Source: a virus. Taken from it: DNA of 26,464 bases. The position numbers were made by a program, and so were the translations under genes. Below, piece by piece: positions 1 through 26,464 of the stretch. The notes under the pieces were generated by a model. It was not told the DNA's origin. It did no database searches and saw only the letters and a program-made list of their open reading frames with translations. Location: positions 1 to 26,464 of IMG/VR virus record IMGVR_UViG_3300027763_000208. One strand, 5' to 3'. Numbering within the stretch: position 1 is the first letter of the stretch; each line of letters begins with the position of its first letter.

Positions 1-1
1 A

Positions 2-109
2 CGCAAGACACTTAACTTCCTCGAAGCTAGGGCTGATGCAATTCGCTCAGAAGTAAGCTCAGAGCGTGAAGAATCTAAACTTCACTCAGTCAATAAGTTC
101 ATCCCTTGA
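2..109 (+). CDS. 3' end of an unidentified gene (partial)
   Basis: An open frame enters from the left edge and ends at TGA 107-109, giving about 35 charged C-terminal residues (RKTLNFLEARADAIRSEVSS and onward). I cannot identify the family from so little. Its stop overlaps the TTG start of the next gene (TTGA), which argues that it is a real translated frame coupled to the HNH gene. The Glu/Arg/Ser-rich sequence suggests a helical tail. Confidence 0.45.
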   Translation, partial: RKTLNFLEARADAIRSEVSSEREESKLHSVNKFIP

Positions 110-456
110 GCCTCTCGACTCGCAAAAGAGATGCTGTTTTCGACAGAGATGGCTGGCTATGCGTGTGCTGTGGACTACTAAAAGACTTGACCATCCATCA
201 TCGAGTCAATCGAGGTATGGGTGGTTCAAAATTAGTAGACTCACCAGCACATCTATTGACCATGTGTGCAACTTGCAACACTGGTTTTGAATCACAACCA
301 GATATGGCAGAACTTGCCAAAGTTTTTGGTTACAAACTATCTAAAAATGCAACACCACCGATAGACCCAACTACTGTGCCAGTAAAATACACTAGTGATG
401 GAAATTGGTATCTACTCGACAATCAAGGTAAAAGAAAGAAAATAACAAATGGCTAA
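106..456 (+). CDS. HNH endonuclease-like protein
   Basis: This 116-aa protein has the layout of small phage HNH nucleases: a first Cys cluster (C19, C21, C22), the His pair H31-H32 in IHHRVNRGMGG, and a second pair C54-x2-C57. The HHRxxRGMGG segment matches a family common in actinophages, where such proteins nick or cut DNA, often near packaging genes. The usual Asn of 'PxNLLxLC' is His (H49), and the usual final His after the last Cys is Asn (N58), so catalytic competence is uncertain. The TTG start overlaps the upstream stop and has no clear Shine-Dalgarno site, so coupled translation is likely. The end overlaps SSB by 8 nt. Confidence 0.8.
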   Translation: MSLSTRKRDAVFDRDGWLCVCCGLLKDLTIHHRVNRGMGGSKLVDSPAHLLTMCATCNTGFESQPDMAELAKVFGYKLSKNATPPIDPTTVPVKYTSDGNWYLLDNQGKRKKITNG

Positions 457-889
457 TGACACTAACCTAACAATCGTAGGATACTTGACCGCTGACCCTG
501 AACTAAAATCAACATCTTCAGGTTTGGCAGTAGTAAACCTTACTATCGCATCAACCCCAAGCAAGTTTGATAAACTAACTAACGCTTGGGTCAATGGCGA
601 AACAACATTCATGCGAGCATCAGCTTGGCGAACTTTTGCAGAGCAGATTGCAGCCAGCCTACGAAAAGGTGATAAGGTGATAGCACTTGGTCGACTCGTA
701 TCTCAGAGCTTCACCGACAAAGAAGGCAACAACCGAACCTCGCTCCAGCTTGAACTTGAGTCGCTAGGTCTTGACCTGAGCCGACCACCAAAGACCGACT
801 ACGCTTCTGTTCCTCGAACCGAGTCGTTTACTGCTCCTGCTAGCTGGACTGAAACTTCTGCTCCACCGATTGACGACTCTCCTTTCTAA
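449..889 (+). CDS. ssb: Single-stranded DNA-binding protein
   Basis: This 146-aa protein has an OB-fold N-terminus with SSB hallmarks: NLTIVGYLTADPELK at the start, TFMRASAWRTFAEQIAASLRKGD in the middle, then ALGRLVSQSFTDKEGNNRTSLQLELESLGLDL. A Pro/Ser/Thr-rich linker follows, and the acidic tip PIDDSPF resembles the DDDIPF tail that recruits replication and repair partners. It would coat ssDNA during phage replication. The length is normal for a phage SSB. It overlaps the HNH gene by 8 nt and is followed at once by a strong terminator, so it closes its transcription unit. Confidence 0.95.
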   Translation: MANDTNLTIVGYLTADPELKSTSSGLAVVNLTIASTPSKFDKLTNAWVNGETTFMRASAWRTFAEQIAASLRKGDKVIALGRLVSQSFTDKEGNNRTSLQLELESLGLDLSRPPKTDYASVPRTESFTAPASWTETSAPPIDDSPF

Positions 890-902
890 TCAGTCGAGAA
901 AG

Positions 903-936
903 ATACCCTCAAGGTAAAACTTGGGGGTATTTTTTT
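903..936 (+). terminator. Rho-independent terminator after ssb
   Basis: ATACCCTCAAG (903-913) pairs with CTTGGGGGTAT (920-930) over 11 bp with one G-U pair. The loop is GTAAAA and six T follow directly. It ends the HNH/ssb transcript 14 nt past the ssb stop. Confidence 0.9.
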
Positions 937-949
937 ATTACAAATAGAG

Positions 950-978
950 TTGATTTACTATGAAAAATGACCGACAAT
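950..978 (+). promoter_or_regulatory. Sigma70-type promoter (early copy 1)
   Basis: TTGATT (950-955), a 17-nt spacer and GACAAT (973-978), just after the ssb terminator and before the gene at 1005. The -35 plus most of the spacer (GTTGATTTACTAT.AAAAAT) recurs almost unchanged at 1762-1781, also in front of a gene. That conservation supports a promoter role despite imperfect boxes. Confidence 0.5.
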
Positions 979-1004
979 ATAGATGTAAGGGAAAGGAGAG
1001 TGTG

Positions 1005-1388
1005 ATGTCGAAAGGGAAATTCCAATATGGAATGGTTGGCGTTGGATACTCTGGCATAAAAGGACACTTCGTTCGAGCCGATGTCGGTAGCAAAGTTCGT
1101 TTTGATAAAGAAGAAGTTGTTTACTTCAATGCTTATGTAGGTTGCGGAAGTCAGCGTTTCAGTCAAAATGGCATGAGTGGAATCAGCGGTTTCGTTCCGT
1201 TTGGTGAAGCTTTTGAAGTTGAAAGTGACGAATACTTTGAATGGTGGGTCAAAGCTGGCTCGGCTGCGAAGGTTGCTTTTGAAGCTGCTAAAGAAAAGTT
1301 TGGTGGGAACTTCTGCCAGAAATGCTTCAAAGAGGCAGAGCGATTTGTTGGATACTGCGAGCAGCAAATAGCTGCTCAGGTAGCTTAG
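1005..1388 (+). CDS. Small early protein, unknown function
   Basis: This 127-aa protein is not recognised. The start at 1005 is chosen over an in-frame ATG at 960 because GGAG (995-998) sits 6 nt upstream of it, and the 960 start would lie inside the promoter. The N-terminal half is Gly/Tyr/Phe-rich and beta-like (GKFQYGMVGVGYSGIKG). The C-terminal half is helical and contains C-x2-C (FCQKCFKEAERF) and a further Cys. It is the first gene after the promoter at 950-978, followed 15 nt later by the next gene. Confidence 0.75.
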   Translation: MSKGKFQYGMVGVGYSGIKGHFVRADVGSKVRFDKEEVVYFNAYVGCGSQRFSQNGMSGISGFVPFGEAFEVESDEYFEWWVKAGSAAKVAFEAAKEKFGGNFCQKCFKEAERFVGYCEQQIAAQVA

Positions 1389-1403
1389 GAAAGGAAAAAT
1401 CTA

Positions 1404-1766
1404 ATGAAAAAAATCAAAGTTACTTGGGTTGCTATGGGTCATTATGGATTTCAAGGCGATGATATCTATAATGAAGAGTTCCGTCAAGAGCGAGTTGAAA
1501 AGCTCAAAGTTCTAGGTTATTCATCTCAGGTTGATGCATCAGCAGAGTTTGAAGCTGACTTCAATAACTCAACTGATGAAGAAATTGCTGAAATGATTTA
1601 CGCTCAGACTAATCGCTATGCTGGAGTTGTCTGGGATATCATGCAGCCAGTTATGCCAGCCAACCGACCTCACACTGCTATTAGCATGGGCGACTTGGTC
1701 GAGATAGATGGTCGAGTCTATCGATGCGAGGCAGTAGGATTCAAATTGGTTGAGTTTGCTGGTTGA
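1404..1766 (+). CDS. Small early protein with YodL-like C-terminus
   Basis: This 120-aa acidic protein begins MKKIKVTWVAMGHYGFQGDD. Its C-terminus, AISMGDLVEIDGRVYRCEAVGFKLV, resembles the 'S(V/M)GDV....Y.v...GF' end of YodL-type proteins found on plasmids and phages; function there is poorly known. GGAAAGGA 8-15 nt upstream serves as ribosome-binding site. It shares a transcript with the gene at 1005. The family link is a pattern match by eye, not an alignment. Confidence 0.75.
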   Translation: MKKIKVTWVAMGHYGFQGDDIYNEEFRQERVEKLKVLGYSSQVDASAEFEADFNNSTDEEIAEMIYAQTNRYAGVVWDIMQPVMPANRPHTAISMGDLVEIDGRVYRCEAVGFKLVEFAG

Positions 1767-1791
1767 TTTACTATCAAAAATCACTCATAAT
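1763..1791 (+). promoter_or_regulatory. Sigma70-type promoter (early copy 2)
   Basis: TTGATT (1763-1768), a 17-nt spacer and CATAAT (1786-1791), overlapping the end of the upstream gene and directing transcription into the gene at 1815. The -35 and spacer nearly repeat the promoter at 950-978. The resulting leader would carry the AAAGGAA ribosome site. Confidence 0.55.
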
Positions 1792-1814
1792 TGAATCAAA
1801 GAAAGGAATTCATA

Positions 1815-2024
1815 ATGTATCGAGGGGCTAAAGAAGGTCAGATAGTTTATGTTGCTTCTGACGCTTGGGGTTGGGCTGGTCGCAAACCAGCAGTCTTCAA
1901 GCAATACTTCAAGGATGCTAAATACCTTGCTCATCCAAACATGGCTTATGTTCAAATAGAGGGTTCGGCTCTTGTTACTCCTCATCAGATAAAAAACATT
2001 TTCAAAAATGACCTATCTTACTGA
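1815..2024 (+). CDS. Small early protein, unknown function
   Basis: This 69-aa protein (MYRGAKEGQIVYVASDAWGWAG...) is aromatic-rich and has no family I recognise. The ATG at 1815 is preceded by GAAAGGAATT, making it better than the upstream in-frame ATG at 1791, which falls in the -10 box of the preceding promoter. The short beta-rich sequence (QIVYVASD; MAYVQIEGSALVT) suggests a compact SH3-like or KOW-like fold, which is only a guess. Confidence 0.7.
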   Translation: MYRGAKEGQIVYVASDAWGWAGRKPAVFKQYFKDAKYLAHPNMAYVQIEGSALVTPHQIKNIFKNDLSY

Positions 2025-2035
2025 AAGGAATCAAA

Positions 2036-2350
2036 ATGAATTTAGCAGTAGAACTTCGTGATAAAGCAATTGACCAAGTCGAAGACAATGCAGATGAACA
2101 ATGGTTTACTGAAGCGATGGAAGGAGTTCGATGGCTAGCTCAGCAATCGACTTTATTTACTACCGATGATGTCTGGGAGTATCTCGCAGGTATTCCTGAA
2201 GTGAAAACTCATGACCATAGAGCAATGGGAGCAGTCATGCAAAAAGCTCAAAAACTTGGTTGGATTAGTCCAACTGAACGCTACTGGCAATCAAAACGAC
2301 CAGTGGCTCACGCCAGACCTATTCGGGTATGGAAATCACAACTTGAGTAA
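2036..2350 (+). CDS. Winged-helix-like phage protein
   Basis: This 104-aa protein matches by eye a phage family with the pattern 'RDKAI..VE.NAD..W...A...V..LA......FTTDDVW..L', then 'RAMGAVM..A..LGWI.PT' and a C-terminal 'H.RP.RVW.S'. The FTTDDVWEYLAG and MGAVMQKAQKLGWI helices look like a winged-helix DNA-binding unit in which the basic C-terminus may contact DNA. The exact role (replication accessory or regulator) is not known. GAAAGGAATC precedes the ATG. It lies in the early operon, 11 nt after the previous stop. Confidence 0.75.
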   Translation: MNLAVELRDKAIDQVEDNADEQWFTEAMEGVRWLAQQSTLFTTDDVWEYLAGIPEVKTHDHRAMGAVMQKAQKLGWISPTERYWQSKRPVAHARPIRVWKSQLE

Positions 2351-2371
2351 TCAAGAGAAAAGAGAAAATAA

Positions 2372-2608
2372 ATGACAGTCGAGTGGAAAACCCCACCACC
2401 AGCAAAGCGTGGTCGAACTGCAACAAGATGGAAAGATGTTGCTGCTCAACTACGAGAAAATCCAAATACTTGGGCGTTCATTGGCAAAATAAATTTTGCT
2501 TCCCAAGGGCATCTCATTAGTCGTAACTATAATCTCAAAGTTGTTACTCGTCAGGCTTCTGATGGAACGATTGATGTGTATGCTATGCACGAAGAAAGTG
2601 AATCATGA
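2372..2608 (+). CDS. Actinophage-type small conserved protein
   Basis: This 78-aa protein has the arrangement 'W..PPPAKRGR.....W..VA..LRENP..WA.IG', a long loop, then a beta strand ending in DGTIDVYAM. The pattern occurs widely in actinobacteriophages as a hypothetical protein; no function is established that I know of. The ribosome site AGAGAAAAGAGAA is purine-rich but lacks GGAGG. Its end overlaps the next start (GTGAATCATGAAA), so translation is probably coupled. Confidence 0.75.
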   Translation: MTVEWKTPPPAKRGRTATRWKDVAAQLRENPNTWAFIGKINFASQGHLISRNYNLKVVTRQASDGTIDVYAMHEESES

Positions 2609-2901
2609 AAGTCAAAAATTTGAAAGAAATCATTTCAAAAATGAAAGACAACGAAGACATCTTTGTTCTATGGTTTGATAAAGCAGAAGCAGAAATTATT
2701 TTTGATAGCGAGATTGAAAACAAGTATTGGGCAGACATTGTTGAAGAACTTCAAAGAGATAAGTATCTTGACGAAACAGTATGTTCAACTCTTTATGAAA
2801 CTGGTTCAAAAATTCTCCCTGAAAATCAAGGATGCAGCACTTGCAAAACCGAAAATGGTTGCCAGTGTGATGCTATTTATGACATGCAAGCAGGTAAATA
2901 A
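2605..2901 (+). CDS. Small acidic Cys-rich protein, unknown function
   Basis: This 98-aa protein has an N-terminal helix rich in Lys/Glu (MKVKNLKEIISKMKDNEDIFV) and a C-terminal Cys cluster, GCSTCKTENGCQCDAIYD, which may bind a metal. The C-x2-C-x5-C-x-C spacing is not one I can assign. It overlaps the upstream gene by 4 nt (ATGA) and the downstream gene by 1 nt (TAATG), indicating a translationally coupled operon. Confidence 0.7.
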   Translation: MKVKNLKEIISKMKDNEDIFVLWFDKAEAEIIFDSEIENKYWADIVEELQRDKYLDETVCSTLYETGSKILPENQGCSTCKTENGCQCDAIYDMQAGK

Positions 2902-3029
2902 TGGCTAAGCAAGTTCAAGGTAAACCTGCTTCAAAAGGTGGAAACTCTGACCGACAGAATGGTAAAGCGGTCAAGAAGCATCCAAAGCAATTTGATGCAA
3001 CTAAACGCAGATTGGTTTCGGTGAGATAA
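2901..3029 (+). CDS. 42-aa basic peptide
   Basis: This short gene begins with ATG overlapping the previous TAA and ends with TAA overlapping the next ATG. It encodes MAKQVQGKPASKGGNSDRQN followed by a Lys/Arg-rich tail ending RRLVSVR. The peptide is strongly basic, disordered in appearance and could bind nucleic acid or an acidic partner. The overlaps on both sides are the main evidence that it is real. Confidence 0.6.
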   Translation: MAKQVQGKPASKGGNSDRQNGKAVKKHPKQFDATKRRLVSVR

Positions 3030-3154
3030 TGGATATCTGGACTGTGCTTCTTGCGATAGTTGGTGGAGTAATTCTTCTCACTATTGGATTCATTTTTTCG
3101 GTCATCATAGTAGGAGTGAAAGCTTACTACCAGCAAGACGATTCAGATTTCTAA
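3029..3154 (+). CDS. 41-aa single-span membrane peptide
   Basis: Starts at the ATG that overlaps the previous stop. MDIWTVLLAIVGGVILLTIG and the following FIFSVIIVGV form one long hydrophobic helix. A short Lys/Tyr/Gln stretch and an acidic end, DDSDF, follow. It would sit in the host inner membrane with a charged C-terminus. It is the last plus-strand gene before the two-way terminator. A role in superinfection exclusion or as an early membrane effector is possible but not shown. Confidence 0.6.
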   Translation: MDIWTVLLAIVGGVILLTIGFIFSVIIVGVKAYYQQDDSDF

Positions 3155-3192
3155 AAGTAATCCCCTAGCTAATCTGGCTAGGGGATTACTTT
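3154..3192. terminator. Bidirectional terminator between convergent units
   Basis: AAAGTAATCCCCTAGC (3154-3169) and GCTAGGGGATTACTTT (3177-3192) are perfect complements over 16 bp with a 7-nt loop. T or A runs on both flanks let it stop both the plus-strand early operon, ending at 3154, and the minus-strand late operon, ending at 3200. Confidence 0.9.
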
Positions 3193-3199
3193 ATCTGAA

Positions 3200-3478
3200 T
3201 TACTTCTTTGGTTCAGCTTGTTCGTCTACTGAATCACTAGCTTTGATAAAAGCTCGTTGCAAGTCAGCAACCAAAACTTTCATGGTGCGAATCATGGTTC
3301 GACCAATCTCGCCAAATACTAGAAGCATCGCACCACCAAACATCACGATAACACCATTGAGCCAGTTACCTGTAGCAGCACCCACCGCTGCGCCAGCTGA
3401 AACTGTAACCAATAGCAAGGCAGCTGTAAACCAGAGAAACCAGCCAACTAGCTTGATAATCATTTTGAACTTTTCCAT
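3200..3478 (-). CDS. Putative holin (two membrane helices)
   Basis: This 92-aa protein has two hydrophobic spans, roughly residues 7-32 (IIKLVGWFLWFTAALLLVTV) and 40-58 (NGVIVMFGGAMLLVFGEIG), then a basic and finally acidic cytoplasmic tail (VDEQAEPKK). Size, topology and position directly after the M23 endolysin fit a holin that opens the membrane at lysis, but holins have little sequence conservation, so the call rests on context. The gene starts 1 nt after the endolysin stop (TAAATG, read on the minus strand) and ends at the shared terminator. Confidence 0.65.
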   Translation of the reverse strand: MEKFKMIIKLVGWFLWFTAALLLVTVSAGAAVGAATGNWLNGVIVMFGGAMLLVFGEIGRTMIRTMKVLVADLQRAFIKASDSVDEQAEPKK

Positions 3479-3910
3479 TTAGTCCTCAAATACAGTTAGT
3501 GGGTCAATCAAATCTTCGTAGGCACAAAGATGAACATTTTCTTTATTGGCAATGCTGAGATGTAAATGTGCACCAGTGCTTGCACTGCCACTGGGCGTGT
3601 TTTTACCGCCACCAACTGAACCGATAGCGTCACCAATGTGAACATAAGTTCCAACACTTCGACCAGACTTTTTAGCAAGGTGTGCATACAGCACAAAAGT
3701 TTTGTCTGGCGTAGACTGCACAATGCACCAACCTAAAACATCTGACCAGAAGTTGGCTTTGATAGCACCATTGCAAATAGCTGGAATGGTGGACTTTTCT
3801 TTTGGATGCCAATCTTGACCACGATGCGGTCTGCCATTGCGATAGGCTGCTAGGTTGCCAAACTCGTCACCACGAAGTTTTTTATCAAAAGGTTCTTTAT
3901 ACACACTCAT
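3479..3910 (-). CDS. Endolysin, M23 family metallopeptidase
   Basis: This 143-aa protein consists of one LytM/lysostaphin-type M23 domain. The zinc ligands are visible: H29 and D33 in HRGQD, and the HLH motif (H115, H117). H77 in YAHL is the usual catalytic-site His. The Gly-rich GSVGGGKNTPSGSASTGAHLH segment is standard for the family. It would cleave peptide cross-links in host peptidoglycan. No signal peptide and no separate wall-binding domain are visible, so access through the membrane would need the neighbouring holin. It overlaps the XhlA-like gene by 4 nt (ATGA). Confidence 0.9.
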   Translation of the reverse strand: MSVYKEPFDKKLRGDEFGNLAAYRNGRPHRGQDWHPKEKSTIPAICNGAIKANFWSDVLGWCIVQSTPDKTFVLYAHLAKKSGRSVGTYVHIGDAIGSVGGGKNTPSGSASTGAHLHLSIANKENVHLCAYEDLIDPLTVFED

Positions 3911-4146
3911 TTTGCTCCTATAACACTAGTAATTAGAGCATAAACAAATGCTCCTAAGATTCCCGAACCGCCCATAAACATCCACAATTTCTTTTCAAGG
4001 AAACGAATTCGTGGTTCGTGGTCTGCCAGCTGATTCAATTCAACTCTCATGGCTATTTGATTCTCATTGATTTCCATGAGTTTTTCATAAATCATAAAGT
4101 TGGTGATACGCAGACCGCTTGACTCGTGTTCGGAATTGATAGCCAT
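3907..4146 (-). CDS. XhlA-like membrane lysis accessory protein
   Basis: This 79-aa protein starts at the ATG at 4146, where GGAGAGG lies about 8 nt upstream; a longer in-frame start at 4191 lacks this. A predicted helical/coiled-coil N-terminal part (EKLMEINENQIAMRVELNQL) leads to RIRFLEKKLW and one C-terminal membrane span (MFMGGSGILGAFVYALITSV). The 'RIR.LE.K.W' run into a span matches the hemolysin XhlA pattern in which the protein works with a holin and an endolysin. It overlaps its neighbours on both sides. Confidence 0.65.
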   Translation of the reverse strand: MAINSEHESSGLRITNFMIYEKLMEINENQIAMRVELNQLADHEPRIRFLEKKLWMFMGGSGILGAFVYALITSVIGAK

Positions 4147-4277
4147 TACTCGACTACCTCTCCAGTGAGAATGCGTTTGCAACCGCCACAAGTAGTAATA
4201 GGCATAGGATTGGTGAGAATAAACTCAACCTCAAACTGAGTGCAATCTTCACTAGAACAAATAAAAAGTTTTTGCAT
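4146..4277 (-). CDS. 43-aa zinc-ribbon peptide
   Basis: ATG (4277-4275) overlaps the stop of the tail-fibre gene, and TAA (4148-4146) overlaps the next ATG. The peptide, MQKLFICSSEDCTQFEVEFI and on to TTCGGCKRILTGEVVE, has C-x4-C and C-x2-C pairs typical of a rubredoxin-like zinc knuckle. Such peptides are common in the tail/lysis region of actinophages, with unknown role. The tight overlaps on both sides support expression. Confidence 0.65.
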   Translation of the reverse strand: MQKLFICSSEDCTQFEVEFILTNPMPITTCGGCKRILTGEVVE

Positions 4278-4891
4278 TACGCCACCTGATACATAACATT
4301 GAAACCGATTTTATCGCCAACAGCAAAAGCAGCTCCAAGCGGAACTGAAGCAGACAGGTCTGTGCGAGTGAGATAAGTGGTCGATGAGTTACTGGCACGA
4401 ATAGTAGCGGTAGTAGAGTTAGTGGCAATATCTACTGTGCCTTGATAAGTTGCTGCTGGCGAAGCGTCAGAAATAAAAGCTGCACCAGCAGTAGTTGAGA
4501 TTGCTGTTGTTGCAGAAGCAACTGGCATTGTCACAGTGACAGGACCTGCTAGTGACCCCGATGTTCCAAGAGTTAGTGAACCATGAGCAATTACAAACTT
4601 ACCAATACGAATGTAGGCGTAAGTTTCGGTAGGACCGCTTCCCTTAGTCACACCAGACCAAGTAGGAGTCCAAGACTTCCATACTTGGTCATAGGCAACC
4701 CAGCTAGTTACATAAATATAAGTTGTGTCATCTGCAGTTACATAGCAAAATTGACCTTCGGTTGGGGCGGTGATTGCTGCATCCCTAGTGGCAGTGCTTG
4801 CAAAAATAGGGATTGACTGGTCACGCAAGTAACCATTTAAGTCGCTGGCAGTCAGGATTTCTCCAGCTGCCCAAGTTTTATATCCAGTCAT
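4277..4891 (-). CDS. Minor tail / tail-fibre protein
   Basis: This 204-aa protein begins with TWAAGEILTASDLNGYLRDQ, a motif common at the N-terminus of phage fibre and baseplate proteins, followed by 'STATRDAAI.APTEGQF.YV..D.T.YIYV...W'. The rest is Ser/Thr/Ala-rich beta structure, probably a jelly-roll tip that contacts the host surface. TAGGAG lies just upstream of the ATG. Its position after the large minor tail protein fits a receptor-binding role. A conserved upstream element lies at 4932-4948. Confidence 0.75.
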   Translation of the reverse strand: MTGYKTWAAGEILTASDLNGYLRDQSIPIFASTATRDAAITAPTEGQFCYVTADDTTYIYVTSWVAYDQVWKSWTPTWSGVTKGSGPTETYAYIRIGKFVIAHGSLTLGTSGSLAGPVTVTMPVASATTAISTTAGAAFISDASPAATYQGTVDIATNSTTATIRASNSSTTYLTRTDLSASVPLGAAFAVGDKIGFNVMYQVA

Positions 4892-4912
4892 TATTCTCCT
4901 ATAACCATTTTC

Positions 4913-7282
4913 CTACGAATACGACAATCGATTAGTGTCTAACACGCCAAGAACCTCAGAGTCTAATCTAAAAGCTTCATTAGCAAGTGAAGCAATACGA
5001 TAAGTGAGCATGTGCTGATTCTCGCTGAGTTCGTGAGAAATGCCAATAACAGAATAGTATTTTATTATTTGCTCACCCACTCCATTTGGCTTGTAAGTGA
5101 GCTTGCAAACATCTCTAATGTCTTTAGATAACAAAATTGTTTGGTTGGCTGAGCTAAGTCCATGAAGGGCAACAACAACTTCTTCAGCCCTAAATTCTGG
5201 CAAAGAAAATTTAGTTAGCAGTTGATTTGCTATGCTATCGACATCTGTGTCGTATAGATTTAGAAAAGAGCCATCGTCAAAACTGCGAATACCATAATCT
5301 GCTTGCAATTCTGTAGCTTCGGCTACTTGTGCCACTCCGCCAGTTGCACCCAAAATAATGCGGTTGTAAAGTTGTTCACTACCATAAAAAGTTTTTACAT
5401 CTGAAACAGGAATGTCTGTTCCCGAAGAATCAGATAAATCAAAAGATGTAAACGATGGACTTGCTGTAAGTGTTTCGGTAGATAAAGTGCTAGTTGAAAG
5501 GTTTGTTGCTAAATCCCACTCAGAAGTAATTCGAGTTGTAGAGCTGGCTGTTGGTGTAATAGCACCATCAAAATAGTCACCCATTGAAGCAGATTTCTCA
5601 AGCAGCACTCCATCTACCCATAATGCACTTGAGCCACTTCCAGTGACAAAGATTTCCATGATGTTAAAAGCCGAAGGAACGCTTACAGTTACACTAATGC
5701 GATTCCAAGCATTCGCAGTTACCACAGGAAAGTCGCTGGCAAAAGCGATTGAGCTTGCACCATTCAAGGCTTCAATTTGAATAAAAATGCTTGTGCTGAC
5801 AGGATAAATCCATAAACTAGCTGTGTAGCTACCAATGCCTGAAGCAGAAAATTTGGCTGAATCACTATCAGAGTATTTTACTTGAGTTTCATTTGGTGCT
5901 GAAGAATAAACACCTAGCAAAGATTTAGAACCATACTTGGCTTGTGTTGAAGATGCAGTTCCTATAGTCCAATAGCTGCTCTTACCGCTTTCAAAACTTG
6001 GGCAGTCGCATAGATTGTAACGATAAGTTGCAGTTCCCCAGTTGGAGTCGAGATAGCGTCTATCTCTGAAAGCAATTTTGCCATCTCTGGTAGCAAATAA
6101 ATCTCCAATTTCTGAGTGAGCTACTTGCTGACAATAAGCTAAAGCATTAGTGCCTTGGGAAACGCTTTGTGGTTGAACCTTTGAAGTGCCACCATCAAGG
6201 TCTTGTAAAGATGAATTTAGAGCTATCTCTGGTCGGCTCAAAACTGAAGCAATTCTAGAACCAGTGTATTGTTCTGCAAAACTAACATCATCTAATACCG
6301 CCTTAGATAAAAGCGACAAAGTATCAAACGCTACAACTTTCGCAATAGCATTGTGGTTGCTATCGGGATAATCAAAACTCCAGCTATCAATAAAACCATA
6401 AAATTGAATATAGCCACCAGATGTAACTCGTAAAGCTCCAGCAGGTTTTACATCTCGACCATAAAGGCTAGGCAAAACAGTTTGAATGCTTGAAGAAGCC
6501 TGAGCTGTTCCAGACCAAGCGTTATCTGTATTAGGGGTTCGAGTCGTTGTGCCATCAAAATAAGTGCCAACCGAGGATACTTGCTCGACCATTGCTTTAC
6601 GCCAAGTCATGGTTGAACCAAGAGTTCGTATAACAGAGCCAGTAGTAGAAGCAGCATAAATTCGAGCATTAGTTGCAGTCGCTGGAGCAGTGTAAGTGCC
6701 TTCAAATCGCATCTCAACACCAGCAGCCATAGACTGAGCCACACCAACATTGACTTCACCCAAGCTTGTTCCTGCAGAGTTGTAAAAAGTAGCAGACAAA
6801 CGCCGAGCATCAGCAATACTAGATGTGGCATAAAAACTTATTGCGTAGGTCAAGCCAGCAGTTACTTGAATTCTCTGAGTAGTTGAGCTGCCAGTAACAC
6901 CAAACGAGAAAGCAACAGTAGAAGCTGCGGTAGTGACAGTATCAAAAGCACCAACGGCAGTCAAAGTGGTAGTTCCAGCTCCACCAGTTCCTCGGTTGAT
7001 TACAGACCAGTTCTCTTGTGGCGATACCGCAGCCGAGGTTGAAGGGATAGGGTTTTTGACTAAGTTCGTGCGAGAAGTTGTGGGGGTCAGATACGAAGGG
7101 TCAAATTCTCTACCAACATTGCTTAGCATTACCTCGCATTGACCTGCAGAATATTCCTCAAGCTCACGACTAATGCCCCTATCAATCGAAACCGAACGAG
7201 CATAACTGCTTACATCGTTCCAAACATAGTTATTGCCACTGCGAATAAAAGAGAACTCGACTTGTAAAGTAGGAGCTGTCAT
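4913..7282 (-). CDS. Minor tail protein with carbohydrate-binding-like insertions
   Basis: This 789-aa protein opens with a tail-hub type domain (DVSSYARSVSIDRGISRELEEYSAGQCEVML...). Two CBM4/9-like beta-sandwiches follow: one from about residue 77 (NLVKNPIPSTS) and one from about 425 (NLCDCPSFESGKSSYW). Both end in a 'YFDG..T.T' motif. The C-terminal part (YGSEQLYNRIILGATGGVAQ onward) resembles the hub domain of other minor tail proteins. It probably forms the tail tip and binds host-surface glycans. It lies directly after the tape measure and overlaps it by 1 nt (TAATG). Confidence 0.85.
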   Translation of the reverse strand: MTAPTLQVEFSFIRSGNNYVWNDVSSYARSVSIDRGISRELEEYSAGQCEVMLSNVGREFDPSYLTPTTSRTNLVKNPIPSTSAAVSPQENWSVINRGTGGAGTTTLTAVGAFDTVTTAASTVAFSFGVTGSSTTQRIQVTAGLTYAISFYATSSIADARRLSATFYNSAGTSLGEVNVGVAQSMAAGVEMRFEGTYTAPATATNARIYAASTTGSVIRTLGSTMTWRKAMVEQVSSVGTYFDGTTTRTPNTDNAWSGTAQASSSIQTVLPSLYGRDVKPAGALRVTSGGYIQFYGFIDSWSFDYPDSNHNAIAKVVAFDTLSLLSKAVLDDVSFAEQYTGSRIASVLSRPEIALNSSLQDLDGGTSKVQPQSVSQGTNALAYCQQVAHSEIGDLFATRDGKIAFRDRRYLDSNWGTATYRYNLCDCPSFESGKSSYWTIGTASSTQAKYGSKSLLGVYSSAPNETQVKYSDSDSAKFSASGIGSYTASLWIYPVSTSIFIQIEALNGASSIAFASDFPVVTANAWNRISVTVSVPSAFNIMEIFVTGSGSSALWVDGVLLEKSASMGDYFDGAITPTASSTTRITSEWDLATNLSTSTLSTETLTASPSFTSFDLSDSSGTDIPVSDVKTFYGSEQLYNRIILGATGGVAQVAEATELQADYGIRSFDDGSFLNLYDTDVDSIANQLLTKFSLPEFRAEEVVVALHGLSSANQTILLSKDIRDVCKLTYKPNGVGEQIIKYYSVIGISHELSENQHMLTYRIASLANEAFRLDSEVLGVLDTNRLSYS
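4932..4948 (-). promoter_or_regulatory. GGCGTGT + inverted repeat element, copy D
   Basis: On the minus strand GGCGTG leads into the inverted repeat TTAG-ACA-CTAA, 51 nt before the tail-fibre start. It lies within the last codons of the minor tail gene. Eleven bases (TCTAACACGCC on the plus strand) are identical to the copy at 11851-11861. Its function is inferred from recurrence before four minus-strand genes; this copy is the least certain because it is coding. Confidence 0.35.
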
Positions 7283-9843
7283 TAGGTGCTAAACACCTTG
7301 CCATTTTGACGCTCATAACCCTTGATAGCTTCCACAATAGCTTTACCAATGCTGTTCTTATCTCCCAATCCACCACTAACATCAATGTAGAAGTTGGTCT
7401 GAGTGTTGCCATACTGTCCAGCGGTTGCTGCACCGATGTCAAGGGTCTGACCATAAAGCGAATTTAGTTCATTGATAGTTGGCATGCCAGCAGTCGATAA
7501 GGATTTTGCTAAAGCGTAACCTTCTTGTGGACCAGCTGCAATTAGCTGATTCAATAGCACAGGGCTAAGATTCATTTTTGCAAGATTTACAATCTCAGCA
7601 CCAAAAGCTTTAGCTCGCTCAACCATGCGTCTAGCGTTACCAAGAACCTGAGTTGCACTTTGACCAAACTTAGTAATGTCAAAACCTTCAGTGATTGACT
7701 TGTAAACATTGTCCATGCTTTCCTTGACAGAATCAGCAATTCGAGCCAAACCAGCAGCAGTTTGAGCAAACTTGCTTTCAAGGTCTTTGATAGCTTTAGT
7801 GCCACCAGACTTGATGCTGTTGTAAATTTTCTTCCAACCTTCACCAGCCGAAACAACTTGATTAGCTAAGTCCTCATTCAAACCCATTTGAATAAGTTTG
7901 ACTTTTGCTCGCTGTTGAGCAATCTCGTCAGCCATCTTTTTATAGAATTCAACTACAGGATTCTTTGCACCCTTACCTTTTGGTGCAGGTGGGGGAACTG
8001 CTGGACCAGCTGCAGCAACACCAGCAGCTTGACCAGTGACAGAAGTTTCACCAGCAACCTTAGCTTCACCAATTTCTTTACCCTGCTTGAAAGCATCTTT
8101 CTTGGCAGATGGAGAAAGCTTAGGAATAGGTTGCATACCCAGAAAAGTCAAAACAGCATTTACACCATCAATGATTGCATTCAAAACAGGCATGATGAAA
8201 GGCATAAGCCAATTTATGAAGTCAGCAATTTTTTGAACAACAAAATTTATGAAGTCGGCAATACCTTTTATTACTGGAGTCAAAAAGGAAACAACAGCAA
8301 CAAGCACAGGAATCAAATACGCAGTGAAAGCTTCAACAATTTTCAAAATCACTGGAGCTAGGGCATTGAATAGATTGATTAGTGGCGGAAGCAGTGAAGC
8401 AACAATCATCAAAATTGGTGGAATAAGCGGTGCAAGAGCTTTGACTAAAGTAATAATAACTGCGATGATGCTCATAATTGAAGGCAACAATCCAATAAAA
8501 GCATCCATCAAACTTGGAAGTAGGTCGAGAGCCATTCTGTAAATAGGTTCTATCAGTGGAATAACTTGAGTGAGTAACAAGCCAAACTGTTGAACAACTA
8601 AAGCAATGTATGGAGCTGCTTTATTGAAAGCGTCTGCAATTACTTTACCCATCTGCGAGAGAATAACAATAATGGGTTGCACTACAGGAATCAAACCTTG
8701 TAAAGCTGTTGCTATTGCAGTCAAGATAGTATTGAAAGCTGGCAGAATAGCAGTAATAAGGTCGGCAAGTGGTTTTATCAATGCCACAAACAAATTCAAG
8801 ATAGGTGCAAGAATCTGCAAAAGTGGTGGAAGAACCTGAGCTACCAAGGTGGCAAAAGTTCCAGCCAAGATTTTGATAAGTTCCATTATCGGTTTCAAAA
8901 CAGGTTCAAGGCTACCCATTGCTAAAGTAACTGCATCAATAACAGGAGTCAATGCTGCGATAGCGTCAGTTAGTAGTGGACCAAGTGTTGCGATAAGTGG
9001 CACAACTGCTTGAGAAAGTTTAGCCATTGCTGGGAGTAAAGCTCCACCAACATCTTTTTGCAAGTTCTGGAAAAGTGCCGAAGTGGTTTTGATAGAGTTA
9101 CCATAAGTATCGGCATATTTTACGAAGTCACCTTGAGCAACGCCCAAGCCTTCCATGATAAGTTTTTGGCGAGCGAGAATCTTTTGCTGTTGAGTAAGGT
9201 TTTTTCCAGTGCTACTCAAACCCATTTGCATAGCTTTTTGACCGATTTTATTTTCATCGAGCAAAATGTTGAACCTACGAAGCGGTTCATACTCTCCACG
9301 CAAACCTTGCTGAATAGCCATCAAAGCAGACTCAGTTGGAAGGTCATAGAACGAACCTAAGTCACCAGCAGCTTGCACCATCGTGGTAGAGAACTTAGCC
9401 ATTTCATCGCCAGCTAGACCAGCGGAGCTTGCATAACCACCAAAAGATTTAGCAAAGCGGAGAGCAGTTGTTTCAGCTAGACCAGCTGTAACTGCAGCGT
9501 TCTTAGCAAAGTCTTGAACAACTTTTGCACCATCACCAAAAACCTGATTGACACCTTCAAACTCTGCTTCAAAACCAGAAGCTTGTTTGATAGCCCCTTG
9601 AAGAAATTGCGCTCCTTGAATAGTCACAAAGCCTATAACAGCAGCTTTTACAATACTGCCTAGTTTGAGAGCGGTTTGACCCATTTTCCCAAATGACTCA
9701 GAAGTTGCTTTTTCAGTGTTTTTAGCACCTTGACTTGCAACTCTTTGAAAATTCTCAGTAGACTTCTGAGCAACCTTCATCCCCGAAACATAAGAGCCAG
9801 TATCAGCTTTGAGCTTAGCGAGAACGCTAATGACCGATGCCAT
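7282..9843 (-). CDS. Tape measure protein
   Basis: This 853-aa protein is the largest in the window. It has a helical N-terminus with LKADTGSYVSGMKVAQKSTE, a conserved 'FGGYASSAGLAGDEMAKFSTTMVQAAGDLGSFYDLP' stretch near residues 130-170, and a long hydrophobic middle (residues about 270-520) rich in Leu/Ile/Val/Pro repeats. These match phage tape measure proteins, which set tail length and reach the membrane during DNA entry. I see no lytic transglycosylase or peptidase domain. It follows the G/GT chaperone pair, as expected, with GGAAG before its ATG. Confidence 0.93.
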   Translation of the reverse strand: MASVISVLAKLKADTGSYVSGMKVAQKSTENFQRVASQGAKNTEKATSESFGKMGQTALKLGSIVKAAVIGFVTIQGAQFLQGAIKQASGFEAEFEGVNQVFGDGAKVVQDFAKNAAVTAGLAETTALRFAKSFGGYASSAGLAGDEMAKFSTTMVQAAGDLGSFYDLPTESALMAIQQGLRGEYEPLRRFNILLDENKIGQKAMQMGLSSTGKNLTQQQKILARQKLIMEGLGVAQGDFVKYADTYGNSIKTTSALFQNLQKDVGGALLPAMAKLSQAVVPLIATLGPLLTDAIAALTPVIDAVTLAMGSLEPVLKPIMELIKILAGTFATLVAQVLPPLLQILAPILNLFVALIKPLADLITAILPAFNTILTAIATALQGLIPVVQPIIVILSQMGKVIADAFNKAAPYIALVVQQFGLLLTQVIPLIEPIYRMALDLLPSLMDAFIGLLPSIMSIIAVIITLVKALAPLIPPILMIVASLLPPLINLFNALAPVILKIVEAFTAYLIPVLVAVVSFLTPVIKGIADFINFVVQKIADFINWLMPFIMPVLNAIIDGVNAVLTFLGMQPIPKLSPSAKKDAFKQGKEIGEAKVAGETSVTGQAAGVAAAGPAVPPPAPKGKGAKNPVVEFYKKMADEIAQQRAKVKLIQMGLNEDLANQVVSAGEGWKKIYNSIKSGGTKAIKDLESKFAQTAAGLARIADSVKESMDNVYKSITEGFDITKFGQSATQVLGNARRMVERAKAFGAEIVNLAKMNLSPVLLNQLIAAGPQEGYALAKSLSTAGMPTINELNSLYGQTLDIGAATAGQYGNTQTNFYIDVSGGLGDKNSIGKAIVEAIKGYERQNGKVFST

Positions 9844-9845
9844 GA

Positions 9846-10384
9846 TTACTTCCTCTTACTAGCTTTACGAGCTTCCTCTGGCTCTACAATGGACAAAATA
9901 GCTAACCATTCAACCCATTCGGCGTTACTCAATGGTGAGAAGCAAGAAGAACCATGCTCAAGTTCATGCACAGTTCTTCCCAACCTCTCAGCGATTATGA
10001 ATTTCGCTCGTCTTTCGTTGTTGAGGAAGATTTTTTTGCTGCGATATCTACAGCTTCCTCAGTCAAACCAGACAAACGCTGACCAACCTGAATCAGTCGG
10101 TCAATGGCTGCAGCTGACTTCTGCTTCAACACTGGAACATCTTCTTCAGTGAAAAGCTTTTCTCCAGTTTCAGGGTCGTGAGCTGTGCCAATAAGAATGC
10201 CCACATTGAACGCTTTGAGATTAGGTTCGTTAGTTTTCTTGTCTAGGATTGACGCAAGGAAGTCATCCTTAGCACCAAGAGTAAAACCTTTTACCAAAAC
10301 TTTGATTCCACCCCATTCAGAAACTTCAACAACTTCAGTAGGTGTATCGTTTTGAATCGAGAGAATAGTGTCACGAAGCGACAT
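9846..10384 (-). CDS. Tail assembly chaperone, frameshifted long form (GT)
   Basis: Reading from the ATG at 10384, ribosomes that slip back one base on A AAA AAA (minus-strand image of 10031-10037) leave the short frame after K118. They continue IFLNNERRAKFIIAERLGRT and on to ...LSNAEWVEWLAILSIVEPEEARKASKRK, stopping at 9848-9846, for about 179 aa. The extension has the GT pattern 'GRTV.ELE.....S..E..EWLA'. The long form would bind the tape measure and the tail tube during tail assembly. A conventional gene finder would miss the extension, since it has no start codon of its own. Confidence 0.85.
9995..10384 (-). CDS. Tail assembly chaperone, short form (G)
   Basis: This 129-aa protein (MSLRDTILSIQNDTPTEVVE...) is the unshifted product, ending just past the slippery A run with KKSSSTTKDERNS. 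It sits between the tail-tube genes and the tape measure, as in lambda-like tails, where the short form is the abundant chaperone that keeps the tape measure soluble. TAGGAG lies 9 nt before the ATG. Confidence 0.85.
   Translation of the reverse strand: MSLRDTILSIQNDTPTEVVEVSEWGGIKVLVKGFTLGAKDDFLASILDKKTNEPNLKAFNVGILIGTAHDPETGEKLFTEEDVPVLKQKSAAAIDRLIQVGQRLSGLTEEAVDIAAKKSSSTTKDERNS
10031..10037 (-). other. Programmed -1 frameshift slippery site
   Basis: Seven consecutive A on the minus strand, read as GCA AAA AAA in the G frame, form the heptamer A AAA AAA. It lies where the G frame and the GT frame overlap, 12 codons before the G stop. The -1 frame is open from here to 9848 and encodes a recognisable T-type extension. 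No strong downstream pseudoknot was searched for. Confidence 0.8.
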
Positions 10385-10399
10385 GTGGAACTCCTATGT

Positions 10400-10825
10400 T
10401 TAGAATGTGGTGATAGTAGTAGCTCCAGTTCGCTGAAGCTCTACGCTCAACGATACCACATCGCCCACAGGAGCAGAGATTTCGTAAGAAGTTACAAGCG
10501 TTTCGCAAGTAATCTTTTTCTTACCGCTTCCCGAACCTTCTGGACCAAACACTAGCGAAGCAGTGGCAAGAGTTCCAGCGATAAGGGCGTCAATAGTGCC
10601 TTCAATTACAGTTGCAGAAGTTGCATCAAATAGACCAGAGATGCTGATAGTTGCATCGTTCTGACCCATGATGTAGGTCTTAGCCGAAGCACCAAACACT
10701 GAAGTATCAGCGGTGTCGAGTGACTGTGAATAGCTGATTTCGTTAGAGATAGAAGTCAAGCTAGTTAGAGAGCCAGCTGAGTTGTCTAGCTGGATGTAAG
10801 CGTTTTTACCATGAACGAAAGCCAT
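10400..10825 (-). CDS. Tail tube protein paralogue 2
   Basis: This 141-aa beta-rich protein opens MAFVHGKNAYIQLDNSAGS and contains TADTSVFGASAKTYIMGQND, then ATISISGLFD, and near the end SYEISAPVGDVVSLSVELQ. The same segments occur in the protein encoded just upstream (TAETSAFGSSAKTYIVGQND, SYEISAPVGDVVSVTGEFQ). Position before the G/GT chaperones marks it as a tail tube subunit. It lacks the extra C-terminal domain of its paralogue. Which of the two forms the bulk of the tube cannot be told from sequence. Confidence 0.8.
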   Translation of the reverse strand: MAFVHGKNAYIQLDNSAGSLTSLTSISNEISYSQSLDTADTSVFGASAKTYIMGQNDATISISGLFDATSATVIEGTIDALIAGTLATASLVFGPEGSGSGKKKITCETLVTSYEISAPVGDVVSLSVELQRTGATTITTF

Positions 10826-10827
10826 GT

Positions 10828-11556
10828 TTAGTTTCTCCTTGCGATTGAAACAATAGGGGTGATACTGCCTGTTCCAGCAGTGAGGGTGGTTTGCGCTCGA
10901 AGATACCTACGGATTGTAAGAACTCCAGCTGCAATGTTTTCATTAGTGATAGTCGATGCAGAAACACTTGTAAAAGTAATCAAGTCTACCCAAGTCGAGT
11001 TATCGGTTGAATGTTGCACTTTGATAGTTGTTGCAGTGCTACGAGAATTCGCAATCACATGCAAGTTAGCTACTGCACCAATAGCGGTTGCTGCAGAGTT
11101 ATCTACAGAAGTGCCATTGGTTGTTGCCGAGAGAGCAGTTCCATCATTTAGTAAAACACCTTGACGGATACCACCAGTGACCTGAAACTCTCCAGTCACC
11201 GAAACCACATCTCCGACAGGTGCGGAGATTTCATAAGAAGTCTGCTTAGCAGTTCCAAGAGAACAGTTGTTACCTACACCAACACCATTATCGTAAGCGA
11301 TAGTGAAAGCAGGGGTAAGGTCATTAGAGATAATGTCCTCAAACACAGCGTTCACTGCGGTAGCGTCACCATCAAACATTCCACCAAGGCTGACTGTTGC
11401 ATCGTTTTGACCAACAATGTAAGTTTTTGCACTGCTACCAAAAGCTGAAGTTTCAGCAGTATCGATGCTCATTGAAGGAGTTGCTTCATTCAGGTATGCC
11501 GAAATGTCATAGCTACCCAAAAGAACATCGGTATTTCTACCATGCCTATACGCCAT
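10828..11556 (-). CDS. Tail tube protein paralogue 1 with extra C-terminal domain
   Basis: This 242-aa protein has an N-terminal tail-tube domain (residues about 1-130) clearly homologous to the next gene. An added C-terminal domain (GGIRQGVLLNDGTALSATTN onward) contains 'LHVIANSRSTATTIKVQHSTDNSTWVDL..F', a beta-sandwich pattern seen on several phage surface proteins. That domain could decorate the tube exterior. It precedes the shorter paralogue by 2 nt. Both probably arose by tandem duplication. Confidence 0.8.
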   Translation of the reverse strand: MAYRHGRNTDVLLGSYDISAYLNEATPSMSIDTAETSAFGSSAKTYIVGQNDATVSLGGMFDGDATAVNAVFEDIISNDLTPAFTIAYDNGVGVGNNCSLGTAKQTSYEISAPVGDVVSVTGEFQVTGGIRQGVLLNDGTALSATTNGTSVDNSAATAIGAVANLHVIANSRSTATTIKVQHSTDNSTWVDLITFTSVSASTITNENIAAGVLTIRRYLRAQTTLTAGTGSITPIVSIARRN

Positions 11557-11806
11557 CTACTTCTTCTTCCTCTGCAAACAAATCATCTTCTGCAATGCTG
11601 GCAAGGTTTTCAACTTCAACCTCATGTTCAATTTCGGGTTCAACTTCTTCAGGAAGTGTTTTGCCAACTAGAGCAATAACACCATCTGCCAAAAGCCAAG
11701 AAATTGCATCTTTAGGCAAGTCGCTTACGACATCGCCAGCTTCAGCTCGCTTTGCAGGTGGATAATCCAAACCCTGCAAAACTTTGTATTCAACATTTTT
11801 AGCCAT
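11546..11806 (-). CDS. Small conserved tail-region protein, acidic C-terminus
   Basis: This 86-aa protein has the pattern 'YKVLQGLDYPPAKRAEAGDVVSDLP....WLL.DGVI', then a long Glu-rich tail (EEVEPEIEHEVEVENL...EEEEVDGV). The first part is recurrent in actinophage tail regions as a hypothetical protein, probably a small structural or assembly factor. It is separated from the upstream gene by 61 nt holding the GGCGTGT element (copy C), and it overlaps the tail-tube gene by 11 nt. Confidence 0.7.
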   Translation of the reverse strand: MAKNVEYKVLQGLDYPPAKRAEAGDVVSDLPKDAISWLLADGVIALVGKTLPEEVEPEIEHEVEVENLASIAEDDLFAEEEEVDGV

Positions 11807-11844
11807 AAATTCCTCACTTCAACTATACGGATTACTTATTTTGA

Positions 11845-11861
11845 TAAGTTTCTAACACGCC
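11845..11861 (-). promoter_or_regulatory. GGCGTGT + inverted repeat element, copy C
   Basis: On the minus strand GGCGTGTTAGAAACTTA begins 49-55 nt before the ATG at 11806, in the only gap of the tail operon longer than 50 nt. A second small hairpin (CTTAT-CAAA-ATAAG, 11834-11847) and a TATAGT -10-like box (11827-11822) follow toward the gene. The motif is shared with copies at 4932, 17417 and 19717. Confidence 0.45.
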
Positions 11862-11867
11862 CACACG

Positions 11868-12110
11868 CTACAGTGGCTGACCGCAACCATCACATATAAC
11901 GGAAACTCCACCAAGAGTTTCAATTTCGAGAGTATTAGAATGTAGACATTTTTCATCGGGAATCATGTCAATTATTTTTTTTGTTTTTGGTTGCGCTGGC
12001 TGCTCAACCTCAGATTGAATCGAGCTAACAACAAGATTTCTTATAGTTTCTAAATAGGCAGCAAGCCCATCAAGAGCCATCAAAAGTTTTTTAGCCTCAG
12101 ACTCCTGCAT
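11868..12110 (-). CDS. Small protein with C-terminal zinc-finger-like motif
   Basis: This 80-aa protein has a helical N-terminal half (MQESEAKKLLMALDGLAAYLE) and a C-terminal metal-binding-type sequence: C-x-H (CLHS), then C-x2-C (CDGCGQPL). The arrangement 'C.H.....E...G......CD.CG' recurs in small phage and plasmid proteins. GAGGTGA lies before the ATG. It overlaps the tail-terminator gene by 14 nt, so it belongs to the head-tail operon, although its role is unknown. Confidence 0.7.
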   Translation of the reverse strand: MQESEAKKLLMALDGLAAYLETIRNLVVSSIQSEVEQPAQPKTKKIIDMIPDEKCLHSNTLEIETLGGVSVICDGCGQPL

Positions 12111-12492
12111 AAGTCACCTCAAAGTTTGCAGAAAACTCGTAACGCAATCGAGCATCTTGCCCCATTGCCAGAATCGTTGTAGAAGGTCTAATGCGAACAA
12201 AATAGGTGCTACCTATGGTTTGATTAGTTACAGCTTGTAGGAGCGTAACAATGTCTTTTAGGCGTGTTCTAGGGGTTGTGTAATCTTCTGTAGCTCCACG
12301 AACACGAATCTGCAAACTTGGTTGTGACAAAGCAATACCTGAAGCAAAAGTTTCATTTACAGTTCCATCGTATTCACTCAACAAAGTTACAAGGGTATCG
12401 GTGTCTGGCATAAACCCGATAAACAAGTTAGTGCCTTGAGTTCCCAAACTGTTGGTAGTCAAGTAGTCAGCAACATCGGTCATCCAAGTCAT
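12097..12492 (-). CDS. Tail terminator / Minor_capsid_3-like protein
   Basis: This 131-aa protein (MTWMTDVADYLTTNSLGTQGTNLFIGFMPD...) has the pattern 'LA..G..T..TNLFIG..PD', then 'PSLQIRVRG...DY..PR.R..DI..LLQ', ending RLRYEFSANFEVTY. This resembles the phage minor capsid/tail terminator family that caps the tail tube and links it to the head. Its position between the gp10-like gene and the tail-tube genes is the standard one. It overlaps the upstream gene by 4 nt (ATGA). Confidence 0.8.
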   Translation of the reverse strand: MTWMTDVADYLTTNSLGTQGTNLFIGFMPDTDTLVTLLSEYDGTVNETFASGIALSQPSLQIRVRGATEDYTTPRTRLKDIVTLLQAVTNQTIGSTYFVRIRPSTTILAMGQDARLRYEFSANFEVTYAGV

Positions 12493-12884
12493 TGAATAGC
12501 TCCTAGAATTCGTTGAATACGCTTAGCAATGTTTTGTTCAAGATTAGGCATACGCTCACGAACTGGACCTTCAAGATACTTCCAAGTTTTACCTTCAGCG
12601 TGGCGATAGTCGGCTCGCTCATGCTGGTCAAGTGCATACTCACTAGCAGCACCGCCATAACCCATCTCAATCTCCCAGTCCACACCAACCTTACGAACTG
12701 GAAGAATTACTCCACTTCTACGAAGCGTTCCAGTATCGACAGGGACTCTACGCTGAGAATTGCGAAACATAATCTGAGCTTCTTCAGTCAAAGCTTGACC
12801 AACAGCATTGATACAAATGTCATTGACTTGATTAGAAGTCAAACGCTTCAACGCTTCAGCATTGATTAGCTCAATCATTGCCAC
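12489..12884 (-). CDS. HK97 gp10-like / minor capsid 2 head-tail protein
   Basis: This 131-aa protein has the diagnostic segment SQRRVPVDTGTLRRSGVILP, then EIEMGYGGAASEYALDQHE and KTWKYLEGPV. This pattern defines HK97-gp10-like and related minor capsid proteins that help join head and tail. The start is GTG at 12884, with GAGGG 7 nt upstream; an ATG two codons in is an alternative. It sits between the head-tail stopper and the tail terminator. Confidence 0.85.
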   Translation of the reverse strand: MAMIELINAEALKRLTSNQVNDICINAVGQALTEEAQIMFRNSQRRVPVDTGTLRRSGVILPVRKVGVDWEIEMGYGGAASEYALDQHERADYRHAEGKTWKYLEGPVRERMPNLEQNIAKRIQRILGAIQ

Positions 12885-12886
12885 GA

Positions 12887-13210
12887 TTATCCCTCGAAAT
12901 CAATAGTGGTGTGATGTGCAGCATCTTCGTCATAAAAAGTTTGAACACTCAAAATTTTAGGTTTAGTGCCATCAGGCAAATTTAGGATTGCACCTTTTTG
13001 AACATTGTAAACATCATCCATGTAAACAGTTCCACCAAAAGTTACTAACTGACCATCTGAAGTGTAAGCTTCTCGGCGGTCATACTTTATGTGACATTTG
13101 AAAGTTACTACAGTGCCACCAGTTCTTGCACCATAAACATCTCGACTTGTCACATTTTGAAATGTGGCTGTAGTCGGCATAAGAGCAGTCCATTGAGATT
13201 CAATCGTCAT
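12887..13210 (-). CDS. Head-tail stopper / connector protein
   Basis: This 107-aa protein (MTIESQWTALMPTTATFQNVTSRDVYGARTGGTVVTF...) shows the beta-rich pattern of phage head completion proteins: 'RDVYG....G..V.FKCHI', 'G.VYMDDVYNVQKGA.L.LPDG', 'ILSVQTFYDEDA.HH..I.F'. These proteins sit below the portal and close the DNA exit channel before the tail attaches. It overlaps the upstream adaptor gene by 4 nt and lies 2 nt before the gp10-like gene. Confidence 0.8.
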   Translation of the reverse strand: MTIESQWTALMPTTATFQNVTSRDVYGARTGGTVVTFKCHIKYDRREAYTSDGQLVTFGGTVYMDDVYNVQKGAILNLPDGTKPKILSVQTFYDEDAAHHTTIDFEG

Positions 13211-13596
13211 GGTCGCTGCTCGTCAAACTGTCCGATGGCAAACTGTGCATCAGACTCAACATAATAAACACTCAAGTTGCTATCAATTTTACCAAGTCTA
13301 AGATGACCAGAAAGATGCTTATATTCTGCTGAAGTATCCATGTAACTCAACGATAGTGAAAGGTCGCCAACAGTTTTAGAAGCAATAGTTGCTTCTTTAG
13401 CGTAAGCCACCGACAAAGTTAGAGCTGCTTGAGCTGCAGCTACATAAATCTTGTCATCAAACTGTTTTAGCAAATAATTGATTTCTTCATCACTCAAACT
13501 AAACTGTGTTTGAACAGTGTCTAAAATCAAAAAACGAACTTCATCTTTAGCGTTGGCGTAAACGCCAGCTACTGGTGCAGTGTATGTGAATGCCAT
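13207..13596 (-). CDS. Head-tail adaptor protein
   Basis: This 129-aa helical protein has 'KDEVRFLILDTVQTQFSLSDEEINYLL', then 'YVAAAQAAL.L...YAKEA....VGDLSLSLS....EY..L...LR'. This matches the helix-bundle adaptor family that docks beneath the portal. TAGGAATATT precedes the ATG. It is the first connector gene after the three head-surface-type genes. Confidence 0.8.
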   Translation of the reverse strand: MAFTYTAPVAGVYANAKDEVRFLILDTVQTQFSLSDEEINYLLKQFDDKIYVAAAQAALTLSVAYAKEATIASKTVGDLSLSLSYMDTSAEYKHLSGHLRLGKIDSNLSVYYVESDAQFAIGQFDEQRP

Positions 13597-13603
13597 AATA
13601 TTC

Positions 13604-14170
13604 CTATCTTACTTGAGTCAAAGTAGCAACGATTGAAGCGGTTGAGGGTCGAGTCGGGGTAGTGCCTACTGCGTAAGTAGCGATACTGACCGAGGTTGCT
13701 TCAGCAGACCACCATAATTCAAGGTAGTCGCCAGCAGCTAAACTCAAAACAAAATTCCATCCAGCAAGTGTATGACCATGAATTGAACCATGTTTTGAAG
13801 GAACATTCACTAAACCAGTCGAACCAACCAAGTCAGTGCCATTCTTACGAAGCCAAATGTATGCATCACCATCAGCTGTTCCAGAATTTTCAAACTGACC
13901 TGACCATTGAAAGTTGTAAACTCCATCATGTGAAACACTTAACCGACCTGAGCTTGAGCGAGAAACTCCAGCTGCTTCATCTGTTTGACCAATAGCGATT
14001 ACATAAGCAGTGGTTGTGCTTACAATGGTCTGATTTGTGTAATCAGAGAACGCTCCATAAAACCCATGAAAAGCTTGAGTTTGATTATCTGAGCTATTGA
14101 AAACAAGATTGCCATTATCTGCAACCTGCAGCTTGGTAGCCACAAAATGTTTTGCTTGCTCAAAAGACAT
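13604..14170 (-). CDS. C1q/TNF-like jelly-roll structural protein
   Basis: This 188-aa protein begins MSFEQAKHFVATKLQVADNG and contains GAFSDYTNQTIVSTTTAYVI, 'GVSRSSSGRLSVSHDGVYNFQWSGQFENSG...DAYIWLRKNGTDLVGS', and 'HGHTLAGWNFVLSLAAGDYLELWW'. This is the pattern of trimeric C1q/TNF-type jelly-rolls seen on phage fibres and head decorations. Its place between the capsid and connector genes, rather than in the tail-fibre block, points to a head fibre or decoration. AAAGGAAACT precedes the ATG. Confidence 0.65.
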   Translation of the reverse strand: MSFEQAKHFVATKLQVADNGNLVFNSSDNQTQAFHGFYGAFSDYTNQTIVSTTTAYVIAIGQTDEAAGVSRSSSGRLSVSHDGVYNFQWSGQFENSGTADGDAYIWLRKNGTDLVGSTGLVNVPSKHGSIHGHTLAGWNFVLSLAAGDYLELWWSAEATSVSIATYAVGTTPTRPSTASIVATLTQVR

Positions 14171-14178
14171 AGTTTCCT

Positions 14179-14652
14179 TTATATAGCAGTTGCACCAGCG
14201 ACAATGGCAACATCGTCAATGTAGAAATCGCCTGCTGAATCTATAAAAAAACCACCATTGGTTGCAACGCCACACAATAAGTTTTCTATTTTGAAGTATT
14301 CAAAAGTGCTTACTGATGGCGTAATAGTTATCTGTTGGCTATTCCCACCAGCATAAAACCTCATTGTCAGTGGAAAACCTGAAGCAGAAGTTGCATTTCT
14401 TGCCCAAAAAGATAAAGAATAACGAGTTCCACTAGTTAGCATGTTTGTATCGTAATACTCAACCACCATTGTGTCAGTTGGCTCATAAAAAGAGGGCATC
14501 CAAGACGCTGGTGTTGTTTTGAAAATGCTTGTAGTTCTCGAAGCAGAAGTCCAGTTGGTTGTGCTTGTAGTTGTAGCAGAAGGATTTAGAACAAGATTGA
14601 CAGGGGTAAAAGTGGCTTTACCAGCAGTAGAAGTAAAACCATAAGTAATCAT
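14179..14652 (-). CDS. CBM4/9-like beta-sandwich structural protein
   Basis: This 157-aa protein starts at 14652 (ATGA overlap with the upstream gene, GGAG nearby); a longer in-frame start at 14709 would lie deep inside the upstream gene. It has the carbohydrate-binding-module layout: NLVLNPSATTTSTTNW, then 'YSLSFWARNATSASGFPLTMRFYAGG', ending 'FYIDDVAIVAG'. The same fold appears in the big minor tail protein. Here it follows the capsid gene and may be displayed on the head, perhaps binding glycans in the host surface layer or the environment. Confidence 0.65.
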   Translation of the reverse strand: MITYGFTSTAGKATFTPVNLVLNPSATTTSTTNWTSASRTTSIFKTTPASWMPSFYEPTDTMVVEYYDTNMLTSGTRYSLSFWARNATSASGFPLTMRFYAGGNSQQITITPSVSTFEYFKIENLLCGVATNGGFFIDSAGDFYIDDVAIVAGATAI

Positions 14653-15062
14653 GCCTTCAAATCTCCAAACAAGACATACAAACCAGACGCTACACAAATA
14701 ACCGAACAAGCCGAATACTGCACATTTGTTTTCAGATAAGTGTTAGCCGAAGAAAGAGTTACTCCTGTTCCTGCAACGAAAGTAACAGTGCCAGAGCCAT
14801 ACTGAACAAAGTCAATAAACTCTCCAACAGCCAAAACATTGTCAATAGTGATAGTGATTGCTGAACCAGTAGAACGAATCAGTTTACCTTTATCACCAGC
14901 GACAACCGAATAGTTTGCTGATTTATCCGAAATACTTTTAGTTAGGTTTGATTGTGGAATGTTAGCAGAACTAAGAGTGGTGCTGTCACCAAAGTTGATT
15001 CCACCATTGTAGGTAAGTTGCAAAACTTGAGTTACAACTTTTCTAAAGTTTTCAAAAGCCAT
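14649..15062 (-). CDS. Beta-rich structural protein (head decoration/fibre type)
   Basis: This 137-aa protein has a helical start (MAFENFRKVVTQVLQLTYNG), then 'YSVVAGDKGKLIRSTGSAITITIDNV....GEFIDFVQYGSGTVTFVAGTGVTL.S...YLKT..QYSACSVICVASGLYVLFGDL'. This segment recurs as a repeat unit in many phage fibre and surface proteins. Placed directly after the MCP terminator, it probably forms part of a head-surface complex with the two following genes. TAGGAAA lies upstream of the ATG. Confidence 0.7.
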   Translation of the reverse strand: MAFENFRKVVTQVLQLTYNGGINFGDSTTLSSANIPQSNLTKSISDKSANYSVVAGDKGKLIRSTGSAITITIDNVLAVGEFIDFVQYGSGTVTFVAGTGVTLSSANTYLKTNVQYSACSVICVASGLYVLFGDLKA

Positions 15063-15083
15063 TATTTTTTTCCTATTCTAATA

Positions 15084-15120
15084 AGCAACCCCCCACCCTA
15101 AAAGTGGGCAGGGGGTTGCT
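15084..15120 (-). terminator. Hairpin terminator/attenuator after major capsid gene
   Basis: AGCAACCCCC (15084-15093) pairs with GGGGGTTGCT (15111-15120), with a small inner CAC/GTG stem. The hairpin lies 13 nt after the capsid stop. The T-rich tract on the minus-strand exit side is weak (TATTAG), so it may act as a partial terminator or RNA-stabilising hairpin that raises capsid mRNA over the genes below. Confidence 0.75.
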
Positions 15121-15133
15121 AAGGGTAAAGCTA

Positions 15134-16111
15134 TTAGGCTACACAGGTAGCGAAGAATACTCCAAGGTCAGCAGCAACGAGCTTGTTGTCGAACGCAATC
15201 TGCGACTCGATGTAAGTTGCAGCGTTCTGCTCTAGGCGATACTGCTTAGTTCCAACAGTCAAACCTAGACCCTCAGAAACTCCGCGCCACTGGAAAGAGT
15301 AACCAGCAGAAGGAGTTAGAAGACCAGGGTTGCTTGGTGCGTAAACCAGCATTGCTGCCTTGCCAAAGGCGAAGCTGAATGAACCAGTCTGACCTTCGTT
15401 AGCAGTGTTCTTTACAGCCTTAGCAACAAGAACTTCATCTACACCGAATAGCTGTGCAAGATACTGAGTGTCTGGAACATCACGACCAGTGTACTTGACA
15501 CGGTCAATGATGTCTGGGTGGTTGCGAAGAACTCGGTAAGCATCGTAACCAAGAACTAGCTTGTTAGCTTCAAAACCAGTGGTCTGAAGAATGTAGCCCT
15601 TAGCAATCTCAATGTCCTGAATGGGGTCTGAGTTAGCTAGGTCGCTCCACTGGATAAACTGGTTAGTTGAAGGTGAACTGGCAACACCAGTGTAATCCCT
15701 GCCCCAAATACCAGTAGTAAACCAGTCAGTAACAAACTGGTTCTCTAGACGGTTCAAGATGAGCTGAGCGGTGAACTTAGCTGCATCACGCATAGGGTCA
15801 AGAGGGTTGTCGAAGTTTGCCATAGTCTGGTCGCCAACTGCCTTCTTCACAGCGTAAACATCTGCGTAGTAAGAGTCGGTGGTTAGACCATAACCTGAGG
15901 TGGCTGCTTCTGAACCATCTGCACGAAGTCGTGCATCGTCACGGAACCAGTCTTCCTTGGTATACTTGAAGTATAGGTTGCTCTGCTTGTCCACTGGAAC
16001 GATAGGGAATACCTTCGTAGCAATGAAGTTATCAGCAGACTGAATGTAGGCTACCGAAGCGTTCGTTAGAATCGCATCGACGTGAACCTGATTGATGGAT
16101 GGCTGTGGCAT
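15134..16111 (-). CDS. Major capsid protein
   Basis: This 325-aa protein is a HK97-fold-type major capsid protein of the class with 'PSINQVHVDAILTNASVAYI....FIATKVFPIVPV', then 'YFKY.KEDWFRDDA..RA.GSEA' and 'SY.ADVYAVKKAVGDQT..N...P.D......A.F...L'. The family builds the icosahedral shell. There is no obvious N-terminal delta domain, consistent with a separate scaffold (the 16525-17373 gene). Flanks agree: cement protein upstream, hairpin terminator downstream. AAGGTAAAAATAA precedes the ATG. Confidence 0.92.
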   Translation of the reverse strand: MPQPSINQVHVDAILTNASVAYIQSADNFIATKVFPIVPVDKQSNLYFKYTKEDWFRDDARLRADGSEAATSGYGLTTDSYYADVYAVKKAVGDQTMANFDNPLDPMRDAAKFTAQLILNRLENQFVTDWFTTGIWGRDYTGVASSPSTNQFIQWSDLANSDPIQDIEIAKGYILQTTGFEANKLVLGYDAYRVLRNHPDIIDRVKYTGRDVPDTQYLAQLFGVDEVLVAKAVKNTANEGQTGSFSFAFGKAAMLVYAPSNPGLLTPSAGYSFQWRGVSEGLGLTVGTKQYRLEQNAATYIESQIAFDNKLVAADLGVFFATCVA

Positions 16112-16129
16112 TTATTTTTACCTTATTCC

Positions 16130-16525
16130 TTACGCAGCTCTTGAAGGGGATTTGCAGTCGAACAGAATGGTGATAATGTCACCAGCTGCAGTAGCTGCGG
16201 TTAGTGCTGTTCCAAGAACATACTGAGTGGTGTCAGTTCCAGCAGTGATGCTCTTGACTCGACCAGTGGTTACAGTGATGCCCACCAAAGCACCTGCTGT
16301 GATTGCGGCACTTGCTACAGCCTTTGATACACCAGAAATAGCAACTTCAGCAGTCTTGCCCGAAGTTGGAGCGTTCTGAAGAATACCTAGTGGAATGTCG
16401 GTGATTGCAGCAGCGAAAGTAGTTCCGCCAGTTGCGACCTTTACAACATGATACTGCTTTGCCGATAGGTCGGCGGTAGCAGCAAGTGAAATTTTGTGCT
16501 GTGAATCTACATATTCAAAAGCCAT
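16130..16525 (-). CDS. Capsid cement/decoration protein (DUF2190-like)
   Basis: This 131-aa protein has the pattern 'LAATADLSAKQYHVVKV......F..A.....PLGILQNAPTSGKTAEVAISGVSKAVA..AITAGA.V' and 'YVLGTALTAA.AAGDIITILF'. This is the beta-barrel family of small capsid cement proteins encoded next to the major capsid gene, which stabilise the expanded shell. It overlaps the scaffold stop by 1 nt (TAATG) and lies 18 nt before the capsid gene. Confidence 0.85.
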   Translation of the reverse strand: MAFEYVDSQHKISLAATADLSAKQYHVVKVATGGTTFAAAITDIPLGILQNAPTSGKTAEVAISGVSKAVASAAITAGALVGITVTTGRVKSITAGTDTTQYVLGTALTAATAAGDIITILFDCKSPSRAA

Positions 16526-17373
16526 TAGTTAGCACCTTCCTGTGCGTATCGTTTAGCGAGTTCAGGGTTGCTGTCAAGCACATGCTCAACACCCTGCTCG
16601 ATAGTCTTTACTACGCCACTCTCGACAAGCGACTTAGCGAGGCTGCGAGCCTCATCCATCACCGAGTTGGTGCTGGAAGTTGATGAAGTGCCGAACTCCT
16701 TGAGCAAACCTGATTCTGACATCTGAGCGTCAGCTGCGAGAAGAACGCTCTCAACAGTCTTAGCTAGTTCAGCATCTACTGCGGTTAGTCGGCGGAGAGC
16801 TGGAGCAACCACTTCGTGGTCAATTCCTACGCTCTTGAAAGTTTCTTTCGACTTGGCGATAGCTTCGCCATCGAGTCTGATGTCACGCTCTTTGCGAAGT
16901 TCGGCTGACTGGGCTTTGAAAACCATAGCCATAACCTCTTGCTGTTCGGCTGGTAGAGCTTTGATGCTCTTGGCAACCTCATCAGGCATATCTTCCATAG
17001 CCATAGCTACTTCATCGGACATTTTGTAGCCCATCTCGACAGCTTCTTCGCCAGTTTGCATAGCCTGAATTTCTTCAAGCTTCATTGCGAGGTCAGCTGC
17101 TTGATTCTTAGCTGCTTCTAGAGCTGCTTCGAGTCCTGCGACCTTTTCCTCGTAACCATCTACTGCCTTGGATACTGCGAGGTCAATTTGCTCTTGTGTA
17201 GAGTTCAAACTATTCTCCTCAATTTTGCCCTTAGCGATTTGCGGTTGGGCTTCTGGAAGTGCTTCTTCGGCACTTTTCATTACTAGGAAACCATCGTGTA
17301 AGTGAGCAGCCCTGTCGACTCCAGAAGTTTCAAGCACTTCTAGATTTACAAGCTTTTTGGTTGGTCTACCCAT
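16525..17373 (-). CDS. Putative scaffolding protein
   Basis: This 282-aa protein is acidic and largely helical. The ATG at 17373 is chosen because AAAGGAAC lies upstream; an in-frame start 31 codons earlier would run into the promoter region. The N-terminus (LEVLETSGVDRAAHLHDGFLVMKS) is a short motif also seen at the front of phage head-morphogenesis proteins. The middle (residues about 60-115) is a coiled coil, and a Ser/Thr linker leads to a helical tail. Position just before cement and capsid genes fits a scaffold removed by the protease encoded upstream. Confidence 0.75.
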   Translation of the reverse strand: MGRPTKKLVNLEVLETSGVDRAAHLHDGFLVMKSAEEALPEAQPQIAKGKIEENSLNSTQEQIDLAVSKAVDGYEEKVAGLEAALEAAKNQAADLAMKLEEIQAMQTGEEAVEMGYKMSDEVAMAMEDMPDEVAKSIKALPAEQQEVMAMVFKAQSAELRKERDIRLDGEAIAKSKETFKSVGIDHEVVAPALRRLTAVDAELAKTVESVLLAADAQMSESGLLKEFGTSSTSSTNSVMDEARSLAKSLVESGVVKTIEQGVEHVLDSNPELAKRYAQEGAN

Positions 17374-17416
17374 CGTGTTCCTTTGGTTCAGTATCAAAGA
17401 TACGAACATTTTCAAT

Positions 17417-17437
17417 CTAAGTAGCCTTAGACACGCC
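17417..17437 (-). promoter_or_regulatory. GGCGTGT + inverted repeat element, copy B
   Basis: On the minus strand GGCGTGT leads into the perfect inverted repeat CTAAG-GCTA-CTTAG, 58 nt before the scaffold start, in a true intergenic region between divergent genes. A TATCTT -10-like box lies at 17402-17397. This is the best-placed copy for a late promoter that would drive the capsid genes. Confidence 0.5.
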
Positions 17438-17458
17438 CAAAACAACTCAGAGCAAAAC

Positions 17459-17479
17459 TTATTCAATAAATGGTTTATT
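17459..17479. promoter_or_regulatory. Overlapping palindromes (operator-like)
   Basis: TTATT-C-AATAA (17459-17469) and AATAAA-TGG-TTTATT (17465-17479) are two perfect, overlapping inverted repeats. They lie between the divergent scaffold and small-gene units, next to the likely -10 TAGAAT (17503-17508) of the plus-strand unit. The layout suits binding of a dimeric repressor, but no regulator is identified and AT-rich palindromes arise easily by chance. Confidence 0.35.
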
Positions 17480-17527
17480 TATTAGGGCATTTAGACTATA
17501 TTTAGAATGTAGGTGAAAGGAGAAAAG

Positions 17528-17743
17528 ATGCCTTGGTGGGACTTTGATGTCGGGCGAACGGCTTATGGTTGGTATGACCAAAAACTCAAAAAAGTGCCAT
17601 ATAACTGCTTTGTTTGGGATGATGAAGAGTTAGCTATCAAATACTTGCCAGTAGCTAATGCTCAAGCAGATAAAAGCTATGTGGTAAAAGAAGTAGTTGG
17701 AAATGGTAAAGAGTGGATAGTTATTGAAGAAGGAGATAATTGA
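17528..17743 (+). CDS. 71-aa protein, unknown function
   Basis: Starts at the ATG at 17528 with AAAGGAGA upstream; the earlier in-frame GTG at 17513 overlaps that ribosome site. MPWWDFDVGRTAYGWYDQKL is aromatic-rich and the rest (KKVPYNCFVWDDEELAIKYL...) is mixed alpha/beta. I recognise no family. It is the first gene of the plus-strand accessory island and is followed by a 1-nt gap, then a membrane peptide. Confidence 0.7.
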   Translation: MPWWDFDVGRTAYGWYDQKLKKVPYNCFVWDDEELAIKYLPVANAQADKSYVVKEVVGNGKEWIVIEEGDN

Positions 17744-17744
17744 A

Positions 17745-17861
17745 ATGAGTCCAGAACTAAGTTGGCTAGTCATAGTTAGTTTTGCTTTTTCAATCTATTT
17801 GGGAATGTCTTTGCTTTATATTGATAGTCTAAAAATCAAGAAAGGGAAAAATGGAAACTAA
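17745..17861 (+). CDS. 38-aa single-span membrane peptide
   Basis: The ATG at 17745 follows GAAGGAGAT at a good distance. The peptide MSPELSWLVIVSFAFSIYLG continues MSLLYIDSLKIKKGKNGN: one hydrophobic helix followed by a basic C-terminus, so the tail is probably cytoplasmic. Its last codons overlap the next start. The strong ribosome site and the operon position are the evidence for expression. Confidence 0.6.
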   Translation: MSPELSWLVIVSFAFSIYLGMSLLYIDSLKIKKGKNGN

Positions 17862-18042
17862 AGTAAATCTTGACTTTGATTTTCTCACTAAAAAGTTTAT
17901 TGAAGAAAATACAGGTGAAAAGCTCACTGACGAACAGTGGGATTTGGTTGTAAAAGAAATTGAAGGTCGAGCAGATAACTGGCTAGATAATTTATTACCT
18001 GACCTTTACCAAGACATTGCAGAAGGAGTTTATGATGAATGA
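17851..18042 (+). CDS. 63-aa acidic protein, unknown function
   Basis: METKVNLDFDFLTKKFIEEN and the following TGEKLTDEQWDLVVKEIEGRADNWLDNLL form a strongly acidic, helical protein of a type common in small phage genes ('LT.EQW..V...I'). No function is known to me. AAAGGGAAAA precedes the ATG. It overlaps the upstream and downstream genes by a few nucleotides. Confidence 0.7.
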   Translation: METKVNLDFDFLTKKFIEENTGEKLTDEQWDLVVKEIEGRADNWLDNLLPDLYQDIAEGVYDE

Positions 18043-18235
18043 ATTTCAACAACTCAGTAACTTGGCTTATAAGGCTGGTTGGCATGAAGGAAGAATTGCT
18101 TTGAGAACAAAGATTCTAAAGCTAGTCAAAGAAAAGCCAAGTGGCGATGAAAATGATTACTACAAGCTTTATCTCGACATCATGGAAGCCATGATTGAAT
18201 CAGTTGCAGAAGAACCTCGTGAAATCAAAAGCTAG
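18035..18235 (+). CDS. ERxRI-family small protein, member 1
   Basis: This 66-aa protein uses the second of two adjacent ATGs (18035), which gives 6-nt spacing from AAGGAG (18023-18028). It has the shared core 'AGWHEGRIALRTKILKLVKEK', then a loop and a second helix YYKLYLDIMEAMIESV. The same helix-loop-helix layout recurs in the genes at 18361, 18542, 18754, 18971 and 19180. Function unknown; proteins with a '..ER.RI..LL' core are common among small actinophage early genes. Confidence 0.7.
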   Translation: MNEFQQLSNLAYKAGWHEGRIALRTKILKLVKEKPSGDENDYYKLYLDIMEAMIESVAEEPREIKS

Positions 18236-18380
18236 ACATCGCGCCAAACCTTATTGGACTCCTTTGAGATGGCAGATACGACTCATACAAAATCGTTACT
18301 GGTGGTTTATCAAACCAAGAATCAAAAAGCAGTTCAAAGAGTTGAAAGAAAAAATTGCTTATGCCTTCGCCAATCGATAA
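18219..18380 (+). CDS. 53-aa basic, Trp-rich peptide
   Basis: GTG at 18219 overlaps the end of the previous gene by 17 nt. The peptide, (M)KSKARHRAKPYWTPLRWQIR and on to LIQNRYWWFIKPRIKKQFKELKEKIAYAFANR, is very basic with several Trp. It could be membrane- or nucleic-acid-binding. An ATG at 18195 in the same frame would give 8 more residues but lacks a ribosome site. It fills what would otherwise be a gap in a tightly packed array. Confidence 0.5.
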   Translation: MKSKARHRAKPYWTPLRWQIRLIQNRYWWFIKPRIKKQFKELKEKIAYAFANR

Positions 18381-18564
18381 CCCCTACTTGCGGAACTTCC
18401 TCATTGGAAAAGAACAAGGAGCAGCAGAAACTCGTCTAAGCATCCTTGAGTTACTCAAGTCAAGACTTCACACAGCAAGTTGCGATTGCTATGAATGTGT
18501 TGAACTTCAAACTTGTATCAAACTAATAGAAAGGGAAAAAGATGCTGTTAGAGAAATGGAATAA
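18361..18564 (+). CDS. ERxRI-family small protein, member 2
   Basis: This 67-aa protein starts at the ATG at 18361. It has the core 'LIGKEQGAAETRLSILELLKSRL', related to its neighbours' 'ER.RI..LL' helix. A Cys-rich loop (ASCDCYECVELQTC) is unique to this member and may bind a metal. The ribosome site is weak (GAAAG), and it overlaps the previous gene by 20 nt, suggesting coupling. Confidence 0.65.
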   Translation: MPSPIDNPYLRNFLIGKEQGAAETRLSILELLKSRLHTASCDCYECVELQTCIKLIEREKDAVREME

Positions 18565-18757
18565 GGGTCGTTTCAACTTTTGGATTGTTGGCATTGACTA
18601 CATGCGTAGGCGTGATGCAGTGATTCAAAGATTCTTTGAGCTTCAAGGAAAAACAAAAGAAAACGCTCGAATCGTAAAGCTACTCGAAGCTTGGGTTGCA
18701 GATGATTATGCAGACTTCGATGACACCATGAAAGCTATCAAAGGAGAGAACAAGTGA
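18542..18757 (+). CDS. ERxRI-family small protein, member 3
   Basis: This 71-aa protein has a basic N-terminus (MLLEKWNKGRFNFWIVGIDYMRRRDA), then the core 'KTKENARIVKLLEAWVAD', an acidic loop and the end 'FDDTMKAIKGENK'. That end closely matches the member at 18971 ('WDAFVHDAVAIIKGEDK'), showing common descent. AAAGGGAAAA lies before the ATG. Overlaps the previous gene by 23 nt and the next by 4 nt (GTGA). Confidence 0.7.
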   Translation: MLLEKWNKGRFNFWIVGIDYMRRRDAVIQRFFELQGKTKENARIVKLLEAWVADDYADFDDTMKAIKGENK

Positions 18758-18978
18758 AAACTTTTGAAACCATTTTCAAAGAGTTTGCTGATTCAGAAAC
18801 TTTTGTCATGAGTCGAGCTTTATTGGAAGACTATAAGCGTCAAGCAGTTCTCTCTGAGCGAACAAGAATCCTAAAGTTCATTGAAGAAGAAGCGACCTTT
18901 GAAAAAACTAAAGGACATCGCTCTTGGATTCTTCGACCTTATGAAGTGATTGAAAGAATCGAGAAGAACGATGACTGA
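18754..18978 (+). CDS. ERxRI-family small protein, member 4
   Basis: This 74-aa protein starts at a GTG overlapping the previous TGA (GTGA), with AAAGGAGAG upstream. N-terminal helix MKTFETIFKEFADSETF, then the core 'LEDYKRQAVLSERTRILKFIEEE' and a C-terminal helix ending EVIERIEKNDD. The 'AVLSERTRIL' stretch is the clearest instance of the shared motif. Function unknown. Confidence 0.75.
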   Translation: MKTFETIFKEFADSETFVMSRALLEDYKRQAVLSERTRILKFIEEEATFEKTKGHRSWILRPYEVIERIEKNDD

Positions 18979-19183
18979 TTACAACCCAGAAGAGTGGCGT
19001 GAAACTGAAGCCGAACTTGAGCGGTGGCGTGAAGCTGGCAAAGAAGTTGGTCGAAAACTTGGTGTAGTTCAAGAACGGAAACGAATCATTGACCTATTTG
19101 AAAGCATGGCTTATCAAGGCGACCCAGACTGGGATGCTTTTGTTCACGATGCAGTTGCGATTATCAAAGGAGAAGATAAGTGA
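18971..19183 (+). CDS. ERxRI-family small protein, member 5
   Basis: This 70-aa protein begins at the ATG at 18971, 8 nt inside the previous gene; the longer in-frame reading from 18950 has no ribosome site. MTDYNPEEWRETEAELERWR is followed by the core 'AGKEVGRKLGVVQERKRIIDLFESM' and the end 'AFVHDAVAIIKGEDK' shared with member 3. Its 3' end overlaps the next start (GTGA). Confidence 0.75.
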   Translation: MTDYNPEEWRETEAELERWREAGKEVGRKLGVVQERKRIIDLFESMAYQGDPDWDAFVHDAVAIIKGEDK

Positions 19184-19377
19184 CCGATACTCAAGACCTA
19201 GAGCGTATGCGTAAGTTTGGGGCTTACGAGGAACAGCAACGAATCCTCAAACTCTTGCTCGCTCAAGACATAATCAGACGAGATGCTTTGGGGTTCTTAG
19301 TTGCTTTCAATACTCATGGCACAGAGGTTGTCTACATTCAAGACCTTGAAGGGTCTAAGCATGACAAAACTATTTAG
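19180..19377 (+). CDS. ERxRI-family small protein, member 6
   Basis: This 65-aa protein starts with GTG overlapping the previous TGA and has AAAGGAG upstream. The core is 'LERMRKFGAYEEQQRILKLLLAQ', and the rest (DIIRRDALGFLVAFNTHGTEV...) has diverged from the other members. It is the last recognisable member of the array and overlaps the zinc-ribbon gene by 17 nt. Confidence 0.7.
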   Translation: MTDTQDLERMRKFGAYEEQQRILKLLLAQDIIRRDALGFLVAFNTHGTEVVYIQDLEGSKHDKTI

Positions 19378-19486
19378 TTTGCTTTTCAGCTGCAAGCATC
19401 GAGAGTGGCGATTCTTAGACTGTGATGAATGCGATTGGTGTCAGATAAAAGTTTGTGTTCAATGCGGTGAAGAGCTAGACGACTAA
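19361..19486 (+). CDS. 41-aa zinc-ribbon peptide
   Basis: MTKLFSLLFSCKHREWRFLD is followed by CDECDWCQIKVCVQCGEELDD. The Cys pattern (C-x2-H early, C-x2-C-x2-C, then C-x2-C-GEE) suggests one or two bound zincs, as in many phage microproteins that bind host proteins. GAAGGG lies 8 nt before the ATG. It ends the plus-strand island, overlapping the stop of a convergent gene by 4 nt with no terminator between. Confidence 0.65.
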   Translation: MTKLFSLLFSCKHREWRFLDCDECDWCQIKVCVQCGEELDD

Positions 19487-19692
19487 TCGTTTATAAAAAC
19501 ACTTGAGTTTGGTGGCAAAAAGAAAGTCAAATTGCTATCAAGCTCGACAGCAACTATTGCATTGAGTTCTTCATCCATTGAACCATAGTAGTCGGTGAGC
19601 TTGCCTTTCTCGATTTGTTGCCAGCCAATGTCAATGCCAACATCTCGACCTATGTCATTAGGTGTGAGTTCAGCAAGCCGTTTTTTATCCAC
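19483..19692 (-). CDS. 69-aa protein, unknown function
   Basis: Starts with GTG at 19692 and lacks a Shine-Dalgarno site, with a -10-like TATCTT only 14 nt upstream, so the mRNA may be nearly leaderless, as is common in actinobacteria. The sequence KKRLAELTPNDIGRDVGIDI continues to a beta-rich part (LNAIVAVELDSNLTFFLPPNSSVFIND), a compact barrel-like layout seen in many small phage proteins ('L...DIG..V......G.L.........V.V'). It lies behind the A copy of the GGCGTGT element and a Zur-like palindrome. Confidence 0.65.
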   Translation of the reverse strand: MDKKRLAELTPNDIGRDVGIDIGWQQIEKGKLTDYYGSMDEELNAIVAVELDSNLTFFLPPNSSVFIND

Positions 19693-19716
19693 AAGTCAAT
19701 GGTTTCAAGATACTTT

Positions 19717-19739
19717 TGAGAATGATTCTCAGACACGCC
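19717..19739 (-). promoter_or_regulatory. GGCGTGT + inverted repeat, copy A, with Zur/Fur-like palindrome
   Basis: GGCGTGT on the minus strand leads into TGAGAATCATTCTCA, a perfect 7-1-7 palindrome (19717-19731). Its TGA(A/G)AAT-N-ATT(T/C)TCA layout is close to the Zur/FurB box of actinobacteria. It lies 25 nt upstream of the GTG at 19692, next to a TATCTT box (19712-19707). Either the palindrome is a variant of the arm pair seen in copies B-D or it binds a host metalloregulator. Confidence 0.45.
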
Positions 19740-19745
19740 GACTGC

Positions 19746-19910
19746 TTACTCGTCTTTTCTGAGCCAATAAGTAGCCATCCAGACACCAGTGGTTATCAAA
19801 ATGCACCAACCAATGACTTCTTTTGCTGAACCTTCGAGAACCACCCATGCGGTGAACATACCAAGAAGAGTCCAAATTTGACCAATGAGGTCATTCAGAA
19901 ATTTTTTCAC
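19746..19910 (-). CDS. Small two-span membrane protein, holin-like
   Basis: GTG at 19910 overlaps the upstream TAG, with AAGGAAAG upstream. The 54-aa protein, (M)KKFLNDLIGQIWTLLGMFTAWVVLEGSAKEVIGWCILITTGVWMATYWLRKDE in sections, has two membrane helices (IWTLLGMFTAWVVL and VIGWCILITTGVWMATYW) joined by a short EGSAKE turn. Size and topology fit a class of small actinophage holins, which often carry 'V.LEGSA'. It lies away from the endolysin, so it may instead be an antiholin, second holin or another membrane effector. Confidence 0.6.
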   Translation of the reverse strand: MKKFLNDLIGQIWTLLGMFTAWVVLEGSAKEVIGWCILITTGVWMATYWLRKDE

Positions 19911-20056
19911 TATTCTTTCCTTATTGTCGAAGGAGCTTTAGCAGCGTTCAAAGCTGAAGCAGTTGCTAGTTGAGCGACTTGACCAACAATGATTGCTGAG
20001 ATAACGACTTTTTGAGCTTTCTCACGAACCTCTGGCGGTAGGTCTGCCCCAATCAT
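19910..20056 (-). CDS. Small membrane-associated protein next to holin-like gene
   Basis: The ATG at 20056 is chosen because TAGGAG lies 8 nt upstream, giving 48 aa: MIGADLPPEVREKAQKVVIS and then AIIVGQVAQLATASALNAAKAPSTIRKE. A TTG at 20104 would add 16 residues (LGNLFQGLSDLLGALG) but has no ribosome site; the frame is open there, so the longer form is possible. The middle is a hydrophobic helix. It overlaps the holin-like gene by 1 nt, so the two may work together. Confidence 0.55.
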   Translation of the reverse strand: MIGADLPPEVREKAQKVVISAIIVGQVAQLATASALNAAKAPSTIRKE

Positions 20057-20133
20057 TCCCAATGCTCCTAGTAGGTCAGATAATCCTTGAAAGAGGTTAC
20101 CCAACAGAGGAATTGATTCTTCTTCTGTTGGGG

Positions 20134-21597
20134 TTACCGTTTTGGGATAGGTTCAAACTTTGGTCGAGCAACTACCTTGGTCACTACCGATGCTTTTGAA
20201 GTCACCTTCTTGGTAGTTTTAGAAGGAGTAGTTGGTTTAGGGATGGCAGCCAACTCAGCATTAGCAGCGACCAAGCTGGCTTCTAGAGTGCTGACTTCGC
20301 TTGCTTTGGTTTCAATCGCAGCGTAAGCAGCTGAGTATCGACTCTTGCGACTAACCAAGATTGCATTTTTATCAGCATAGGTATCGCTATTGGATTGCCA
20401 GAGCGACTCAGCGTTAGATGCAGCGAGGTCAGCTGCTTCAAGAGCAGATTGCTTAGTTGTCAAGATTGATTGCTTTGATTCCAGATTAGACACTTTGGAA
20501 TCGTAAAGCTCCTGAGCAGCAAAATAGTTTTCAACTGCTAACTCTTCAGACGCAACCGCCGATACGAAAGCCTCAGTTTTCTGGTCGAGGATTACTTTCA
20601 AAGCTAGGTCTTTGGTGGTAGTTGCTTTAGCTTGCTGACTGAAGAAGGCAGCAGGAGCGATGCTCCACTGACCAGAGTTGATTGGTTGATAGTAAAGAGT
20701 GTTACAAGCTCCACCACCCCATTCATACATCCAAGCGTCAATCTCGTAAGACTGATTAGCAGTGAAGCTAAAAAGACCAGCGGTATTGCCACCGCAACCT
20801 TTGAGCGACCAGTCGTTGATAACTGGCTGACCAGCGATGCTCATGAAGAAACCATCGTCAGCAGCTGCATAGAAAAAGACTTGAGTGGTCGAAGGGTAGG
20901 TGATAAATCCTCGATAGTGAATCATTACATAGTCGCCACCGCAACCTTCAATGTTGCCATTGCCCCAGTTTCTATCAATGTGAGTTACAGTGATAGTTTT
21001 GCAGAAGGTATAAGCAGAATCAGAACGCTGAGGTGGATTGCCTTGTGAATTGATTCCTGTGTAGATGTCGGCTCGAAGACCAGCAGTAGCAGTTGTCGAA
21101 CCAGAAGTGATAGCACTATTGTCGTAGTTTGACTGAGCAGTAGCCATCTCTGACTGAGCGGTAGTCGATGCTTGAGCAGCATCTTCGTAGATGGCGTAAG
21201 TTGATTCCAGAGAGTCGATTGCTGAATTGGTTGCGATTACTGCTTCATTGAAAGCATCTTCAGCAATTGCTTGCTCAGCAAAAGCAACATCGTAGGTTGA
21301 ACTAGCATTTGAGTAAGCCAGAGCAGCAGCATCTAAAGCGTCTTCGGCAAGCGTGACTTCGCTTTGAGCTTCGGCAAGCGACTGAGCTTCGGCATTGGAA
21401 GAGTTTTTGAGAGCGTCAAGTTGAGCTTTAGCAGCATCAAGTTGAGTTTGAACTTGAGCAATCTTGGCTTTGGCAGCAGCCACTTTAGAGTTATAGTCTG
21501 AGGTGGTGCTTCCATAAGCAGGAGCAGTTGCAAATAGCATTGAAGCCATTGCAATAGCTGTAGCAACGAAAATTAGTTTAGCGATTTTTTTCTTCAT
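20134..21597 (-). CDS. Secreted coiled-coil protein with PA14 domain
   Basis: This 487-aa protein begins at the ATG at 21597 with a signal peptide (KKKIAKLIFVATAIAMASML, cleavage near APA-YG). An Ala/Lys/Glu-rich coiled coil (about 35-160) follows, then a PA14-type beta-barrel (about 172-318) with GLRADIYTG, 'YRGFITYP....VFFYAAADDGFFMSIAGQPVINDW', Cys pairs and W-rich strands. A second coiled coil (about 320-452) leads to a Pro/Thr/Lys-rich tail. PA14 domains often bind glycans. There is no clear ribosome site; the start lies 2 nt after a tRNA-like element. It may coat the infected cell or be a structural or moron protein acquired from a host. Confidence 0.75.
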   Translation of the reverse strand: MKKKIAKLIFVATAIAMASMLFATAPAYGSTTSDYNSKVAAAKAKIAQVQTQLDAAKAQLDALKNSSNAEAQSLAEAQSEVTLAEDALDAAALAYSNASSTYDVAFAEQAIAEDAFNEAVIATNSAIDSLESTYAIYEDAAQASTTAQSEMATAQSNYDNSAITSGSTTATAGLRADIYTGINSQGNPPQRSDSAYTFCKTITVTHIDRNWGNGNIEGCGGDYVMIHYRGFITYPSTTQVFFYAAADDGFFMSIAGQPVINDWSLKGCGGNTAGLFSFTANQSYEIDAWMYEWGGGACNTLYYQPINSGQWSIAPAAFFSQQAKATTTKDLALKVILDQKTEAFVSAVASEELAVENYFAAQELYDSKVSNLESKQSILTTKQSALEAADLAASNAESLWQSNSDTYADKNAILVSRKSRYSAAYAAIETKASEVSTLEASLVAANAELAAIPKPTTPSKTTKKVTSKASVVTKVVARPKFEPIPKR

Positions 21598-21598
21598 G

Positions 21599-21677
21599 TG
21601 GACTTGAAGGGAATCGAACCCTTGTGCATCGACTGCCATGTATGGTTTTGAGTCGATGACGAAGCCATAACAAGCCC
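21599..21677 (-). ncRNA. tRNA/tmRNA-like domain element
   Basis: On the minus strand: acceptor arm GGGCTTG (21677-21671) pairs with CAAGTCC (21606-21600, one G-U), discriminator A at 21599. T-arm AAGGG-TTCGATT-CCCTT (21623-21607) has a canonical T-loop. In place of a D-arm is TTATGGCTTCGT, close to the tmRNA consensus 'UGG.UUCGAC'. In place of an anticodon arm, CATCGACT/AGTCGATG (21658-21651 with 21634-21627) form an 8-bp stem with a 16-nt loop. This is the tRNA-like domain of tmRNA without the tag reading frame or pseudoknots, 79 nt in all. Not a normal tRNA; the function is unknown. Confidence 0.5.
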
Positions 21678-21744
21678 TAGAACCTTTTGGTCTAGAATTA
21701 GTATCACAAAAAGTAACTACTTGCTAATTATCGCAACGCCGATG

Positions 21745-22878
21745 TTAGACGATTGAAAGGTGACTAAATGCTTTCTGGTTCGTCAGCATGACCAAAGCAC
21801 CAGTTCGAGCAACATCACCATGACGATGTTTCCAGTAAGTAGACTCTGATTCAAAAGTTGGAACACAGATAACTACACGCTCTTTTTTGGCTCGCATATG
21901 CATTTCGTGATTGTGACCATGTAGCAAAAAGTCGGCAGCTCCAGCTGATTGATTGTTGAGCGATTGACCAGCCCACCATTCAAAAGCTTTGCCTTTAGCC
22001 CACTGGTTGCCGTGAGCATGAGTAATAACCGAATTACCAACCTGTCGAGTCAAAGCCATTTCATCACGATTAGGAACATAGATTTGAACATGACCATAAG
22101 AAGCAGGGTTTAGTTGCAAAGCGTCTGACAGTGCAATCATGGCTTCGGTTGCATGACCATCATCTGCTCTTGTGGCTACAGGTAGTCGCTGAGCTTCATC
22201 GTGATTACCATTTACCACATCAATCTCTAATCTCTCGACTAGTGGAGCAAAAGCATCTACAGCGTAAAGAGCAAGTCTTCGGAAAAGTCGATATTGCTCG
22301 GTGATAGTTAGTTCAGTTCGCCACATAGATTTACCGCCCTGAGAAACATTTCCCTCACCACAGTCGCCAAGCCAAGCTTGGTGAACCATGCCTATAGGAT
22401 TTGTCTTACGAAGGACTTTTAGTTGCTTCACACTGTTATCAATAGAGGCTAAGACCCTATCTACAACTCCCTGAGTTCCATCTCCATCTACTTTGCCAAG
22501 TTGAAGGTCGCCAGCTAGCCAGTGAAAAACACTATCTCCTTCCGACTTACTTGGTGTGAATCTTCGAGATGAAATGCTCTTCAACACATCGTCAAGGTTA
22601 GCTGTTGAAGCAGGAGCAATGGCAAAACGATATGAGTGAAGCCACTCACCATCTTCACGCTGCTGCCATTTCGAGGTTTTGAGAGTTCCCACGATTCTGA
22701 CTTCTTTAGGGTCATAGCCAAACATTTCAAGAACTTCTTCAAAGCGAGGTGCTGAGGCTAAAGGCTCAGTTTGAATAAATCCCTTACTACCATCAAACTC
22801 TGTTGCTCGAATAAATGGTCGACTCGGTGAGGGTTCATCTATGGTTGGAATGGTGAGATGTTCTCTCAGGGTTGCCAT
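21745..22878 (-). CDS. Calcineurin-like metallophosphoesterase
   Basis: This 377-aa protein carries the motif series of metallophosphoesterases: GDLQLGK (123-129), LGDCGEGN (170-177), VNGNHDE (222-228), THAHG (286-290) and LLHGHNHE (318-325). The first motif reads D-x-Q rather than D-x-H. An N-terminal region of about 115 residues is not recognisable. Related proteins in actinophages lie beside HTH and nuclease genes and are thought to act as nucleases or phosphoesterases in DNA processing. ATG overlaps the HTH stop (TAATG). A 147-nt gap with the tRNA-like element follows. Confidence 0.85.
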   Translation of the reverse strand: MATLREHLTIPTIDEPSPSRPFIRATEFDGSKGFIQTEPLASAPRFEEVLEMFGYDPKEVRIVGTLKTSKWQQREDGEWLHSYRFAIAPASTANLDDVLKSISSRRFTPSKSEGDSVFHWLAGDLQLGKVDGDGTQGVVDRVLASIDNSVKQLKVLRKTNPIGMVHQAWLGDCGEGNVSQGGKSMWRTELTITEQYRLFRRLALYAVDAFAPLVERLEIDVVNGNHDEAQRLPVATRADDGHATEAMIALSDALQLNPASYGHVQIYVPNRDEMALTRQVGNSVITHAHGNQWAKGKAFEWWAGQSLNNQSAGAADFLLHGHNHEMHMRAKKERVVICVPTFESESTYWKHRHGDVARTGALVMLTNQKAFSHLSIV

Positions 22879-23096
22879 TAGAGCGACTTTCTGAGCTTAT
22901 TGATAGTAGTCGAAGATACAGCGTATCCTGCTTCGGTCAATTTTTCAGAGATGTAGACTCCCGAAAAGTCATGCTTATTCTTCATGCAATCCATAAGCCA
23001 GTCAAGGTCTTCTTTATCTAGTTGCTGAGAAATGATGTCGAACCAAGTTGATTGCTTTGCCTTAGTTGGCTTTACTAGAACATCTTTTAGTGGCAT
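22878..23096 (-). CDS. Small helix-turn-helix protein
   Basis: This 72-aa protein starts at the ATG at 23096, with AAAGGAG 8 nt upstream; longer in-frame readings reach into the VRR-nuclease gene and have no ribosome site. The C-terminal half (FSGVYISEKLTEAGYAVSST and TINKLRKSL) is a clear HTH with a recognition helix. Paralogous phage proteins precede metallophosphoesterase genes and are usually called DNA-binding proteins; a packaging or regulatory role is possible. It has its own promoter at 23140-23167. Confidence 0.75.
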   Translation of the reverse strand: MPLKDVLVKPTKAKQSTWFDIISQQLDKEDLDWLMDCMKNKHDFSGVYISEKLTEAGYAVSSTTINKLRKSL

Positions 23097-23139
23097 TGAT
23101 AGAACTCCTTTTAGTGAGGGTGGCTGCTTGCCATTTTCT

Positions 23140-23167
23140 ATCATACACGAATCACTTTTAGTATCAA
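23140..23167 (-). promoter_or_regulatory. Sigma70-type promoter upstream of HTH/phosphoesterase genes
   Basis: On the minus strand TTGATA (23167-23162), a 16-nt spacer, then TATGAT (23145-23140). Both boxes match consensus at five of six positions. It lies in the 94-nt gap between the VRR-nuclease gene and the HTH gene, and transcription would start about 35 nt before the HTH ATG. Confidence 0.65.
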
Positions 23168-23190
23168 TAAAATTGACAACTTTTTTCGAG

Positions 23191-23532
23191 CTATTTTGAA
23201 AGGATTTCTTGAACTTCTCGCATCTGTGACGGTCGCCAGATATAAATCTCTGCACCAGTTGCTTCTAAAGAAGTCAACCAATCAATTTGAGCATCAGCAA
23301 CTACACCTAGTTCTCGTTTTAGTTCGGCAAAAATAAGACGACTATCTTTTACTAAAACAAGGTCAGGGAAGCCAGCAACAACTTTTTGAATCCTGCCATT
23401 TACAGGTCGATTATCTGGAGCGTGATAATACTTCCAACCAAGACTGAAAGCTAACCTGTGAACTTGATTTTGCCAATCACGCTCAGTAATGGCTCTCAGG
23501 GCTTTATCTGAAGGTGATAGGCGTTTTGCCAT
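23191..23532 (-). CDS. VRR-NUC-type nuclease
   Basis: This 113-aa protein has the PD-(D/E)xK core of the VRR-NUC family: GFPDLVLV (D57), IFAELKRE (E70 and K72), AQIDWLTSL (Q82), then 'GAEIYIWRP'. An upstream helix (ERDWQNQVHRLAFSLGWKYYH) carries the conserved Gln/Glu. Such stand-alone nucleases cleave branched or flap DNA in recombination and replication. The full motif set is present, so it should be active. It overlaps the upstream gene by 29 nt. Confidence 0.88.
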   Translation of the reverse strand: MAKRLSPSDKALRAITERDWQNQVHRLAFSLGWKYYHAPDNRPVNGRIQKVVAGFPDLVLVKDSRLIFAELKRELGVVADAQIDWLTSLEATGAEIYIWRPSQMREVQEILSK

Positions 23533-23800
23533 TTGCTAAATCTTCAGCATTTAGTTCTTCGATACCTCTAGGTTCACCGCATGCAGCATAAGTTGCTTCA
23601 ATCAAACCTCTATAAGCCTCTGGTTCAGACCACTCGTAAGGAATCTCAATCATTGAACCTTCAGGGGCTTGCTCTAGCTCAATTTTTAGTCTTCCAAAGG
23701 CATCGGCAGTTTCTGCTGTAATTGGCACACCGCTTAGGTCAATAGGCAAACCTTTTGCGGCAGCAAGTTGTAACTTTACTAAATCATCAGAGTTTATCAT
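23504..23800 (-). CDS. 98-aa acidic protein downstream of the zeta-type kinase
   Basis: MINSDDLVKLQLAAAKGLPI and the following DLSGVPITAETADAFGRLKIELEQAPEGSMIEIPYEWSE form an acidic protein with helical ends. I recognise no family. The ATG overlaps the kinase stop (TAATG), so the two are co-translated. Coupling to a zeta-type kinase makes a partner or antitoxin role thinkable, but it does not look like epsilon antitoxin and no fold evidence supports this. Confidence 0.65.
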   Translation of the reverse strand: MINSDDLVKLQLAAAKGLPIDLSGVPITAETADAFGRLKIELEQAPEGSMIEIPYEWSEPEAYRGLIEATYAACGEPRGIEELNAEDLANGKTPITFR

Positions 23801-24879
23801 TACTCATTACCTTTTTCTAAGAATGCATCGTAGCCAGCTTGGTCGGCAACTATAAAATTTCCACTTGCATCCGACTGTCCAATAATTTTAGCAGCACCTT
23901 TTACCGATGAGTCAATCAACATAATACCACCTTGAAACATTTTATTTTCTGCAGCAACTGCAAAGGTATTTGAAACATCTCGGTGAGTATCATAAACAAC
24001 TTCTTTAGGCACGAAACGACGCTCGCTAGATTTTAGGCTTCGTGCTTTTGAACGCTCCCATGCTTCCGCTGTGGGAATAGTAAAGTAAACTCCTCTAACT
24101 TTATAACCACCAATTTCAGCTTCAGTAATTTTCTTACCAAGCTTATCGGGGCTTGAATCGCCAGTGCCATCAAGGATTACATCTTGCTTATTTTTGATTG
24201 CTTGAGATTGAATTTGTTTTGCAACCATCGAAGATTCTTCGTGAGCAAAGGCGGCAGCATTATAAAAACCAGCATCATCACCTTTCCGCATTCGCTCAAA
24301 CTCAGGTAAATCACTTTTTACATTGTCAGCATTTACCACAACAGCCTGACGACTATCTGGGTCAGGAACACCAGGAGCGATGCCTGACCTTAGTGCAGTT
24401 GATTTTCCTGCTGCTGGACCACCACCAAGCATAAAGAAAGTTGGGTCTTCAGACACAGGAACACCTCTGGTAGTTTCTTCTACAATTTGACGATGAAGTT
24501 TTGCTCGCTCATCGCTAACTCGATAACCGCCACCTTCGGCAGGAACAAGATGATGCCAAAGCGAACTTTCAGGAGTCAAGGAATCTTTAGTTAACTCTCC
24601 ATCAACAAAGTTGCCTTGTTTGTCGATATTGACAACTTCAGGAATCCCTGCTTTATAACCGCCAGTTGCTTCAGGGCAGATTACTCGACCTTTACTATCA
24701 CGAGGCATTGCTCGCTTTACTCTACCTGCGTTCATATCTTTTTTACGCTGAATGGCAAGTTTGCGATATGCTTCAGACCTACCTTTGCCACCATGAAAAG
24801 TTTGGTCGTGCTGGTCACCTAAATGCTTTTGAAAAGCATCACTAGAAAAAGTTAGTGGTCTACTTGAAGGGATTAGCAT
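23800..24879 (-). CDS. Zeta-toxin-type P-loop kinase with phage head-type N-terminus
   Basis: This 359-aa protein begins at the ATG at 24879 (AGGA overlaps the upstream stop, TAGGAC); an in-frame start at 24918 would overlap the upstream gene. The N-terminus has HLGDQHDQTFHGG (19-31), a tag-like motif found near the ends of phage head and portal-region proteins. The Walker A GGGPAAGKST (152-161), NADNVKSD (183-190), HEESS (213-217) and VILDGTGD (234-241) define a zeta-toxin-like kinase. Zeta kinases phosphorylate UDP-sugars; the substrate here is unknown. Location in the capsid operon suggests packaging or a late role. Confidence 0.8.
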   Translation of the reverse strand: MLIPSSRPLTFSSDAFQKHLGDQHDQTFHGGKGRSEAYRKLAIQRKKDMNAGRVKRAMPRDSKGRVICPEATGGYKAGIPEVVNIDKQGNFVDGELTKDSLTPESSLWHHLVPAEGGGYRVSDERAKLHRQIVEETTRGVPVSEDPTFFMLGGGPAAGKSTALRSGIAPGVPDPDSRQAVVVNADNVKSDLPEFERMRKGDDAGFYNAAAFAHEESSMVAKQIQSQAIKNKQDVILDGTGDSSPDKLGKKITEAEIGGYKVRGVYFTIPTAEAWERSKARSLKSSERRFVPKEVVYDTHRDVSNTFAVAAENKMFQGGIMLIDSSVKGAAKIIGQSDASGNFIVADQAGYDAFLEKGNE

Positions 24880-24886
24880 AAAAGTC

Positions 24887-26464
24887 CTATTCCGATAGAG
24901 TTGAGAGTTTATGTGCAACTAAAGTATCTGTCGCTTCATCATTGCGATAAACTCTAATAACAGCAGCAGGTTCATCTTCAGTTCCAGAAACAGTCACGTC
25001 AGAATCAGGAACATTGTATTTTCCATCTCTGATGATTCGTTCAATCTTGCCTCTCGCAGTTCCACCTGAAGAGTTCCAAGAAACCATACTGCCTACTTTT
25101 GCTTCTTTATAAACACCTTCCATAACAGGTTCAGTTGAAAGATGTGATTCAAAACTTTGAACCATAGTTGCAGTTAGAGCAGTTATATCGATTTCGTAAG
25201 CATCAGCAACCGCATCACCAATAATAGCTCGCAACTGCCACTGCCACATTGAGTGTTGGTCTAGTCGCTCAGCAAGAAAATTAGCGATACCTTGCTCATT
25301 TAGAGAATCAGCTAAAGCAAACGACTTAGAAAGGCATCCTCGCAACTGCTCATTAGCAACATAAAGAATTTGGCTCATTAGTCCAGAATCATTTGTTTCA
25401 GGAATCACCATTGAAGCAATCGAACAGTTGAAGTCGGTTAGTCTGAAAGGAGCGTCGTAGTTTAGTTTGCGAATACTTTCAGCGATAGGGTCTATGCTTG
25501 AATCTGCATCTTCATAAATCTTGCCAAAAAGTTTATGAAACTGATAAAAATCTACACCAGTAACATTCCAATGGAATCCTTGAGCAATAAATCGGAAAGC
25601 TACTACCTCACCAATAAGTTCACAAAGCTCAGCAGCTAGACCCTCTTTGGTAGGTTCAGTAATGTATGCTGCATGCTTTGAGATTTCAATGTTGCCAAGG
25701 AAGTCTTTTGGCATGATGAAAGGTGCAGACTTCTTGATATGTTTGATGCGGTTGATTTCAGCTTCACGTTCAAGAGCAGCATTTTCGCTATCAAACTCGC
25801 CTAAATGCTTTTTGCCATCTTGCGAGAACAGATGCCATTTGCCATCGATTTCGTGAATCATTTTCGAGAAAGATACTCGACCAGTTGCATCATCGTCAGA
25901 CTTTTCAAGGTCAGCAGCGAAACGATTAGCAGTCCCACCAATGCTTAGACCTCGAATCTCACCTTGTTTGATAAGCTCCCATGCCCAAGGTTCCCAAATA
26001 ATACCTAGAAATGGTGTGCCAGCAGGAAATGTGTATTCGGTATCACCCTCGGGATGTTTCACTGGCACAGTTACTTCATAAGGCCATGTTGCACCTTCAA
26101 CCCACTGACCTGCAACGATGTCAGTATTGTGCTGAAGTCTGATGTCGCGGTCATCTTGGTTTAGATACTTCCAGAACGCTTGCTGAACTTCTTGGCGGTC
26201 ACTCCACTCGCCATGAGCATCAAGTGAATCAGGAACATACCAAGGTGAAAAGGTATAGCGTTCTTCTTCGTTGATTGCTTTCGTAATAGAGCTGAAAGTG
26301 GCAATACGAGGCTTTTTAGACCACTCGGTGCTATCTATATGAACCGAGTTTGAAGTCGGTGAATCTTTTAGAATAGAAAGTATTTGAACACCATCATCAT
26401 CAAGTTCGACATCTACTTTATCTTTATTGTCAAGAGAAAGGTCGTTCAAGGTAGCAGTCAGTTC
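24887..26464 (-). CDS. XkdF-type prohead protease / Dps-like / Tudor-like fusion (partial)
   Basis: The frame is open through the right edge, so the true start lies outside; the first in-window start codon is TTG 26449 (residue numbers from there, 520 aa). Three parts are visible. Residues about 60-180: XkdF-type serine protease with QHN (H107) and RGLSIGG (S169). A linker with 'WHLFSQDGKKHLGEFDSENAALERE' follows. Residues about 265-415: a Dps/ferritin-like helical bundle with H293 in GFHWNVTG, H305, D320 and E324, while the usual fifth acid is G309. Residues about 449-518: a Hva1-Tudor-like barrel (KVGSMVSWNSSGGTARGKI..., EDEPAAVIRVY). It would mature proheads, and the Dps part could bind DNA or iron. 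Confidence 0.85.
   Translation of the reverse strand, partial: ELTATLNDLSLDNKDKVDVELDDDGVQILSILKDSPTSNSVHIDSTEWSKKPRIATFSSITKAINEEERYTFSPWYVPDSLDAHGEWSDRQEVQQAFWKYLNQDDRDIRLQHNTDIVAGQWVEGATWPYEVTVPVKHPEGDTEYTFPAGTPFLGIIWEPWAWELIKQGEIRGLSIGGTANRFAADLEKSDDDATGRVSFSKMIHEIDGKWHLFSQDGKKHLGEFDSENAALEREAEINRIKHIKKSAPFIMPKDFLGNIEISKHAAYITEPTKEGLAAELCELIGEVVAFRFIAQGFHWNVTGVDFYQFHKLFGKIYEDADSSIDPIAESIRKLNYDAPFRLTDFNCSIASMVIPETNDSGLMSQILYVANEQLRGCLSKSFALADSLNEQGIANFLAERLDQHSMWQWQLRAIIGDAVADAYEIDITALTATMVQSFESHLSTEPVMEGVYKEAKVGSMVSWNSSGGTARGKIERIIRDGKYNVPDSDVTVSGTEDEPAAVIRVYRNDEATDTLVAHKLSTLSE

Follow-up and report, generated by a model that had tools for sequence, protein, structure and literature searches.

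Among the tmRNAs that have been described without a message, that of mycobacteriophage DS6A comes closest to the RNA considered here; it has been classed as 'TLD only' (Mao et al., 2009, quoted in PMC4131195 and PMC11915505). As far as the quoted part of that work goes, a TLD-only-like molecule strongly inhibits tmRNA in E. coli, irrespective of whether it can be charged, and perhaps does so via titration of SmpB (PMC4131195 on Mao et al., 2009). DS6A is the sole message-less phage tmRNA named in the text of PMC11915505, where the 2025 tmRNA database contains 9 'standard, no CDS' sequences in 97,179, and a search of open-licence papers has found none that describes a larger family of such RNAs in phages. 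In mitochondria, tmRNAs without a tag have been retained together with SmpB and are thought to assist with incomplete mRNAs (PMC11915505).

The window analysed here, i.e., the whole stretch of 26,464 nucleotides, encodes on its minus strand a message-less tmRNA of 79 nt (tRNA-like domain only; 21599–21677, with G1 at 21677 and A73 at 21599), which fits the definition of a TLD-only phage tmRNA in that it lies in a virus record and has a tRNA-like domain and no tag frame. It belongs to an already known, nearly single-example kind, and what is new is the commonness of this kind in phages. Both the DS6A RNA and the window RNA are phage-encoded, comprise little beyond the tRNA-like domain and have no tag frame; the DS6A kind differs in having been described from one phage, and it is likened to the window RNA by its published description. 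The mitochondrial message-less tmRNA (RF02544) has also retained the tRNA-like domain and lost the message, in a cell that contains SmpB, but it is usually permuted, two-piece and organellar, whereas the window RNA is one-piece and viral, and a hairpin that covaries occupies the message position. A mitochondrial tmRNA without message was reportedly described by Jacob et al. in 2004. The CDS-less plastid tmRNAs of Mallomonadaceae (∼65 bp) share the standard order, the missing message and the restriction to the tRNA-like domain, but are two plastid sequences from reduced organelle genomes (PMC11915505). Full-length phage tmRNA, as in phage Tomas (97147–97421), has the tRNA-like domain, G3:U70 and the D-loop analogue in common with the window RNA and differs by a message and pseudoknots, which bring it to 275 nt. 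Finally, tRNA-Ala is similar enough in acceptor and T-arm that cellular genes score 44–50 bits with our family model R2, but it possesses a D-stem and an anticodon arm, and members of the family reach 56.7–87 bits with ARAGORN silent on them.

The assignment of the window element is based on its match to the Rfam tmRNA model RF00023, its best-scoring clan member, with 51.9 bits (cut-off 47, E 6.2 × 10−18). The alignment spans the element end to end (model 1–374), and 304 internal model positions are reduced to 12 nt; the message part, ∼300 positions of the model, is absent. The minimum free energy of −25.3 kcal/mol (z = −3.0) belongs to the same fold as the predicted tmRNA-type one, and R2 scores 87 bits on the element, which is itself a training sequence of that model. 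All features lie on the minus strand. The acceptor stem pairs GGGCUUG (21671–21677, where 21675 is the G3 that takes part in the alanine identity pair) with CAAGUCC (21600–21606, U70 at 21602) in seven pairs, the sole G-U being G3:U70, as supported by sequence, Rfam and relatives. It is followed by the D-loop analogue UGGCUUCG (21660–21667), which aligns with the tmRNA consensus GGaUUCGAC and whose GG is present throughout the relatives, and by helix 2, in which 21651–21658 and 21627–21634 form 8 bp according to both the fold and covariation. Within its 16-nt loop, helix 2 bears an apical 3-bp hairpin, CCA-UACA-UGG (21636–21645), at the site of the message and pseudoknots in full tmRNA. The T-arm, AAGGG-UUCGAUU-CCCUU (21607–21623, 5 bp with the loop UUCGAUU), is evident from sequence and relatives, and the discriminator A73 is followed by an encoded C74 (21598–21599), the remaining CCA not being encoded (ACAU). 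Like a tmRNA, the element has a tRNA-like domain with G3:U70, A73 and a D-loop analogue and with no D-stem. Neither resume codon, tag frame nor stop has been found in the element, which offers a 16-nt loop only, and due to the absent message it is not classed as a functional tmRNA; pseudoknots are missing too, as there is no room for them, and the 3-bp hairpin stands instead. A tRNA has been rejected, as cloverleaf and anticodon arm are lacking, the fold has no D-stem, and ARAGORN called neither tRNA nor tmRNA over the window; a chance fold is ruled out by the Rfam E-value of 6 × 10−18 and by covariation.

An earlier note, made from the sequence alone, had described the element as the tRNA-like domain of tmRNA without message, and the RF00023 match, obtained in the tmRNA-model search it had suggested, and the covariation bear this out. 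The 7-bp acceptor with one G-U, the T-arm and D-analogue in tmRNA order, and the 8-bp helix with its 16-nt loop are all present as it had them; that the G-U is G3:U70 had not been listed, and the inner CCA/UGG hairpin (21645–21636) had been overlooked. It was also correct that anticodon arm and D-stem are missing, but this is expected, because a tmRNA-type domain never has them. Directly 5′ of G1, we have further observed an imperfect short hairpin (CUAGACC-AAAA-GGUUCUAG, 21695–21678, minus strand), and hairpins seem present at this place in the relatives L081 and L067 too; it may serve RNase P as an element of the 5′ leader.

Relatives have been collected along two routes. The RNA-independent route started from homologues of the upstream phosphoesterase and gave 29 virus loci, eight of which carry the same kind of RNA (L080, L081, L082, L083, L091, L092, L095, L107); none of the eight has a message, all have G3:U70 in the acceptor, and helix 2 pairs in each despite its different sequence. 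The second route ran D-loop and T-arm patterns against IMG/VR plus one genome per species, with a filter for acceptor and T-arm pairing; the patterns fix the letters of the D-loop and T-loop, in some scans also a 3′ UCCAC, and leave G3 and helix 2 free, and the final filter for the resulting list of 83 demanded GGG and UCCAC. After removal of ARAGORN tRNAs and doubtful cases, at least 83 distinct message-less sequences at at least 130 loci (some contigs counted twice) have been obtained, nearly all from virus contigs and with a variety of genes around them, and relatives too score above the Rfam tmRNA cut-off. In the collection with one genome per species, five of 40 pattern matches are real (L169, L175, L178, L186, L190); each of the five sits on a contig of a metagenome-assembled genome, and these contigs may be viral. 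The other 35 are tRNAs or chance. Message-less tmRNA is widespread in phages, and dozens of different phages carry one.

The structure has been examined in two alignments, A4 with 24 sequences and A6 with 89 rows (the basis of R2); both were fitted to the structure and hence lean towards it. In A4, 93.6% of the cells are paired, double changes occur in 19/25 pairs, and covariation amounts to 0.724 as compared to 0.149 in shuffled alignments; one of its rows, L028, is called tRNA-Pro by ARAGORN and has been left out of later counts. In A6, 92.9% of the cells are paired, compensatory double changes are found in 20/25 pairs, and the covariation of 0.681 compares with 0.131 in shuffles and 0.064–0.103 with the partners slid. 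All ten family-model pairs of helix 2 have changed on both sides (A6), with the further pairs G18-C54 and U19-A53 being weaker; the apical hairpin covaries in 3/3 pairs and is 96% paired (A6), and the T-arm is 99.8% paired in relatives, with two strongly covarying pairs (A6). An independent MAFFT alignment (A5) evaluated with RNAalifold has recovered both helix 2 and the T-arm, 9/11 of whose pairs show double changes; the acceptor was missed there because MAFFT misaligned the 5′ end. The compensatory changes in related phages that the earlier note had proposed as a test are thus strongly present in A4 and A6.

The pair G3:U70 is an identity element of alanyl-tRNA synthetase (AlaRS). In A6, G1:C72, G2:C71 and G3:U70 are invariant (89/89), and the alanine signature of G3:U70 with A73 is found in every member, including the window and the eight loci from the protein search; as the final filter required GGG and UCCAC, unbiased support for G3:U70 comes only from the sets filtered by pairing alone. 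Likewise, A73C74 is present in 86/86 relatives from scans that required AC, and also in all rows of A4, where this was not required. From these substitution patterns we conclude that the structure of the family is under selection and is neither decay nor accident, which argues against the 'degenerate tmRNA' once suggested for the window element, as selection acts on stems, G3:U70 and the extra hairpin across 83 distinct sequences.

Regarding specificity, R2 gives 56.7–87 bits on 82 loci or rows of the family, and over 396 actinobacterial genomes it has found no member, the best matches there reaching 44–50 bits and all 12 fetched top matches being tRNA-Ala. Family matches below ∼55 bits are therefore not trustworthy alone, and L026, L194, L068, L043, the Quenya variant, Tomas/Naboo (46.9 bits) and Jay2Jay (54.5 bits) are treated as provisional. 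The match in phage Whirlwind has turned out to be a tRNA, those in Nanosmite and GMA2 full-length tmRNAs. Typical members occur in the Streptomyces phages pSt2308 (33356–33436), LuckySocke (17977–18057) and GiJojo (17025–17105), with 57–61 bits in Rfam and 70–74 bits with R2; none of these carries an RNA annotation, and in GiJojo a hypothetical protein has been drawn over the RNA. The provisional variant of Microbacterium phage Quenya (MT889365, 41347–41438), shared by L043 (4289–4381), adjoins a tRNA-Gln and measures 92–93 nt; a longer hairpin replaces the message, and the score is below the safe level.

The family RNA is a free-standing gene, with autonomy shown for part of the family. Elements fall into 24 groups without a common neighbouring protein family within 4.5 kb, and the strands of upstream and downstream genes occur in all combinations (+/+ 30, +/− 19, −/+ 17, −/− 14). 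Several members are embedded in tRNA arrays of phages (L120, L138, L143, L011), the one of L138 beginning 3 nt after a tRNA-Val. Sigma-70-like −10 boxes pile up 11–15 nt before G1, with 17 in this 5-nt bin and ∼1 expected; any −10-like box is found in 26/81 upstream regions compared to 13.4 expected, and a −35/−10 pair placed for a start at or near G1 in 14/83 compared to 2.2 in shuffles, where the 14 include close relatives and perhaps amount to about eight independent cases. In the window itself, no promoter or terminator for the element above chance has been found, and the RNA may depend on read-through together with RNase P.

For function, we regard it as on balance probable that this is a trans-acting phage RNA, an alanine-charged decoy which vies with the tmRNA of the host for SmpB and for stalled ribosomes. 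The host's RNase P and enzymes of 3′ processing would mature the RNA, the CCA-adding enzyme would finish its 3′ end, host AlaRS would charge it with alanine, and EF-Tu and host SmpB would bind it. Having no message, it should be unable to tag or release a stalled ribosome, and we therefore propose a decoy: it would tie up SmpB and, when charged, would enter stalled ribosomes instead of tmRNA, with less trans-translation during infection as the outcome. The phage might benefit in that its own incomplete proteins are spared tagging, or in that a rescue or stress route of the host is disabled. The presence of a D-loop analogue and of helix 2 leads us to predict SmpB binding, and the invariance of G3:U70 suggests a natural role for charging. 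Neither a full-length tmRNA nor SmpB has been found in 39 phage records, so that SmpB, AlaRS and EF-Tu would all have to come from the host. The Streptomyces phages Tomas, Jay2Jay and Evy have a diverged member in a tRNA array and a full tmRNA ∼10 kb away (diverged members at 88030–88110 in Tomas, NC_070781, and 87505–87584 in Jay2Jay, KM652554; D-loop analogue differing, ACGGGUGU), which is awkward for a plain anti-tmRNA role.

Such phages would be compatible with an account that we consider unlikely, in which the alanyl-RNA enters the stalled ribosome along with SmpB and EF-Tu and receives the nascent chain, and the resulting complex dissolves or is hydrolysed untagged. It is analogous to a proposal for mitochondrial tmRNAs that have lost the message, which have been retained along with SmpB (PMC11915505), and the invariant G3:U70 and A73 imply that charging is important. 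As plain SmpB titration needs no charging, the invariance of G3:U70 is better accommodated by a charged decoy or by such message-less rescue. Rescue is opposed by the sole known experiment, as quoted in PMC4131195, which gave inhibition of tmRNA, and by the lack of a visible stop codon or release step in the RNA; since the inhibition was seen whether or not the molecule was chargeable (Mao et al., 2009, via PMC4131195), the quoted experiment leaves the invariance of G3:U70 unexplained. It is a tentative and rather doubtful generalization that many phage lineages possess a dedicated message-less tmRNA which is charged with alanine and by which SmpB-dependent ribosome rescue is hijacked or poisoned in the course of infection, and that the conserved hairpin replacing the message has its own function. 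If true, this would be a viral counterpart to message-less mitochondrial tmRNA. With at least 83 distinct sequences from one pattern family, a curiosity has become a common phage RNA gene, and it is now testable whether phages target trans-translation and whether a message-less alanyl-RNA inhibits or replaces it. Unannotated members exist in cultured phages that have laboratory hosts, e.g., LuckySocke and Jay2Jay on Streptomyces lividans.

Non-proteinogenic tRNAs exist, and an anticodon-less Ala-RNA could also donate alanine to a peptide ligase, a Fem-like or lipid transferase, or another use outside trans-translation. We find this distinctly improbable: the universal G3:U70 and A73 and the missing anticodon would suit a non-decoding molecule, but the elements have no common adjoining enzyme gene, and the tmRNA-type D-loop analogue and helix 2, absent in tRNA-Ala, would be superfluous.

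The surroundings of the window element bear on a further reading, very improbable to us, in which a tRNA-like leader is cut after A73 and leaves a near-leaderless mRNA (C-AUG) for a secreted protein. As the earlier note had stated, the element ends just before the start of this downstream neighbour (20134–21597, minus strand; signal peptide, weak PA14 similarity with E 9.9 × 10−4, under cut-off): its start codon is at 21597–21595, C74 is the single base between A73 and AUG, and no Shine-Dalgarno site is visible. Cis action is opposed by the variety of the neighbours, which from member to member are of different kinds and on different strands; by the closest relatives, L080 and L081, where the gene downstream of the RNA is unrelated and lies on the opposite strand; and by L145 and L146, whose secreted-protein homologues have no RNA upstream. 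The adjacency looks incidental, and the 'cis-acting leader' of the earlier note does not hold. The upstream neighbour is a metallophosphoesterase (21745–22878, minus strand; Metallophos_2 E 1.1 × 10−4, under the curated cut-off) with phage homologues, annotated MRE11-like in actinophages. It is the nearest upstream gene of 10 elements, with the gene order kept in one subgroup of relatives only, and in cultured actinophages with the phosphoesterase (Jace, Schmidt, Goib, prophiGD27-1) the RNA has not been found.

That the element is an attP remnant, i.e., a host ssrA 3′ end copied for integration, is scarcely credible for the window and refuted as a general account, since the 5′ half exists and covaries, no copy of the window's 3′ 25-mer occurs in 396 actinobacterial genomes (its own host may lie outside this set), and 32/39 phage records have no integrase match, many being fragments in which such absence is weak per record. 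In its favour, ssrA often serves as an integration site, and among the seven records with a tyrosine or serine integrase match, G007 (L095) and G010 (L111) are the only ones where it is near the element, a tyrosine integrase at 0.8–1.4 kb; within the 26-kb fragment of the window none has been found. Cluster K mycobacteriophages indeed carry an attP ∼90 nt before the integrase, but it comprises the ssrA 3′ half only and scores just 15–19 bits with R2; Niklas, Milly and Validus, with this 3′ segment alone beside an integrase, are such attP and not members. Taken together, the identification in the earlier note as a message-less tRNA-like domain holds, and its explanations by degeneration, a cis leader or integration do not.

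Two further proteins of the window, both on the minus strand, deserve mention: 23800–24918 encodes a zeta-toxin-type kinase domain (Pfam E 1.5 × 10−24) in a phage structural or packaging neighbourhood, and 24887–26449 unites an XkdF-type phage protease with ferritin/Dps-like and Hva1 TUDOR domains in one protein, an unusual fusion. In Gordonia phage GMA2 (L320), 854–910 matches the Rfam Pistol ribozyme with 56.8 bits (cut-off 34.5) 3′ of a tRNA-Trp, in an RNA array that also includes the full tmRNA and a sub-threshold YrlA-like match.

Follow-up and report, generated by a model that had tools for sequence, protein, structure and literature searches.

The window analysed here comprises 26,464 nucleotides of a linear IMG/VR virus record (IMGVR_UViG_3300027763_000208) and carries on its minus strand a frame that is open up to the contig end, with 525 visible amino acids and its start codon cut off. 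An alternative TTG start at position 26449 yields the 520-residue protein that was numbered in a preliminary description of this DNA; comparison with the related contig L259 places the true start outside the window, with approximately 18 N-terminal residues missing, and residues are numbered here on the 525-residue frame. The preliminary description had read a head protease, a Dps-like ferritin domain and a Tudor-like barrel in this single frame, and all three were recovered above the Pfam gathering score: Peptidase_S78_2, Ferritin (residues 293-417, E 9e-9) and Hva1_TUDOR. The residues it had singled out (H107, S169, H293, H305, G309, D320 and E324) are correct and correspond to positions 112, 174, 298, 310, 314, 325 and 329 of the longer numbering. 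The positions of these features, and of the other head genes of the same phage, are given in Table 1.

Table 1. The fusion gene, its parts and the associated head genes in the window; residue numbers refer to the 525-residue frame.
Feature	Residues	Position	Strand	Support
Fusion ORF: XkdF-type protease, small module, Dps, Tudor-like		24887-26464	minus	L259 70% identical over 444 aa
Peptidase_S78_2 (XkdF-type) protease domain	60-182	25919-26287	minus	Pfam E 6e-10; phrog_3017
Protease His	112	26129-26131	minus	conserved RLQH in relatives
Protease Ser	174	25943-25945	minus	conserved GxSIGG in relatives
Small module (GKWHLFSQDGKKHLGEF...EINRIK)	204-245	25730-25855	minus	phrog_2859 E 0.025; copies in other head proteins
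Dps domain	263-425	25190-25678	minus	Pfam Ferritin; AlphaFold2 model; Dps chain matches; ligand census
Dps ligand H298	298	25571-25573	minus	ligand census
Dps ligand H310	310	25535-25537	minus	ligand census
Dps ligand D325	325	25490-25492	minus	ligand census
Dps ligand E329	329	25478-25480	minus	ligand census
Hva1_TUDOR (Tudor-like) domain	458-523	24896-25093	minus	Pfam E 4e-8
Zeta-toxin-type kinase gene, directly downstream of the fusion ORF, ATG at 24879		23800-24879	minus	Pfam Zeta_toxin E 1e-24
Motif KHLGDQHDQTFHG, close to the beginning of the Zeta frame; one copy of the 'HDQ' tag that separates domains in these head modules		24790-24828	minus	
Uncharacterised head-linked ORF		16525-17466	minus	
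Cement protein		16130-16525	minus	Phage_cement_2 E 1e-7
Major capsid protein		15134-16111	minus	phrog_1005 E 8e-91
Head module, whole		15134-17466	minus	same order after a free-standing Dps in L101 and L158

The Peptidase_S78_2 match spans positions 5-125 of the 126 in the profile, the head-maturation-protease families of PHROGs match residues 49-205 (phrog_3017, head maturation protease, E 8e-13), and H112 and S174 are conserved among the aligned relatives. The domain is encoded within a head module that includes the major capsid and cement genes, and in the relatives L003, L007 and L158 the portal gene lies upstream of it; on this homology and gene order rests its assignment as the putative head protease of the phage. 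The XkdF-type proteases of cultured phages (Arthrobacter phage Kovu, gp20 region, and Microbacterium phage ValentiniPuff, gp7) are about 57% identical to the window protein in the protease domain and are likewise located between portal and capsid genes, but they have no Dps domain. Among 50,697 phages, no record covered 80% of the window fusion protein. The naming of these proteins varies between records, the XkdF-type domain being found at the C-terminus of proteins labelled 'RNA ligase' or 'aldolase' in several of them and 'capsid maturation protease' in others (for instance Kovu gp20, L162 11278-12411, and phrog_14859), which is likely an inconsistency of annotation.

The phage Dps family phrog_3636 of PHROGs matches residues 275-415 of the window protein (E 1e-15), a phage Dps profile of 51 sequences matches it with an E value of 5e-32, and the top PDB sequence matches of the fusion protein are Dps proteins (8ff9, E 5e-12). 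Structure prediction, which had been proposed as a check of this region, returned a confident Dps fold: the AlphaFold2 model of residues 239-445 (pLDDT 88, pTM 0.84) shows the four-helix bundle with helices as in Dps and the short BC-loop helix, and Dps structures rank top against it in Foldseek and VIA-align (VIA-align Z about 21 to Dps chains). The model of the full-length protein supports the Dps part only, the protease and Tudor parts being poorly predicted (mostly pLDDT <70), and the segment preceding the Dps domain is predicted to be disordered. DNA condensation, a role raised in the preliminary description, is conjectural.

The ferroxidase site of Dps lies between two subunits, and in E. 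coli its ligands are H51, H63, D67, D78 and E82. In the window protein H298, H310, D325 and E329 take the places of H51, H63, D78 and E82, and G314 stands at the position of D67. The earlier count of one acid lost and four ligands kept is therefore right as to the residues, but the loss carries little information: the D67 position is variable across all phage Dps relatives, and among 80 related sequences encoded on genome contigs, of which nearly all are cellular, it is M in 44, E in 30 and D in four. With the nearest cellular Dps also lacking D67 (M or E instead), the notion that this loss makes the window Dps special was ruled out. The remaining ligands are almost invariant in a census of 65 distinct phage Dps (H51 in 64, H63 in 65, D78 in 65 and E82 in 64), the sole exception being the Dps of L002, where H51 is replaced by S and E82 by Q. 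The fold, the sequence profile and these four ligands are common to the window Dps and the Dps family (PA0962, V. cholerae Dps, MrgA; PF00210), from whose members it differs by being part of a head protease and by its place in the maximum-likelihood tree, which separates all sampled phage Dps, as a single clade, from the cellular ones (SH-aLRT 100). The fused Dps is under purifying selection, with dN/dS values of 0.036-0.118 across six close pairs that are similar to those of the attached proteases; between the window and L259, a pair in which the synonymous sites of Dps are saturated, pN comes to 0.158 for Dps and 0.157 for the protease. Since the ferroxidase site is shared by two subunits, the conservation of its ligands speaks for continued dimerisation, at the least, of the fused domain.

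A search for the same fusion in other phage contigs showed that it recurs. An independent contig of 53.8 kb (L259) contains a complete protease-Dps ORF of 482 aa, which aligns with the window protein without a gap and has the same kinds of gene behind it as the window fusion (Zeta, VRR-nuclease and exonuclease-like). A chimeric contig or a frameshift that joined two genes, to which the run of the window ORF into the contig end might point, has virtually no probability left, an assembly chimera being excluded by the intact fusion of L259 and by L002, which together with many S78-Dps contigs is independent of the window. The domain order given in the preliminary description exists in the window but is not fixed: L002 encodes protease, Tudor, Dps and Zeta in a single frame with Tudor before Dps, L259 has no Tudor domain, L003 has protease and Tudor without Dps, and in many relatives the Tudor-like domain is encoded as the next gene after the protease. 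These differing layouts indicate that modules are gained, lost and reordered around one and the same protease.

Dps is also joined to head proteins of other types. A HAD-Dps-S78 fusion was found in L082 and, by a scan of viral contigs, in at least seven more; Dps-S78 fusions follow the portal gene in L116, L121, L126, L140 and also in L165, a locus in a betaproteobacterial MAG; and S78-Dps fusions precede the capsid gene in L109, L110 and L112-L115, the S78 domain in these three arrangements being the HK97-type protease. Giant proteins of 1,667-1,859 residues (L122, L125 and L149) combine portal and head-protease family matches with a Dps near the C-terminus. Elsewhere Dps is a gene of its own: it is the immediate neighbour of the S78_2 protease gene in L101, L102, L158 and L159, and of a portal gene of the phrog_776 type in many other loci, a portal of this family accompanying Dps in 40 loci. 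When one representative was taken per 90%-identity cluster, Dps was fused to a head protease or located directly beside a portal or protease gene in 35 of 48 clusters (13 protease-fused, 20 touching a portal gene and two touching a protease gene, with one further Dps 3 kb from a protease gene), a fraction valid for this clade only, as the sample was picked by similarity to the window Dps. The tree, evaluated by a quick method, requires at least five changes (gains or losses) of protease fusion, and the Dps of the window clusters with those of L002 and L082 (99), although the attached proteases are of different families.

The free-standing phage Dps known from Gratiaviridae, Lactobacillus plantarum phages and phiEco32-like phages (phrog_3636) are phage-borne, as is that of the window, but they are single-domain genes, and in the cultured phages examined the free Dps genes are surrounded by genes of nucleotide metabolism or by unrelated ones, away from the head genes. 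Against this background the head-linked clade stands out. The non-head setting fits the published interpretation of phage Dps as oxidative-stress proteins (PMC8008677, PMC6669764).

Several further regularities were observed around these genes. The order terminase, small genes, portal (phrog_776), Dps and a giant ORF of about 1,500-2,000 aa with hardly any recognisable domain is kept in L084, L091, L135, L145 and some 36 further loci. Dps is fused to DUF5824 (PF19141) beside the portal in L083, L091-L096, L100, L105, L118 and L119, and DUF5824 is the next gene after Dps in L135 and others. A TAG codon closes the Dps frame of L111 (G020:C1:11842-12273), beyond which the frame continues open for 1,977 codons in all, a possible case of stop-codon readthrough or recoding. 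Zeta-toxin-type kinase domains are regular constituents of these head modules (the window, L002, L009, L048, L101 and L259) and have protease, Dps or minor head proteins as their fusion partners. The small module of the window protein, which also matches separate head ORFs, belongs to a phrog_2859-related element that recurs across head modules with no other relationship, within their portal, protease and Zeta proteins (at the portal C-terminus in L112, in the N-terminal part of L122, L125 and L149, and at 3103-5169 in L101).

A motif of the form KH..GQHDQSTHG(N/S)WA, here called the HDQ motif, occurs 196 times in its strict form in 57 XkdF-protease loci, and was found neither in approximately 298,000 residues of other Dps loci nor in shuffled sequences. 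It sits between domains (MuF, ART, Zeta, GNAT), in up to four copies per protein that are mostly about 160-260 residues apart; examples, besides the window copy, are L002 (residue 357), L048 (317-3112) and L044 (1354-4227). The motif is possibly a linker, a targeting tag or a processing site, whereas a general role as cleavage site of capsid proteins is doubtful, the capsid, cement and protease ORFs of L101 and L102 containing no copy. A search of open-licence papers retrieved no report of it.

Prohead proteases of tailed phages act inside the prohead, as established for HK97 and T4, and a domain fused to one should thus be enclosed with it. The head-module setting of the fusion fits the delivery into the prohead that had been proposed earlier, and enclosure of the Dps part is probable. 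We favour, as an evenly balanced judgement, the reading that the fusion is virion cargo, with Dps being carried into the prohead by the protease and handling iron or peroxide near the phage DNA. The XkdF-type protease would enter the prohead with its attached Dps, and here also with the Tudor-like domain; the Dps part, with its two-subunit site, would most likely still pair or assemble; and it could bind iron and oxidise it, either within the capsid or, after ejection, in the next host, whereby peroxide and iron damage to the phage DNA would be limited. The iron function of the fused Dps falls just short of an even chance in our estimate, and its release by self-cleavage, also suggested earlier, is somewhat unlikely. 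Dps is favoured as an internal cargo because proteases act in the prohead and because the head modules of this phage group encode domains of a kind described in virion-packaged or polyvalent proteins (MuF-ART, Zeta-kinase, GNAT and zincin-like); the MuF-ART and Zeta proteins of the same head module are, moreover, of a kind injected by other phages. The presence of the fusion in independent contigs, the recurrent ties of Dps to head genes, the kept ligands and the purifying selection on the fused Dps speak for this reading as well. Several points count against this reading: the two ligands lost from L002, which show that a fused Dps can forfeit its ferroxidase site; the common self-digestion of prohead proteases, in which the Dps part might be shed or degraded; the location of the free Dps of the examined cultured phages outside the head genes; and the assignment of S78_2 as the head protease by homology and gene order.

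The L002 protein, which retains the fusion despite these losses, would also agree with a role in assembly only, in which Dps is an oligomerising or scaffold-like part that places or counts proteases in the prohead and iron chemistry is irrelevant. The fusion of Dps to three unrelated protease or portal types and its frequent position right after the portal gene point the same way, but ligands that are near-invariant in the phage census exceed the needs of a purely structural part, and Dps is missing from close relatives, L003 among them, that do have protease and Tudor; we regard this role as unlikely. A low probability is likewise given to Dps being one of several head-carried modules (ART, Zeta kinase, GNAT, zincin) that are ejected into the new host, in the manner of polyvalent proteins, where it would guard the incoming DNA or counter the host's oxidative response. 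Ejection of this kind would suit head modules in which MuF-ART, Zeta, GNAT and SprT-like domains are split by the repeated HDQ motif, as well as L002, where this motif connects Dps to Zeta, and polyvalent proteins are a described class (PMC5512222); the window fusion, however, lacks the HDQ motif between its protease and Dps parts, a protease fusion is an unusual carrier for that class, and a Dps dodecamer would need to be unfolded for passage through the tail. Finally, the occurrence of free Dps in cultured phages outside the head regions, in part amid nucleotide-metabolism genes, and the published oxidative-stress interpretation would be in line with a Dps that counters oxidative stress in the infected cell and owes its fusion or neighbourhood to late expression alone, yet expression timing by itself hardly explains the repeated fusion changes and the ties of most clusters to head genes, and this reading is quite improbable.

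The proposed carriage of Dps in the virion has partial parallels. Virion-packaged multidomain proteins of the polyvalent or MuF-fusion type are a described class (Iyer et al. 2017, PMC5512222); like the window-type fusions they are multi-domain and encoded with head genes, and they are predicted to enter the virion, although that paper mentions neither Dps, ferritin, Tudor nor zeta toxin. Disparate catalytic domains in one polypeptide encoded beside virion genes are likewise found in L002 (protease-Tudor-Dps-Zeta) and in L082 and its relatives (HAD-Dps-S78). Encapsulins with ferritin-like cargo, which combine an HK97-fold shell with an internal ferritin-like domain (PMC9321382, PMC6668986), resemble the window system by analogy only: the window belongs to a true phage, whose genes include those for portal, protease and tail, in a record that is classed as virus and encodes a phage capsid protein, and its putative cargo is attached by covalent fusion to the protease instead of by a shell-binding peptide. 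The only ferritin-like virion protein reported in the papers retrieved is gp217 of a Vi01-like phage, identified by Phyre2 only, encoded by a separate gene and linked to the tail by the authors (PMC10892097). A search of open-licence papers retrieved no description of Dps fused to a head protease, which may nevertheless have been described elsewhere.

What is new is the putative ferritin-type cargo on the head protease; the separate parts and virion-packaged multidomain proteins were already known. To our knowledge, iron- or DNA-guarding proteins inside the heads of tailed phages are not an established idea. With Dps joined repeatedly and independently to head proteases or portal proteins of three kinds, the presence of a mini-ferritin in some capsids becomes a specific claim that can be tested, and some phages probably do load one. 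More tentatively, many uncultured tailed phages may load a working mini-ferritin into the capsid, via a head-protease fusion or a portal neighbour, the virion thus having its own defence against iron and peroxide. If true, this would be the viral counterpart of ferritin-loaded encapsulins, and it would bear on the survival of virions under oxidative damage, on phage iron traffic and on the relation of ferritin-loaded encapsulins to the HK97-fold capsids of phages.
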